Shown: positions 1-49,504 of the stretch, piece after piece
Layout: every line of letters begins with the position of its first letter
Position numbering within the stretch: the first letter of the stretch is position 1
Virus record (IMG/VR): IMGVR_UViG_3300048927_000175
Location: 1 to 49,504 of that record
Source: a virus
Strand: one strand, 5' to 3'
Length of the DNA: 49,504 nt
Translations under genes and position numbers: made by a program
The notes under the pieces: generated by a model
Seen by the model: only the letters and a program-made list of their open reading frames with translations
Databases searched by the model: none
Told to the model about the DNA's origin: nothing

Positions 1-184
1 TAGCGCGCTCAATGCGCTGGTAATCCTCACAGCACTCCGGGCAACAGAAGAAGCCTTTATCTACTGACTCCTCGCAGTTATAGCAGGCGCCGGTGAACTG
101 CATCTCCGGGCGCTTACGGTTAGCCAGAGCGATGGTTCTTTCCAGTTCCTCAAGCGCTGCGGCCTGGTCTAATTCGTCAGACAT
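1..184 (-). CDS. DksA/TraR-like zinc-finger protein, cut by window edge
   Basis: About 61 N-terminal residues are present, starting MSDELDQAAALEELER; the C-terminus lies beyond the left edge. The two pairs of cysteines (CYNCEE near residue 33 and CCPECCEDY near residue 47) form the C4 zinc finger typical of small phage DksA/TraR-like proteins, with the acidic helical N-terminus of that family. The ATG lies inside the last codons of the upstream DUF5405 gene, so the two are probably translationally coupled. A role in modulating host RNA polymerase is the family expectation, not shown here. Confidence 0.7.
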   Translation of the reverse strand, partial: MSDELDQAAALEELERTIALANRKRPEMQFTGACYNCEESVDKGFFCCPECCEDYQRIERA

Positions 185-449
185 GTTCTACCTCCGCAAA
201 TGCCTTCTCACACCAGATAGAAATGTAGGTAATCTGGTCCTGCATTTCCTGAAGCGTCTTAGCCTCACCGGTGCGGATTTCATGATTGATGAGGGCGCGG
301 ATAAGATGTTCCAGCTTCGAGTAGTACCCGAGGCGCTGCTGAGTTTCCTGGCCGGCTGTTTTGCCATGCTTAACGATGCTCTTCACGTACAGGATGAAGT
401 CGTTAGCGCCGCCTTCGACTGTGTATTTGTCACCGATTTCGATATGCAT
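177..449 (-). CDS. DUF5405 family protein
   Basis: A 90-residue protein starting MHIEIGDKYTVEGG, with the pattern of the DUF5405 family: an N-terminal beta strand, a central lysine-rich turn and a helical LEHLIRALINHEIR segment. These proteins are common in the early left operon of P2-like and lambdoid phages and have no known function. Its end overlaps the start of the DksA-like gene by 8 bases. Two hairpin terminators lie just upstream (471-533), so expression may depend on N-type antitermination. The name is from memory of the family pattern. Confidence 0.65.
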   Translation of the reverse strand: MHIEIGDKYTVEGGANDFILYVKSIVKHGKTAGQETQQRLGYYSKLEHLIRALINHEIRTGEAKTLQEMQDQITYISIWCEKAFAEVEHV

Positions 450-470
450 TTTGCTTTCCTATAGGTAATA

Positions 471-493
471 AAAAACCCCGCCGTGGCGAGGTT
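471..493 (-). terminator. Intrinsic terminator, left operon
   Basis: On the minus strand an AACCTCG/CGGGGTT stem with a short loop is followed by a run of T (the A run at 471-475). It lies inside the left operon, between the 61-residue hypothetical gene and the DUF5405 gene, where N-modified polymerase would be expected to read through. Confidence 0.7.
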
Positions 494-510
494 ATTGAAT
501 TTTGGTCATA

Positions 511-533
511 AAAAAGGCCGCTATTAGCGGCCC
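511..533 (-). terminator. Intrinsic terminator, left operon
   Basis: A perfect GGCCGCT/AGCGGCC stem with a 3-base loop, followed on the minus strand by five T. It is paired with the terminator at 471-493, giving a tandem stop for leftward transcription. Confidence 0.75.
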
Positions 534-557
534 AATCACTGTCTTTCTATGCTCTTA

Positions 558-743
558 TCAACCACAAGCAACTTGTCGGTGAACTTCGCACGGAATGATA
601 GTAGTGATTTGATCATCCCGGAGTTCGAGCTGCTCGAGCTGCTCCCAGCTGGTACCGAACTTACTCATCGGAGACCCGCCATTAGCAAACAGCGTAGCCA
701 CAAGCTTCTCAGCTTCAGCCATCATCTGCTCAGTTGTTTTCAT
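558..743 (-). CDS. Hypothetical early protein (61 aa)
   Basis: Small acidic protein starting MKTTEQMMAEAEKLVATLF, ending HRQVACG. A strong Shine-Dalgarno GAGGAG stands 6 bases before the ATG. No family recognised. It follows a 207-bp non-coding gap (744-950) and precedes the tandem terminators. Confidence 0.6.
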   Translation of the reverse strand: MKTTEQMMAEAEKLVATLFANGGSPMSKFGTSWEQLEQLELRDDQITTIIPCEVHRQVACG

Positions 744-950
744 ATCGACTCCTCACTGGGGAAAACCGTTCAATATAGTTTTAGTAGCCTTGCAACACTA
801 GGTATCGGCTTCAATTGAAAATTGTTTACATGTGCAAACAGAAACGGTTGACGTAAATGTAATCGAGAGACCATTAAATAACAAGTTGCAGGCTCAGTTT
901 TTTTGTAGGTTTCAGCTGTATCTTAGTAAGCCTGCGCCTATGTTAAGGCC

Positions 951-1520
951 TCACATAGCTCTCTTATAATCGAAGCTTCCTGTCTCTAAGCTCGCGCTCA
1001 GAACCATTGCATGACAGTAGCCATCATAGTTGCCATGAAGCTCGAAGCCACTATCTAGGTAGTATGTTTGACGATTACTAACAGGATTAACTAAAGCAAT
1101 TCTATCAACAAGAAGATGTTGTTGCTTGATGAAACATGCGTAAGCGGACAGAACTTCGACAGTAAGTGGAAGGAACTGCTTATAAAGTTCTCGATGTGCA
1201 TCCTTCACTTTTTCCATGTAATGCACTTCAAGAGATTGCTTAGTAAGGTTGTAGCCCCCAAAGACGTAACCAACCAGCTTTTTTCTGTAGTAAACGACAA
1301 ACCTAACGGGATGATGGTAGTCGTAATCACAGTAAGGTGGGATGACTAAGCGAGGCACCCAATTTATCTTACCAAACTCATTTAGCTTACTCAGATCGTC
1401 CAGAATCGGAGAGGTAGGAACTTCGATAAGCAGGGATGGATCTGGAAACCTAGCCCTTAATTGATGAGCTACGGCATTGAAAAATGTAGGATGCACTAGC
1501 TCAAACTGAGTAATTTCCAT
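951..1520 (-). CDS. Putative GNAT-like N-acetyltransferase (moron)
   Basis: A 189-residue protein. The middle has the GNAT-like order: a strand (FVVYYRKKLVGYVFGG), a long helix, then VDRIALVNPVSNRQTYYLDSGFEL, which resembles the final strand-helix-strand where a residue 'xxxYxxxGF' closes the fold. The canonical acetyl-CoA loop (Q/RxxGxG/A) is not clear, so activity is uncertain. The stretch is visibly richer in A and T than the neighbouring operon and is flanked by gaps of about 180-210 bp on both sides, which suggests a transferred single-gene unit. The ATG at 1520 is preferred over the TTG one codon upstream. It could instead be an unrelated alpha/beta protein. Confidence 0.45.
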   Translation of the reverse strand: MEITQFELVHPTFFNAVAHQLRARFPDPSLLIEVPTSPILDDLSKLNEFGKINWVPRLVIPPYCDYDYHHPVRFVVYYRKKLVGYVFGGYNLTKQSLEVHYMEKVKDAHRELYKQFLPLTVEVLSAYACFIKQQHLLVDRIALVNPVSNRQTYYLDSGFELHGNYDGYCHAMVLSASLETGSFDYKRAM

Positions 1521-1702
1521 CAAACGATCCGAAGTGATTAATGAGATTAATCTAATTTAACATTGTTGAGCTGATGTTTTTAGTGGCTGGAAGAATTTTT
1601 CACACAGTATACAAATGAAAAGTTCGCTTATATGTAAGGAGAACCTTTACTCCTCGACTTTAGAAACAAGCAGGCTGATGGGGGAGGGAATGAAAGCGAT
1701 AG

Positions 1703-1942
1703 TCACTTCTCCTCCTTCTGATAAACCGGGTCAGTGCCGCGCGGGTACTGCAGCGCAACGTTCCTGTAATGCTGCAAGCGCTCGCGGAAATACTCCTTCA
1801 GCGATTCCGGCTGCTGCATCTCCACTTCCATGGCGATAACCGGCATGTTCATACGCTCCTTGTACGCTACTCCTGACGCGGCTAAATCAACGTTAATCCT
1901 GTCGCGCTCTTCTCTGCTGCGTGCTGCTAAGTTGTGTGACAT
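1703..1942 (-). CDS. Conserved phage hypothetical protein (79 aa)
   Basis: Starts MSHNLAARSREERDRINVDL and is predicted mostly helical and highly charged. An AAGGA sits 6 bases before this ATG; a start two codons upstream would overlap the ribosome site, so it was not chosen. The N-terminal pattern is familiar from other enterobacterial phage left operons, but no function is known to me. Confidence 0.65.
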   Translation of the reverse strand: MSHNLAARSREERDRINVDLAASGVAYKERMNMPVIAMEVEMQQPESLKEYFRERLQHYRNVALQYPRGTDPVYQKEEK

Positions 1943-1951
1943 AACCATTCC

Positions 1952-2152
1952 TTAGGGCTGCCAGCCATATCCATCACGACCGCCTTCGTGCATCCATTCA
2001 TGTTTGCACTCCTCGCAGATGTAGTGTGTATCGTCAGTGCCTCGGCCCATGAATCTGGCACTAACCGGCGGCTTATTTGGGTCCATCCTCATGCATGCAA
2101 TTGGCGCAGCCTTGCGGCCTCTCGGTTGCTGCTCACAAACTTCACAAGTCAT
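1952..2152 (-). CDS. Small zinc-ribbon-like protein (66 aa)
   Basis: Contains CEVCEQ at the N-terminus and ICEECKHEW near residue 46, two CxxC knuckles that could bind one zinc ion. A GGAG precedes the ATG. It ends 10 bases before the next gene of the operon. No family name assigned; a DNA- or RNA-binding accessory role is only a guess. Confidence 0.6.
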   Translation of the reverse strand: MTCEVCEQQPRGRKAAPIACMRMDPNKPPVSARFMGRGTDDTHYICEECKHEWMHEGGRDGYGWQP

Positions 2153-2242
2153 AACGATTCTCCAGTGTGGCTGAGAATCTATTTATACCATTGTTGTTTC
2201 CTGAAATTGTCCCGCAAATGTAAAGAGCACTGACTTAAAGAA

Positions 2243-2650
2243 TCACTCACCATTCTTACTGGCGCGGAGTTGGGCGGCGAATTCGCTGACATTGGCGCTG
2301 CCTTCTTCAGGATATTCAGCAGTGGCAATGTTCAGACCATAAGTTTTGGTGCCATCATCATTTTCAATGTCACCAACCCACAAAATCCCATCCGTGAAAT
2401 CCCCGAACGCGAAACCTCCGTCGCCGCAATGGAAGCACAGCGACTCCATTGCATCAGCCGACAGGTGCATTTGCTGAGGTACGAGTACGTATCCTTCAGG
2501 TATCAACTCAGCCGCCAGCGCATCTTTCTCTGCCTTGAGTTCAGTAAATTTGCGAACCAGATAGGCAGGCAATTCCTCATTCACGCGCATATCTCCTGGC
2601 AGGCATTTACCGTTCAGCAATCCACGCATTTCGTGTTCAGTAATATTCAT
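2243..2650 (-). CDS. Hypothetical protein, Ea22-type operon member (135 aa)
   Basis: Two-part protein. Residues 1-50 (MNITEHEMRGLLNGKCLPGD, then a charged helix ending LAAEL) look like the generic N-terminus of many phage early proteins. Residues 70-135 carry the pattern FHCGDGG, LWVGDIENDDG and YPEEGSANVSEFA seen in mosaic early proteins of lambdoid phages. Such proteins recombine as modules and their function is unknown. Ribosome site AAGGGG just upstream. Confidence 0.6.
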   Translation of the reverse strand: MNITEHEMRGLLNGKCLPGDMRVNEELPAYLVRKFTELKAEKDALAAELIPEGYVLVPQQMHLSADAMESLCFHCGDGGFAFGDFTDGILWVGDIENDDGTKTYGLNIATAEYPEEGSANVSEFAAQLRASKNGE

Positions 2651-2698
2651 CTCTTACCCCTTATGCCGCTGTCAGGTTCAATGCCGCGGCGAAAATAG

Positions 2699-3097
2699 TT
2701 AGTCCAGGCAGCCCGGATACCAGCCACGCTTGATGAGGCGCGCCCGCTTTTCGGCTGCGATGATGTTTTGCTGGCGCTTATCTTCGCCACGTTCTGCAAG
2801 TGAGCGGCGGCTGATGAGCATCGTTTGCGGGCGGGTTGGAGTGAGGCGGCTTGTGCTGATAAGCGTGTAGGTGTAATCGGTGCATCCATCTACCGGCACC
2901 GGGTTGGTAGCCTCAATCACCGCTGTTTTACCGCGCAGGCAACCACGCATCAGCCCGTTAAACTCACCGAGCTTCATATGAAAAAGGGCGCTTAATTCGC
3001 GCCCTGTCATTGGTCGTTTGGATAGCTGGAAGGTTACTTTCTCTTTAAATCCGCTGTTCGGGTGATTGTTGCGCCGGTACTGAGCGAGCTTTCGCAT
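2699..3097 (-). CDS. Hypothetical basic protein (132 aa)
   Basis: Starts MRKLAQYRRNNHPNSGF, directly after recT with only a 2-base gap, and with GGAGAG before the ATG. It is strongly basic. The middle (MTGRELSALFHMKLGEFNGLM) could form a helix-turn-helix like those of winged-helix proteins. Position next to RecT suggests a nucleic-acid-related role, by inference only. Confidence 0.6.
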   Translation of the reverse strand: MRKLAQYRRNNHPNSGFKEKVTFQLSKRPMTGRELSALFHMKLGEFNGLMRGCLRGKTAVIEATNPVPVDGCTDYTYTLISTSRLTPTRPQTMLISRRSLAERGEDKRQQNIIAAEKRARLIKRGWYPGCLD

Positions 3098-3099
3098 GG

Positions 3100-3999
3100 T
3101 TACTCTCCGGCCTCTTCAATCTCCGCTTTGCGAAGCAGATAAACATCTGTGGCTTTTTCGAGCGTGTCAGCTTCACTAGCTAGCATGCGCGCCGCGTATT
3201 TGTAGAAGCGATCAAGACTCGCAACGGAATCAGCGTTAGCAGAGGCTTCTGTGAAATCAGCAAGCAGCTCATCCGGCGTGCGCGCTGGTGAACTGGTATT
3301 CGTCGCCGGGTTAATTTCGCGCTCGGGCTGCTGCGTTTCAGGCTTGCTGTTAATTAGGTTGTTCAGGTCGGCGCTGCTGCGTGCCGGGGTGACATCGCGC
3401 TCTGCTCGTTGCGCAGGTTCGAACTCATCAGGAGTGTAAACACCGAGAATTACGTCCGGGCAGTAGAGGCGCGCCCAGTATTTGACAGCCAGATATGCCA
3501 GTTGCTGCTTTGGTGCTGTCTTCCAGAGAGGGGAGTTGCGCGTAGTGACGTACTCCATGTAAAGCGGCTCACCCCATGTGATTTCTGTTTCGCCGCGCAG
3601 CACTGCACCCACACGAACAGAAAGTCCACGCTCATTCGATGCGTTTGCTGCACCTGGTTTAAACTTCTCCCAGTCGCCGCCGTATTCGTATTTGAAACGA
3701 CCCTGCACTGCAGTTGAACTGGTGATTACCGCATTGACCAGCTGAGCCTCATATCCCAGCGTGCCGTTTACCAGGTGCGTTTTCTGCGCCACCGCGTAAG
3801 GGTTCATTCCCCACTGAGCGGCCTGTAATGCGATCGCCAGACAGTCAGCAGGCTTTCCGGACAGGTGAGCAGGAACCGTTGCTTTACCCTGTGCCATGAC
3901 TTCAGCAAACGCCTGTAGCTTATGCAGCCCACTCGGGCTGAAGATTGCCGCCTTGGTGTCAGCCTCATTGACTGGCGCGGTGATGATATCGTTGCTCAT
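3100..3999 (-). CDS. recT: RecT-family single-strand annealing protein
   Basis: A 299-residue protein with the RecT core: GLHKLQAFAEVMAQGK at the start, ADCLAIALQAAQWGMNPYAVAQ (residues about 50-75), the LGYEAQLVNAVI segment and KTAPKQQLAYLAVKYWARLY (about 160-180). The last 100 residues are a low-complexity tail, as in Rac RecT. RecT coats single-stranded DNA made by RecE and promotes annealing during phage recombination. Its ATG overlaps the recE stop by four bases (ATGA), so the pair is coupled. Confidence 0.93.
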   Translation of the reverse strand: MSNDIITAPVNEADTKAAIFSPSGLHKLQAFAEVMAQGKATVPAHLSGKPADCLAIALQAAQWGMNPYAVAQKTHLVNGTLGYEAQLVNAVITSSTAVQGRFKYEYGGDWEKFKPGAANASNERGLSVRVGAVLRGETEITWGEPLYMEYVTTRNSPLWKTAPKQQLAYLAVKYWARLYCPDVILGVYTPDEFEPAQRAERDVTPARSSADLNNLINSKPETQQPEREINPATNTSSPARTPDELLADFTEASANADSVASLDRFYKYAARMLASEADTLEKATDVYLLRKAEIEEAGE

Positions 4000-4814
4000 G
4001 CGTAATCCTTTCTCTTGGCCCAGTCCGGGCGTGTAATTTCTTCTATGCCGCCCCAGTTACCGGACAGCATGCATTCGTGATAGGTATCAAGGTTGCGGCG
4101 GAACAGGTCGTAGCCCACGGCAACATCGTCCTCCTGCAACTGGAAGGTGCGCACAGGGTACCGGCCACAGTCGATCGCCTCGCTGACTGCGATGAAAACA
4201 AAAAGTGGATATTCACCGAAGTGCTTACTGAAGCCCTCGCGGTAATAGGCGTCCTGAACGTGATAGCGGAACTCTTCAACGTGCCGGGCGAAGCGCGACA
4301 TATCAGCCACCTTCTTCACGTCGACAATAACGGGCTGGCCCGACAGGAATTTGTCCGGACGGATACGACAAAGTTCGCCTGTCTTCTCGTCATTCCAGTA
4401 GATTGACGCTTCCTGATGGCCTTCAGCCTCCAGCAGCCAGCGTGCCGCCGGATGGGCGAGGGCGCTGGCACGCATCAGTTGCAGCTTCCGTCCCTGCTCG
4501 GCATCCATGACCGTCATTCCCGAGCTTTCGCAGTCCTTCAGGAATCGCTGCTCGTCTGCCTTGCCTTCATTGGTTCGCCGGTTGAATGCCGGAGCCACGA
4601 TAAACCGCTTGTCGAACTCTTCAGGCTCCAGCAGCAGGCAATGCAGTGCTGTCCCCATATCCAGCGCGGCTTTCTTCTCATCATCCTCCGGCGCTTCTTT
4701 GCGCCATTGGAAGATGGCCGGGTTGATGGCAATGTCGTCCAACTGTGATTTGCTGATGCCAGCACCCCGGTGATAATCCTCGTTACTGATGTTGTAATAG
4801 ATGCCCGGCTGCAT
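3996..4814 (-). CDS. recE: RecE-type 5'-3' exonuclease (exonuclease VIII C-terminal domain)
   Basis: A 272-residue protein matching the nuclease domain of Rac RecE, without its long N-terminal part. It shows GTALHCLLLEP (residues 55-65), the RPDKF and VIVDVKK motifs (152-168) that make the PD-(D/E)xK site, and YHVQDAYY (184-191) with the glutamine of the RecB-like family. It degrades double-stranded DNA from the 5' end and hands the 3' strand to RecT. Ordered between a small hypothetical gene and recT in the left operon. Confidence 0.9.
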   Translation of the reverse strand: MQPGIYYNISNEDYHRGAGISKSQLDDIAINPAIFQWRKEAPEDDEKKAALDMGTALHCLLLEPEEFDKRFIVAPAFNRRTNEGKADEQRFLKDCESSGMTVMDAEQGRKLQLMRASALAHPAARWLLEAEGHQEASIYWNDEKTGELCRIRPDKFLSGQPVIVDVKKVADMSRFARHVEEFRYHVQDAYYREGFSKHFGEYPLFVFIAVSEAIDCGRYPVRTFQLQEDDVAVGYDLFRRNLDTYHECMLSGNWGGIEEITRPDWAKRKDYA

Positions 4815-5125
4815 TACGCCGCCTCCTGATTTCCATGTTTGTTGCGGTATATCCCGATCGCCACTTCACGCCGCGCAACCCGCACCATTGCCTCACGTAA
4901 AAACGCCTCAGCGGCTTCGTGCTGCTCATCATCTTCATCGAACATCTCAATAGCTGGGTAGTCGTAATGCTTTGTCAGGAAGGCGCACAGGGCTGGCATT
5001 AACGGGTTCGTCTTGTGCTGGTTCATCCGTGCATCCACTTCTGCAGCGATGAACTCCAACTCGCTCTCCGGCAGGTTATCGGCGATATCCTGCACCTCAT
5101 GCCGGGCCGTTCTGTTCAGTTTCAT
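4814..5125 (-). CDS. Hypothetical acidic protein upstream of recE (103 aa)
   Basis: Starts MKLNRTARHEVQDIADNL; predicted all-helical and acidic, with an MFDEDDEQHEAAEAFLREAM segment. Its stop shares one base with the recE start. No family recognised; its fixed place before the recombinase genes suggests it belongs to the recombination unit or to host-nuclease control, but nothing in the sequence proves that. Confidence 0.6.
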   Translation of the reverse strand: MKLNRTARHEVQDIADNLPESELEFIAAEVDARMNQHKTNPLMPALCAFLTKHYDYPAIEMFDEDDEQHEAAEAFLREAMVRVARREVAIGIYRNKHGNQEAA

Positions 5126-5262
5126 TTCCGCTCTCCCAAACCAAGGCTTCTCAACATCAGGTTGATGAAGGTGAAATCCTTCGACTTTTCCAGCATCTCG
5201 CGCTGGCGCTCTAACTCTTCCTGCTGCTTCTGGTACTGCTCAGCTGCTGCTGGTGCGTTCAT
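5122..5262 (-). CDS. Small coiled-coil protein (46 aa)
   Basis: Starts MNAPAAAEQYQKQQEELERQ and is almost one amphipathic, charged helix. This internal ATG was chosen because it has GGAGGG 8 bases upstream and overlaps the stop of the previous small gene (ATGA); the longer reading frame from 5304 has no such support. It overlaps the next gene by four bases. Confidence 0.65.
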   Translation of the reverse strand: MNAPAAAEQYQKQQEELERQREMLEKSKDFTFINLMLRSLGLGERK

Positions 5263-5420
5263 GGCTTGCCCTCCTGCGCTACGACCTGCAAAAGACGCTC
5301 CCAAATCTGCTGAAGGCGGCTCTTTGGCTTCCAGGACATAACGTCAGCTCCGGTGAGCTTGAAATCGAACATGGTGTTTTTGGGGCAGCCCGATGCCGCC
5401 CCAGCAATTGCGAGTTGCAT
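5259..5420 (-). CDS. Small hypothetical protein (53 aa), kil-like position
   Basis: Encodes MQLAIAGAASGCPKNTMFDF followed by a basic C-terminal half (MSWKPKSRLQQIWERLLQVV) and ends KP. CGGAG stands 8 bases before the ATG, and the stop overlaps the next ATG (ATGA). In lambda the kil gene lies at the same place, just upstream of the recombination genes, but I see no sequence match to Kil, so only the position is comparable. Confidence 0.55.
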   Translation of the reverse strand: MQLAIAGAASGCPKNTMFDFKLTGADVMSWKPKSRLQQIWERLLQVVAQEGKP

Positions 5421-5452
5421 GGGGATACTCCGTTGAATGGGTTAGGTTGGTT

Positions 5453-5479
5453 TAAAAAAGAAGGCCGCACTAAGCGGCC
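5453..5479 (-). terminator. Intrinsic terminator, left operon
   Basis: GGCCGC/GCGGCC stem with a 5-base loop followed on the minus strand by a pyrimidine run (TTCTTTTTTA). Same design as the terminators at 511 and 5904. Confidence 0.7.
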
Positions 5480-5574
5480 AAATCGCATCCTGTTCTGTCT
5501 CTATCATTTGAAAATTCACAGCGTTGGTGCGTAGCACCTCAAAGCCGTCTGAGTAGGCGGCTTTACGGTGTCAC

Positions 5575-5805
5575 TCAGTCTGGATTTACCGAAAATCCTT
5601 GAGACTCAATCCATGCAATAACCTTATCCTCACCTACAGCATCTAGGACATCGTTGGCGTCATACTCTTCGACTACGTCTTCCACGGCGAAAGTTTGTGA
5701 AATCTCCATCTCTTCTACTTCAATTTCAATGTGACGATTCCAACCTTCGCCATAGGGTGAAATTCCATTGATGCACTTTGCTTTTAAAGTTCCGCTTAAA
5801 CTCAT
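5575..5805 (-). CDS. Hypothetical acidic protein (76 aa)
   Basis: Starts MSLSGTLKAKCINGISPYG; strongly acidic middle (IEIEVEEMEI, VVEEYDANDVLDAV). An ideal AGGAGG lies 6 bases before the ATG. No family recognised. It directly follows the 26-residue membrane peptide gene, whose last codons contain this ribosome site. Confidence 0.6.
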   Translation of the reverse strand: MSLSGTLKAKCINGISPYGEGWNRHIEIEVEEMEISQTFAVEDVVEEYDANDVLDAVGEDKVIAWIESQGFSVNPD

Positions 5806-5806
5806 C

Positions 5807-5887
5807 TCAACCTCCTGCTATAAACCCCAGCACCATCAGCACGCCAAACACAAACAAGCCGAAATACCAGTCTCTGTCGCTTAACAT
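5807..5887 (-). CDS. Single-pass membrane microprotein (26 aa)
   Basis: Encodes a peptide beginning MLSDRDWYFGLFVFGVLMVL and ending GFIAGG: a short charged head and one hydrophobic segment from residue 8. GGAGG stands 6 bases before the ATG. The end overlaps the ribosome-binding site of the next gene, so the two are tightly spaced. Too small for standard gene finders. Inner-membrane location is expected; function unknown. Confidence 0.6.
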   Translation of the reverse strand: MLSDRDWYFGLFVFGVLMVLGFIAGG

Positions 5888-5903
5888 GGTGCCTCCAGAT
5901 GTG

Positions 5904-5924
5904 AAAAAGGCCGCCTAAGCGACC
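5904..5924 (-). terminator. Intrinsic terminator, left operon
   Basis: GGTCGC/GCGGCC stem with TTAG loop on the minus strand and a T run. It begins right after the stop codon of the Cys-rich gene at 5925. Confidence 0.7.
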
Positions 5925-6113
5925 TTACTCGTCGAACCATTCGACATACTGAAGCTGATCAATTAGCTCGGCATCTTCAGGATTTTTGTTCTCGGCGTTG
6001 CATACTTTGCAGTTAGTTACTCCGTATGGCATTCCCATGCATCCGCATTCATTCGACAATCCAGCGCAACAGATTTTGAATACGAAGCCGCCGTCACATT
6101 TGTCGCATCCCAT
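5925..6113 (-). CDS. Cysteine-rich zinc-binding-like protein (62 aa)
   Basis: Contains CDKC at residue 3, then CC, C-G-C and CKVC at residue 35: nine cysteines in the first 40 residues, arranged like a two-site zinc ribbon similar in outline to the central domain of DnaJ (CxxCxGxG-like). GAGGGG precedes the ATG, and the stop of the N-tail-like peptide overlaps its leader (TGATATG). Function unknown. Confidence 0.6.
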   Translation of the reverse strand: MGCDKCDGGFVFKICCAGLSNECGCMGMPYGVTNCKVCNAENKNPEDAELIDQLQYVEWFDE

Positions 6114-6114
6114 A

Positions 6115-6234
6115 TCAGCCCCTCGCCGTTACGATGTCTTTTGAGTTGCGATAGCCGGCAGCGAATATCGCGATTTCTGGTAAGCACTGTGATGTGCTCT
6201 CATGCCTGTCACGCAGAGAAGGGTTACTCCTCAT
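6115..6234 (-). CDS. Stand-alone peptide resembling the C-terminus of N antiterminators (39 aa)
   Basis: Encodes [20 protein letters not shown] followed by IAIFAAGYRNSKDIVTARG. The end matches the C-terminus of the N-like protein at 6803-7054 (PSLRD, CLPE-I/V-AI-F/Y-A/S-AG-Y/F-RN) and, as I recall it, the C-terminus of P22 N (LPGVALYAAGHRKSKQITAR). The arginine-rich RNA-binding head is missing. Its ATG lies in the last codons of the pentapeptide gene, with AGGT about 6 bases before, and its stop abuts the next gene. Reading the two copies codon by codon, most differences are silent or conservative, which supports real coding. A longer in-frame start at 6297 exists but lacks ribosome-site support. 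Confidence 0.6.
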   Translation of the reverse strand: MRSNPSLRDRHESTSQCLPEIAIFAAGYRNSKDIVTARG

Positions 6235-6799
6235 CGCTACCTGGCTCGCCAATCCAGTCAGGGCGCACACCTTTACCAATATAGAAGTCGATAACATCCA
6301 GCAGGCGAGGATAGAACTTCAGCGCCTTACGCCCATCCATCTCTGCAATATCGCGCTTACTGAACTTGCGCCACTGTTCTGCTGTGTGGTTCTGGCAGCC
6401 AGCTTTGACATATTCACCGTTAGTGATTTGCAGATAGTAGGCCTCGCCCATAATCACGAATGTGTGATCTGGCAGGTCGGCACCGCACAGGTTGGCACCG
6501 CGCAGGTTGGCATCGCGCAGGTCGGCACCGTACAGGTCGGCATCGCGCAGGTTGGCACCGCGCAGGTCGGCACCGCGCAGGTTGGCACCGCGCAGGTCGG
6601 CACCGCGCAGGTCGGCATCGCGCAGGTCGGCACCGCACAGGTTGGCATCGCACAGGTTGGCACCGCGCAGGTCGGCACCGCACAGGTTGGCATCGCACAG
6701 GTCGGCATCGCACAGGTCGGCTCTCGATCCGCTTTCACGCATCGACGTAATCCACAGCTTGTGTTCCTCAAGTACTTTCTGTAATTCGGTCGCGTTCAT
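6224..6799 (-). CDS. Pentapeptide-repeat protein (191 aa)
   Basis: Residues 27-111 are 17 uninterrupted pentapeptides of the form A(D/N)LXX, with X mostly R/C then G/D, which fold as a right-handed quadrilateral beta-helix in this superfamily. A 26-residue head ([20 protein letters not shown]) and an 80-residue non-repetitive tail ([20 protein letters not shown] onward) flank it. Some pentapeptide proteins mimic DNA and inhibit or protect gyrase, but many have unknown function; the target here is unknown. AAGGA stands 6 bases before the ATG, overlapping the N stop, so it is probably co-translated with N as the second gene from pL. Confidence 0.9.
6467..6721. repeat. 17 tandem 15-bp repeats encoding the pentapeptide helix
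   Basis: The coding DNA is a near-perfect array of 15-bp units of the type GGCACCGCGCAGGTC as read on the plus strand, with changes at only a few positions (C/T, A/G). Neighbouring units are often identical, so the array can gain or lose units by slippage or unequal recombination. Confidence 0.92.
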
Positions 6800-6802
6800 G
6801 AT

Positions 6803-7054
6803 TTATCCTTTGAGTGTATGAGTCGCATTTTTGCGACCGTTACGGAATCCGGCAGAGTAGATAGCTACTTCTGGAAGGCAGGTTGAGCCTGTTGTCTTTT
6901 GGTCACGCAGAGAAGGGGAGATAACTGCCTTCTCTACTCTCTGGTTGCAGCTGGATAAGGTGCTGACGATGCGGCGCTCGAAGCCCTGCTGTTGCAGCTT
7001 CATAGCCCGATGCTCTACTGCGCGTTGCAGCTTCTTGCGTTGCTTGTTGTTCAT
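6803..7054 (-). CDS. N: N-like transcription antitermination protein
   Basis: An 83-residue protein, first gene after pL. The head [20 protein letters not shown] is an arginine/lysine-rich helix of the kind by which lambda and P22 N bind boxB RNA. The tail ([18 protein letters not shown]) resembles the end of P22 N as I recall it. The start at 7054 has GGAGG 7 bases upstream; a longer GTG start at 7180 is possible but has a poor ribosome site. A nut-like site lies 190 bases upstream on the same transcript and a second one follows cro. N would bind these sites with host Nus factors and let polymerase pass the many terminators of both early operons. Confidence 0.75.
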
Positions 7055-7239
7055 GTTGCCTCCGGTAATTGGCTTAGGTGATTGGATGGCCGGTGCTCCT
7101 CGCCGTTCACGTGCGCTGGTTTTGCCACCGTTCAAGACGGATTTGTTATCCCGCGACTTCAGCCGACGCTGGGTACCCACTTCTTATCCCCAACCATGCG
7201 TTTGCATTCATCCAATCCCAAAGCCAACTTCACTTTGGT

Positions 7240-7275
7240 GAGACCGAATCAGTCTCAATCTCTATTGTTAAAGAA
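7240..7275 (-). promoter_or_regulatory. nutL-like site (boxA + boxB)
   Basis: On the minus strand, boxA-like TTCTTTAACAAT (7264-7275) is followed after 7 bases by a hairpin GAGACT-GATTC-GGTCTC (7240-7256) with a five-base loop. boxA matches the rRNA-type boxA core CTCTTTAACAA in 10 of 11. Distance and order equal those of lambda nut sites. It lies about 45 bases downstream of the predicted pL start and upstream of N. Confidence 0.7.
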
Positions 7276-7324
7276 CCCGCCACTCCGTTCCCTGTGGCCT
7301 GCCAGCGTCCTGCTGATGGGATTT

Positions 7325-7353
7325 AATTTAGCGTTATGCTAAATGATTGGCAA
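7325..7353 (-). promoter_or_regulatory. Early leftward promoter pL
   Basis: Minus-strand TTGCCA (7348-7353), 17-base spacer, TAAATT (7325-7330). The -10 box overlaps operator OL1, mirroring the arrangement at pR. Confidence 0.65.
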
Positions 7354-7401
7354 TAGCAAAATGCTAAATAATTTGGGCGCAGGGTTTAGCTAAATGATTT
7401 A
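7327..7401. promoter_or_regulatory. Left operator OL1-OL3
   Basis: Three 17-bp sites of the form TTTAGC-N5-GCTAAA: OL1 7327-7343 (both half-sites perfect), OL2 7352-7368 (left half AATAGC), OL3 7385-7401 (right half GATTTA, degenerate). OL1 and OR1 have the same half-sites. These are the likely CI/Cro binding sites governing pL. Confidence 0.75.
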
Positions 7402-7440
7402 GAAAGGAATTTAATTTTCGGAAGGGGGAATCGTAGGCAC

Positions 7441-7463
7441 AAAAAAGCCCGCGTTACACGGGC
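7441..7463 (-). terminator. Intrinsic terminator upstream of pL
   Basis: GCCCG/CGGGC stem with a 7-base loop, T run on the minus strand. It would shield pL/OL from leftward transcripts coming from the cI side. Confidence 0.75.
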
Positions 7464-7660
7464 GTGAATTCGTTCAATTGGGGCAAACCATCTGTTAGCA
7501 ACAGCTAACGCCAGTGAGATTACTCACTTTGTTAGAATTAGGAAGTGGATGTTCAACAATTTGCTATGCATAGCACTTTATGCGCGAGACCCTGAAATGA
7601 TGAAGTCTTTAAATTGCTAAGCAAGGGTGAGTAAGTGTTATCGACAGTTGAAAAATGCCT

Positions 7661-7695
7661 AAAAAAATACCTGCACCCGAGGCGGGTAGCAGGTA
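7661..7695 (-). terminator. Strong intrinsic terminator
   Basis: Minus-strand TACCTGC/GCAGGTA stem continued, after a single mismatch, by ACCCG/CGGGT with a 3-base loop, then seven T. About 12 paired bases, the strongest hairpin of the stretch. Confidence 0.8.
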
Positions 7696-7730
7696 CAAAT
7701 CGCGGTGAAGCTGAAACTCTTAAGCGGCCT

Positions 7731-7877
7731 CTAAACGTTGTGATCAGAATGCCTCTCGAGCCAGCGAGGAATCCCCTCAGCTAGCGGTAGGAGCGCTTGC
7801 CTTATCACAACAGGATATAGGTTAGAAGCCTTGTAAAGCATAACAAGCGTAAGCGGCAGGATTTTTATTGCAGGCAC
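7731..7877 (-). CDS. Doubtful small ORF (48 aa)
   Basis: GTG-started frame encoding PAIKILPLTLVMLYKASNLY and ending ERHSDHNV, with a hydrophobic first half and a basic amphipathic second half. There is no ribosome site and the start overlaps the terminator at 7878, so it may be chance or part of a non-coding RNA. Listed because it fills the interval between two terminators. Confidence 0.2.
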   Translation of the reverse strand: MPAIKILPLTLVMLYKASNLYPVVIRQALLPLAEGIPRWLERHSDHNV

Positions 7878-7901
7878 AAAAAAAGCCCGCCGGACGCGGG
7901 C
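7878..7901 (-). terminator. Intrinsic terminator
   Basis: GCCCGC/GCGGGC stem, 5-base loop, seven T on the minus strand. Same flank as those at 7441 and 8024. Confidence 0.75.
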
Positions 7902-8023
7902 TAATCGTTACAAAGAATTAAATAGAGAAGCATTTGAGCAACGGTTTTGCTCAGTCAGATCATCGTCAAAGGCCATGAAAACTTTAGTCATCAGCACCGG
8001 GTGGTCACAGAGATTTCTGGCAC

Positions 8024-8047
8024 AAAAAAGCCCGCTCAGTGGCGGGC
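8024..8047 (-). terminator. Terminator of the cI-side operon
   Basis: GCCCGC/GCGGGC stem with 6-base loop and six T on the minus strand, 43 bases after the end of the membrane-protein gene at 8091. Likely the end of the leftward unit that starts at cI or just below it. Confidence 0.8.
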
Positions 8048-8090
8048 TTGGTTGGGGTGGCGTTATGGTTGCTGCCCAGTTTTAAAGAAA

Positions 8091-8600
8091 TTATAGAAAC
8101 TTCAAAATTCCAACGCCTAGCACTATTGCAGTACCAACAGTCCAGATGATTTGTTTAACTGTGGATTCCGAGATCCACTTCTGAACTTCGTCTTTACTAG
8201 GCTTTTTATCCAGCTTAGCGTCATAATCGACGAAATTTTTCATCATTACCGTGTTAACAGTAGTGGTTTCAGCGTTAGTAGAAATAATTTTGTCGAGCTT
8301 TGCATCCATTGCGTTAACACTTGCCATGAGATGCTCTAAGCTCCTCTCAATTTTGGCAATTCTTTCGCTCATTTCATCTCCCGAGAGATAATCCTCTCCA
8401 TCTGCATTAGTCATTGTAGCTGACTTAGTTGACTCAACACTAGATGATAGAATTCTTAAATCACTAGCCACCCTTGCCGATAGAAATGTTATGTAATCAA
8501 CCGGGTCAATATCTTGTGGCAAATCAATGTTAATTGCGATTGTAGGCGATGATACGGCCAGCTGTAACGTTTTGACAGATGTTACATGACCAAGTTCCAT
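8091..8600 (-). CDS. Coiled-coil protein with C-terminal membrane anchor (169 aa)
   Basis: N-terminal soluble part (MELGHVTSVKTLQLAVSSPT), central coiled coil (SERIAKIERSLEHLMASVNA onward, residues about 75-105), then a hydrophobic C-terminal segment IIWTVGTAIVLGVGILKFL, giving a tail-anchored inner-membrane protein. It is the second gene of a pair placed between cI and N, the usual location of exclusion genes such as lambda rexAB. No family recognised. It could sense or block superinfection, but that is inferred from place and topology only. AT-rich relative to the phage core. Confidence 0.6.
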   Translation of the reverse strand: MELGHVTSVKTLQLAVSSPTIAINIDLPQDIDPVDYITFLSARVASDLRILSSSVESTKSATMTNADGEDYLSGDEMSERIAKIERSLEHLMASVNAMDAKLDKIISTNAETTTVNTVMMKNFVDYDAKLDKKPSKDEVQKWISESTVKQIIWTVGTAIVLGVGILKFL

Positions 8601-8605
8601 AGGAT

Positions 8606-8902
8606 TTAATTACCCGCCATCAAATCAAGTTGGTGCTGGACGGCCCTCATAAGCTCTTTAGCCTGATGCGCAGTCATAGTAATAGAGCCGACCTTTGTAA
8701 ATACCATTTCGGCAGGCTGCTCTTTTAAGGCTTCTTGCTCAAGACCATTTGATTGATTATCAAGAGAACTTACAACGAAATGGGAGCGCATGAAAATCAT
8801 GTCAACGAAAGTCTCCTCGCCAACCTTATAGCATGCTGCTCCAGAAGTTGTTGCAAACACAGGGATATTTGCTTGTGCTTCATTACTGTTAACTACCTTC
8901 AT
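8606..8902 (-). CDS. Small protein, possibly DUF3467-like (98 aa)
   Basis: Starts MKVVNSNEAQANIPVFATTS, GGAG 7 bases upstream of ATG. Alternating strands are followed by a helix VGSITMTAHQAKELMRAVQH; the ending 'xMTxxQAKxLxxAL' recalls the DUF3467 family. It ends 5 bases before the membrane-anchored partner gene, so the two are surely co-transcribed, from pRM or from a weak promoter in the 105-bp gap below cI. Function unknown. Confidence 0.55.
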   Translation of the reverse strand: MKVVNSNEAQANIPVFATTSGAACYKVGEETFVDMIFMRSHFVVSSLDNQSNGLEQEALKEQPAEMVFTKVGSITMTAHQAKELMRAVQHQLDLMAGN

Positions 8903-8981
8903 TTCGGCTCCATGATTGTTAGATAGATAGGGTTATATCGACAGGCGAAGTAGAAACTTTAGTTTTTCTAACGAGTTTAAG

Positions 8982-9001
8982 TTTGCGGCTATAGCTGCAA
9001 A
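8982..9001. repeat. 20-bp imperfect palindrome after cI
   Basis: TTTGCGGCTA and TAGCTGCAAA form a dyad with one mismatch pair, ending 6 bases before the cI stop codon. It could be a protein site controlling the two genes downstream or a weak hairpin. No T run follows, so it is not a clear terminator. Confidence 0.35.
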
Positions 9002-9007
9002 AGTGAG

Positions 9008-9688
9008 CTAAACAAGACGCATCTTAGTCTCGATCGCTACACCCAGAACTTTGCAGTTTCCGTTCACTGGTACCATGGGCCATTGGGGATTCAAGCCCTT
9101 CAGATACTTCTGGCTGCCATCAATGATGAGCTTCTTGAATGTGGCTTCGTTATCATCAGTCAGCTTCGCCACAACTAGGCTGCCATTCACCGCTTCCCGT
9201 CCCGTATCGAACAGCACATATGTTCCGGCCGGGATACTTAGCCCGATCGGGGCTGTCATCGAATCGCCTTCCACCTGCAACCAGAAAGCATCTCCCTGCG
9301 TATGTGCGTCGGATTCAAGCCACATATCGACATCCTTAATCGTATAGGGTTCACAGGCTTCATCCCATGCGCCAGCCTGAACCTTGCTTAAAACGGGGTA
9401 GCGCGCAGTAGGCTTGTAGTCCCTAGGGTTGGAGACGTTAGCGTCAACCTGTGGTTGTTCTTCATGGATGGAATCAAGCCAGGCATTGGGCAGCTTTAAA
9501 GCCACTTCAATTTTCCTCGCCATCTTATCCCCGATGTTCCTGACGCTATTTTGGCCAAGCAGCTGACTGAATTGGGATGCGCTAATGCCCAAAAGCTCTG
9601 CGAATCCAGCCTTTGTATTGCCATCGTTCTCAAGGTGCCTCTTCAGGAGGTTGTTGAGATTGGTTTTTCTGATGCTTTTATTTTCCAT
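9008..9688 (-). CDS. cI: CI-type prophage repressor (S24 autoprotease)
   Basis: A 226-residue repressor. Residues 8-65 are a helix-turn-helix domain (TKAGFAELLGISASQFSQLL). The C-terminal LexA-like domain has the Ala105-Gly106 cleavage site (VQAGAWDE), the nucleophile Ser143 (EGDSMTAP) and the Lys175 base (LVVAKL). It represses pL and pR in the lysogen and would self-cleave with RecA after DNA damage. It is divergent from cro, with three operators between them. Leftward transcription (pRM, pRE) continues into the two genes at 8091-8902. Confidence 0.93.
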   Translation of the reverse strand: MENKSIRKTNLNNLLKRHLENDGNTKAGFAELLGISASQFSQLLGQNSVRNIGDKMARKIEVALKLPNAWLDSIHEEQPQVDANVSNPRDYKPTARYPVLSKVQAGAWDEACEPYTIKDVDMWLESDAHTQGDAFWLQVEGDSMTAPIGLSIPAGTYVLFDTGREAVNGSLVVAKLTDDNEATFKKLIIDGSQKYLKGLNPQWPMVPVNGNCKVLGVAIETKMRLV

Positions 9689-9706
9689 GGCTTGATTCTC
9701 ACACTA

Positions 9707-9772
9707 TTTAGCAATGCGATAAATATGCGAATTGCTAAATAGTGCTTGTTAGTTATTTAGCATAACGCTAAA
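9707..9772. promoter_or_regulatory. Right operator OR1-OR3
   Basis: Three sites of the form TTTAGC-N5-GCTAAA: OR3 9707-9723 (right half GATAAA), OR2 9723-9739 (left half ATATGC), OR1 9756-9772 (perfect). OR3 and OR2 abut, OR1 is 16 bp away. OR1 covers the pR -10 region and OR3 is nearest cI, as in lambda. Confidence 0.8.
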
Positions 9773-9774
9773 CT
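9746..9774 (+). promoter_or_regulatory. Early rightward promoter pR
   Basis: TTGTTA (9746-9751), 17-base spacer, TAAACT (9769-9774), inside OR1. The transcript would start about 20 bases before the cro ATG, which has AGGAGG. Confidence 0.6.
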
Positions 9775-9801
9775 TAGCTTTGTAATTAACAGGAGGCACC
9801 A

Positions 9802-10035
9802 ATGGGTAATGAACTTCTCCGCTGGCGCAAGGAATCTTCAGCTGAAGACTGGATCAGCCTTGCTGCACTAGCGAAAACATCTGTTGGCTACCTCGACCAA
9901 ATTGCATATGGATTCCGCCGAGCATCACCAGGCAAAGCCTTAGCAATTGAGGAAGCCACAAATAAATTCACCGATTACCAGCCGGTGAAGAAGGAAAGCT
10001 TAGTTTTTGCACCACAGCGCGCTTCAGCAGCTTAA
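9802..10035 (+). CDS. cro: Cro-like repressor
   Basis: A 77-residue basic protein in the cro position, divergent from cI. Residues 17-45 (DWISLAALAKTSVGYLDQIA) have the helix-turn-helix pattern; the C-terminus is short and flexible. AGGAGG stands 6 bases before the ATG. It should bind the same operators with opposite preference and shut down cI synthesis in the lytic cycle. Members of the YdaS/Cro group look alike, so the exact family is not fixed. Confidence 0.8.
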   Translation: MGNELLRWRKESSAEDWISLAALAKTSVGYLDQIAYGFRRASPGKALAIEEATNKFTDYQPVKKESLVFAPQRASAA

Positions 10036-10042
10036 GCAACAC

Positions 10043-10081
10043 CGCTCTTTATCAATCTGACCGGAGGCTGTTTCGGCCCCC
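10043..10081 (+). promoter_or_regulatory. nutR-like site (boxA + boxB)
   Basis: boxA-like CGCTCTTTATCAA (10043-10055), then 7 bases, then a hairpin GGCT-GTTTC-GGCC (10066-10078) extended by two further GC pairs after one mismatch. The loop closing bases CT-G-N-TTC-GG are the same as in nutL at 7240-7256. It lies between cro and cII, as in lambda. Confidence 0.65.
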
Positions 10082-10149
10082 AAAAACCGAAGTGACTTGC
10101 TCACCGCAATGTCACGTAACTACTTAACCAACAAACGGAATACTAACTG

Positions 10150-10425
10150 ATGGAACGCGCAAAGAAACGCAACGAGGCACTGCGCATTGAAAGCGCCTTG
10201 CTTAACAAGATCGCCTTAATCGGCACAGAGAAAGCTGCTGAAGCTGTCGGGGTTGATAAAGCTCAGATAAGCCGGTGGAAACGAGACTGGATCCCCAAGC
10301 TATCAATGCTTCTTGCAGTACTGGAATGGGGCGTCGTGGATGACGAGATGGCTCATTTAGCCAGACAGGTGGCAAGCATTCTCACCAAAGAAAAAGCGCC
10401 GAATGCGGGAACATTCGACGCCTGA
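10150..10425 (+). CDS. cII: CII transcriptional activator
   Basis: A 91-residue protein very close to lambda CII in the first 80 residues (KRNEALRIESALLNKIALIG, AEAVGVDKAQISRWKRDWIP with the helix-turn-helix, then MLLAVLEWGVVDDEMAHLAR for tetramer formation). The C-terminal tail, which in lambda is the FtsH degradation tag, differs (EKAPNAGTFDA). CII activates pRE by binding TTGC-N6-TTGC, and such a site is inside this gene's 5' end. Decides between lysis and lysogeny. Confidence 0.95.
   Translation: MERAKKRNEALRIESALLNKIALIGTEKAAEAVGVDKAQISRWKRDWIPKLSMLLAVLEWGVVDDEMAHLARQVASILTKEKAPNAGTFDA
10159..10172 (-). promoter_or_regulatory. CII-binding site of pRE
   Basis: On the minus strand TTGC-GTTTCT-TTGC, the exact CII direct-repeat form, overlapping the first codons of cII. 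In lambda pRE has the same site at the same place. It would drive leftward, cro-antisense transcription into cI. Confidence 0.8.
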
Positions 10426-10460
10426 TAGCAATTTGCGAACACAAATAACTGGAGGAAATT

Positions 10461-10517
10461 ATGCCAGGACTAACTGGATATGTAAACAGTAAAGGGGGCA
10501 GTTATGTCAACTGCTGA
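10461..10517 (+). CDS. Leader peptide overlapping the replication gene (18 aa)
   Basis: ATG with GGAGGAAA upstream encodes [18 protein letters not shown]; the stop lies 11 bases inside the next gene, so ribosomes finishing it would be placed on the O-like start. The very good ribosome site, better than needed for chance, is the only evidence. It may tune translation of the initiator. Confidence 0.45.
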   Translation: MPGLTGYVNSKGGSYVNC

Positions 10518-11421
10518 ACTTTTTGATTTCAACACAGCTCGCAAACACAGGAGCGCAAGGATGGAAAACCAAAAGCAGGGGCATTTTGCACTGTTCCGGA
10601 GTCTTCTGTCCAAGGACTGGGCCAAAGATACAGCCAAGCTGGCAATGTGGATTCGGCTTATCGGTGAGGCTTCCTACAGGCCACGCACAGTAGAGTTTGC
10701 AGGCAAGGAGTGGAATCTTCAACCCGGCGAACTGGTGACCACAGCGGCGATCATGGGACGTAAATTACGTGATCAGGATGGCACTGAAAAAAGCCCACAG
10801 GCGGTGACCAGAATGATTAATTTCTTCGCCAGAGAAGGGATGATCACCACCAAGGGAACGCGCTTTGGCACGGTGATCACCATCACGAATTATGCCGAAT
10901 ATCAGGTCATTTCAGCCGATGAACCTCGCGAAAGACCATCCGATAACAACAAACCCAGCACTGGCGCGGCTTTGAATGCTGTACCCGATGAACCATCCGA
11001 TAAACCATCCGATGAACAGAACAAGAAGTTACTAGAACAAGAACTAAAAGATAAAACCCCCCATACCCCCAAAGGGGGCTTGGAAGGTGATCAGGTTAAA
11101 CCTGAAAAGCGTCGGGCAGAGCGCATTGATTACGAATCATACCTGGTTGCCTACAACGAGGAGGTTGGTGAAAAACTTCCACACGCTGTATCAGCCAACA
11201 CCCAGCGTCAGCGCCGCCTGAAAAAACTTATCCCTCAGCTCAAAACCCCAAACGTTGCCGGGTTCCGGTCTTACGTTCGCGCATTCGTCTGCCAGGCCAA
11301 GCCGTTTTACTTCGGAGCAAATGAATCTGGCTGGTCAGCAGATCTGGATTATCTCCTGCGTGAAACAACGCTGACCGGCGTCAGGGAAGGCAAGTTTGCA
11401 GACCACAAGGAGCCAGCATGA
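10504..11421 (+). CDS. O: Replication initiation protein (lambda O / P22 gp18-like)
   Basis: A 305-residue protein. Residues 25-140 form a winged-helix region with [20 protein letters not shown] and [21 protein letters not shown] hydrophilic linker (about 140-195) is encoded by repeated DNA that is the likely origin. The C-terminal domain ([20 protein letters not shown], then [20 protein letters not shown]) is the DnaT/O type that contacts the helicase. It would melt the origin and recruit the DnaB-like protein encoded next; the two genes overlap by 4 bases. Confidence 0.85.
10936..11060. other. Putative replication origin with 12-bp iterons
   Basis: Inside the O-like gene there are three tandem 12-bp units (10981-11016) of the form CCATCCGAT(A/G)AA, the first one starting GTACCC, and one more unit at 10936-10947. 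An A-rich stretch follows (11020-11056). Iterons in the initiator gene followed by AT-rich DNA are the design of lambda ori. The same DNA encodes PSDK/PSDE repeats of the linker. Confidence 0.55.
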
Positions 11422-12809
11422 TTAATACCGATATCGAAGCCAGCGTGATTGGGGGACTGCTGATTGGCGGATACACACCGGATGCCAGTGACGTCATCTC
11501 AACACTGGATGAAAGCGCATTTAGCGTAGACCTGTACCGCAGAGCATTTGGTGAGATTAAGCGCCAGGCGAAACAACGCAGCCTGATTGACGGGATGATG
11601 GTTGCCGAAGCAATGGGTGACGAGTATTTCGGTCACGTCATGGAGACCATGCGCAAATGCCCTTCAGCAGCAAACCTGAAAGGCTATGCCCGCGTGGTGG
11701 CCGACTATCACAAGGTCCGCCGCTTCACTGAGCTGATGGACGCTGGCAAACGTGAAATAACTTCAGCCGGTAACCACGAGATTGCTCTCAACGCTATCAG
11801 CCAGTTCATGGCATCACTCACCGATATTGACCGACCTGGTGATGAAATCAGGCCGATGCATATCCGTGACGTTCTGGACGGTTATCAGGAGCTGCTTGAG
11901 AAGCGCGTTCGTCAGGGTGAAGAGTCCGACACACTCAAAACCGGCATTCCTGAGCTTGACCATATCACCGGTGGCATCAACTCCGTCGACCTGGTCATCG
12001 TTGCTGCGCGCCCTGGTATGGGTAAAACAGAATTCGCACTTACCGTAGCTGAAGGTGTCGGCCGGCAGAAGTTACCGGGCAGCAATCAGAAACGCGGCGT
12101 GCTGATTTTCAGCATGGAGATGGATGCTAATCAGGTGGTAGAGCGGCAGATCGCAGGTGCGGGAAACCTGCCAGTTTCAGCACTGCGCAACCCTGCGAAG
12201 ATGAACGATGAAGGCTGGGCAAAGGTAACAAACGGACTTGGACGCCTGTTAGAGCTGGATGTGTGGATTGTCGATGCCAGCAAGATGAACGTTGAGCAAA
12301 TCCGCGCCATTGCAGAACGGCACAAGCGCAATAACCCGGCGTTGTCACTCATTCTGGTGGATTACCTCGGACTGATTGATAAGCCAAAGGCTGAACGTAA
12401 CGACCTCGCTATTGCACACATCTCCGGCAGCCTGAAGCGCATTGCAAAAGACCTCAAGACACCGGTTATGTCACTCAGCCAGCTATCCCGTGATGTTGAG
12501 AAACGCCCAAAAGGCCAGCGCCGCCCGACCAACGCCGACCTGCGCGACTCCGGCAGCATTGAGCAGGACGCCGACAGCATCATCATGCTCTACCGTGAAG
12601 CCGTCTATGACGAGGAGTCACCTGCTGCGAACTATGCAGAAATAATTGTCACAAAGAACCGCTTCGGACAGCTCGGAACCGTTTATCAGGCTTTCAACAA
12701 CGGACACTTCCAGCCAACGGATCAGGAAGCCGCAGCAAAACTCTGCCGCGCCCGCCCTGAGCAAACCCAGCAACAATCACGCCGCTACAACAAAGGGGCT
12801 GACGTATGA
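11418..12809 (+). CDS. DnaB-like replicative helicase (P22 gp12 type)
   Basis: A 463-residue helicase of the DnaB family: N-terminal domain (residues 1-105, starting [12 protein letters not shown]), linker, and RecA-like core from 150 with Walker A ARPGMGKT (197-204), [12 protein letters not shown] (232-243), Walker B LILVDYL (311-317), and the [10 protein letters not shown] and [13 protein letters not shown] motifs. Unlike lambda, which carries P to borrow host DnaB, this phage brings its own helicase, as P22 does. Coupled to the initiator by ATGA. Confidence 0.93.
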
Positions 12810-12997
12810 ATTTAACCTACGAAGATTCAGAAGTAATTGCCGCATATCTCTGCGCTGGCCGACCGCAGTACAGAGGCCCGGTATTCATCGACCTCAGCAA
12901 GCTGGAAGACCTGCACATGCGGAGCGCTCAGGCTCACGTTCGCTATGCACTCATGTTTGCATCCGGAAAGTGGACATCAACCGGGAGAGCAGCATGA
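12806..12997 (+). CDS. Hypothetical protein (63 aa)
   Basis: Starts [20 protein letters not shown]; overlaps both neighbours by four bases (ATGA), a sign of real translation in this tightly packed operon. No family recognised. Confidence 0.6.
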
Positions 12998-13215
12998 CAC
13001 AGGTAATTCAACTGGTAATCACACCACCGCTGATGCGTCAGGCCCGCAACATGACGCTGGCAATCATCGACCTGGCTAAGAAGCGCGACCTGACGCCGGA
13101 GCAGTTCCGGGACCGCCTGCACGCCATCGACATGCTGGCACGTGAAGCACACGACACGATTGTTGATGCTGAGTTTGAGCAGGAAGACAAAGGGCAGAAG
13201 CGGGGAGGTTTTTGA
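12994..13215 (+). CDS. Hypothetical helical protein (73 aa)
   Basis: Starts [20 protein letters not shown] and is mostly helical, with a charged C-terminus. The ATG overlaps the stop of the previous gene (ATGA) and its own TGA overlaps the next ATG. A longer frame upstream in the helicase gene is a shadow and was rejected. Function unknown. Confidence 0.6.
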   Translation: MTQVIQLVITPPLMRQARNMTLAIIDLAKKRDLTPEQFRDRLHAIDMLAREAHDTIVDAEFEQEDKGQKRGGF

Positions 13216-13364
13216 TGGAATTTATGGATTGGTATGCGCGACTGAATGATATCGCAGTTGCCAAAGGGTTTGCAGATGCTGGCGATCCGGAAAAATGGCA
13301 TGAAGAATTCAATTCAGGCCTTACGCCAGAGCAGGCGTGGAACGGTAGCTGGGATTTCACATGA
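13215..13364 (+). CDS. Small hypothetical protein (49 aa)
   Basis: Encodes MEFMDWYARLNDIAVAKGFA, then GDPEKWHEEFNSGLTPEQAW and ends DFT. GGGGAGG is 9 bases upstream and the start shares one base with the previous stop. The pattern of a short protein with GDP-W and TPEQAW is common in lambdoid nin-region operons; function unknown. Confidence 0.65.
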   Translation: MEFMDWYARLNDIAVAKGFADAGDPEKWHEEFNSGLTPEQAWNGSWDFT

Positions 13365-13374
13365 GGAGTCACCA

Positions 13375-13770
13375 ATGAACAAACTAACCGCTGAATCCGC
13401 ACGTCAGGAATTAACAAAACTGAAGGTGTGGGAAAACGACGGCGTACTAACTCTGAAGGAAGAGCGCTACCTGCAAGCCCTTGAGATTGCACTCCCCATA
13501 CTGGAGCAGCAGGAGGTGAAATCAATCCTGCTTACAGACTTCAAGTGTGAGGATGATGACGAGTTTCCGGTTTATACATGCCACGAGTGCCGCCTGGTGC
13601 ACATGCCTGAAGAGCGGCGAGTTTCGGATGTCACGGGGCAGACCAGATGCCCTCGATGCGAATGCATGCAGTTCACGAGGCGAGTAGTTGATTTCAAAGA
13701 GCCAATCGAACCTAAAAGCAGCGAGGGCATCATCCCGGAGCAGCCCACCAATCAGAACGGAGAGCAGTGA
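13375..13770 (+). CDS. Hypothetical protein with zinc ribbon (131 aa)
   Basis: Starts MNKLTAESARQELTKLKVWE, a modular N-terminus shared by many phage early proteins, followed by a CHECRLVH and CPRCECMQF pair (about residues 64 and 88) that could hold zinc. GAGGAG lies before the chosen ATG at 13375; the in-frame upstream extension was rejected because it overlaps the 49-residue gene. Function unknown. Confidence 0.6.
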   Translation: MNKLTAESARQELTKLKVWENDGVLTLKEERYLQALEIALPILEQQEVKSILLTDFKCEDDDEFPVYTCHECRLVHMPEERRVSDVTGQTRCPRCECMQFTRRVVDFKEPIEPKSSEGIIPEQPTNQNGEQ

Positions 13771-13771
13771 T

Positions 13772-14071
13772 ATGGGAAAGATAAGTGTTTTGACAAACGC
13801 TCAGATCATGACGCTTCGCCGCATGAAAAACGGCACTAAATATCAGATGACATCCAATGGCAAGCACGGGAGGCAAGTCAGGTTCGCCGTAGGCTCTAAG
13901 TTTGTGAAAGATGACGTTGAATGCAAAAGCCTTGCACCCTTAATGCGTAAGGGTTTCATCAAATTTAAGGCGGCTTCAGTATGTGATAACGGTTCATATT
14001 ACGAGGTTGACCTTACCCAAGCAGGTCACGCCAAAGTAGAGGCCTCCTATGGCGATGAGGATAAACCATGA
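13772..14071 (+). CDS. Hypothetical protein (99 aa)
   Basis: Starts MGKISVLTNAQIMTLRRMKN; basic, with a possible small winged-helix shape (LAPLMRKGFIKFKAAS, then a beta hairpin). GGAGAG lies 9 bases upstream of the ATG; stop overlaps the next start. No family recognised. Confidence 0.6.
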   Translation: MGKISVLTNAQIMTLRRMKNGTKYQMTSNGKHGRQVRFAVGSKFVKDDVECKSLAPLMRKGFIKFKAASVCDNGSYYEVDLTQAGHAKVEASYGDEDKP

Positions 14072-14250
14072 ACAACGTAATCCCCTTAAAGCGCTCTGAG
14101 CACAAACCTCTCAGAGATACACACTCAGCCATAGTGACTGCCCTGAAGATGATTCGTGAAGGCGGCCACAGTCAGCAGAGTATCGATCTGCTGTTAAGCG
14201 CCGCAGCCGACAACATCCATGACTACGTGGAGACACTCGAAGGGAGGTAA
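14068..14250 (+). CDS. Hypothetical helical protein (60 aa)
   Basis: Starts MNNVIPLKRSEHKPLRDTHS; a helix-rich small protein. Overlaps the previous gene by four bases and is followed after two bases by ninB. Function unknown. Confidence 0.6.
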   Translation: MNNVIPLKRSEHKPLRDTHSAIVTALKMIREGGHSQQSIDLLLSAAADNIHDYVETLEGR

Positions 14251-14252
14251 CA

Positions 14253-14687
14253 GTGGAGACGCAACGTTTTCTACTGAGAGACAGCAACATCCGACAGAAC
14301 TGCATCAGCGCCATCCAGCAACTCCCCGCCAATCCCGACAAACCTCTGCAGGTAACTATCCAGGAAGACACCAGAAGCCTTGCGCAAAACCGCATGCTTT
14401 GGGCCTGCCTGCATGACGTATCAAGCCAGGTTGTCTGGTACGGGAAGAAACTCGACTCTGAGAGCTGGAAACACATATTCAGCGCCAGCCTGAAAGGGCA
14501 GGAGACGGTGCCGGGTATCAATGGCGGATTTGTGGTGCTGGGCCAGTCAACAAGCAAAATGCGCGTCAGTGAGATGCGAGATTTAATCACACTCATCCAT
14601 GCCTTCGGTGCCGAGCAGAACGTCAGGTTTAGCGACGAGTCAGCACGCGCGGTTGAATGGGCGGGAAGATTCGGGAGTACACCATGA
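14253..14687 (+). CDS. ninB: NinB recombination mediator (Orf family)
   Basis: A 144-residue protein with the NinB pattern: VTIQEDTRSLAQNRMLWACL, VWYGKKLDSESWKHIFSASL, GFVVLGQSTSKMRVSEMRDL and VRFSDESARAVEW. In lambda NinB (Orf) binds single-stranded DNA and helps Red recombination in place of RecFOR. The start is GTG at 14253 with GGGAGG upstream. Overlaps the next gene by four bases. Confidence 0.92.
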   Translation: METQRFLLRDSNIRQNCISAIQQLPANPDKPLQVTIQEDTRSLAQNRMLWACLHDVSSQVVWYGKKLDSESWKHIFSASLKGQETVPGINGGFVVLGQSTSKMRVSEMRDLITLIHAFGAEQNVRFSDESARAVEWAGRFGSTP

Positions 14688-14980
14688 GTAAAATCAAAGC
14701 AGCATTGCTGGGAATTCTCTCAGACGGGAAATGGCATCAGACGTCAGAGCTGATAGGGCCGGTATGTAAGTCCTGCCGGACCAATCGGGCCAATGTGTCC
14801 AACACCCTCAGCACGCTCTGTGGCGGGCATCATGTTGTAAAAGAGCATATCACCGGCGCAAAACACAATTCATGCCGCTACAGGCTGGCAAACGAGCAGG
14901 CTGGATTTGGCGTCAGTCCGGTCATGGCAGATTTCAATCAGCTGTTGAGAGCTGCAAGGGGGCAACATGCGCCGCACTAA
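14684..14980 (+). CDS. Hypothetical winged-helix-like protein (98 aa)
   Basis: Starts MSKIKAALLGILSDGKWHQT; the pattern ILSDGKWHQTSEL...NVSNTLSTLCGGHHVVK resembles a winged helix in which a short wing follows the recognition helix. ATGA overlap with ninB sets the start. Regulatory role inferred only. Confidence 0.6.
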   Translation: MSKIKAALLGILSDGKWHQTSELIGPVCKSCRTNRANVSNTLSTLCGGHHVVKEHITGAKHNSCRYRLANEQAGFGVSPVMADFNQLLRAARGQHAPH

Positions 14981-15137
14981 ATCGCTCTGGGAGAGGATGG
15001 AGAATCACGCCGTCTACCACACCAAATCACGCCGCAAGAATCCAACCACAATCCCCGCAGCCAGCCAGGTCAGCACCTTCGATTATGTCGGCGGACTGGT
15101 GCAGGCCAAATGGAATCGACTGAGGAAGACACGATGA
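14967..15137 (+). CDS. ninE: NinE family protein (56 aa)
   Basis: Encodes MRRTKSLWERMENHAVYHTK, RRKNPTTIPAASQVSTFDYV and GGLVQAKWNRLRKTR. The order 'RRK-P-IP-...-Y-LV--KW-RLR' matches the end of lambda NinE as I recall it. AAGGGGG stands upstream of the ATG, which overlaps the end of the preceding gene by 14 bases. Function of NinE is unknown. Confidence 0.65.
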   Translation: MRRTKSLWERMENHAVYHTKSRRKNPTTIPAASQVSTFDYVGGLVQAKWNRLRKTR

Positions 15138-15493
15138 ATTACAGCGAAATGAGTGGTTACGAAATCAATAACCGAATCCACAATATCGTCGCCTGCGAAG
15201 GCAAATATGACCTGAAAGTGGAAGGGTACAAGGTTACATGGACTGAGAGGGAAACTGGTCGTGTTATCGAAACCCTCAGAAAGCAGTATGACAAAGAGTT
15301 TAAAAACTACTTGTCGTCATGGGCTGACGCCGGGCCGATTATCGAGAAAGAAAACATTAGCCTGACCTGCCACCAAAGTCGTGATGAGTGGGCCGCGATA
15401 TTTAACCGGCATTGCATGTCTGCAAATCAGAATCCGCTTCGTGCCGCAATGGAATGTTTCCTGATGAAAAAGGAGCGAGAAAATGCCGCGTGA
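15134..15493 (+). CDS. ninX: NinX-like protein (DUF2591)
   Basis: A 119-residue protein starting MNYSEMSGYEINNRIHNIVA. The MNYSEMSxxEIN head, the central SSWADAGPIIEKENISL and the closing NPLRAAMECFLMKKE match the layout of NinX/DUF2591 proteins of nin regions. The start overlaps the ninE stop (ATGA). Function unknown. Confidence 0.75.
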   Translation: MNYSEMSGYEINNRIHNIVACEGKYDLKVEGYKVTWTERETGRVIETLRKQYDKEFKNYLSSWADAGPIIEKENISLTCHQSRDEWAAIFNRHCMSANQNPLRAAMECFLMKKERENAA

Positions 15494-15761
15494 ACGCTGC
15501 TGCCGCTGTCACATAACACTCACCTCAGAAGACAAGTATCACTACTCCATTAGCTGCGAGCAGTGCGAATGCGATATCGAATGGGAGAACCATGAGCGAG
15601 ATAACCCAATCAAGTCAGCCTACTGGCGATGGAGAGCGGTGTGCTTCTGTTTGCGCTTTCTGTTCTGTAGCGCTGCCAGAGTCGGTGGTTTATTGCTGCA
15701 CAAGCTGCGAAATAAACCTGATGCAAGATCCCAATTACCGGATGTGCGGAGAGGTGAATAA
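15483..15761 (+). CDS. Zinc-ribbon protein overlapping ninF (92 aa)
   Basis: Starts MPRERCCRCHITLTSEDKYH, then SCEQCECDIEW: two CxxC knuckles in the first 35 residues. AAGGAG stands 8 bases before the ATG. From 15592 the same DNA also encodes NinF in another frame, so the second half (AVCFCLRFLFCSAARV onward) looks constrained by, or is a shadow of, ninF. Its stop overlaps the next start (TAATG), which argues that the whole frame is used. The N-terminal half is credible, the C-terminal half less so. Confidence 0.5.
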   Translation: MPRERCCRCHITLTSEDKYHYSISCEQCECDIEWENHERDNPIKSAYWRWRAVCFCLRFLFCSAARVGGLLLHKLRNKPDARSQLPDVRRGE

Positions 15762-15774
15762 TGCTGACCTTTAA
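15592..15774 (+). CDS. ninF: NinF family protein (60 aa)
   Basis: Starts MSEITQSSQPTGDGERCASV; contains CAFCSVALPESVVYCCTSCE and LMQDPNYRM. Lambda NinF, as I recall it, has the same CANC...CEHC finger followed by LMSDPNSSM. GGGAG is 5 bases upstream. It overlaps the zinc-ribbon gene by 170 bases in a different frame and the following gene by 14 bases. Confidence 0.7.
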   Translation: MSEITQSSQPTGDGERCASVCAFCSVALPESVVYCCTSCEINLMQDPNYRMCGEVNNADL

Positions 15775-16120
15775 ACACTTTTGCGATCGACCTACATGGG
15801 CCGTAGCAGCGGGCTATAGATTCAATTTTATCGACTGCCTGTCACAGGCAATGGTGAGAATGAATATCTGTAGTGGAATAAAAGATGTTCTGCTCGAAAT
15901 CCCCGACCTCGAATTGAGAGAGGCCTGGTATAAGCTGCCCGTCAGCTTGCTGGCGATTTGCATTGCAATAACGTGGCCTCTGACCTTCTGGATTTTCGGC
16001 ATTATCACTTACGTGCGCTGCATTCACGCTAAGAAAAAATATGCTGGAGTGAAGAGTGAAATCGTTTTGAATAATCTTCGCATATGGCTTCACCATTTCG
16101 ACAGGGGGTCTCATGGCTAA
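15761..16120 (+). CDS. Hypothetical membrane protein (119 aa)
   Basis: Starts MLTFKHFCDRPTWAVAAGYR, with a hydrophobic segment VSLLAICIAITWPLTFWIFG (about residues 62-81) followed by basic residues, so one or two membrane passes with a cytoplasmic tail. TAATG coupling to the gene before it, 8-base overlap with ninG. Function unknown. Confidence 0.6.
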   Translation: MLTFKHFCDRPTWAVAAGYRFNFIDCLSQAMVRMNICSGIKDVLLEIPDLELREAWYKLPVSLLAICIAITWPLTFWIFGIITYVRCIHAKKKYAGVKSEIVLNNLRIWLHHFDRGSHG

Positions 16121-16703
16121 AGGCACCAAGCCGAAGCCGCCTAAGCCGAAAACCTGTAAGCACTGCAAAACCAAATTCATCCCAGCCAGACCTCTCCAGT
16201 ACATCTGCACCCCATCCTGCGCATACCAATACCAGCAACGACAGAAAGAGAAGCAGCAGAAGGAAACTGACGCTGAAGCTCGTCGCGCCTGGAATAAGCG
16301 TAAATTAGACCTGAAGCCGCTAAAGCACTGGGAAGACTTAACCCAGCGAGCTGTTAACGACTACATCACAAAGGGAAGGGACAGGGATTTACCGTGCATA
16401 AGTTGCGGCACATGGGAGACGGTTCAGTGGGAAGCAGGGCATTACCGGTCACGAGGCGCGGCATCACATCTCCGCTACAACGAAGACAATCTGGCAAAAC
16501 AGTGTCATCGCTGCAACGTCCAGCTATCCGGCAATCAACAGCAGTACCGCATCAACCTAATCACCAGAATCGGCCTTCAGCGCGTTCTGGCGCTCGAATC
16601 AAACAACGAACCTCACCGATACACCAGAGAAGAGCTGGACGCGATACGAGCGCGTTACAGGGCGGCTCTGCGTGAACTGAATAAGCAAAGAGAGGCAGCA
16701 TGA
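16113..16703 (+). CDS. ninG: NinG (Rap) recombination protein
   Basis: A 196-residue protein with the NinG features: lysine/proline-rich head (KGTKPKPPKPKTCKHCKTKF), second CxPSC knuckle, and the C-terminal HNH-like core CISCGTWETVQWEAGHYRSR, NLAKQCHRCNVQLSGN. Lambda Rap is a structure-specific endonuclease that acts on recombination joints. Overlaps the HNH gene that follows by four bases. Confidence 0.92.
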   Translation: MAKGTKPKPPKPKTCKHCKTKFIPARPLQYICTPSCAYQYQQRQKEKQQKETDAEARRAWNKRKLDLKPLKHWEDLTQRAVNDYITKGRDRDLPCISCGTWETVQWEAGHYRSRGAASHLRYNEDNLAKQCHRCNVQLSGNQQQYRINLITRIGLQRVLALESNNEPHRYTREELDAIRARYRAALRELNKQREAA

Positions 16704-17119
16704 AGTTATCACCTAAACAGCGTGGCGTGTTGCGCCTCAAATTTGGCGGACGCTGCGCCTACTGTGGATGCGAACTACCTGAGAAGGGCTGGCATGCCGA
16801 CCACGTAGAGGCTGCATTGCGCAAATGGGAGTTTGGCCCACGCCGTCAGGATGGAACGCGCCGGGCGATAGCTACTGGCGACCACTGGCGTCCTGAGAAT
16901 GACGTAATGGAAAACCTTTTCCCCGCGTGCGCACCCTGCAACTTATTCAAAGCGACTTTCACCCTGGAAGGTTTCAGAGAGCAGATCGCAGAGCAGGCTG
17001 AGCGGGCAAGGCTGTATAGCGTCAATTTCCGTACTGCAGAGCGTTTCGGTCAGGTGAAGGTAACACCATCACCAATTGTGTTCTGGTTCGAAAAATATTT
17101 GCAGGAGCGTGCAGCATGA
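16700..17119 (+). CDS. HNH endonuclease
   Basis: A 139-residue protein with the HNH fold: CAYCGCELPEKGWHADHVEA (zinc knuckle and the H-DH motif) and NDVMENLFPACAPCNLFKAT (second CxxC and the N-helix). It lies inside the nin region directly after ninG, where recombination nucleases are found. It may process recombination intermediates or act as an HNH accessory for DNA metabolism. Coupled to both neighbours by ATGA overlaps. Confidence 0.85.
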   Translation: MKLSPKQRGVLRLKFGGRCAYCGCELPEKGWHADHVEAALRKWEFGPRRQDGTRRAIATGDHWRPENDVMENLFPACAPCNLFKATFTLEGFREQIAEQAERARLYSVNFRTAERFGQVKVTPSPIVFWFEKYLQERAA

Positions 17120-17241
17120 CCGAATACCTCAGAGAAAAGTGGCTCCGCCTTCGCATTCTCAAGATGCGCGGCATGTACGAGATCAACTACCGGATTATCC
17201 GGAACACGGCGAAGATGATGGGGGTTAAGCATGCGCATTGA
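17116..17241 (+). CDS. ylcG: YlcG-like small protein (41 aa)
   Basis: Encodes MTEYLREKWLRLRILKMRGM followed by YEINYRIIRNTAKMMGV and KHAH. The 'LR-KW-RLR-----G----DYRI-RN-AK' pattern matches the YlcG family of the DLP12 prophage and its relatives, which also lie just upstream of the late antiterminator. It overlaps both neighbouring genes. Function unknown. Confidence 0.7.
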   Translation: MTEYLREKWLRLRILKMRGMYEINYRIIRNTAKMMGVKHAH

Positions 17242-17854
17242 GCGTGACTATCAGCAAATCGTCAGGCTGTCAGGCGTCAGAACAGCATCTGACATGCGCC
17301 GGTTATTCGGCAATGGCTGGAAGACCATCAACGAATCGCAGCAGGCATGGATAAGGCATCTTCTGGGCGTATGGGGCGATCACCTGGGCGGAGAAGATTA
17401 CGACCGTGCAGAGGTTAACGTAATTGGCCGCCTGATGATGCGCTGTGAATGGAGTGAGCAGAAGGGCAAGCAGATAGAGAAAATCGTGTCACAGCTGCAT
17501 TGTGAAGGGCTGCGTGGTGAAGATTTATTCCGCAAGGCGCGTGACCTGCTTATCCCTCAGTCATCAACGGCAAACATCATCGCTCTCGCCAAAGAATCAG
17601 ATGATGCCGCCTTTGTTGAATCAGTCATGGTAAAGACATTCGGAAGGGATAACCCGCTTCGTAACGTAGCCAGATTACGATACTGCAAGCGCAAGAGCGT
17701 GCAAAATATCGGCTCATCCCTGATTTATTACTGCAGCATCTCACCGAAAGAGGCCCGCAACAGAATGGAATGGGCGATGGATATCATCGAAGGAGAAATG
17801 TTTTACGCAATTAAGCGAGAAATGGAGAAGGAGATTCCTAAAATCGCTGCGTGA
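17231..17854 (+). CDS. Candidate late-gene antiterminator (Q position)
   Basis: A 207-residue basic protein, last gene of the early right operon and directly upstream of the late leader with its terminators, the place of Q in all lambdoid phages. It shares no clear sequence with lambda Q or Q82. Its C-terminal half (NPLRNVARLRYCKRKSVQNI, then SPKEARNRMEWAMDIIEGEM) looks like a helix-turn-helix of sigma-region-4 type, which other Q families also have. The N-terminal half is helical (MRIERDYQQIVRLSGV). The role is inferred from position and shape. Confidence 0.55.
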   Translation: MRIERDYQQIVRLSGVRTASDMRRLFGNGWKTINESQQAWIRHLLGVWGDHLGGEDYDRAEVNVIGRLMMRCEWSEQKGKQIEKIVSQLHCEGLRGEDLFRKARDLLIPQSSTANIIALAKESDDAAFVESVMVKTFGRDNPLRNVARLRYCKRKSVQNIGSSLIYYCSISPKEARNRMEWAMDIIEGEMFYAIKREMEKEIPKIAA

Positions 17855-17981
17855 TCATACGGAATAGCACGAATTGCCAAAGACAAAGGGCATGCGACCT
17901 GGCACATTAACGGCATGATCGGGAAGTGAAGCGAACAGATCGCAGCTTTACCGGTCAGTTGCATAAATGTGGATGCCAAAG

Positions 17982-18017
17982 AGCCTCGCGACCTCACCAG
18001 TCGGCGGGGCTTTTTTA
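17982..18017 (+). terminator. Late leader terminator (tR'-like)
   Basis: AGCCTCGC/GCGGGGCT stem (one GU pair) with an inner GAC/GTC pairing, followed by six T. Likely the terminator passed by Q-modified polymerase. Confidence 0.75.
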
Positions 18018-18096
18018 TTTCTATCCTCGATAGGGGATAAGATTCACCGCATACCCTGTAGCGGATAAGTAACATCACTAAACTATTTCAAAGGTC

Positions 18097-18118
18097 AGCC
18101 ATAGAGCTGGCTTTTTTT
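18097..18118 (+). terminator. Second late leader terminator
   Basis: AGCCA/TGGCT stem with 6-base loop followed by seven T. Confidence 0.65.
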
Positions 18119-18266
18119 CGTTTCAGCGCCCAAGGATTTCCCTCTGAGTTCTTCCTGTGTCTTTTCACTCGGGTGCTTTTTATTCTCACAGCATGAAGCC
18201 GGAATATCCGGGCTACGCCGGAGACGGCCATGACAAATACACAAACAGTAGCCCGCGGGGTAGCTC

Positions 18267-18665
18267 ATGGGTGAAAGCAGCATAATCACAGGCGTGCTCG
18301 GCCTCTTATTTGGCGGCGGCGCAGTGGCAGTTCTCTGGAAACCATTAGCGGCCAGCCTTGTCTCTCTTGGCATAAGTAATCGCGCTGGCGGAGAGATAAT
18401 CTCCAATTACAAAGAGCAGGTGCAGTTGCTGAAAGAGAGCAACGCCATTCTCCGCGAAGAAAACGACGAATTGCGGGAGCGTCATGACCGTAACTTACGC
18501 CGTATATCAACCCTTGAGACTGACCTGAAGCTGATTAAAAACGCCCTGAGCATCCTCCTTGCGATGTCTGAGGCCAGTACCGCTGTCGGAAATGAGCGAT
18601 TCAGAACCGAGATAGACCGGCTGATTGCGAAAATGGAGACCCACAGCGATGACGAACAGCGCTAA
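18267..18665 (+). CDS. Membrane-anchored coiled-coil protein in lysis cassette (132 aa)
   Basis: Starts MGESSIITGVLGLLFGGGAV, one hydrophobic N-terminal segment (residues 6-37), then a long coiled coil (NYKEQVQLLKESNAILREEN onward) and an acidic end. First gene after the late leader, hence first late gene. It could be a holin partner or regulator; coiled-coil plus one membrane pass fits a pinholin or antiholin only loosely. No family assigned. Confidence 0.6.
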   Translation: MGESSIITGVLGLLFGGGAVAVLWKPLAASLVSLGISNRAGGEIISNYKEQVQLLKESNAILREENDELRERHDRNLRRISTLETDLKLIKNALSILLAMSEASTAVGNERFRTEIDRLIAKMETHSDDEQR

Positions 18666-18954
18666 AAATAATCACAAACGTAGCCTGATAGTCGGCTGCG
18701 TTCTCACCATGATGACACTCATCTGTATTGCAATGACCTGCCTGTTTGTTTACGTGACAAATGATGCAAACCGCCAGATTGAAAACATCCGCAATGATTA
18801 CCGCAAGGTTGCCGAGCGCCGCGATGCAAAGGTTGCCAGCCTGGCTAATCAGGTGGCATCCCTTCAGCAGCAGATGAGTTCATTACCAGATCGCACAGCC
18901 AACAAAACTGCCGCACAGGTCAAGCAGGTAGTGAAAGAGGATGAGGGCAAATGA
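18649..18954 (+). CDS. Membrane-anchored protein in lysis cassette (101 aa)
   Basis: Starts MTNSAKNNHKRSLIVGCVLT, with one membrane segment (residues 13-37, LIVGCVLTMMTLICIAMTCL) and a periplasmic or cytoplasmic coiled coil (VASLANQVASLQQQMSSL). The internal ATG at 18649 fits the overlap with the previous gene; the longer frame starts inside that gene. It ends four bases into the lysozyme gene. A holin or spanin-like role is possible, not demonstrated. Confidence 0.55.
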   Translation: MTNSAKNNHKRSLIVGCVLTMMTLICIAMTCLFVYVTNDANRQIENIRNDYRKVAERRDAKVASLANQVASLQQQMSSLPDRTANKTAAQVKQVVKEDEGK

Positions 18955-19424
18955 CAGACAGCAAAATCATCCCGATCCTTAATTACGAGGAAGGTTACCG
19001 CGAAAAGCCATATCTGGACTCGCGAGGATTTCCAACTGTTGCCGGTGGCATCCTCATCGGCCCACAAGGTGCGAGCATTTCAAACTATCAGTTCACTGTG
19101 CCGCGCGTGGTTGGCGACCTCTGGAAAGAGGTTCTTGTGCAGCAGAAGCTGAATGAGATGAATCAGCGCTCAATCATCAAGGCTGCATTAGACCAGTGCA
19201 ATCCACCTCGGCGCGACATCCTCATCAGTATGGCCTATCAAATGGGTGTTGATGGACTGGCTGGATTTAAGAACACGCTCGGCATGATCGCAAAGGGTGA
19301 TTTCAACTCTGCGGCCAGCGGCATGCTGAATAGCCTCTGGGCTAAACAGACGCCTAATCGCGCTAAGCGTCACGCTGATGTGATGCGCACCGGTACCTAC
19401 GATATCTACAAGGGCCTCATCTGA
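18951..19424 (+). CDS. Endolysin, T4-type lysozyme (GH24)
   Basis: A 157-residue lysozyme. The E14-x8-D23-x5-T29 triad (YEEGYREKPYLDSRGFPTVA) is the T4 lysozyme catalytic set, and the end (NRAKRHADVMRTGTYDI) is typical. It lacks a signal-anchor, so it should need a holin to cross the membrane. It cuts the peptidoglycan glycan strand. Overlaps its neighbours by four and one bases within the lysis cassette. Confidence 0.92.
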   Translation: MTDSKIIPILNYEEGYREKPYLDSRGFPTVAGGILIGPQGASISNYQFTVPRVVGDLWKEVLVQQKLNEMNQRSIIKAALDQCNPPRRDILISMAYQMGVDGLAGFKNTLGMIAKGDFNSAASGMLNSLWAKQTPNRAKRHADVMRTGTYDIYKGLI

Positions 19425-19678
19425 TGGACGCCTTAAGCATGCTGCGTGGTTCAAGTGGCAACATCTCACTAAGCCGTACTCAGGCCATTCTGGGCTTTCT
19501 GGTGTGTAGCGGCATCCTCATCTGGCAGGCTTACAAAGGCGAGTTGAGCGAAGCAATCTTTATCGCTTATTTCGGCTTCTCAACAGCCGGATACATCGGT
19601 GCGAAGAAAATCGCGTCAGACAAAGACCTGAGCGAACAGAAACTGGATGCAGGAATCGACCCGGGAGCTAAGCCATGA
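19424..19678 (+). CDS. Holin-like membrane protein (DUF2644-like)
   Basis: An 84-residue protein with two hydrophobic segments (TQAILGFLVCSGILIWQAYK, about 19-38; SEAIFIAYFGFSTAGYIGAK, about 42-61) and a charged C-terminus. The layout matches the DUF2644 family of phage membrane proteins found beside lysozymes. Best candidate for the holin of this cassette. The ATG overlaps the lysozyme stop. Confidence 0.65.
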   Translation: MDALSMLRGSSGNISLSRTQAILGFLVCSGILIWQAYKGELSEAIFIAYFGFSTAGYIGAKKIASDKDLSEQKLDAGIDPGAKP

Positions 19679-19944
19679 GCATTGAATTCATCCTCGGCAT
19701 TATCGGCGTCATTGCTGCTGCCATTATGACGGCATTTGGCATTGGCCACTCTAAAGGCAAGGCGAAAGCAGAAGCCTCCGCCACAGAGCGAGAAACCAAA
19801 GCAGCGATCGCGTCAGAGCAGGCAGTAGCTGCCCGCCAGACCGAATCAGCCAGAGAGGCATCCGATGTTCAAAACACTGTTACCCGCATGTCTGATGGTG
19901 ATGTTGATGACGAGTTGCGCAGAGAATGGATCAACAAGGGTTGA
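19675..19944 (+). CDS. Rz: Rz-like inner-membrane spanin
   Basis: An 89-residue protein with an N-terminal membrane anchor (EFILGIIGVIAAAIMTAFGI) and an alanine/glutamate-rich coiled periplasmic part. The outer-membrane spanin gene starts inside it in another frame, the classic Rz/Rz1 arrangement. The two link inner and outer membranes and fuse them at lysis. Short for an Rz, but the arrangement is convincing. Confidence 0.8.
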   Translation: MSIEFILGIIGVIAAAIMTAFGIGHSKGKAKAEASATERETKAAIASEQAVAARQTESAREASDVQNTVTRMSDGDVDDELRREWINKG

Positions 19945-20086
19945 GGTAGTCGATACTGCCTGCACCTGGGTGAAGCCCATTCTCGTTACCGAAGCCGACA
20001 TTATGACGATGGATGACCGTACCAAGCGAGCCATCCTAGCTCACAACAAGACTTGGGAAGCCAACTGTGGAACGGTGACCCAATGA
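19865..20086 (+). CDS. Rz1: Rz1-like outer-membrane spanin lipoprotein
   Basis: A 73-residue lipoprotein: MFKTLLPACLMVMLMTSCAE has a signal sequence and lipobox LMTSC with lipidated cysteine at 18. It begins within Rz in a shifted frame and extends past its end, i.e. overlapping rather than fully nested. It works with Rz in the last step of lysis. Mature part is short (about 55 residues). Confidence 0.82.
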   Translation: MFKTLLPACLMVMLMTSCAENGSTRVEVVDTACTWVKPILVTEADIMTMDDRTKRAILAHNKTWEANCGTVTQ

Positions 20087-20253
20087 GTGGGTACTCAATC
20101 TACAACATCCTCTCTGGTGCCTGCATAGGCGCATTGGTAATGACGTGGATAGGCTTCTGGATTCACCAGCGTCAGGAGAAGCGGCACCGCAACGAACTAA
20201 GTCGCATGCAGCAGCAGATCATCACCGAAGTGAAGAACAGCCTCAGAAAGTAG
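20083..20253 (+). CDS. Small membrane protein after the spanins (56 aa)
   Basis: Starts MSGYSIYNILSGACIGALVM: one membrane segment (about residues 8-28, ending GFWIH) and a highly basic tail (RQEKRHRNELSRMQQQI). The ATG overlaps the Rz1 stop. Possibly an extra lysis modulator; no family recognised. Confidence 0.6.
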   Translation: MSGYSIYNILSGACIGALVMTWIGFWIHQRQEKRHRNELSRMQQQIITEVKNSLRK

Positions 20254-20388
20254 TATGCATCCCGTAACGGCACATTAGCAGCAATGTGCCCTGTCGCTTT
20301 ATCGGTTGAACACTACCCCCAATCCGCGCAGTCGCATGCGCATCTCAACGAGAGCCTTTCAGTAAGCGAGCCTGAGAACAGCCGTTAT

Positions 20389-20400
20389 AGGTGGCGACCT
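20389..20400. other. Candidate cosN (cohesive-end site)
   Basis: AGGTGGCGACCT differs from the lambda 12-base cohesive end (GGGCGGCGACCT) at two positions and is followed, as in lambda, by a G-rich tract and TTTTC (GGGCGGCTTTTC at 20406-20417). Minus-strand CGTTTCTACC at 20444-20453 resembles a lambda R-type terminase site. It lies just after the lysis genes and upstream of the terminase, the lambda position. The gap 20254-20455 holds no gene; a GGCACATT/AATGTGCC hairpin is at 20269-20290. Confidence 0.5.
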
Positions 20401-20455
20401 CTCTCGGGCGGCTTTTCTGTGCGAACAGGCTCACTTTCTAAAAGGTAGAAACGCA

Positions 20456-20983
20456 ATGACATATCCAACAGTGATCGTTAACGGCGTATCCGTTCGTGTA
20501 GACAGCGAAGGGCGCTACAACCTGAATGACCTGCATTCGGCTGCAGTATTGAAAGGTGAGGCTACTGATAATCAGAGGCCAAGCCAGTTCATGCGAAGCA
20601 AGCAAGTGCGCAAGTTCGTTCAGACATTGAGCGCAGTGCAAAAATGCACGGCGGTGGATACTGTGAATGGCGGTGCCAATCATGGTGTATGGGGGATGGA
20701 ACTGGTAGCTATACGGTATGCAGCATGGCTAAGCCCTGAGTTCGAAATACGCGTATATGAAACCTTCCGCGAAGCTGTTCTGACTGGCATCAGCCACATG
20801 AACCAGCTCAACCGCCTTGACCTGCTGATCGCAACTGAGACTGAACAAGTAAGCGGATGCGCGCGAACCATGAATAAATGGGGCCGTGGCGGCCGCAAGG
20901 CGCTGCTCAACAATGCCCGCAAGCGCATTATCGAGCAGATGGATCCTGATATGGTTTCGCTCATGGAAGATAAGGCGGCATAG
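20456..20983 (+). CDS. KilA-N domain protein (175 aa)
   Basis: The KilA-N fold is visible: VIVNGVSVRVDSEGRYNLND (strand pair and 'YNLNDLH'), QRPSQFMRSKQVRKFVQTLS (helices) and GVWGMELVAIRYAAWLSPEF, the signature where 'AxxYAxWLSPEF' closes the domain. The last 60 residues are a basic helical tail. KilA-N proteins are DNA-binding phage regulators or antirepressors. It is the first gene after the cos candidate, in the late operon. Confidence 0.88.
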   Translation: MTYPTVIVNGVSVRVDSEGRYNLNDLHSAAVLKGEATDNQRPSQFMRSKQVRKFVQTLSAVQKCTAVDTVNGGANHGVWGMELVAIRYAAWLSPEFEIRVYETFREAVLTGISHMNQLNRLDLLIATETEQVSGCARTMNKWGRGGRKALLNNARKRIIEQMDPDMVSLMEDKAA

Positions 20984-21058
20984 CCAACGCAAAACTGCGT
21001 CGGCAGAGAGCCACTTTCACAACGGCTCTTACATAATCTATCCGACAAGGGATAACGG

Positions 21059-21172
21059 TTAGCCACGCTGTGAAGCGTTGCGAATCCGGAACCACAAATC
21101 AGCAAGAAAAATCAAATCGCCAAAGAAATCTACCGCAATCCGAGCGACATCAATATAGCTCTGAAAATCCAT
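21059..21172 (-). CDS. Counter-oriented small membrane-like peptide (37 aa)
   Basis: Minus-strand frame encoding MDFQSYIDVARIAVDFFGDL followed by IFLADLWFRIRNAS and QRG. ACAGGAGATTATT places an ideal ribosome site before the ATG. A hydrophobic, slightly amphipathic middle and a basic end give it the look of small type I toxins, but there is no match to a known one. It opposes the late operon. The gap 20984-21308 holds nothing else I can support. Confidence 0.45.
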   Translation of the reverse strand: MDFQSYIDVARIAVDFFGDLIFLADLWFRIRNASQRG

Positions 21173-21308
21173 AATAATCTCCTGTTAGCACGACAGCATC
21201 CGAAGTGGTGGCTGTTCTTTTGTGAGGGTTAATCCCCTAATAGTGATGAATTTAGAGTTCATTCCTGTGCTAACTGGTTTGGTTCCAGGTGAATTAGTGG
21301 AGTAGAGA

Positions 21309-21557
21309 ATGGCAAGGATTCGAATCACCGTAAGCGGCCTGGAGTATGCATCTGACGAAGGACTTCACACCGCAACAGCTGAGGTAGTCGTAAAGCGTGG
21401 CAGGAGAGAGATTGTCCGCGATACCTTCAATGGCAAATCTGCAGGTGATTACTCCCGCACCTATGATGTGACGGATGGGAAAGGCGATCTGTATGTGACC
21501 TATACAACCGAGTCACCTCACTTCCAGTGCAAGGCTGAGATTGTATACAGCGAATAA
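21309..21557 (+). CDS. Hypothetical beta-rich protein (82 aa)
   Basis: Starts MARIRITVSGLEYASDEGLH; alternating strands and a closing LYVTYTTESPHFQCKAEIVY. GGAG precedes the ATG. It lies between the KilA-N gene and terminase, a place often used by small genes in this phage type. No family recognised. Confidence 0.6.
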   Translation: MARIRITVSGLEYASDEGLHTATAEVVVKRGRREIVRDTFNGKSAGDYSRTYDVTDGKGDLYVTYTTESPHFQCKAEIVYSE

Positions 21558-21570
21558 AGGTGGGTAAGAC

Positions 21571-21765
21571 ATGAAGCAAACCGGCCCCGTCACACTGACT
21601 ATCGACATGAAAGAGCATGTAGCGAAGTCTCAGGCTGTGCTCGAAGAGTTACAGGTTCGACTTAAGCAGTTTGCCCCGGGCGCCTCAGAGGGTTACGTAT
21701 TGCGAAGTCTGCTGTTAGAAATTACGTTCGATTACCTCGAAGCTAAAAAGAAAATCACTGGATAG
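21571..21765 (+). CDS. Hypothetical helical protein (64 aa)
   Basis: Starts MKQTGPVTLTIDMKEHVAKS; mostly helical, acidic-basic mixed, last 20 residues LLLEITFDYLEAKKKIT. AGGTGG before the ATG. Nine bases before terS. Function unknown; perhaps packaging related by position. Confidence 0.55.
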   Translation: MKQTGPVTLTIDMKEHVAKSQAVLEELQVRLKQFAPGASEGYVLRSLLLEITFDYLEAKKKITG

Positions 21766-21774
21766 GATTAAAAT

Positions 21775-22293
21775 ATGGCATCACCAGATTGGGAGGCCAT
21801 CGAATCGGCTTACCGGGCTGGTTCTTTGTCCATACGCGCTATAGCTGATAAGCATTCGGTAACAGAAGGTGGCATACGCAAGCGAGCCAAGCAGAATGGC
21901 TGGCAGCGAAACCTCACAGAGAAAGTGAGAGAGGCCACCAAAACAAAACTGGTACGCAGTGAAGTACGCACAAGCGGTACGCAGAAAGAAGTGCGTACTG
22001 ATGAAGAGATTATCGAAGAGGCTGCTGATGAGGCGGCATCAGTAGTACTGGCTCACCGTGAGGGATTAGCAGCATGGCGCGGCATTACCAACAAGCTGCG
22101 CGACTTCCTCGAGGGTGCTGAAATCACCGAAGACAATCACGCATCAATGTCACGCTCTATCACTGCCGGCGTCGACGCGCAGATTAAGGTGATTAACGCC
22201 GAGCGCAAGGCCTACAACCTCGATAGTGAGGAAGGCAATAAGACGGTCGATGACGTGTCTAACCTGATGGACTCATTGTCTCAGGGGGCTTAA
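21775..22293 (+). CDS. terS: Terminase small subunit
   Basis: A 172-residue protein. Residues 1-45 are a helix-turn-helix (AYRAGSLSIRAIADKHSVTE, then GIRKRAKQNGW), the middle is helical and would form the ring, the C-terminus binds the large subunit (DVSNLMDSLSQGA). It recognises the packaging site on phage DNA. The large-subunit gene starts on its last base. Confidence 0.9.
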   Translation: MASPDWEAIESAYRAGSLSIRAIADKHSVTEGGIRKRAKQNGWQRNLTEKVREATKTKLVRSEVRTSGTQKEVRTDEEIIEEAADEAASVVLAHREGLAAWRGITNKLRDFLEGAEITEDNHASMSRSITAGVDAQIKVINAERKAYNLDSEEGNKTVDDVSNLMDSLSQGA

Positions 22294-23765
22294 TGAAACC
22301 TGAGCACTTAAAGATGCTGGCTGATAAAGACTGGCGGCTGAACAATCTGTATTGGATCACCGACAAAGAGGGTAAGCCTCAGCGCTTCCGGATGACGCCA
22401 GAGCAGCGCGAATACTTTGAAGGCATCCACACTCGCAACATCATCCTGAAGGCGCGACAGTTAGGGTTCACGACAGAGGTGTGCATTATCCAGCTTGATG
22501 CGGCTCTCTTCGAATCTGCCAAATGTGCATTGATTGCCCACACTCTGAACGATGCCCGGCGCCTGTTTCGCGAAAAGGTTAAATACGCCTACGACCGCCT
22601 TCCAGCAGAAATCAGGGCGGCCAATCCGGCGAGCAATGATTCGGCGGGAGAGCTGGTATTCAAAAAGGGCGGGTCACTCTACGTCAGCACATCATTCCGT
22701 GGCGGCACACTGCGCTTCCTGCACGTTTCTGAGTTCGGGAAGATATGCGCCAAGTTCCCCGACAAAGCCCGTGAGATCGTCACTGGTGCGTTTGAGGCGG
22801 TATCCAGCGATTGCTTCACCACGATCGAAAGCACTGCAGAGGGTCGGGCTAGCTACTTCTTTGACTATTGCCAGACTGCCGAGAAAGCTCAGTTGCAGGG
22901 TAAGACGCTTTCCAATCTCGACTGGAAGTTTTTCTTCTTCTCCTGGTGGAAGAATCCACTGTATGCAATTGACCCCGTAGAGCCTCTACCGCAACGGCTC
23001 GACGATTATTTTGACGATATCGAGCAGAAGCACGGCGTCATTCTCAATGATCGCCAGAAAGCCTGGTATTACGCCAAAGAGAAGACGCTCGGCGATGACA
23101 TGAAGCGTGAGTACCCATCTATACCGGCTGAGGCTTTCGAGCAGTCAGTTGAGGGTGCTTACTACGCCAAGCAGTTCCGCTGGCTCTACACCAATAAGCG
23201 TGTTGGAGAGTTGCCTGATAACTCTCATCAGCTGGTTCACACCTTCTGGGATATCGGGGTAGGCGACTCAACGGCCATCTGGTTTATTCGTGAGGTTGGT
23301 GATGAGTTCCATGTCATCGACTACTACGAGAACAGCGGTGAAGGTTTACGGCATTACATGAAGGTGCTGAAAGACCGCGGCTATGAGTATGGCGATCACT
23401 GGGCACCGCACGATATCGATAACCGTGAGTTTGCCGGGGATGGCAAGAGCCGCAAGCAGATAGCTGCAGAAGGCTTTGAAATCGACGGCCAGGTTTATTC
23501 AATCCGCTTCAAGGTCGCACCAAAACTTGGTGTTGATACCGGTATCGACTCTGTGCGCGAAATCCTTCCTAAGTGCGCCTTTGACGCATCCAAATGCGAG
23601 CAGGGCATATCTCACCTTGAGGGATACCGCAAGGAATGGGACGACAAGCGAGGATGCTGGAAAGACAAGCCTTTGCACGACTTCACATCCCACGGCGCTG
23701 ATGCGTTCCGCTACTTTGCTGTGGCGAAAACGAATCACAAACAGATCGGCGCCATCTTCTTCTAA
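22293..23765 (+). CDS. terL: Terminase large subunit
   Basis: A 490-residue packaging motor. The ATPase has a Walker A-like KARQLGFT (53-60) and Walker B LRFLHVSEF (140-148). The nuclease domain begins near FWDIGVGDSTAIWF (about 320) with metal-binding aspartates and ends HDFTSHGADAFRYFAVA, as in most TerL. It cuts concatemeric DNA and pumps it through the portal. The type pairs with DUF1073 portals in this module. Confidence 0.94.
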   Translation: MKPEHLKMLADKDWRLNNLYWITDKEGKPQRFRMTPEQREYFEGIHTRNIILKARQLGFTTEVCIIQLDAALFESAKCALIAHTLNDARRLFREKVKYAYDRLPAEIRAANPASNDSAGELVFKKGGSLYVSTSFRGGTLRFLHVSEFGKICAKFPDKAREIVTGAFEAVSSDCFTTIESTAEGRASYFFDYCQTAEKAQLQGKTLSNLDWKFFFFSWWKNPLYAIDPVEPLPQRLDDYFDDIEQKHGVILNDRQKAWYYAKEKTLGDDMKREYPSIPAEAFEQSVEGAYYAKQFRWLYTNKRVGELPDNSHQLVHTFWDIGVGDSTAIWFIREVGDEFHVIDYYENSGEGLRHYMKVLKDRGYEYGDHWAPHDIDNREFAGDGKSRKQIAAEGFEIDGQVYSIRFKVAPKLGVDTGIDSVREILPKCAFDASKCEQGISHLEGYRKEWDDKRGCWKDKPLHDFTSHGADAFRYFAVAKTNHKQIGAIFF

Positions 23766-23774
23766 GGAGCACCA

Positions 23775-25214
23775 GTGAGTGATTTAACAACCGGGGAGCA
23801 ATTCCTCGTTAATGCCCTTGCTGATGCTGTGGGCCGCCAGCGCATGCTGTACGCAGGCATGAATGGCAACACGAAAAGAACGAAGCTGTGGGACGAGTTT
23901 GGTTATCCGGAGCAGGTCGAGTTTGATGGCTACTACCGGGCTTACGAGCGCAATGCCGTGGCTCACGCAGCTGTACATAATCTGCTGGATTCGTGCTGGG
24001 TAGACAGCCCAACCATTATCGATGGCGAGGAAGGCAAGGAGTCCACCGGAACCACGCCATGGGAGAAGCAGGTAACTAAGCTGCTGAAGAAGCATTGGCC
24101 GAAAATTAAAGACGCGGACCGTCGCAACCTGGTGGGCAGGTACTCGGCACTGCTGATCCAGTTCAGAGATGGTGGCGAGTGGAAAGAGCCTGTCAATGTG
24201 GCAACCGTAAAGGCTCTGGGTGAAACCGCAGTTATTCGCCTCATCCCTGCCTGGGAATCACAGGTCGTGCCTGGCACATATGTTACGGACATGCAGAACG
24301 AGCGATACGGGCAGCCAGAGTTTTATTACTTCAATGAGCAGCCTGTTGGAGATGACAAAACCTACGGTCCAACGCGCAGTGTTCAGGTGCATCCAGATCG
24401 CATCATCATCATCTGCGAAGGTTCTGAAGACGAGAACATGCTTTCCGGCGTTCCTTTCCTGCGGGCCGGGTATAACAAATTGCTCGACCTTGAGAAGATT
24501 TCCGGCGGTAGCGCGGAAGGTTTCCTGAAAAATGCCAGCCGTCAGTTGTCAATGGAGTTTGACAGCACAACGCAGATAGATGAACTCGTGAAGCAGGCCA
24601 CAGCAGCTGGGTATGGGACGCTGGCGGAAGCTATGAACGACAAGGTTCAGAAGCTAAATCGCGGAACAGATGCAGCTATCGCCATGCAGGCAGGTAAAGT
24701 TGGCGTTCTTTCTGTGGCCGCAGCTGACCCATCACCATCATGGACGGTGGCAGCTAATGAGTTTTCCGCTTCAATTCAAAGTCCGTTCACTATTCAGTTT
24801 GGGCAGCAAACGGGCCGCCTTGCATCTGACGAAGATAAGACAGCCTGGGCGAAGCGTTGCAACGGTCGCCGATGGGGACACCAAACAACTCTGGTTACAG
24901 TACTGATTGAAAGGTTCTGGATAACTGGAGTGATTCCGGCCCCGGCTTCTGGCGAGGTTACGCTGGCGTGGTCTGACTTGCTCGCTCCAAGTGAGAAAGA
25001 GAAGATCGCCAATATGCAGGCAATGGCGACCGTGGCGAAAGATACGCAGGCGGCCTTTGGCACTCCAGCCGTCAGCGAGAACGAGATTCGCGCAGTCGGT
25101 GAGCTTGAGCCGATGCCAGAGGATGAGCTACCACCGGACGCGCCACCTGGAGACCCGTTAAGTGACAACCCTGAAACTAATCCGGACTCCGGTAATACCC
25201 CGCAACAAAGCTGA
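23775..25214 (+). CDS. Portal protein (DUF1073-like)
   Basis: A 479-residue portal starting at GTG with AAGGAG upstream. Recognised by ERNAVAHAAVHNLLDSCWVD, the NPETN-type proline-rich end and the repeated 'GSAEGFLKNASRQLSMEF' region of DUF1073 portals. Twelve copies form the head vertex channel. It overlaps the next gene by 53 bases. Confidence 0.88.
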   Translation: MSDLTTGEQFLVNALADAVGRQRMLYAGMNGNTKRTKLWDEFGYPEQVEFDGYYRAYERNAVAHAAVHNLLDSCWVDSPTIIDGEEGKESTGTTPWEKQVTKLLKKHWPKIKDADRRNLVGRYSALLIQFRDGGEWKEPVNVATVKALGETAVIRLIPAWESQVVPGTYVTDMQNERYGQPEFYYFNEQPVGDDKTYGPTRSVQVHPDRIIIICEGSEDENMLSGVPFLRAGYNKLLDLEKISGGSAEGFLKNASRQLSMEFDSTTQIDELVKQATAAGYGTLAEAMNDKVQKLNRGTDAAIAMQAGKVGVLSVAAADPSPSWTVAANEFSASIQSPFTIQFGQQTGRLASDEDKTAWAKRCNGRRWGHQTTLVTVLIERFWITGVIPAPASGEVTLAWSDLLAPSEKEKIANMQAMATVAKDTQAAFGTPAVSENEIRAVGELEPMPEDELPPDAPPGDPLSDNPETNPDSGNTPQQS

Positions 25215-26124
25215 CCCGACGCAATCTGCCCGACCTGTCAACCGAATGTTCCGAGACATCGAGAATCGCTACTACCAGATTAAGGTAGCGCTGAAGCAGC
25301 TATTCGATGAGCGTCTGACCGGGCAGGAGAGGGCAAGCAACACGCAGAGCTATGCAGTGCATGGCAATGTGATTTATCAGGTGAATGCCGGCACGTACAT
25401 CTACGACATGTCGGCACCCCAACTGGCTGACCTGCTGCAGCGTGTCCAGCTCATCCTTGATGATTATCTGCTGGAAGGCGGCAGTAACAGCTTATGGGCG
25501 TTGCAGTACGTTGCTGCGGAGTATGAGCGCGGTACTCATCAGGCTTTCACCAATCTGTCGGTGCAGTCGCCCATCTACGAGCAGCAGACGACGCTTCAGC
25601 AGCTGCTCAGTTCGGCTGCATACCAGAATCAGGTGGCAGCAGCGTACGTATCGACGTACAGCGACTGGTTGCTTGAGTCTGACCGGGCGCGTGGTGATCT
25701 GGCTAATGTGATAGCCGATTCGATAGGTCGCGGAATCAACCCAAAAGAAACGGCGCGCATCATCAGCCAGAGGCTCGACGTCTCAATGGCCCGAGCCAAG
25801 AACATGGCTCAGACAGAACAGGTCGGAGCGCTACGCAAGGCTCAATGGCAGGAAACTGACTGGGCGCGTGAAAGGTTAGGGCTGAACACTGCAGTTCTCT
25901 GGCTGTCGGCGCTAAAGACTACAACGAGATCATGGCACGCAGCCCGGCATGGCAAGACCTATTCCACTGAAGAGGTTGAAGCCTTCTACGCCGAGAATGG
26001 TAACCGCTATCACTGCTACTGCAGCCAGATACCAGTCATTCTCGATGATAGCGGCAAGGTAGTTAACATTGGCCTGATTGATAAGCTTGCAGCAGAGCGC
26101 CAGCAGTGGTCGAAGGCAGCCTGA
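25162..26124 (+). CDS. Head morphogenesis protein (SPP1 gp7-like)
   Basis: A 320-residue protein with GTG start inside the portal gene. The C-terminal part has the SPP1 gp7/Mu F signature: MARAKNMAQTEQVGALRKAQ, then LKTTTRSWHAARHGKTYSTE and NRYHCYCSQIPVI. It is a minor head protein placed between portal and protease in most siphophages and assists portal incorporation or DNA ejection. The 53-base overlap with the portal gene suggests coupled synthesis. Confidence 0.85.
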   Translation: MTTLKLIRTPVIPRNKADPTQSARPVNRMFRDIENRYYQIKVALKQLFDERLTGQERASNTQSYAVHGNVIYQVNAGTYIYDMSAPQLADLLQRVQLILDDYLLEGGSNSLWALQYVAAEYERGTHQAFTNLSVQSPIYEQQTTLQQLLSSAAYQNQVAAAYVSTYSDWLLESDRARGDLANVIADSIGRGINPKETARIISQRLDVSMARAKNMAQTEQVGALRKAQWQETDWARERLGLNTAVLWLSALKTTTRSWHAARHGKTYSTEEVEAFYAENGNRYHCYCSQIPVILDDSGKVVNIGLIDKLAAERQQWSKAA

Positions 26125-26175
26125 TAGGCGCCGTATCTTAGTCACTCCAGACACCAATCCAAATGAGGAAGAAGC

Positions 26176-27579
26176 GTGAAGCTATCAAGCATCCACGTTA
26201 AATCCCTCGCCATCAATGCTGCAAACATCTCAACCGAAACCATCGACGGTGACGAGCATATCGTCATTCGTGGCGTTGTGCCTGTCGTGGATGACGTTGT
26301 CATGAATGGCGGCCTGTACCCGGCGGCGGAAATTAACAAAAGCTATATGAGCATTGAGGGAAACCCAATGCCATTGCAGCACCCGAAGATCGGGAATGAG
26401 TATGTCAGCGCCAGCAACCCTCGTGCGGTGAACAAATTCCACGTCGGGGCATGGGCTGAGAATGTCCGCAAAGATGGCGATCGCGTCGTCATGGATATGA
26501 AGATCAACAAGCGCTATGCCTCTGCCACTGAAAACGGTAAGCGCGTTCTGGCACGCATTGATGAGATGCAGGCCAACTCAGCCGCTGAGCCAATCCATGT
26601 CTCTACCGGCCTGCTGTTAAGCCGGGAGCAGAACAAAGGCAAGTCGAAGGGCAAGAGCTACTCATGGGTGGCGCGCAACATGCGGTTTGACCATGTAGCC
26701 ATCCTTCTTGATGAGCCCGGCGCAGCGACTCCTGATGATGGTGTTGGCATCTTCGTTAATGCGGATAACTCCACTGAAGAAGTCGAAACCGAAACAGTAG
26801 ACCTGGCGTCTGCATCCAACTGCACACAGGAAGGCCTGGTCAACAAGACCCGATTCTACTTCACCAACGCCTCAAACTACTCATTCGACGATATCCAGCG
26901 AGCCATCAGCGACAAGCTCCGCGAAGGCCGCACAGATGATAACTGGCTATGGCCTGAAACAGTGTGGCCGGACACATTCATCTACCGGGATGGCACCCGC
27001 TATTTCAAGCAGAAGTACCTCATCGATGATGACGGCGTAGCCCAATTCTTCGGCGAACCACAAGAAGTCGTGCGCAAACCTACTGAGTACGAAATTAAAA
27101 CCAACGGAGAAAACAATCCGATGAAAGACCTGATCGTAAACGCGCTTAAAGCTGCTGGTAAGCCGACTGATGGCAAAACCGATGCGGAGCTGATGGACGC
27201 ATATAACCAGATGGCAGCCGAAAAGGCCGCTGAAAAAACAGAAACCCCGGAAGAGAAAGCCGCCCGGGAGAAGAAAGAGGCTGACGATAAGAAGGCCAAA
27301 GAGAAAGCGACCAACTCTGAAGAGATGCCGGCCTGGGCCAAGCTGCTGAGTGAGCAGGTGTCGGCAATCAACACCCAGATCAACGCGAACGCCGATAAAG
27401 AAAAGGGCGAAAAGCGCAATGCCGTGAAAGCGAAGTTTGGCCTCGACGATCTGGCTGTAAACGCCCTCGATGGTGCTGCGCTGGATGGCTTGTATGCACA
27501 GTGCCAGACCACTACCGGCCTCAACGGTTCTTTCCGTCAGGTCAACTCAGATAAAACCCTCAGCGAAATGCCGGAGTAA
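26176..27579 (+). CDS. Head maturation protease-like protein (DUF2213) with scaffold tail
   Basis: A 467-residue protein from GTG (GAGGAAGAAGC upstream). Residues 1-200 are the DUF2213 domain (IVIRGVVPVVDDVVMNGGLY, VSTGLLLSREQNKGKSKGKS, WVARNMRFDHVAILLDEPGA), thought to be the capsid protease. Residues 215-310 are an extra domain with ASNYSFDDIQRAISDKLREG. The last 150 residues are a charged coiled coil typical of scaffolds (KAAREKKEADDKKAKEKATN). It precedes the decoration and capsid genes. A nested start for a separate scaffold is likely. Confidence 0.85.
   Translation: MKLSSIHVKSLAINAANISTETIDGDEHIVIRGVVPVVDDVVMNGGLYPAAEINKSYMSIEGNPMPLQHPKIGNEYVSASNPRAVNKFHVGAWAENVRKDGDRVVMDMKINKRYASATENGKRVLARIDEMQANSAAEPIHVSTGLLLSREQNKGKSKGKSYSWVARNMRFDHVAILLDEPGAATPDDGVGIFVNADNSTEEVETETVDLASASNCTQEGLVNKTRFYFTNASNYSFDDIQRAISDKLREGRTDDNWLWPETVWPDTFIYRDGTRYFKQKYLIDDDGVAQFFGEPQEVVRKPTEYEIKTNGENNPMKDLIVNALKAAGKPTDGKTDAELMDAYNQMAAEKAAEKTETPEEKAAREKKEADDKKAKEKATNSEEMPAWAKLLSEQVSAINTQINANADKEKGEKRNAVKAKFGLDDLAVNALDGAALDGLYAQCQTTTGLNGSFRQVNSDKTLSEMPE
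27121..27579 (+). CDS. Possible nested scaffold product (152 aa, in frame)
   Basis: An in-frame ATG at 27121 (MKDLIVNALKAAGKPTDGKT) is preceded by CGGAGAAAACAATCC, a fair ribosome site, exactly where the coiled-coil scaffold part begins. Lambda makes scaffold Nu3 from inside protease gene C in this way. The start is suggestive, not proven. Confidence 0.45.
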   Translation: MKDLIVNALKAAGKPTDGKTDAELMDAYNQMAAEKAAEKTETPEEKAAREKKEADDKKAKEKATNSEEMPAWAKLLSEQVSAINTQINANADKEKGEKRNAVKAKFGLDDLAVNALDGAALDGLYAQCQTTTGLNGSFRQVNSDKTLSEMPE

Positions 27580-27582
27580 ATG

Positions 27583-28014
27583 ATGGCTAAAGATGGAAAG
27601 CATGTAATTCACGCGGGCGGTGTATTCCCTAATCCGCTCCTGAATCGTGAAGGTGCCGCGGCAGCAGCCACCAAGCCTGGCACTATCGGTTTCTTTGATG
27701 CGGGCAAATTCACTGCATCGGTTGATGGTAATGAAGAAGCGATTCTTTATGTCGCCAACTACGACTATCTGCGCTGCCTGACTGTTGATGACAGCATTCC
27801 TGCAGGCGAACTGGTCGTGGGTATCCAGCCAATGCAGGGCATGTTCCTGAACGTACGCGCGGCGGCCGGCACCTACAAAAAAGGTCAGCCGCTTTCAATC
27901 GCTAATGGGCAGGTTAAAGCGCAAGCCGCTGACGAGTCCATTCGCTGCTTTGTAGAAGAAGACAAAGCCTATACCGCCGCTGCAGGTGACCTGCTGCGCG
28001 TTGTGATCAAGTAA
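27583..28014 (+). CDS. Head decoration-like protein (143 aa)
   Basis: Starts MAKDGKHVIHAGGVFPNPLL; beta-rich, with VDDSIPAGELVVGIQPMQGM. Small proteins between protease/scaffold and capsid gene are usually decoration or stabilisation proteins. The second of two adjacent ATGs is chosen because GGAG is then 6 bases away. Family name not assigned. Confidence 0.65.
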   Translation: MAKDGKHVIHAGGVFPNPLLNREGAAAAATKPGTIGFFDAGKFTASVDGNEEAILYVANYDYLRCLTVDDSIPAGELVVGIQPMQGMFLNVRAAAGTYKKGQPLSIANGQVKAQAADESIRCFVEEDKAYTAAAGDLLRVVIK

Positions 28015-28025
28015 GGAGCACCTGA

Positions 28026-29096
28026 ATGTTTGTATTTTCCCGTTCTCTGGGCGAGCGCACTGGAAACCTTGAGGTTAACCAGTCTCAGTTTGCCGAACTG
28101 CAAATGGCGCGTAATGCGGGTGCTCAGGCTGCTGCCGATTTCCTCGGTCGCGTGCGTGGCATTCGTGAAGATGCCGGCCGTCTGGATGCCGTCAATGCTG
28201 TTGACGATATCCGCCGCCTGTATCGTGCTTTCGATACCACCGTTCTGGCTCAGTTCGAGCCAACCACTCAGTTCACCCTGCTGAATGACCTGATGCCGCT
28301 GTCTCGCTCAGTGCGCATTGAACAGTCTCGCTACGATTACGCACGTACCGGTGGCCGTGGCTGGGCGCACACATCTATGTCCGGTCAGATTGGCGCTGCG
28401 CTGGATGCGAAGAGCTACACCTTTGACGGCACCATGGTTCCGGTGCACGACTCAGGCTTCAAGTTCACCTGGCGTGACCCAATCTTCAACAGCCCGTCAG
28501 CGCTCCAGTCTCAGGCTGATGCGCAGCGTGGCTCTGTTGAAGACGTGCAGCGTCAGTACGTTGACTACATGTTCAACGGCTTCCGCGATTCAGAAGGCAA
28601 TTACGTTAAGTTTGACGGCCTGACCTGGAAAGGCCTGAAGGCTGACGAGCGCGTTGCTCAGGTGACTCTGACCTTCAACTTCGCAACCAGCACCGATCCG
28701 GTAGCACTGCGCACCAATGCGATCGCCCTGCGTGATGTGGTCCGCGTGACCAACAGCCAGTACGCACCGCAGACGTGGTACGTGTCGGCAGAGATCATGT
28801 CGAACCTTGAGCGTTACTTCGACGTGAACGCAACCCGCACCGTACTGGAAGAGCTCCTGAAGCTGTCTGGTATTTCGGCCATCAAAGAAGATGCGCAGTT
28901 GTCAGGTAACGAAATCCTGATTGTGCCACTGACTGCAGGTGTCATTGCTCCGATCGTCGGACAGGCTATCGGCACCGTCGCCGACCCGCGCCCGTTCTAC
29001 AACAGCGATTACATCTGGCGCACCTGGGGTGCAATGGGCTTGATGGTTAAGCAGGACATCAACAACAAGTACTCCGTCATTCACGCTTCGAGCTAA
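28026..29096 (+). CDS. Major capsid protein
   Basis: A 356-residue protein following protease and decoration genes. It has the length and sequence style of HK97-fold capsids of this module (ERTGNLEVNQSQFAELQMAR, FDTTVLAQFEPTTQFTLLND at 69-88, ending with DYIWRTWGAMGLMVKQDINN). AAGGAGCACCTGA provides a strong ribosome site. Several hundred copies build the head. Confidence 0.88.
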   Translation: MFVFSRSLGERTGNLEVNQSQFAELQMARNAGAQAAADFLGRVRGIREDAGRLDAVNAVDDIRRLYRAFDTTVLAQFEPTTQFTLLNDLMPLSRSVRIEQSRYDYARTGGRGWAHTSMSGQIGAALDAKSYTFDGTMVPVHDSGFKFTWRDPIFNSPSALQSQADAQRGSVEDVQRQYVDYMFNGFRDSEGNYVKFDGLTWKGLKADERVAQVTLTFNFATSTDPVALRTNAIALRDVVRVTNSQYAPQTWYVSAEIMSNLERYFDVNATRTVLEELLKLSGISAIKEDAQLSGNEILIVPLTAGVIAPIVGQAIGTVADPRPFYNSDYIWRTWGAMGLMVKQDINNKYSVIHASS

Positions 29097-29105
29097 GGAA
29101 AAAAC

Positions 29106-29474
29106 ATGGCACTCGTAAAGGTATTGGTTTCAAACCTCTTTGCCGGTGCCGGCTTCCAGAAACTGGAGGCTGGTCAGGTTTATGACGTAGAGGATACGGT
29201 CGCTGAAAAGTGGCTCGCACAGGGTAAAGCCGAAAAGGCCACCGAGAAGAAAGGCGAGAAGCTGACCTTCGAAGTGGCTACACCGTCTGCACCTGTAAGC
29301 ACTGATTCATCGGTGCTGCAATCGAAACTCGATGACGCGCTGGAGCAGGTCAAACAACTGCAGGATGCCGCTGTAAGCAAAGAGAAAGAGCACGCATCTG
29401 CTCTGGAAGCAGAAACCAAACGTGCTGACGAAGCCGAAGCGGCGCTGGCGGCCGCAATCAAAAAGGATAAGTAA
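29106..29474 (+). CDS. Hypothetical head-module protein with coiled coil (122 aa)
   Basis: Residues 1-45 (VKVLVSNLFAGAGFQKLEAG, VYDVEDTVAEKWLAQGKA) form a small domain familiar from phage head modules; residues 70-122 are an alanine/lysine/glutamate coiled coil. It sits directly after the capsid gene, so a head fibre or assembly role is possible. Confidence 0.65.
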   Translation: MALVKVLVSNLFAGAGFQKLEAGQVYDVEDTVAEKWLAQGKAEKATEKKGEKLTFEVATPSAPVSTDSSVLQSKLDDALEQVKQLQDAAVSKEKEHASALEAETKRADEAEAALAAAIKKDK

Positions 29475-29476
29475 CC

Positions 29477-29854
29477 ATGGCAGTGCAGATAACGGCGGCG
29501 CAGGTTAAACAGCAGTTATCTGCGCTGGGTTACTCCGTCCCGGACTTCATGATTGATGCCTATCTGTGCAAGCTAGGCAGTATCAGCATGTGCCTGGAGG
29601 CGGCTGGCTACGATGAATGCGATCTGATGCTGATTCAGGTGTACGCCGTGACGTTGATGGCTATCACCGCATACAGCCAGCGCATCAAATCACAGTCAGC
29701 GCCTTCAGGGGCGTCCCGGTCATTTGATTACAGCGGTGATGTGAAGACTATGCGCAACACTCTCGCCACGCTGGATACGTCTGGCTGTACGTCATCATTG
29801 CCGATTGATGTAGGCAGCAGCGTTGGGTTCTTTGACGTGGTTGGGGGCTGCTGA
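29477..29854 (+). CDS. Head-tail connector protein, gp6-like (125 aa)
   Basis: Starts MAVQITAAQVKQQLSALGYS; helical first half and a SFDYSGDVKTMRNTLATLDT end. Place, size and helical make-up fit the connector ring protein that extends the portal. Its stop overlaps the start of the DUF551 gene. Confidence 0.65.
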   Translation: MAVQITAAQVKQQLSALGYSVPDFMIDAYLCKLGSISMCLEAAGYDECDLMLIQVYAVTLMAITAYSQRIKSQSAPSGASRSFDYSGDVKTMRNTLATLDTSGCTSSLPIDVGSSVGFFDVVGGC

Positions 29855-30021
29855 TGTGGATTCCTGTATCGGAAAGGCTACCAAGGGCATTCAGCCGGGT
29901 GTGGGTGAAAACCGATAATGGCGCACAGACTACCGGTTACGTAAACGAGGCTGGCGAGTGGCGGATTAACTGCCCTCGCATCGCTGCTGAAAAGCCCACT
30001 GTAATCAGCTGGAGGGAATGA
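29854..30021 (+). CDS. DUF551-like small protein within head-tail module (55 aa)
   Basis: Encodes MWIPVSERLPRAFSRVWVKT, then DNGAQTTGYVNEAGEW and ends SWRE. The WIPVSERLP motif is the start of DUF551 proteins, usually found in early operons; here it stands among head-tail joining genes. The ATG shares a base with the previous stop. Function unknown. Confidence 0.75.
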   Translation: MWIPVSERLPRAFSRVWVKTDNGAQTTGYVNEAGEWRINCPRIAAEKPTVISWRE

Positions 30022-30022
30022 C

Positions 30023-30370
30023 ATGTCATCTTTAGCCAGTTGGTCATATACGGCGCAGGCGACCATCTGGAAGCCTTTGGGGCTGGATGAGTACGGTGAT
30101 TCGCTCGGATGGTCTGAACCGCTGGTGATCGCCTGCGACTACCAAGGCGGCCTGTCAAAACGGCTCGGTGCTATCGGTGGAGAGAAGGTCGTAAAAAACA
30201 CCATCTGGACTGAGTATGCGCTGGCTAAAACTGGCGACTACATCCTGATCGGAACGTCGACGGAAGTTGACCCTATCGCCGCCGGTGCTGACGAAATCAT
30301 GCAGTCAATTCAGTACGCCGACACGTTCGAGCGTATCGCAGACGACTGGGCGATCATCACAGGGGTTTAG
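30023..30370 (+). CDS. Head closure/stopper-like protein (115 aa)
   Basis: Starts MSSLASWSYTAQATIWKPLG; beta-rich, with VVKNTIWTEYALAKTGDYIL. This size and style between connector and tail completion genes is the head-closure protein of many siphophages. GGAGGGAATGAC upstream. Confidence 0.65.
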   Translation: MSSLASWSYTAQATIWKPLGLDEYGDSLGWSEPLVIACDYQGGLSKRLGAIGGEKVVKNTIWTEYALAKTGDYILIGTSTEVDPIAAGADEIMQSIQYADTFERIADDWAIITGV

Positions 30371-30372
30371 CT

Positions 30373-30741
30373 ATGGGCGTTAAAATAAGAGGAGTAGAGC
30401 AGGCTAAGCGAAATCTTGATGCTGTCATTAATGACATTCAGGGGCGCAGAGCGTTACGAGCCATTCAGAGCGTGCTGATTATCGGTTCATCTCAGGCGGC
30501 GCTATATACGCCAATCGACACCTCTACTCTGCTTAACAGCCAATATCGCGAGGTTACTGCGAGCGGCACGCGCATAGTCGGTCGTGTCGGTTACTCAGCT
30601 AACTATGCCGTCTATGTTCACGATCCTAACATCCCGCAAAACTTCCAGCGCTCAACCGCTCAGAAAGAGTTCCTGACCAAGGGCTTCGAAGATTCGCGCG
30701 ATGCCATCAATGCAGTAATCAAAAAGGAGATGGCACTTTGA
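30373..30741 (+). CDS. Tail completion/neck protein, HK97 gp10-like (122 aa)
   Basis: Starts MGVKIRGVEQAKRNLDAVIN; the segment SSQAALYTPIDTSTLLNSQY and GRVGYSANYAVYVHDPN is typical of HK97 gp10 family proteins. It joins the neck or completes the tail. Overlaps the following gene by four bases. Confidence 0.75.
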   Translation: MGVKIRGVEQAKRNLDAVINDIQGRRALRAIQSVLIIGSSQAALYTPIDTSTLLNSQYREVTASGTRIVGRVGYSANYAVYVHDPNIPQNFQRSTAQKEFLTKGFEDSRDAINAVIKKEMAL

Positions 30742-31124
30742 ACCCCGCTATGCATACGCGCGTGCGCAATTACCTGGTGGATTCGGGCCTAACGGAAGGG
30801 TTTAAAACGCAACTGCTTGTATGGAGTGATACTGGCACAACATCGGATAAGTTCATGGTGTTTCGCCCCAATGGCGGCAGCGCGGTACGTAACCAACTTG
30901 GTGCTGAATATTATGTACTACTGGATGTGATTGGCGCTAAGGGCGGCAATGGTGTGGTTGATGAGGCAGTGCAGGCCATTATCGAACACGTTCAACAAAA
31001 CCCCATGTCCGACAGTTGCATCGGCTATCTGCAAAACCTTGGCGGCATACCGGCGCCAGTTCTCACCGCCGAAGGCCGTCTGGTTTATCGGCTCCAGTTC
31101 GTCGCCACCCACGGCGATCAGTAA
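30738..31124 (+). CDS. Tail terminator protein (128 aa)
   Basis: Starts at TTG (30738) with AAGGAG 8 bases upstream, or at ATG four codons later. Contains FRPNGGSAVRNQLGAEYYVL, VDEAVQAIIEHVQQNPMSD and RLVYRLQFVATHG, like the U/terminator proteins that cap the tail tube before head joining. Coupled to the gene before it. Confidence 0.72.
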   Translation: MNPAMHTRVRNYLVDSGLTEGFKTQLLVWSDTGTTSDKFMVFRPNGGSAVRNQLGAEYYVLLDVIGAKGGNGVVDEAVQAIIEHVQQNPMSDSCIGYLQNLGGIPAPVLTAEGRLVYRLQFVATHGDQ

Positions 31125-31145
31125 AAAACCAAAGAGGAATTACCC

Positions 31146-31889
31146 ATGGCAGATTGCCAGAACAGCAACGAACGTTTGTTCGGTGGTGCCGTTGTGCTTG
31201 AAGTTGCCGATGGCTGCAGCGATGTGCTGCCGCAGGAATCGGAATGGAAAGCTCTGGCCGCCGGCACAAGCAAAGGGTGGGACTTCTCGCCAAATACTGT
31301 CACGTCTGACGCAGATGATGGCGGCGGCTTTGTTGAGAGCATCATCACCAACTCGGATTTCACCATGAGCTTTGAAGGTGAAGTGCGCAAGAAAGGTAAG
31401 CTGGACCAGTATGGCGTTGGCCGCTTCATCAAGTATTTCGCTGCCGAATTGAAGGCGCGGCGTCAGCCTGGCATCTGGGTTCGCATGGAATACGGCGAGG
31501 TGACATTCCAGGGCTACATGGTCATCACAGCGCTGAGCTCTGACGGTGGCACGAATGACATCGTAACATTCACCACTGAGTTCAAAGTGGGCGATGCTAC
31601 GACCATTCAGGTTATCGATACAGATGAAACTGTCGCAGCAACAGGCGTAACCGTGACCCCGGCTACAGCAAGTCTGATTGTTGGTGCAACACGTCAGCTC
31701 ACCGGCACCGTACAGCCTACAGATGCAACCGACCGAACCGGCACCTGGACGACATCGGATGCGAGCAAGGCGACCGTTAGCAGCACTGGCTTGGTTACTG
31801 CGGTAGCTGCTGGCTCTGCAACCATCACCTTCAAGTCCAATGACGGTAACTTCACCGGCACTACGGCTGTAACGGTTACTGCTTCGTAA
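31146..31889 (+). CDS. V: Major tail tube protein with C-terminal Ig-like domain
   Basis: A 247-residue protein. Residues 1-160 are the tube domain (SKGWDFSPNTVTSDADDGGG, SFEGEVRKKGKL, YGVGRFIKYFAAELKARRQP). Residues 165-247 are a bacterial Ig-like (Big_2) domain (VTVTPATASLIVGATRQLTG, STGLVTAVAAGSATITFKSN). Lambda gpV has the same two-part build, its Ig domain decorating the tail surface. Strong AGAGGA ribosome site. Confidence 0.9.
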   Translation: MADCQNSNERLFGGAVVLEVADGCSDVLPQESEWKALAAGTSKGWDFSPNTVTSDADDGGGFVESIITNSDFTMSFEGEVRKKGKLDQYGVGRFIKYFAAELKARRQPGIWVRMEYGEVTFQGYMVITALSSDGGTNDIVTFTTEFKVGDATTIQVIDTDETVAATGVTVTPATASLIVGATRQLTGTVQPTDATDRTGTWTTSDASKATVSSTGLVTAVAAGSATITFKSNDGNFTGTTAVTVTAS

Positions 31890-31897
31890 CCATTCCA

Positions 31898-31917
31898 AAG
31901 GGCTGGCTTCAGCCCTT
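31898..31917 (+). terminator. Hairpin after tail tube gene
   Basis: AAGGGCTG/CAGCCCTT perfect 8-bp stem with GCTT loop, without a following T run. It may reduce transcription past the highly expressed tube gene or protect its mRNA end. Confidence 0.45.
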
Positions 31918-31938
31918 GATAATGATTATGGAGGTTCA

Positions 31939-32664
31939 ATGACACCCTGGAAGGAAATAGGCGAGTGCCTGATTAGCTATGGCGCAGAGGAATATTTCTT
32001 TCGCCCATCTTTCACAGCGATGTCGCGCATCGGAACGCCGGAAGAAATCGTAGAGGTGTTTTACGCGCTGCATAACGACGAAGCCACGCCGAGGCTGAAG
32101 GCGTTGGCTGATAACTATCAGGCCATCCCTGAACACCAACGGCGGCTCTATGCCGCATACAGCGGCAGCGATATTGTGCCAGCCTTTGCGCTCAAGTGGC
32201 TGCTGTCTTCAGCATGCTCAAAAGCTGCGATATCAGCCGCTATGATTGCGCTGACAGCCTGTTGCGATCGGGATGCTACGCCGTTGACTGGTGAGCTGGT
32301 GCCGGGGAAAACAGGACGCCGAACATTCGTGTATCGTCCCGGAGCTATGCCCATCAGGGACATGGTGTTGATTGCTCAGTCCCTCATTCAGCATGGAATC
32401 ATCGGTAAAGCTAAAGTCAGGAAGTTGCAGCGCCATGAGGGCAGTAACACATCATCTGAATTCAATGCATTCGAGTATATCAGTGCAGCCCGCACCCATC
32501 TAGGCATGAGCCGCGAAGAGGCGGAGCAGCTAACGATGACAGAGTTTCAGATGCTTCTGGCAGTGAAGTATCCTGAGCAGAAAGGCTTTACTAAGGAAGA
32601 ATACGATTCGGTTACTGATGAATATCTGGCGAGGAAGGCAAGTCGGCTGGCTAAAGCAATTTGA
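31939..32664 (+). CDS. Tail assembly chaperone-like protein (241 aa)
   Basis: Starts MTPWKEIGECLISYGAEEYF, in the place of the G/GT chaperones between tube and tape measure. The C-terminal part (FEYISAARTHLGMSREEAEQ, LTMTEFQMLLAVKYPEQKGF) resembles the T-type domain, so both halves seem fused in one frame and I see no need for a frameshift. This agrees with the DUF6246-type tail genes of related phages, from memory. Confidence 0.62.
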   Translation: MTPWKEIGECLISYGAEEYFFRPSFTAMSRIGTPEEIVEVFYALHNDEATPRLKALADNYQAIPEHQRRLYAAYSGSDIVPAFALKWLLSSACSKAAISAAMIALTACCDRDATPLTGELVPGKTGRRTFVYRPGAMPIRDMVLIAQSLIQHGIIGKAKVRKLQRHEGSNTSSEFNAFEYISAARTHLGMSREEAEQLTMTEFQMLLAVKYPEQKGFTKEEYDSVTDEYLARKASRLAKAI

Positions 32665-32802
32665 ATTATTTGCTGAAAATGGAAGAGCGTGATTTGATGC
32701 TCAACTCAATCTCAGCAAAATTCATTAGTCGTATCGCTTGGCGAAATATATAGTTGAAAAATTCCAAAAAACACCAGATATAGCCAATAAACATTAATTT
32801 TT

Positions 32803-32831
32803 TTGCACAAATTAATAAATTCCCTTATTTT
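32803..32831 (+). promoter_or_regulatory. Moron promoter upstream of KilA-N gene
   Basis: TTGCAC (32803-32808), 17-base spacer, TATTTT (32826-32831), in a very AT-rich 196-bp gap that breaks the tail operon. It would express the KilA-N gene independently of late transcription, also in the lysogen. Confidence 0.5.
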
Positions 32832-32860
32832 GAAGTCTGTTTATCATTGAAGGGAATGTC

Positions 32861-33628
32861 ATGAATCAGATAGAATTGCCATTTATTGATCGCACAGAAA
32901 ATAATGTAATAATCTCTCAAAATGCCTTAGATGGTTACATTAACGCAACAGCAATGTGTGATGCGGCTGGTAAAAAATTAAGTCACTACCTTGAAAATGC
33001 CTCAACAAAGGCTTTCGTCGGCGAACTATCAAACGACACCGGAATTCCGGTATCGCAATTAATTCAAATAGTTAAAGGCGGATATCCTCAGCAGCAGGGC
33101 ACATGGGTTCATCCCCAAGTTGCGATACATTTAGGACAATGGGCATCGGCAAAATTTGCTGTTTTAGTGTCTAAATGGGTATTCGATTGGATGTCTGGTG
33201 CCAAGCCACAACAATCCAGCATGCCTTACCATTTGAAGCGCTACATGATAAATAGAGAAAAAATTCCACCAACACACTTCTCTATGCTTGACCAGATGAC
33301 GTTGAAATTGCTTGCACCGCTTGAGTCTCGCGGATATGTTTTACCGCAAAAAATGATGCCTGACATATCTTTGGGCCGGTTTTTTAGTGGGATTCTTCGA
33401 GATAAAGGCTACGATCCTGACTCATTCCCTACCTACATCCATGAATTTAATGACGGCAGAAGGCCTCCTGTTGAAGCCAGGCTTTACCCAAATGAAATGA
33501 TGACAATGTTTAATTATGAAATAAACAATTGGATTAAAGACAAGTCATTATCTTATTTTACGGGTAGAGACAATACAGCGATACCACACTTACACCAAAT
33601 AATCGTGGCTCTCCCAGCTCCAAAATAA
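32861..33628 (+). CDS. Second KilA-N domain protein (255 aa)
   Basis: N-terminal KilA-N domain: NNVIISQNALDGYINATAMC, HYLENASTKAFVGELSND, GGYPQQQGTWVHPQVAIHLG and QWASAKFAVLVSKWVFDWMS, the latter being the closing signature. The C-terminal 140 residues (MPYHLKRYMINREKIPPTHF onward) look like a distinct effector or dimerisation part. AT-rich, with own promoter and AAGGGA ribosome site, between tail assembly and tape measure genes: a clear moron. Could act as antirepressor or as defence component. Confidence 0.85.
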   Translation: MNQIELPFIDRTENNVIISQNALDGYINATAMCDAAGKKLSHYLENASTKAFVGELSNDTGIPVSQLIQIVKGGYPQQQGTWVHPQVAIHLGQWASAKFAVLVSKWVFDWMSGAKPQQSSMPYHLKRYMINREKIPPTHFSMLDQMTLKLLAPLESRGYVLPQKMMPDISLGRFFSGILRDKGYDPDSFPTYIHEFNDGRRPPVEARLYPNEMMTMFNYEINNWIKDKSLSYFTGRDNTAIPHLHQIIVALPAPK

Positions 33629-33797
33629 TTTAGTGACGTAAGCACTGTATTGGATGCCCAATCCGGCGAGTTCCATTGATATCGCCCATCCTGATAAATG
33701 ATCAGTGCTTATGGTTTTGCCAGTGCTGTATATTCACAATGGATACGAGGTTAGGAAGGATTATTGCGTTAACGTTTCATTTTGAACAAGGAAAGTA

Positions 33798-33995
33798 ATG
33801 ATGCAATGCCCAGAATGTAAAAGTGATGTGACGCTCAGTGGTTCCGTAACTTGTTGGTGCGACAAAAATTATTGTGCCGGACAGAGATGTGGTGCTGATA
33901 AGTTGTTTCGGAAATACAAGTGCAAAAACCCTGACTGTGGTAGAGAGGGGACGCCTGATTTAACCAATGCATATTATGAACGCCACTCGCGTTGA
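33798..33995 (+). CDS. Zinc-ribbon moron protein (65 aa)
   Basis: Starts MMQCPECKSDVTLSGSVTCW; contains CPEC, CWC, C-x5-C, CGADK and CKNPDCG, enough for two zinc sites. AAGGAAAG precedes the ATG. It ends just before a strong terminator. Second gene of the moron block; function unknown. The 169-bp gap before it has a TAAGCACTG/CAGTGCTTA inverted repeat and no gene. Confidence 0.6.
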   Translation: MMQCPECKSDVTLSGSVTCWCDKNYCAGQRCGADKLFRKYKCKNPDCGREGTPDLTNAYYERHSR

Positions 33996-34002
33996 TGTTA
34001 AT

Positions 34003-34023
34003 GCCCACTCAGGTGGGCTTTTT
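34003..34023 (+). terminator. Terminator of the zinc-ribbon moron
   Basis: GCCCAC/GTGGGC stem with TCAG loop followed by five T. Confidence 0.82.
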
Positions 34024-34034
34024 CTTTGCACCAC

Positions 34035-34490
34035 CTTGCATACACTCCATGCTAGGATTATCGCCATACTTACTTATGGGGATAGGGAAATGAAAAATAT
34101 TGTACTTTCTGCATTACTAGCTCTTCTGCCTGCTGCTTCAACTTTTGCTAATGATATGGTGAATAACTTAAAGGCTGCACCAGAAGCTTTATGCGAAGGT
34201 AATTCGCAGCATAAAGTATGTATTGATGCTGCAAAAAGATTGATTTCAGCGACTTACCAAGTTACCAAAGCGGGAACTTTATGTGTGCAAAATAAAGACA
34301 AGCTGCATTTACTTGGTGAGGATGTCCAGAAGCAGTGTTCTGGCTTCATTGAAGCGATGGATTACATGGATACTTTAAAAAAATAAGAATGACAAAGTGA
34401 TTTGCTCATTCAACCGACACCTATTGCACCATCTTGCGCCCGCTACGTGCTAGGATTTATCCCATCATTTACTTTGGGGATAGGGATATG
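34035..34490 (+). repeat. Duplicated moron promoter/leader segments
   Basis: Two copies, about 34026-34092 and 34422-34490, share the order CACC(AT)CTTGC, then TGCTAGGATT(T)ATC, then ACTT(A/T)...GGGGATAGGGA(A/T)ATG. Each contains an extended -10 element (TGCTAGGAT) and ends in the ribosome site and ATG of a secreted small protein. Confidence 0.6.
34090..34386 (+). CDS. Secreted small protein, four cysteines (98 aa)
   Basis: Starts MKNIVLSALLALLPAASTFA, a signal peptide with likely cleavage after Ala20. The mature part has four cysteines (ALCEGN, KVCIDA, TLCVQN, KQCSGF), so two disulfides are expected in the periplasm. It has its own promoter copy (extended -10 TGCTAGGAT). The ATG at 34090 was chosen over longer upstream starts because of the AGGGA site and signal peptide. 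Function unknown; periplasmic morons often alter phage resistance or envelope traits. Confidence 0.7.
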   Translation: MKNIVLSALLALLPAASTFANDMVNNLKAAPEALCEGNSQHKVCIDAAKRLISATYQVTKAGTLCVQNKDKLHLLGEDVQKQCSGFIEAMDYMDTLKK

Positions 34491-34826
34491 AAGAAGCTTA
34501 TTTTGGGTGCATTGGCAATCGTTTCAGTTACTGCAGCAGCTAGCAAGCCGCCTTACAATCTGCATGTGCCGTCAGATCCCAATGCGACCTTTACCGTACT
34601 GGAAATAGGAAGCAAAGGAAATCTCGCCACTATCATCACGAAGCGAGATGGGAAATCAGGTACGACTTATTCCCAGCGCGCCTACGATTGCAGCGCTAAT
34701 AAAGTGATGTATTTAGGTTCTGGGGAAACCTTAGATGAGATGCGATCATCTAAGCCAGACGATCACTTTTCACCAATAGTTGATGGCTCAATTGCAGATT
34801 ATGTCGGTAATGAGGCCTGCAATTAG
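34488..34826 (+). CDS. Secreted small protein (112 aa)
   Basis: Starts MKKLILGALAIVSVTAAASK, a signal peptide, then a beta-rich domain with two cysteines (AYDCSAN, NEACN). Promoter and ribosome site are a copy of those of the previous gene, but the mature proteins do not look alike. It ends before a terminator that adjoins the tape measure start. Function unknown. Confidence 0.7.
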   Translation: MKKLILGALAIVSVTAAASKPPYNLHVPSDPNATFTVLEIGSKGNLATIITKRDGKSGTTYSQRAYDCSANKVMYLGSGETLDEMRSSKPDDHFSPIVDGSIADYVGNEACN

Positions 34827-34846
34827 AATCAACCCATTAATACAAT

Positions 34847-34868
34847 AACCCGCTCCGGCGGGTTTTTT
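34847..34868 (+). terminator. Terminator at end of moron block
   Basis: AACCCGC/GGCGGGTT stem with a short loop and six T. The 22-bp piece at 34859-34880 (begins CGGGTTTTTTATTG) recurs exactly at 44262-44283. Confidence 0.8.
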
Positions 34869-34885
34869 ATTGCCCGGAGATCGTA

Positions 34886-37555
34886 ATGTCAGAGAAGGTT
34901 GGAGAAATTTACTACGACGTTGGCGCTGACATTGCTCCATTGCTGCAAGGGGCAGCACAAGCAAAGGAAGCGCTTGACTCAATGGGGAAAGGAGCGGGCA
35001 AGGCTTCTAACAGCATGGATGGTCTTGAGCGTTCAGTGCAAAAAACAGGAAAGGCAGTCGCGAGATCGGCCAATGACGCCAGTCAGGCTTCTAAGGTTAT
35101 GGAATCACTTGGAAACCAAGTCGCGATACTTGAAGAAAGGCAGCAAAACGGCGCAAGGGCTGCGGTCATGTTGGCAGCCGAAATTCAGGCGGGCTCACAG
35201 GCAACTGCGGCGCAAAGAAAAGAAGTTGCGGCCTTAGCTGGTCAACTCTATGACCTGAAGACAGCTCAAGATACTGCCTCATCATCCACTGAGAAAGCCG
35301 CCGCTTCATCCGGACGGATGGAAATGATGATGAACAGGGTTGGTTTGGCTATAGCCGGTGCTTTTACGTTACAGGCTGCCGGCCGCATCATATCGATAGC
35401 GGATCAAATGTCTATTCTTCAGGCTAGAGTTGAAAGGCTTTCTCCTTCAATTGAAGTCGCAAAGAACACCATGGCAAGTTTAAGCGCTATTGCAGCTCAA
35501 ACTGGTAGTAGCCTCGATGATACTGAAAGGCTTTGGGAAAAATTAACCCAGTCACTTAAATCTGCTGGTGTATCGAATAATCAAATTCTCGCCCTGACTG
35601 AAACACTTCAAAAAATAGGAACGGTCGGAGGGTCTTCAAGTGAAGAGATGAGCCTCGCATTACGTCAGTTTGGACAATCCCTTGATGGCGGAATTATTCG
35701 GGCGGAAGAATTTAATTCAATAATTGAGCAAATGCCCGAATTGGCTCGGCAGATGGCAGCTGGACTCGGAATTTCTGTAGGAGATTTACGCAAGAGGATG
35801 CTTGAAGGCAAGCTGACTGCTGAAGACGCACTGAATGCAATCAGATCTCAGGCTTCAAAAGTAAGTGAAGAGTTCGACAAAATGCCATCCAGCGTTGAGC
35901 GAGCTAAAAACTCTCTGGATGTTGCATTCAAGAATGTCATCTCAGATTTGAATGAGTCCATTGGTCTAACCAAGTCTTTGGCTGGGGCTATGACCCAGCT
36001 GTCAAACAACCTAAATTACTTCAATAAGAACGCCGGGGACGCAGGAAGGCTGCCAAAGTTGCTTGAGCTACAAAAGCAATACACAAGCGAGGTTCAGGAA
36101 GGGCAGAAATGGTGGGAGACTCAGTCTGTTTACCAGCAGCGCGTTGGGCAGGCGGCTTTTAACCTGAAAAATACAGAGTCTGAAATCAGAAGTATTCGAG
36201 CAGCCTCTACTAAGGAGCTTGAAAGCCAGTCCAAAATTGTTATTCCCAAGTCGACGACTGACAGCAAAGAAGCTAAAGATCTGGAGAAGAAGTCTCAGCG
36301 ACGCTTGGAGCTTTCAAAGCTCGAAGGTCAGGCTAAGGCAAGACTACAGGCTCAGTATGATGCAGAAGATGCCGGAATAACTGATAGCAAGCGTGTGAAA
36401 GCTCTGCAGGAAGAGTACGCGGCCACTGAAAAAAACACATCTGCAACCAAAGCTGGAAATGCAGAATCGAAGAGGTCTGCATCTCAGGCAGAATCTGTAA
36501 CGCAAAAACTGGAAGCTCTCAGAGCCAAGTCAGAGCAGGTTGGCGAAACGACTAAGGAACTGTCACGAGCGCAGTCTATTCTGGCCGCCGAGCAGTCATT
36601 AGGTAAGGGGGCTACAGATGCTCAGATAGAGCAGGCTGGAAAGTATGCGGCGAAAATCTGGGACCAGAACAACGCCCTCAAACAGCAGGCTCAAATTAAG
36701 CAGGGCATGAAGTTTGCTCAGCAGGAGATTGCCGCCTCTCAGGTTATGCCGGATGCAGTTTCAGGCGCAGTCGAAAATCCTACCGCTCAGATTGACCTGC
36801 AGGAGCAGCAAAAGCTTGAGGCTTTAGCCAAGTATCAGGCACTGGATGTGCAGAACGCGCAACTCTATGAAGATGCGAAAACAGCTATTCAGCGTCAGGC
36901 TGCTAATGCTCGTCAGCAGATAGCCGAAAACGAAGCCAATGTGCAGTCGCAGGCCATCTCATCCATCATCGGCTCTGTTTCTCAGGGCTTTGACGGATTG
37001 GCTAACTTAGCCGCCGGAGCGGCCGGTAAGAGCAGCGGCGCATATCAGGCTATGTTCGCTCTGAGTAAAGGATTTGCTGTTGCTCAGGCTGCGCTGAACC
37101 TGCAACTTGCAATCTCGCAGGCTATGGCGGACCCAACAGCTTTAACTCCAGCCCAGAAGTTCGCTAACTATGCTGCGATAGCCAGTGCTGGCGCATCACT
37201 CCTGACCAGTATTGGCAGTATCTCTATGGGTGGCGCTCGCGAGCACGGCGGCCCCGTCAACGCCAGCAGCATGTACCGTGTAGGTGAGGGCGGAAAGCCT
37301 GAAATCTTCAAAGCCAGCAATGGCAGCCAGTACATGATCCCCGGAGACAATGGCTCTGTAATCAGTAATAGGGATATTGGCGGTGGGTCCAGCGCCGGTG
37401 GTGGGATTGTGATGAACTTCAACTTCGACATTCAAACCACTGGCGGCGTTGACGAAGCCACGCAGAAGCAGATGGCGCAGATGATGCAGACCGTTGCCAT
37501 TCGCACTATCAAAGACCAGCAGCGCCCTTCAGGTTTACTCAGTAAAGGTAGATAA
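34886..37555 (+). CDS. H: Tape measure protein
   Basis: An 889-residue protein. N-terminal SEKVGEIYYDVGADIAPLLQ and long coiled coils, the tape-measure core with 'LDDTERLWEKLTQSLKSAGV' and 'EEFNSIIEQMPELARQMAAG' (residues about 210-300), hydrophobic segments near 150-170 and 690-780, and a glycine-rich end with HGGPVNASSMYRVGEGGKPE. It sets tail length (by the usual 0.15 nm per residue about 130 nm) and is ejected with DNA. Restarts the tail operon after the moron block. Confidence 0.94.
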   Translation: MSEKVGEIYYDVGADIAPLLQGAAQAKEALDSMGKGAGKASNSMDGLERSVQKTGKAVARSANDASQASKVMESLGNQVAILEERQQNGARAAVMLAAEIQAGSQATAAQRKEVAALAGQLYDLKTAQDTASSSTEKAAASSGRMEMMMNRVGLAIAGAFTLQAAGRIISIADQMSILQARVERLSPSIEVAKNTMASLSAIAAQTGSSLDDTERLWEKLTQSLKSAGVSNNQILALTETLQKIGTVGGSSSEEMSLALRQFGQSLDGGIIRAEEFNSIIEQMPELARQMAAGLGISVGDLRKRMLEGKLTAEDALNAIRSQASKVSEEFDKMPSSVERAKNSLDVAFKNVISDLNESIGLTKSLAGAMTQLSNNLNYFNKNAGDAGRLPKLLELQKQYTSEVQEGQKWWETQSVYQQRVGQAAFNLKNTESEIRSIRAASTKELESQSKIVIPKSTTDSKEAKDLEKKSQRRLELSKLEGQAKARLQAQYDAEDAGITDSKRVKALQEEYAATEKNTSATKAGNAESKRSASQAESVTQKLEALRAKSEQVGETTKELSRAQSILAAEQSLGKGATDAQIEQAGKYAAKIWDQNNALKQQAQIKQGMKFAQQEIAASQVMPDAVSGAVENPTAQIDLQEQQKLEALAKYQALDVQNAQLYEDAKTAIQRQAANARQQIAENEANVQSQAISSIIGSVSQGFDGLANLAAGAAGKSSGAYQAMFALSKGFAVAQAALNLQLAISQAMADPTALTPAQKFANYAAIASAGASLLTSIGSISMGGAREHGGPVNASSMYRVGEGGKPEIFKASNGSQYMIPGDNGSVISNRDIGGGSSAGGGIVMNFNFDIQTTGGVDEATQKQMAQMMQTVAIRTIKDQQRPSGLLSKGR

Positions 37556-37558
37556 CCC

Positions 37559-37912
37559 ATGCCAGAAACTTTCACATGGAGCCCTCAAAAGGGCTTCACG
37601 GGCGACCGTACGCCTGATGTAGCCGTAGTTAAGCTGGGCGATGGTTATGAGCAACGGCAGGTTAAGGGCATCAACCCGTTGATGGGAAGATACCAGCTGA
37701 CGTTCGTTGGTTTCGACGATTCAAAATGCTCCCGACCTAACGCGGCTAAAGCGGCCGATGCGTTCCTGACTGCGAGAATGGCTGTTGAGGCATTCTACTG
37801 GACGCCATCGGATACCGGCGTGCAGAGGCTGTTTGTGTGCCGGTCATGGTCACTGAAGAAGACCGGCAATCAGCATGAGCTTACCGCCACGTTTGAGCAG
37901 GTGCCGCGATGA
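37559..37912 (+). CDS. M: Minor tail protein M
   Basis: A 117-residue protein with the lambda M pattern: ETFTWSPQKGFTGDRTPDVA, VKLGDGYEQRQVKGINP, and EAFYWTPSDTGVQRLFVCRS. Builds the tail tip around the tape measure end. Four bases separate it from the tape measure gene and it overlaps L by four. Confidence 0.9.
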   Translation: MPETFTWSPQKGFTGDRTPDVAVVKLGDGYEQRQVKGINPLMGRYQLTFVGFDDSKCSRPNAAKAADAFLTARMAVEAFYWTPSDTGVQRLFVCRSWSLKKTGNQHELTATFEQVPR

Positions 37913-38613
37913 GAGACATACCAGCAGAACTGATCATCGAGAGTACTGATTCCGGCGTTGGCGCGATGCTTGACCTGTTTGAAGTGGACCTGCAGTCATT
38001 CGGCGGCGATGTCATCCGCTTCCATGCAGGCACAAACGGTTATTACGGCGACGTTGTCTGGCAGGGCCGGCAGTACTCAGCCTATCCGATCGCGGTTGAA
38101 GGATTTGAAACCAAGTCAGAGGGAATCTATTCACGCCCGACGATGAAGGTGGCAAACATCACCGGGCTTATCACTGGCATCAACCATGATTTTGATGATG
38201 CACTGGGGGCGGTAGTGACGCGCCGCCAGGTGCTGGTAAAGCATCTCGACGCGGTCAATTTCCTGAACGGAAATGCTGATGCAGACCCGACCATGGAAGC
38301 TGTATCTCGTTACGTCATCGAGGAGATGGTTGAAGAGACATTCGAGACCGTGACCTATAACCTGGCGACACCCGTTGACTGCGATAACGCCATTATACCG
38401 GCGCGAACCATTCTGGCGGATGTCTGCCAGTGGGTGTACCGCGGCGACGGCTGTGGCTATTCAGGCGGTCCGGTTGCTGATGAGAAAGATAACCCAACCT
38501 CGGACATGTCGCGGGATAAGTGCTCAAAGCACCTCACCGGTTGCCGCATGCGATTCCATAAACCTGAACCGCTTCCCTATGGTGGCTATCCCGGATCTTC
38601 GAAGGTGTCCTGA
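37909..38613 (+). CDS. L: Minor tail protein L
   Basis: A 234-residue protein. The N-terminal part (DLFEVDLQSFGGDVIRFHAG) is the L domain; the C-terminus holds Cys173, Cys182, Cys205 and Cys212 (DVCQW, GDGCGYSG, DKCSKHL, GCRMRF), the four ligands that in lambda L bind an iron-sulfur cluster. Part of the tail tip. Shares a base with the next gene. Confidence 0.92.
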   Translation: MRDIPAELIIESTDSGVGAMLDLFEVDLQSFGGDVIRFHAGTNGYYGDVVWQGRQYSAYPIAVEGFETKSEGIYSRPTMKVANITGLITGINHDFDDALGAVVTRRQVLVKHLDAVNFLNGNADADPTMEAVSRYVIEEMVEETFETVTYNLATPVDCDNAIIPARTILADVCQWVYRGDGCGYSGGPVADEKDNPTSDMSRDKCSKHLTGCRMRFHKPEPLPYGGYPGSSKVS

Positions 38614-39338
38614 TGATTGAAGATGAATGCCTGGCATATGCGGCTTTATCCCGTGATGAAGTATGTGGCCTGATTATTGATGGCGATCGGTTCATGCGCT
38701 GTGATAACCAGCACCCCGACCCGGGGCGAAACTTTCGCATAAGCGATACTGACTGGATGAGAGCGGAAGCGGCGGGAGACATCACCACCGTTTTTCATTC
38801 CCATCCTGAGCCAAAACTCGTTCTTTCGGCTGCCGACAGGGTGGCGCAGATTTCTACCGGAATTGAATGGTGGCTGGCAAGCGCTGGCAGGCTTAGAAAG
38901 TTCAGGCCGGTACCGCATTTGCTGGGCCGCCGGTTCGAACATGGTGTGATGGATTGTTACACGCTTTTCCGGGACGCCTACCACCTGTGCGGTATCGACC
39001 TGCCAGACTTCGAGCGCACTAACGGATGGTGGGTGAGGGGTGAAAACCTCTACCTGAAGAATATGGCTGCCAACGGATTTTACGAAGTTACTCCGGCCGA
39101 CATCCTGCCGGGTGATGTGATCATTAGGCGCGCGTTCCCTGAGTCAGACCCTTGCCACGCAATGCTCTGGCTTGGAGATAACACAGTGCTTCATCACGAA
39201 CTGGCCGGGCGCCTCAGCCGCCGCGAGCCCTACCGGCAATCCTATGTAAGCCTGACGCACTCTATATGGAGGCATGAACAATGCTCATCTTTAGATTTGC
39301 GGGGAATCTTCGACGACATTTCCGCCAAATCACTCTGA
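38613..39338 (+). CDS. K: Tail assembly protein K (JAMM + NlpC/P60)
   Basis: A 241-residue two-enzyme protein. Residues 1-95: JAMM metalloprotease fold with H62-S-H64-P, S72 and D75 (FHSHPEPKLVLSAAD) and Glu16. Residues 105-235: NlpC/P60 cysteine peptidase with Cys115 (GVMDCYTLF) and a histidine in SDPCHAMLWLGD. It is needed for tail tip assembly and may open peptidoglycan at entry. Overlaps I by 58 bases. Confidence 0.93.
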   Translation: MIEDECLAYAALSRDEVCGLIIDGDRFMRCDNQHPDPGRNFRISDTDWMRAEAAGDITTVFHSHPEPKLVLSAADRVAQISTGIEWWLASAGRLRKFRPVPHLLGRRFEHGVMDCYTLFRDAYHLCGIDLPDFERTNGWWVRGENLYLKNMAANGFYEVTPADILPGDVIIRRAFPESDPCHAMLWLGDNTVLHHELAGRLSRREPYRQSYVSLTHSIWRHEQCSSLDLRGIFDDISAKSL

Positions 39339-39805
39339 ACGTCGATACACCCTCGCAAGGCCTGCGCCTTCTGCTTGCTCAATGTCCCGAATTCAAACGC
39401 GATTTCTATAAAACCCGCCTGCGGCTTCGCATCGATGGCGGTGACGTGTCACAGGATAACCTCGAATTCCACATGAACAGGCACCTGAAAGACGGCGCAA
39501 CAGTCCTATTCGTGCCGATTGTTGAAGGGGCAATCAGCGCAGTAGCTGCGGTCTGGATCATGGTGGCCGTCACAGTCGCCTCGGTTGCTTACTCGCTCTA
39601 TATGACCTCACACATGAAGACACAGAGTTCAGCAGACCAGGACACAAACTCCATTACCAACAACTCTTTCACCAGCGCAGAGAACCGAATCGGACAGGGT
39701 AGGCCGGTTCCGTTACTGATTGGCGAAATGGTGGTTGGCAGTAACGTTATCTCTCTCGGTATTGATACCAGCAACAATCAGGACTGGGATATTTCCATCA
39801 GTTAA
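39281..39805 (+). CDS. I: Tail assembly protein I
   Basis: A 174-residue protein: ubiquitin-like N-terminus (RRHFRQITLNVDTPSQGLRL, LRLRIDGGDVSQDNL), hydrophobic middle (GAISAVAAVWIMVAVTVASV) and C-terminal SAENRIGQGRPVPLLIGEMV, as in lambda I. It assists incorporation of J into the tail tip. Starts inside K. Confidence 0.88.
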   Translation: MLIFRFAGNLRRHFRQITLNVDTPSQGLRLLLAQCPEFKRDFYKTRLRLRIDGGDVSQDNLEFHMNRHLKDGATVLFVPIVEGAISAVAAVWIMVAVTVASVAYSLYMTSHMKTQSSADQDTNSITNNSFTSAENRIGQGRPVPLLIGEMVVGSNVISLGIDTSNNQDWDISIS

Positions 39806-39814
39806 GGTGAAAGC

Positions 39815-42800
39815 ATGAGCTCAGGCGGCGGTGGCGGAAGCACTCCCAAACTTATCGATGACAACCTCAAATCAAAGCAGTATCTCAAAGTCCTCGATCT
39901 CATCTCAGAAGGCCCGATTTACGGACCGGTAGACCAGAACCACCTTTCCTCATTCATGCTGAATAAGACGCCCGTCACTGATGCAGGCGGCAACGTTACG
40001 ATTAACGGCGTCAGTGTGGCATGGCGTCCGGGCTCTGCAAATCAGTCACCGATCACCGGCTTTGACGCGATTGAAGCGACCACGGTCGTCAATACAGACG
40101 TAACCCAGAGCACCCCTCTGGTGCGCACGGTAACCGATACTGATGTGACCCGGGTACGAATGAACATCGGCGTAACTGGTCTGGTTGAGCAGGATACCAA
40201 GGGGAATCAGCACGAAACTGCGGTAACCATGGTCATCGAGACGCGAAATGGTACGTCCGGCTCATGGAATATTCAGAAGACCGTCACCATCAGCGGGAAA
40301 ATATCAGGCGAGTACCTTGAGGCTCATATCATTGATGCTCCCCAGCAGAAGCCATTTGATATCCGCCTTCGCCGCGTTACTCCGGATAGCTCAAGCGACC
40401 TGCTGAATAATGGCACCATCTGGAACAGCTTTACTGAAATCACTGACGACCGCCTTTCATATCCTTATGCGGCTGTGGCAGGCTCAGTGATTGACCGAGA
40501 CCAGTACACCGACACGCCTACTCGCACCTATCATCTGCGAGGCCTCATTGTCGATGTACCGGATAACTATGACCCGATAGCCAGAACATACACTGGCATC
40601 TGGACTGGCGGGTTTAAATCCGCATGGACCAATAACCCCGCTTGGCTTTTTCGCGCCTTAGTGAAAAATACGCGTTACGGTCTGGCGAAGCGTGCTGGCT
40701 ATATCGATGTTGATGATGGCAGCCTGTATGTCCTTTCTCAGTTCTGCGATCAGCTTGTCGATGATGGCTATGGCGGCAAAGAACCACGCTTCACCCTGAA
40801 TGCTTATATCACTGAGCAATCCAGCGCCCGCGACATTCTCGACAAGATTGCAGGCATGTTCCGTGGCATTGCTCTGTGGGACGGCTTGCGCTTCTCAATC
40901 ATGCTGGATAACCCGCAGGACCCGGTGGCGGCTGTAACAAACGCCAGCGTTGTTGACGGGCTTTTCACTTACAGCTCGATGAAGAGATCAGAGCGATTTA
41001 ACGCTGTTGTGGTGTCATGGACTGACCCAAACAACGGGTGGGAGCAGGTCAAAGAATACGTATCTGATGACCAGATGATTGACCGGTACGGCTACAACGA
41101 AACGACGCTGGAGGCCTTCGGCTGCACCTCCCGCGGGCAGGCTTTCCGCGCAGGTAAGTGGCTGCTTGAAACCTGCAAGCGGGAAACAAAGAAAGTCACG
41201 TTCAAGATGGCGCGCGATGCTATCGCTTTCATGCCAGGCGATGTCATTGAGGTCATGGATAATGATTATGCTGCCACAAGACTTGGCGGCCGCATTATCT
41301 CTCACAGCGGCGCCGTGATAACAGTGGATGCCGATGTTTCATCTCTGGCCGGTGGCGGCGACACGATGTCGCTTATGGGCTCGAATGGTAAGTTCACCCG
41401 CTATCAGATCGCCTCAGTTTCAGGGCGCATTATTACTCTGCGCACTGCGCCGAATTGGGTTAGAGACGGAACGATATTCGTCATTTCGACGGGTGACGTT
41501 GCCACCCGCCTGTTTCGCGTCATGGGGATATCTGAAGACGAAAATAACTCTGTCTACAGCATTTCAGCAACGCTATTCGACCCTAACAAGCAAGCGATCG
41601 TGGATGATGGCGCGGTTTTCGAAACGCCTAACGATACCCTCAATGGATATCGTGTCCCGAACATCGAAAACCTGCGGATCATCAACGTCAACAGCGAGAC
41701 TATTCAGGTCACGGCAACCTGGCAGACAGCGACGCTGACCAAGAAGATCGTGTTCGAACTCTACGTTTATAACGCAGACGGGAAGGTTGTTGCGCAGTAC
41801 GAAACAGATCAGTTCCGTTATGACTTCTATGGACTGGATGCAGGCATTTATACGCTTGGCGTACGTGGCCGCAATGAGAACGGCATGAAGGGCGCAGAAA
41901 CTCAGGTCAGCCTGGTGATTGGCGCTCCGTCTGCGCCGTCATTCATTCAATGGACTCCAGGCATATTCTCAGCTGATATCGTCCCGGTAATGAATGTAAG
42001 CGCCACAACCGACACGACCTTTGAGTTCTGGTACACAGGGGAGGTTCCAGCCACTTCAATCGGGGCTGTGGAAACGGAAGCGCAGTTCCTGGGCAGAGCT
42101 TCACAGTGGACGCTGCATGGCCTTAAGGCTGACCACACCTACTACATGTACGTCAGGACCAAAAACGCTTTTGGCGTGTCGTCCTTTGTGCAGGTATCAG
42201 GCCAGGCATCTTCCGACATCCCTGGAATGATTGATTACATCGATAAAGCTATAAGGGAGTCGGAGGCGTTCGACCGCCTTACGTCCAATATCGATACGAA
42301 CATTGAGGGGATACTGCAGAACGCATTGAACCTTGACGCATCTGTGGATCATCAGTTTGAGGCTTATGGTCGTAACCGTGCCGATATCATTTCTGTCCGC
42401 CAGACGGTTGCCGACAACAACAGCGCCTACGCTCAGAAGTTTGAGCAAATCCAGGCACAGTCAGACCAGAACACTGCATCAGTGCAACAGGTATCCAGCG
42501 CTTACTCTGACCTCAGTGGCAAGCTTTCTGCCCAATGGGGCGTGAAGGTTCAGGTAGACAATAACGGCAACAAATTCGTTGCTGGCATGCAGTTGGGTGT
42601 TGAGGGGAATGGTGGCACAACTCAGTCATTTGCCCTGTTCAGTGCCGATAACTTTGGCATCTACAACACCACAAACGGAACCTATCAACTCGCATTTACG
42701 GCCGTAAACGGTCAGGTCTTTATGCGTGACGCGTTCATTAACTATGCCTCGTTTACGCTTGCCAAGGTTGGCTCATGGTATTCGTCAAATTACGTCGCCG

Positions 42801-42949
42801 GTCAGACAGGGACGATCATGCGTTCTGATGGTTCATTTGAGCTTAACGGACCCGTTTCTGGTCAGGGTAAATTTGTACTGGATAACAGAGGGGCCGCCTG
42901 GTACAACGCGAGCGGGCAGTTGGTTTGCTCTATGGGGGTTCAGAGATAA
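39815..42949 (+). CDS. J: Tail tip protein J (host specificity)
   Basis: A 1044-residue central tip protein. N-terminal GGGGGSTPKLIDDNLKSKQY and KVLDLISEGPIYGPVD are the J signature; GRNENGMKGAETQVSLVIGA marks fibronectin-like repeats (about 640-790); the C-terminal third has a coiled region and a domain from AQWGVKVQVDNNGNKFVAGM to the end that binds the receptor. Ends in TAATG, coupled to the next gene. Confidence 0.94.
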   Translation: MSSGGGGGSTPKLIDDNLKSKQYLKVLDLISEGPIYGPVDQNHLSSFMLNKTPVTDAGGNVTINGVSVAWRPGSANQSPITGFDAIEATTVVNTDVTQSTPLVRTVTDTDVTRVRMNIGVTGLVEQDTKGNQHETAVTMVIETRNGTSGSWNIQKTVTISGKISGEYLEAHIIDAPQQKPFDIRLRRVTPDSSSDLLNNGTIWNSFTEITDDRLSYPYAAVAGSVIDRDQYTDTPTRTYHLRGLIVDVPDNYDPIARTYTGIWTGGFKSAWTNNPAWLFRALVKNTRYGLAKRAGYIDVDDGSLYVLSQFCDQLVDDGYGGKEPRFTLNAYITEQSSARDILDKIAGMFRGIALWDGLRFSIMLDNPQDPVAAVTNASVVDGLFTYSSMKRSERFNAVVVSWTDPNNGWEQVKEYVSDDQMIDRYGYNETTLEAFGCTSRGQAFRAGKWLLETCKRETKKVTFKMARDAIAFMPGDVIEVMDNDYAATRLGGRIISHSGAVITVDADVSSLAGGGDTMSLMGSNGKFTRYQIASVSGRIITLRTAPNWVRDGTIFVISTGDVATRLFRVMGISEDENNSVYSISATLFDPNKQAIVDDGAVFETPNDTLNGYRVPNIENLRIINVNSETIQVTATWQTATLTKKIVFELYVYNADGKVVAQYETDQFRYDFYGLDAGIYTLGVRGRNENGMKGAETQVSLVIGAPSAPSFIQWTPGIFSADIVPVMNVSATTDTTFEFWYTGEVPATSIGAVETEAQFLGRASQWTLHGLKADHTYYMYVRTKNAFGVSSFVQVSGQASSDIPGMIDYIDKAIRESEAFDRLTSNIDTNIEGILQNALNLDASVDHQFEAYGRNRADIISVRQTVADNNSAYAQKFEQIQAQSDQNTASVQQVSSAYSDLSGKLSAQWGVKVQVDNNGNKFVAGMQLGVEGNGGTTQSFALFSADNFGIYNTTNGTYQLAFTAVNGQVFMRDAFINYASFTLAKVGSWYSSNYVAGQTGTIMRSDGSFELNGPVSGQGKFVLDNRGAAWYNASGQLVCSMGVQR

Positions 42950-43908
42950 TGGCGGGTTTTCAGGCATTTATTAACGGCACCTCATTCGATGCAGTCAATG
43001 CCATGTCTTACAATTTTGTAGCAGACGTGGCGACTGTATCAGGCTCAGGCAGCAATACATATAACCTCAACGGGTTTACTATAAGCGCATCAATTATAGG
43101 AGGAAGAACATCTGCTGGCGCCAGCCAAATAACATACGGCGTATCAGTTACTGGGCAAACCGTTTCATGGAGCGGTGTTGATATACCTTCGAAGTTGATA
43201 GTGACCGCAACCCCTACAACCACCCTCAATTATGCAGGCTTTGTTTATAACGATTATTCGGCAAGCCCTCCCGTATTTAAGCTTGCGCCGACCTTTACTC
43301 CATTTAATCTTGTACAGGTTATAGACCTTACTCCGGGATTTAGTCAGGTTGTTCAAACTAACGTGCCTGCCAGCATTCCACTCATAGCGTTTCACAGAAG
43401 CACAGCGGCATCAGGTTTCAATCATGTGTGGTGGAATGAGATAAACCAGAATGGGTATTGGGCGTTGCAGTTCAGGCCTAACTTTGGTTACCCCATGACG
43501 GCCACCAGAATCTATGTTTTTGCCAAGATGATGGTGAACATACCTTCCGGCGGTTTCTTTATGTACAACAATGGGCAGATGGTCTGGCACAGTAATTGCC
43601 TTCCACTACAGATGCAGACTGGATCAATTACAAATGCGGGTCAGCCGGTGGCATCTACGAGTGGAGTTTCGGTAGTGGTTAGCCAGCCTTTTGACCCTGC
43701 CTTCCCAAATACAGGCATAACGCTCTATAACTGCTACAGCGGAGGTGTAAATAGTTCAGGCCAGTTCGAGGCGAGCGGTGGGGATTTGTTTTCTTCTTCT
43801 AACTATCAGGTTCCTCAGGGCAGGCCACCGGGTTATTCATGCGGCCCTCCTGGATTTATATACTGCAATGTATATGACTCTTACTACAGACAGGCTCTAG
43901 GGGTTTAA
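42949..43908 (+). CDS. Tail tip-associated protein, DUF6453-like (319 aa)
   Basis: Starts MAGFQAFINGTSFDAVNAMS; beta-rich with many Gly, Ser, Asn, and a Cys/Pro-rich end (RPPGYSCGPPGFIYCNVYDS). Directly coupled to J, a place where related phages carry DUF6453 proteins. Likely part of the distal tail or receptor binding. The start overlaps the J stop, so upstream codons were rejected. More AT-rich than J. Confidence 0.75.
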   Translation: MAGFQAFINGTSFDAVNAMSYNFVADVATVSGSGSNTYNLNGFTISASIIGGRTSAGASQITYGVSVTGQTVSWSGVDIPSKLIVTATPTTTLNYAGFVYNDYSASPPVFKLAPTFTPFNLVQVIDLTPGFSQVVQTNVPASIPLIAFHRSTAASGFNHVWWNEINQNGYWALQFRPNFGYPMTATRIYVFAKMMVNIPSGGFFMYNNGQMVWHSNCLPLQMQTGSITNAGQPVASTSGVSVVVSQPFDPAFPNTGITLYNCYSGGVNSSGQFEASGGDLFSSSNYQVPQGRPPGYSCGPPGFIYCNVYDSYYRQALGV

Positions 43909-44121
43909 TCGATCGCATGCTGCCGTGTCGCTAAACTGGGATTTGTCTGTCCAGGTATAAAAAGGCTTGCCAGCAAGGTATTTACCGTCTTCAACTTTAA
44001 ACACAGCAATGTCGTACTTTTGTTTATAGATAACAGCTTCGTTATAGCAAATGGGCGGAGAACTTGATACGCAGGCCGAAAGAGTCATTGCAACACAAAT
44101 GATAGTCATTACCTTTTTCAT
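43897..44121 (-). CDS. cor: Cor-like exclusion lipoprotein (74 aa)
   Basis: Starts MKKVMTIICVAMTLSACVSS with lipobox LSAC; the mature part is about 57 residues with two more cysteines (PICYNEAV, TAACDR) and GKYLAGKPFYTW. Small lipoproteins on the opposite strand after J are the Cor proteins of N15 and phi80, which block the FhuA receptor to exclude other phages. It overlaps the end of the upstream tail gene by 12 bases. AAGGA ribosome site and a TAAAAT -10-like box upstream suggest expression in the lysogen. Confidence 0.65.
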   Translation of the reverse strand: MKKVMTIICVAMTLSACVSSSPPICYNEAVIYKQKYDIAVFKVEDGKYLAGKPFYTWTDKSQFSDTAACDRLNP

Positions 44122-44246
44122 TTAAATATCCTTTTCTGATTATGTGCTGATTTTAGATCATGCACGGTTTGTTTGATTAAGTGAATTAATAAGATGGTTG
44201 GCTTTATTTTGCTTAATTGAAATAACTGGAAACCATTCCAAATAAC

Positions 44247-44271
44247 ACCCGGCCTCCGTGTCGGGTTTTTT
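44247..44271 (+). terminator. Terminator upstream of tail fibre gene
   Basis: ACCCG/CGGGT stem with a 10-base loop and six T, followed by the fibre ribosome site. Carries the second copy of the 22-bp repeat (44262-44283) seen at 34859-34880. Confidence 0.7.
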
Positions 44272-44288
44272 ATTGCCCGGAGAAAGCT

Positions 44289-45560
44289 ATGCCAGCAGGT
44301 ACTATTGCACTAACTAATAATTCAACAGCGGTCACCGGAACCGGGACATCATTTACAGCAGAGCTTAAAGCTAACGATTTCATCGTCACTGTTGTAGGCG
44401 GGGTGACTTACACGCTTGGCGTGCAGTCAGTTAACTCAGCGACCGGTGTTACACTGACTACGGCATACAGCGGCCCGACAACTTCAGGTGTGGCGTGGAC
44501 AGCCGTGCCCAACGCAGCGCTGGTTGGCATAACAGCTCAGGTTGCAGCTGATGTTGCTAAGGCAATACGTGGGCTCAATCTCGACAAGGCCAACTGGCAG
44601 CAGGTCTACAGCGCCTCGGGTAACATTACTGTCACTCTGCCTGATGGTAGCCAGTACAGCGGACCATCATGGAATAGCCTGTCAACTTCCCTTGCAAGCA
44701 AAGCCAATACCAGTTCACTGGGTAACTCAGCAGGATTGAATGTAGGCACAACTGCAAATACTGTTGCAGCAGGGAATGATAGCCGACTTAACACAGTGGG
44801 TGGGAAAACAGGCGGCGTCATATCCTCCGGAGTAACAGTGGCAGGCCCATTAGCTACGTCGGGGGGAGCTCTGACGGTAGACGGTAGGGCGTCCGATGCC
44901 TCCGGGAACGTCACTAACACAATAACCTTGTTTGCTCCGGATGCGTCTTTTCACAGCTATATACAATATTACTTAATGGCTGGGCAATATCATGCGACCC
45001 GTATTGTTCAGAACGGCACAGCCACTTTCATGGCCAGAAGTAATGGAGCATGCTATGCCGCTTCCTTTAACCCGACGTCAGACAGCAGGCTTAAATTCAA
45101 CAAATCCTTTATAAAGGATGCGCTGGTTAATGCCATGACTCTCAGGGGGATGTCATATAATCTCCAGGGTGAGCGTAAGGCGGGCGTGATCGCACAGGAT
45201 GCCGAGAGTTTCATGCCGGAGGCTGTTACTACCGGAGGCTCTCCAATCGTCCTGGAAGACGGCACTGTTATCGCTGACCCCAAATCTCTGGATTACAGTG
45301 CCGTGGCAGCAGTTCACACCGAAGCACTAAAGGGTCTTGCCGAATTAATGCTGCAGTGTATGGAGGACCCTGATACTGGCGTGGTCGAGCTCAGGAAAGT
45401 GGTTGCGGCCATTAACTGCAGTGAGGCTGATGAGAATGCCACAGATATGCGCATGGAATGGGCATTAGTCGAACAGCCAGCGGCTCCGGTGGAGAAGGAT
45501 ATGGAAACTGACGATACTGGAAATAATGAGAGTAACAAAGACGAGAAAGCAGGCTCCTAA
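44289..45560 (+). CDS. Tail fibre with S74 intramolecular chaperone
   Basis: A 423-residue fibre. Residues 1-100 (VTGTGTSFTAELKANDFIVT) look like an attachment domain; 100-250 are shaft repeats and a receptor part. From about 258 a peptidase S74 domain begins with NPTSDSRLKFNK; Ser264 and Lys269 match the S-D-x-x-x-K self-cleavage dyad. The chaperone trimerises the fibre then cuts itself off. The last 60 residues are acidic. Adsorption to the host surface is the likely role. Confidence 0.88.
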   Translation: MPAGTIALTNNSTAVTGTGTSFTAELKANDFIVTVVGGVTYTLGVQSVNSATGVTLTTAYSGPTTSGVAWTAVPNAALVGITAQVAADVAKAIRGLNLDKANWQQVYSASGNITVTLPDGSQYSGPSWNSLSTSLASKANTSSLGNSAGLNVGTTANTVAAGNDSRLNTVGGKTGGVISSGVTVAGPLATSGGALTVDGRASDASGNVTNTITLFAPDASFHSYIQYYLMAGQYHATRIVQNGTATFMARSNGACYAASFNPTSDSRLKFNKSFIKDALVNAMTLRGMSYNLQGERKAGVIAQDAESFMPEAVTTGGSPIVLEDGTVIADPKSLDYSAVAAVHTEALKGLAELMLQCMEDPDTGVVELRKVVAAINCSEADENATDMRMEWALVEQPAAPVEKDMETDDTGNNESNKDEKAGS

Positions 45561-45579
45561 AAAAGCCCGGCGACCGGGC
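45559..45579 (-). terminator. Leftward terminator after fibre gene
   Basis: GCCCGG/CCGGGC stem with 3-base loop and, on the minus strand, six T. It would stop leftward transcripts coming from the int side before they enter the tail operon. Confidence 0.65.
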
Positions 45580-45735
45580 AATGACTCAACCGCGCCTCTC
45601 TGAGCAGGCTACGGGGTGGGTAATTTGAGGTTAGTCACCCGCAACCGAAGCCGCCAGTCTAAAATTTCAGCACCATCAATGGCTTTACAAATATGTGAAC
45701 TGGTCCGCCTTGATCAAATCTACCGATCGATATTA

Positions 45736-45751
45736 CTGTTTATCCATACAG
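45736..45751. promoter_or_regulatory. LexA (SOS) box
   Basis: CTGT-TTATCCAT-ACAG, both LexA half-sites perfect, 24 bases before the next gene's ATG. It should keep the two-gene cassette off until DNA damage. Confidence 0.8.
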
Positions 45752-45774
45752 TATTTATCAGAGGAGAATTTATC

Positions 45775-46014
45775 ATGGCGAGAGAGAGTGACATACACGC
45801 GGCGTTCACTGGCGCGATAATGAAGGACGGCAGGGGCAGGCAGATTGTCACCACTGCGGCGTTCCAGAAGCGGCTGGATGACGTGAATCACGTTTGGACG
45901 CTGGCAGAGTGCAACCGGTGGATACGTCGATACCAGAACTTCTTCTTCGAGCTCGTTACTGAGGAAAGCGAGAATAAGACCTGGGCTCTCCGCAACATGG
46001 GATACGTGAGGTAA
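45775..46014 (+). CDS. SOS-cassette protein 1 (79 aa)
   Basis: Starts MARESDIHAAFTGAIMKDGR; helical, with a WTLAECNRWIRRYQNFFFEL segment. Such small proteins stand before UmuD-like genes in several enterobacterial prophages; their function is unknown. GAGGAG and a LexA box set the start at 45775 rather than the longer upstream frame. Two bases before the next gene. Confidence 0.7.
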   Translation: MARESDIHAAFTGAIMKDGRGRQIVTTAAFQKRLDDVNHVWTLAECNRWIRRYQNFFFELVTEESENKTWALRNMGYVR

Positions 46015-46016
46015 CT

Positions 46017-46340
46017 ATGGGATTTCCATCACCCGCATCCGATTACATCGAGCGACGCATCGACCTGAACGATGTACTGATGCCTCACCGCAACAACATG
46101 ATCCTGATTGAGACGCCGGACGGGTTTGTGCTGGCGGACAAATCACTGAAGCCTGTTCCGGGAGACAAGGTCGCATTCCAGATAGGCGAGTTCCCGCAAC
46201 TGGGTAGATTGTTCACAACTGGGATTATCACCTCAGACGGTGAGACGATCGACGGAGAGGGCATGGAAGGTATTATCGTGCTGGGGAAGATTACGGCGGA
46301 GGTAGTGTCCGTTTATGAACCGCTCCGGCCGATTATCTGA
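46017..46340 (+). CDS. UmuD-like protein without protease residues (107 aa)
   Basis: Starts MGFPSPASDYIERRIDLNDV, which matches the N-terminal arm of UmuD (FPSPAADYVEQRIDLN), and continues with a beta barrel (VPGDKVAFQIGEFPQLGRLF, GMEGIIVLGKITAEVVSVYE). The S-K catalytic pair of the S24 fold is not seen: no GDSM-type serine is present. It could be a dominant partner of host UmuD/Pol V or a modulator of it. Under the LexA box with its upstream neighbour. Confidence 0.72.
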   Translation: MGFPSPASDYIERRIDLNDVLMPHRNNMILIETPDGFVLADKSLKPVPGDKVAFQIGEFPQLGRLFTTGIITSDGETIDGEGMEGIIVLGKITAEVVSVYEPLRPII

Positions 46341-46386
46341 TGGGGCAGGGCCGAGCCTTGTCGTGTGACTAGAACGAATGAAATGG

Positions 46387-46460
46387 TGTGTCGTAATTGT
46401 GTCGCCACATAACGCAGATAGATTTCTGAGAAGTGCACTTAACGACACAGTACGACACAT
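46387..46460. repeat. Integrase arm-type repeats
   Basis: Four copies of a TGTGTCG(T/C) motif: two direct at 46387-46396 and 46397-46406, and two inverted at 46440-46449 and 46450-46459 (read CGACACA). They lie 60-130 bp from the att core on the tail side, where lambdoid arm sites are expected. Confidence 0.55.
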
Positions 46461-46520
46461 CACTTTGCGCGAGCATGGATTTATGGCCTTAAATCAGTGT
46501 GTTAAATGATGGCCTACTAT

Positions 46521-46565
46521 CTTCTAAGCCGTAGGTCACAGGTTCGAATCCTGTAGGGCGTACCA
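46521..46565 (+). other. Attachment core: 3' part of tRNA-Arg(UCU)
   Basis: The 45 bp beginning CTTCTAAGCC and ending GGGCGTACCA are the anticodon loop, anticodon 3' strand, TTCGAAT T-arm and acceptor with CCA of an argU-type tRNA. The 5' half of the tRNA is absent (sequence before 46521 does not pair), so this is not a tRNA gene but an att core copied from the host tRNA. Integrase gene ends 19 bp away. Confidence 0.8.
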
Positions 46566-46583
46566 AATAAAATCAACGAGTTA

Positions 46584-47123
46584 TCACCTCCCTCCGACTA
46601 CCAGATTTTCCACATGGGACAGATTTGGGACACGACTGCCAAAAATCGCATCAATTTGCCGTGCATGCTCCGTTAAATGGTTAGGTGCAAGGTGCCCATA
46701 TCGCTGGACCATTTCAATGCTTTCCCAGCCGCCCATTTCCTGCAGTGCAGATAATGGAACACCGGCCTGAATTAGCCAGCTTGCCCAGGTATGCCGCAAG
46801 TCGTGAAACCTGAAGTCCTCAATGCCAGATCGTTTCAGTGCTGCGCGCCACGCAGTGTTTGAATCGACTCGCATCTTCCTGACGCTTGCCGTAGTCGTGC
46901 CGTCATTCCTCTTCACCGATTCGGTGTGAACAAATACCCAATTGTGGTGCCGGCCGATTTGTCGTCTCAGGACTGATTCAGCCAGGTCATTCAGCGCTAC
47001 GCCAATAGCTCTGCCTGACTTACTTTCTTCCGGGTATATCCACGCCACTTTCCGCTGCAGGTCAATCTGCTGCCATTTCAGGTCGACGATGTTCGAGCGG
47101 CGCAGGCCTGTTGCCCGCGCAAG
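46584..47123 (-). pseudogene. int: Tyrosine integrase, 5'-truncated
   Basis: About 180 C-terminal residues of a P22/DLP12-type integrase: [33 protein letters not shown] (the HxLRH box), [20 protein letters not shown] with the catalytic tyrosine, ending near the att core. Upstream of codon LARATG the frame is closed by repeated stops (TAG at 47124-47126, and others), and the sequence no longer resembles an integrase: the arm-binding and core-binding domains and the first catalytic arginine region are partly lost. A start at 47048 would leave only 154 residues. Recombination activity is not expected. Confidence 0.85.
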
Positions 47124-47215
47124 CTACTACGGTAGACCTTAGAGGTTCCGGACAATTGCAATGTTAATAATTATTGATAGGATGTTTCCGATTGCAATCA
47201 ATGGAAATATTAAAA

Positions 47216-47572
47216 ATGAAAAAGGTTTTGGCAGTGGCGCTTGGGGCGTTGTTACTTTCAGGATGTACTGTGCGTGTTGCTGATATGACTGTCGCAAGCA
47301 CCAAAAACTACAATTTGAACGCAGCTAAGTTTGAGAAAGGTGCTCGCGTGACCGGCGAAGATAAAGCGCCAATCGTAATTTTCCCTTTAGGTATTCCGAA
47401 CGTTAAAACGGCTATGGATCACGCTATTGAGAAAGATAAGTGTGCGGTTGGCTTGAGCGATGTGGTTATCTACCAATTAAACCACGCCTTCCTCTTCGGC
47501 ACATACGGTTTCCGTGTTGAGGGTACGCAAATTATCGACAAATCACAGATGGGATGTGAAAACCATAACTGA
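47216..47572 (+). CDS. Lipoprotein (118 aa), moron type
   Basis: Starts MKKVLAVALGALLLSGCTVR, lipobox LLSGC with Cys17. The mature part (MTVASTKNYNLNAAKFEKGA, VIFPLGIPNVKTAMDHAIEK, NHAFLFGTYGFRVEGTQIID) is a family I remember in enterobacterial prophages and genomes, with unknown role at the outer membrane. The ATG at 47216 is favoured by the signal peptide. It lies just past the int break and has its own promoter-like TTGCAA/TAGGAT. Confidence 0.7.
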   Translation: MKKVLAVALGALLLSGCTVRVADMTVASTKNYNLNAAKFEKGARVTGEDKAPIVIFPLGIPNVKTAMDHAIEKDKCAVGLSDVVIYQLNHAFLFGTYGFRVEGTQIIDKSQMGCENHN

Positions 47573-47577
47573 TAGCT

Positions 47578-47601
47578 AGCGACCTTCGGGTGGCTTTTTT
47601 C
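47578..47601 (+). terminator. Terminator after first lipoprotein gene
   Basis: AGCgACC/GGTgGCT stem with a UUCG-type loop (one mismatch) and six T. Confidence 0.7.
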
Positions 47602-47615
47602 TAGGGGGCAAGGAA

Positions 47616-48755
47616 ATGAAAAAGTCTATTCTGGCATGTTTTATATCTGTTTTCATTTTGACAGGATGTGGTCCAAAGGAGCTTTCTCCTGAAGAGAAAC
47701 AAAAGGTAGAGCAACTCAAGGTGGAATTATCACAAACAGAAAGTGAGATTTCGTCCGCGAATGTCACCAATCAGAACTACTCTGGCGGGCTGATCAAGAC
47801 TTTAATCAGCGCCAGAGTTGAGATTCTCAAAACAAACCAAGCGCTAATTAAGCAGCGAATTGATGCTATTGAGTCAGGCGCAAAAATAACAATGGATGTA
47901 CACGGAATCAAACCGGATGAGGCGGCGGCTGATTCAGTTAAGAGCGAAATAGATGCGTTAAATGCTCAGATTTCTCAGGCTAAAGCAGAAGCGAACCAAT
48001 ATAGCGGTGGCTTAGTTCTTGCGATGAAACTGGCAGCAATCGCAACTCAGGAGCAAACCATGGCGATGCTACAACAGCGCTATTTGTCAGCCAAGTATGG
48101 ACTTGCTAACGCTATGCCATCTGATTTGAAGCAGGGCAACGTTGCGGAAGCAAAGCCAATCGAGAAAGCAGTTCAGGCTAACAATAATCAGCCATTACTT
48201 CCGCCGGGAGATGGGCCATTTGGCTTGGAGTCAGGTTTAACCAAAAAGAATATCGAAGATATGACCGGTGAAGAGCTTAAGCCTTATGAGGGCGTGCCAA
48301 ATCTCTACACTGTAAAATTTCCACCGAAAAAGAACACTGAATTTGAGGGTTATGGTCTACTCATATCTCCAAAGTCTGGCCTATGCCAAATCAGAGCGTT
48401 AGGTAAAAATATTGATACAGACAGTTATGGACTTGCGCTCCAATCAAAATACAAAGAACTCTTCGATTCTCTCTCTTCAATCTATGGCAAACCTAAAAGC
48501 ACCGATTTTTTACTTTTAGGCTCAATCTGGAAAGAACCTCAAGACTGGATGATGGCGCTGAATAAAAAGGAACGTTTCCTCTCAGCTCAATGGGAAGAAT
48601 CGCCTGCAACACCTCTTAAAAATAGGCTCAAATCTGTCTCAATGGAGGTAAGAGCCAATGACTCCAGTAAGGGATATGTTTTTCTTCAGTATGACTTCAA
48701 CAACATAGATGCTTGCAACGCAGAAATTGAAGAAGCTAAGAAAAGCTCGTTATAA
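47616..48755 (+). CDS. Large coiled-coil lipoprotein (379 aa)
   Basis: Starts MKKSILACFISVFILTGCGP, lipobox LTGC with Cys18. Residues 30-85 and 108-160 are two similar coiled-coil units, each containing a YSGGL turn (55-59 and 129-133), so an internal duplication. The C-terminal 170 residues (NLYTVKFPPKKNTEFEGYGL, LQSKYKELFDSLSSIYGKPK) form a beta-rich globular domain resembling those of small secreted proteins. Outer-membrane, facing the periplasm, is likely. Function unknown; a phage exclusion or envelope role is speculation. Confidence 0.68.
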   Translation: MKKSILACFISVFILTGCGPKELSPEEKQKVEQLKVELSQTESEISSANVTNQNYSGGLIKTLISARVEILKTNQALIKQRIDAIESGAKITMDVHGIKPDEAAADSVKSEIDALNAQISQAKAEANQYSGGLVLAMKLAAIATQEQTMAMLQQRYLSAKYGLANAMPSDLKQGNVAEAKPIEKAVQANNNQPLLPPGDGPFGLESGLTKKNIEDMTGEELKPYEGVPNLYTVKFPPKKNTEFEGYGLLISPKSGLCQIRALGKNIDTDSYGLALQSKYKELFDSLSSIYGKPKSTDFLLLGSIWKEPQDWMMALNKKERFLSAQWEESPATPLKNRLKSVSMEVRANDSSKGYVFLQYDFNNIDACNAEIEEAKKSSL

Positions 48756-48805
48756 ACCTTTTTCTCAATATTACTATATAAACGCTTATAAAATTTTGTA
48801 ACTAC

Positions 48806-48828
48806 ACCTCGCTTCGGCGAGGTTTTTT
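48806..48828 (+). terminator. Terminator after large lipoprotein gene
   Basis: ACCTCGC/GCGAGGT stem with TTCG loop and at least five T. Confidence 0.85.
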
Positions 48829-48913
48829 ATGAGCAAAATATTCGATCAAAACGATCAAATCATCATTTCATAAATCGGCATACAAATAGAGATCATTTCA
48901 GAATGTCGCTTCG

Positions 48914-49126
48914 TTATCGTTGGTTAGCTTTGCGATATAGCCAGACACCGATAAAGGCCAGCAGAGCAGAAAGCACCGCCTTAAGCGCAATCATTGTGAA
49001 TTCGAAACTATCCATAGCGCCTTCACCATCACCGCTAATGTGGCCTTCTACCAGGGATCTGATGATGCTTTCAGGTATGAGAAACCAGGTTGCGGAGAAG
49101 ATTATAATAAATATCAGTATTTTCAT
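48914..49126 (-). CDS. Small two-pass membrane protein (70 aa)
   Basis: From ATG at 49126 it reads MKILIFIIIFSATWFLIPES, then a hydrophilic loop and a second hydrophobic segment MIALKAVLSALLAFIGVWLY. Its ATG overlaps the stop of the 27-residue gene before it (ATGA), which fixes the start. Function unknown. Confidence 0.6.
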   Translation of the reverse strand: MKILIFIIIFSATWFLIPESIIRSLVEGHISGDGEGAMDSFEFTMIALKAVLSALLAFIGVWLYRKANQR

Positions 49127-49206
49127 CGCACTACACACTTTGTGAAATCAGGAACATCAATGCGGCCGTATGCTGGTAATCCTCCTTTCATAAAGCCACG
49201 TCCCAT
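49123..49206 (-). CDS. Microprotein coupled to membrane gene (27 aa)
   Basis: Encodes MGRGFMKGGLPAYGRIDVPD followed by FTKCVVR. AAGGAG lies 8 bases before the ATG and the stop overlaps the next start. Too small to place in a family; the good ribosome site and coupling argue for translation. Confidence 0.45.
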   Translation of the reverse strand: MGRGFMKGGLPAYGRIDVPDFTKCVVR

Positions 49207-49255
49207 TCTTACGGCTCCTTGATAGCAGCCCTGATATCCCTTCCGACTAACGAGT

Positions 49256-49483
49256 CTATTGGTTATCCCTTCTGTACAGCGCCCACTCCTCGATGCACTC
49301 TCCGCCTGGCAGAGTACAGTAACCTGATTCACCATCCGGGCCCTTCACTATGTCCAGCTTGCCGCCCATCTTTTCACAATACACAGAGGCTGGGTTAGCC
49401 ATGCCCACAGCGTGTTGTCTGTCATTATGGGGTACACAGGCTGTGAGTAATAAAGTGGTCGCTGCGATTGTAATTGTTTTCAT
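49256..49483 (-). CDS. DUF333 family lipoprotein (75 aa)
   Basis: Starts MKTITIAATTLLLTACVPHN, lipobox LLTAC. The mature part (NPASVYCEKMGGKLDIVKGP, then YCTLPGGECIEEWALYRRD) is the DUF333 domain, common in small enterobacterial lipoproteins of unknown function. AAGG stands 9 bases before the ATG, 21 bp from the right edge; its promoter lies outside the window or in the preceding gene. Confidence 0.8.
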   Translation of the reverse strand: MKTITIAATTLLLTACVPHNDRQHAVGMANPASVYCEKMGGKLDIVKGPDGESGYCTLPGGECIEEWALYRRDNQ

Positions 49484-49504
49484 TTTTAACCTTATCTGAA
49501 GAGA

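Follow-up and report, generated by a model that had tools for sequence, protein, structure and literature searches.

A gene pair in the rexAB place of a phage genome belongs to a modular family with exchangeable soluble partners and a proposed role in prophage exclusion

What are the two small genes that follow the repressor gene in this phage genome, and what might they do for a lysogen? The window, a stretch of 49,504 nucleotides (positions 1 to 49,504 of IMG/VR virus record IMGVR_UViG_3300048927_000175), carries two intact, ATG-started open reading frames on its minus strand, the first encoding a soluble protein of 98 aa (8606..8902) and the second, 5 bp further on, a tail-anchored coiled-coil protein of 169 aa (8091..8600) that we propose to be a membrane effector. 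Upstream of both, on the same strand, a gene for a CI-type repressor forms the head of the operon (9008..9688; Peptidase_S24 4e-24, phrog_4 'transcriptional repressor' 1e-46), beyond which lie a small repressor-like gene in the cro position (9802-10035) and cII (at 10150; Phage_CII 1e-41).

The operator sequence ATTTAGCNNNNCGCTAAA flanks cI and the pair on both sides, with 15 matches where 4.5 are expected and none of 100 shuffles reaching 15. Three right operators (9706-9723, 9723-9740 and 9755-9772) occupy the cI-cro intergenic region at 9706..9772, and two left operators (7327-7344 and 7352-7369; 7325..7369, minus strand) overlap a PL-like promoter at 7353-7325, promoter-like matches in the region as a whole being at chance level (4 versus 4.5 expected). 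A strong intrinsic terminator of 8 pairs, 6 of them G-C, stands directly behind the 169-aa gene on the minus strand (8028..8049) and closes the unit of cI, partner and effector, and the terminator scan found none between cI and the gene pair. The intergenic gaps, 105 bp from cI to the partner and 5 bp from the partner to the effector, are nearly equal to the 112 and 15 bp of lambda cI-rexA-rexB, whose rex genes likewise lie between cI and OL/PL. This geometry of gaps and terminators suggests that the pair is co-transcribed with cI, and its place between cI and OL/PL is exactly that of rexAB. The first-pass annotation had described a leftward pair of 98 and 169 residues below cI, in the place of lambda rexAB and with the same division into a soluble and a membrane protein, and the coordinates, strand, place and single-helix tail anchor all agree with it. 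Two features of the surrounding region deserve mention in their own right. Between the module and the left operators, three leftward terminators, that at 8028-8049 and two more at 7447-7463 and 7884-7902, have a common core (GCACAAAAAAGCCCGC on the plus strand). Further along, on the PL side, a gene at 6224-6799 encodes a pentapeptide-repeat protein of 191 aa (Pfam 1e-33), a shorter relative of which occupies the corresponding area of a Pantoea prophage (L038, 5458-5877) that also has a module of partner class D, as defined below.

Both open reading frames are real genes, since a relative (L006) keeps the two proteins in identical order, at 44% and 54% identity to the window pair, with pN well below pS for each (pN/pS 0.37/0.89 and 0.29/0.65). 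The 169-aa protein matches phrog_3556 (7e-15) and phrog_12602 by profile. Its AlphaFold model is of modest mean confidence (67) and was used for secondary structure alone; it consists of an N-terminal beta-beta-alpha segment (residues 10-53; 8442..8573, minus strand), a disordered stretch, a long helix or coiled coil (residues 74-130; 8211..8381, minus strand) with conserved columns at R80, A82 and E85, and a last helix at residues 136-168. The sole transmembrane stretch is formed by residues 151-169 (8094..8150, minus strand; mean hydropathy 2.06), a single short helix that gives no pointer to a pore. Given the profile match, the single C-terminal transmembrane helix and the soluble gene immediately upstream, the protein is a member of the phrog_3556 effector family. 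For the 98-aa protein, AlphaFold with ten relatives predicts three strands followed by a C-terminal helix (pLDDT ~94 over residues 21-40 and 71-90, pTM 0.54), and a hydropathy scan found no transmembrane stretch. Hydropathy and modelling thus agree with the earlier description of a soluble protein beside one with a coiled coil and a C-terminal membrane anchor. Searches of solved structures and folds with the 98-aa protein gave no significant match; a levivirus coat protein (E 0.08) was set aside as a look-alike that also combines a beta-sheet with a helix.

Neither protein had a match worth reporting in Pfam or NCBIfam, nor any match to the defence models of PADLOC-DB 2.0.0, which bears out the earlier statement that they match no known defence family; 30 PADLOC matches obtained through one long relative (L086) reflect its generic coiled coil. 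No known sensor or toxin fold was seen in the proteins of the family, which we count, together with the lack of any pointer to a pore in the single short helix, against a role in exclusion. The rexAB slot, in turn, elsewhere holds proven defence genes, namely lambda rexAB, CarolAnn 43/44 (PMC6426606) and GiPD474 (PMC12724215), and because of this we favour, with some reserve, the reading that the pair is a prophage exclusion module of the abortive-infection type, expressed with the repressor and composed of a sensor and a membrane effector.

Relatives of the pair could be reached only through the coiled-coil family of the 169-aa protein, as close relatives of the 98-aa protein were found neither by tblastn in phages nor by peptide pattern in IMG/VR. 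Searching this family in phages, IMG/VR, GTDB genomes and whole enterobacterial genomes, we found it to be large and widespread and assembled 38 modules, almost all of which come from phages and prophages of enterobacteria; outside Enterobacterales, 369 gammaproteobacterial genomes yielded weak matches only. The effectors share one plan, in which a variable cytosolic N-terminal segment is followed, usually through a Gly-rich linker, by a coiled coil with the signature 'RVAKLE...VEDIK', the constant part of the family, and by one C-terminal transmembrane helix. By hydropathy, 36 of the 38 effectors, and none of the partners, have one helix that lies at the C-terminus or no more than about 20 residues from it, and in most relatives examined a soluble gene lies directly upstream. 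Profiles place the effectors in phrog_3556, phrog_6136 and phrog_12602 and the partners in phrog_12039, phrog_4293 and phrog_5893, known so far as unnamed clusters; we found no link among these six PHROGs, or from them to defence. Fused partner-effector ('Rosetta stone') frames, a search prompted by the long phrog_3556 profile, were not found; in the long frames of L106, L107, L108 and L114, the coiled-coil model had picked up unrelated proteins.

The partners fall into four classes without detectable relation to one another, labelled by eye and then checked by similarity scores. Class A, to which the window pair belongs, comprises beta-beta-beta-alpha proteins of 93-98 aa (phrog_12039), and the relatives of the 98-aa protein are L006, HK544_041, L018, L037, L052, L080 and L081. 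Class B is a second small type of 94-105 aa whose weak resemblance to class A (mean z 1.0) suggests that the two may be distant relatives, class C consists of zinc-ribbon proteins (phrog_4293), and class D of proteins of 132-168 aa (phrog_5893/5881). A fifth type may be represented by one further locus (L096), where an unrelated 119-aa protein precedes an effector of 227 aa whose N-terminal segment is long.

That partners change while the membrane part stays constant can be computed directly across the 38 modules. Membrane parts resemble one another to an equal degree within partner classes (mean z 16.6) and between them (15.4), whereas the partners themselves do so within classes only (12.1, against 0.03 between them). 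Identity of the membrane part reaches 85% between a zinc-ribbon module (L014) and a class D module (L012) and is 80% between L021 and L019, with unrelated partners in both comparisons; DNA homology between modules of different classes runs from the linker to the effector stop codon. The N-terminal segment, by contrast with the membrane part, covaries with the partner. With the membrane part held constant, the partial Mantel r between N-terminal segment and partner is 0.58 (0 of 2000 permutations), while that between membrane part and partner, with the N-terminus held constant, is 0.06 (p 0.08); rank-based tests within classes C and D only give r 0.24 (0 of 3000) for the N-terminal segment and -0.03 for the membrane part, which serves here as the internal control for the shared ancestry within classes that inflates such correlations. 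The length of the segment also follows the partner, being 51-77 aa with class A, 16-33 aa with class C and 21-43 aa with class D, and the beta-beta-alpha form seen in the window occurs only with class A partners. The simplest reading of these sequence comparisons is that the N-terminal segment would be the docking site of the partner, and that partner and docking segment would be swapped as a block at the linker. The window pair is thus a single variant within a modular family whose partners can be swapped, a point that the first-pass annotation had missed; other members are those of HK544, epsilon34 and the O157 Sakai prophage Sp15. We found no published description of the family or of its modular exchange, nor any experiment on its genes, although subscription journals or preprints may contain one, and the exchange is undescribed as far as the openly searched literature shows.

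Variable partners on constant effectors would also be expected if the soluble protein were itself the active inhibitor, acting on DNA entry, on assembly or on an enzyme of the phage, with the coiled-coil protein a mere inner-membrane anchor, in the manner of superinfection exclusion at entry. A single helix behind a Gly-rich linker suits a flexible tether, binding of nucleic acid or protein is conceivable for the zinc-ribbon partners, and for the Butters pair gp30/gp31 the reported effector is the cytosolic protein (PMC12894663). The conservation of coiled coil and helix through partner swaps, at 85% identity, goes beyond what an anchor needs, however, and we regard this explanation as unlikely.

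If the two proteins work together, their genes should rarely be found apart, and separation in other genomes had been named at the outset as the observation that would speak against a joint system. The pair is generally together, and it is the type of partner that is exchanged. A class A partner model matched in 2 of 295 enterobacterial genomes, both times next to an effector; all seven convincing phrog_5893 partner matches lie at effector loci; and about 16 of 20 phrog_4293 partner frames of at least about 100 aa have a family effector or close variant at most 20 bp behind, a count made by reading the output and including two effectors that are truncated or frameshifted. Exceptions exist on both sides, and we count them against the exclusion reading. 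Zinc-ribbon partners in L144, L150 and L151 have no recognised effector directly behind, and about five effector-like genes (L094, L098, L099, L103 and L104) have no recognisable upstream partner, being possibly decayed modules or stand-alone members. In L156, the zinc-ribbon partner is followed by a different membrane protein, and in L158 and L159 by a protein whose membrane helix precedes a coiled coil, which is possibly an effector of inverted topology.

The same effectors bear on the idea of a toxin-antitoxin system, in which the parts would be those of the exclusion reading with the opposite sign for the partner, an antitoxin restraining a toxic membrane protein that infection sets free. 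The architecture is suggestive, as the genes are small and paired, with the soluble one upstream and a median gap of 1 bp (23 loci including lambda; a stop/start overlap or a few bases), and other toxin-antitoxin systems offer examples of one toxin that stays the same while its antitoxins are swapped. A strong toxin would not tolerate the loss of its partner, though, and the five loci just named hold effectors without an intact one; nor did we see an autoregulatory DNA-binding domain in the partners. We therefore consider a toxin-antitoxin system quite improbable.

The position of the modules provides a further line of evidence. A Pfam scan covered 20 upstream genes, which belong to 19 modules. 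In 18 of these modules, repressor domains are encoded by the gene that directly precedes that of the partner (HTH_3, Peptidase_S24 or Phage_CI_repr, with S24 alone in L068); in the nineteenth, L131, an S24 protein lies two genes upstream, and the twentieth scanned protein is its RelA/SpoT neighbour. Repressor-type domains are thus present in 19 of the 20 proteins, in both lambdoid and P2-like prophages, and in L124 and L125 the order is repressor, module, integrase, as in P2-like prophages. The first-pass annotation had suggested looking for such pairs between cI and N in other prophages, and those of HK544 (gp41/gp40), Sakai Sp15 (ECs_2991/2992) and epsilon34 (gp45/gp44) are each found between the repressor and PL/N. 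Of 5426 E. coli genomes, 93 carry the HK544 pair with an identity of 99% or higher. The ECs2991 protein was detected in the proteome of O157:H7 in rumen fluid (PMC3936929), so that one partner at least is known to be produced. Some modules lie outside the cI operon, still at accessory-gene sites, which we count against the exclusion reading: that of UPF_BP1 adjoins mnt, and those of S107 and SPN3UB precede the tape measure gene, at tail moron sites. In S107, a gene for a small predicted lipoprotein (L004:3383-3736) stands directly behind the class C module. The class C module of L131 (G620:C53:1-9000) lies between RelA/SpoT, S24 and DUF4145 genes and a reverse transcriptase, surroundings that look like a defence island and that we count in favour of the exclusion reading.

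Position in the cI operon would also fit a regulatory role, in which the pair has no part in defence and instead tunes the phage's own choice between lysogeny and lysis or the physiology of the lysogen (lysogenic conversion); RexA itself biases the lambda switch (PMC11077077). We hold this to be very unlikely, given that the module occurs behind unrelated lambdoid and P2-like repressors and in tail moron sites, and that its soluble part is freely exchanged.

How might an exclusion module built in this way work? Computation establishes where the genes lie, the one-helix tail anchor, the pairing with an upstream gene in most loci, the exchange of partners and the covariation of the N-terminal segment with them. 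Place, modularity and the precedent of RexAB are what lead us to infer defence, while physical docking, trigger and membrane damage belong to the model. The first-pass proposal of an undescribed exclusion system accordingly holds for place and logic and is a candidate reading for function. In the model that we propose, the 98-aa protein would be the recognition part, seated on the beta-beta-alpha segment at the N-terminus of the 169-aa protein, which the C-terminal helix would hold in the inner membrane and which would oligomerise through its coiled coil. A product or activity of an invading phage would alter the soluble protein or its contact with the segment, upon which the assemblies of the membrane protein would rearrange and damage the membrane, by leak or depolarisation, so that the infection is stopped. 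By analogy with RexAB, the module probably protects the host cell from other phages. It is tempting to go further and describe the family as a modular prophage immune receptor, with a constant tail-anchored coiled-coil effector, at least four unrelated plug-in soluble recognition proteins and a docking segment that recombination at the Gly-rich linker exchanges together with them, the whole being encoded in the repressor operon of lambdoid and P2-like prophages; in this full form, the proposal is tentative, and we would not yet put it above its alternatives taken together. If it is true, the rexAB place in enterobacterial prophages would house exclusion systems of one family, in which different sensors can be fitted to a single effector, and this would explain why two small uncharacterised genes stand behind the repressor in so many prophages. 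Several unnamed phage protein families would also gain functions, genes of HK544, epsilon34 and the Sakai prophage Sp15 among them, and the family would offer a natural parts kit in which the specificity of the sensor can be swapped and tested with the output fixed.

Among known systems, the haemolysin XhlA (PF10779 / phrog_1193) likewise combines a short coiled coil with a membrane helix that comes after it at the C-terminus, and one plasmid relative of the family is annotated 'hemolysin XhlA'. We rejected an assignment to XhlA or to holin-type lysis proteins, as the relatives score at most 19.9 bits against a PF10779 cut-off of 34.7 and the 169-aa protein has no PF10779 match and reaches phrog_1193 at E 0.2 only. 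Two other systems come from prophage immunity regions. GiPD474, a defence gene of an enterobacterial prophage with homologues near cI, cro and cII (PMC12724215), encodes a single protein with an ATPase domain, unlike the window pair, with which it was compared by description. Also set apart by description is remAIN, reported in the immunity region of Gifsy-1 (PMC12724215), which is a three-gene cluster including a ParA-like AAA protein (PMC9879122). The closest parallels are lambda RexA/RexB and the RexAB-like pairs of Sbash, CarolAnn and P. putida, a group of which only five systems have been counted to date (PMC12894663), and in which, as here, two genes of the repressor operon encode a soluble and then a membrane protein. 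In build, RexA and RexB, a 279-aa soluble protein and a protein with four membrane helices, differ from the window pair, with its 98-aa soluble protein and its single C-terminal helix preceded by a coiled coil. Homology to RexA was rejected because the Pfam model PF15969 matches the lambda protein (1e-97) and not that of the window (BLASTP E 7.4), and homology to RexB because PF15968 matches the lambda protein and not that of the window (BLASTP E 1.7), which has one helix, not four. The family is therefore not RexAB by homology, yet it probably works like RexAB.
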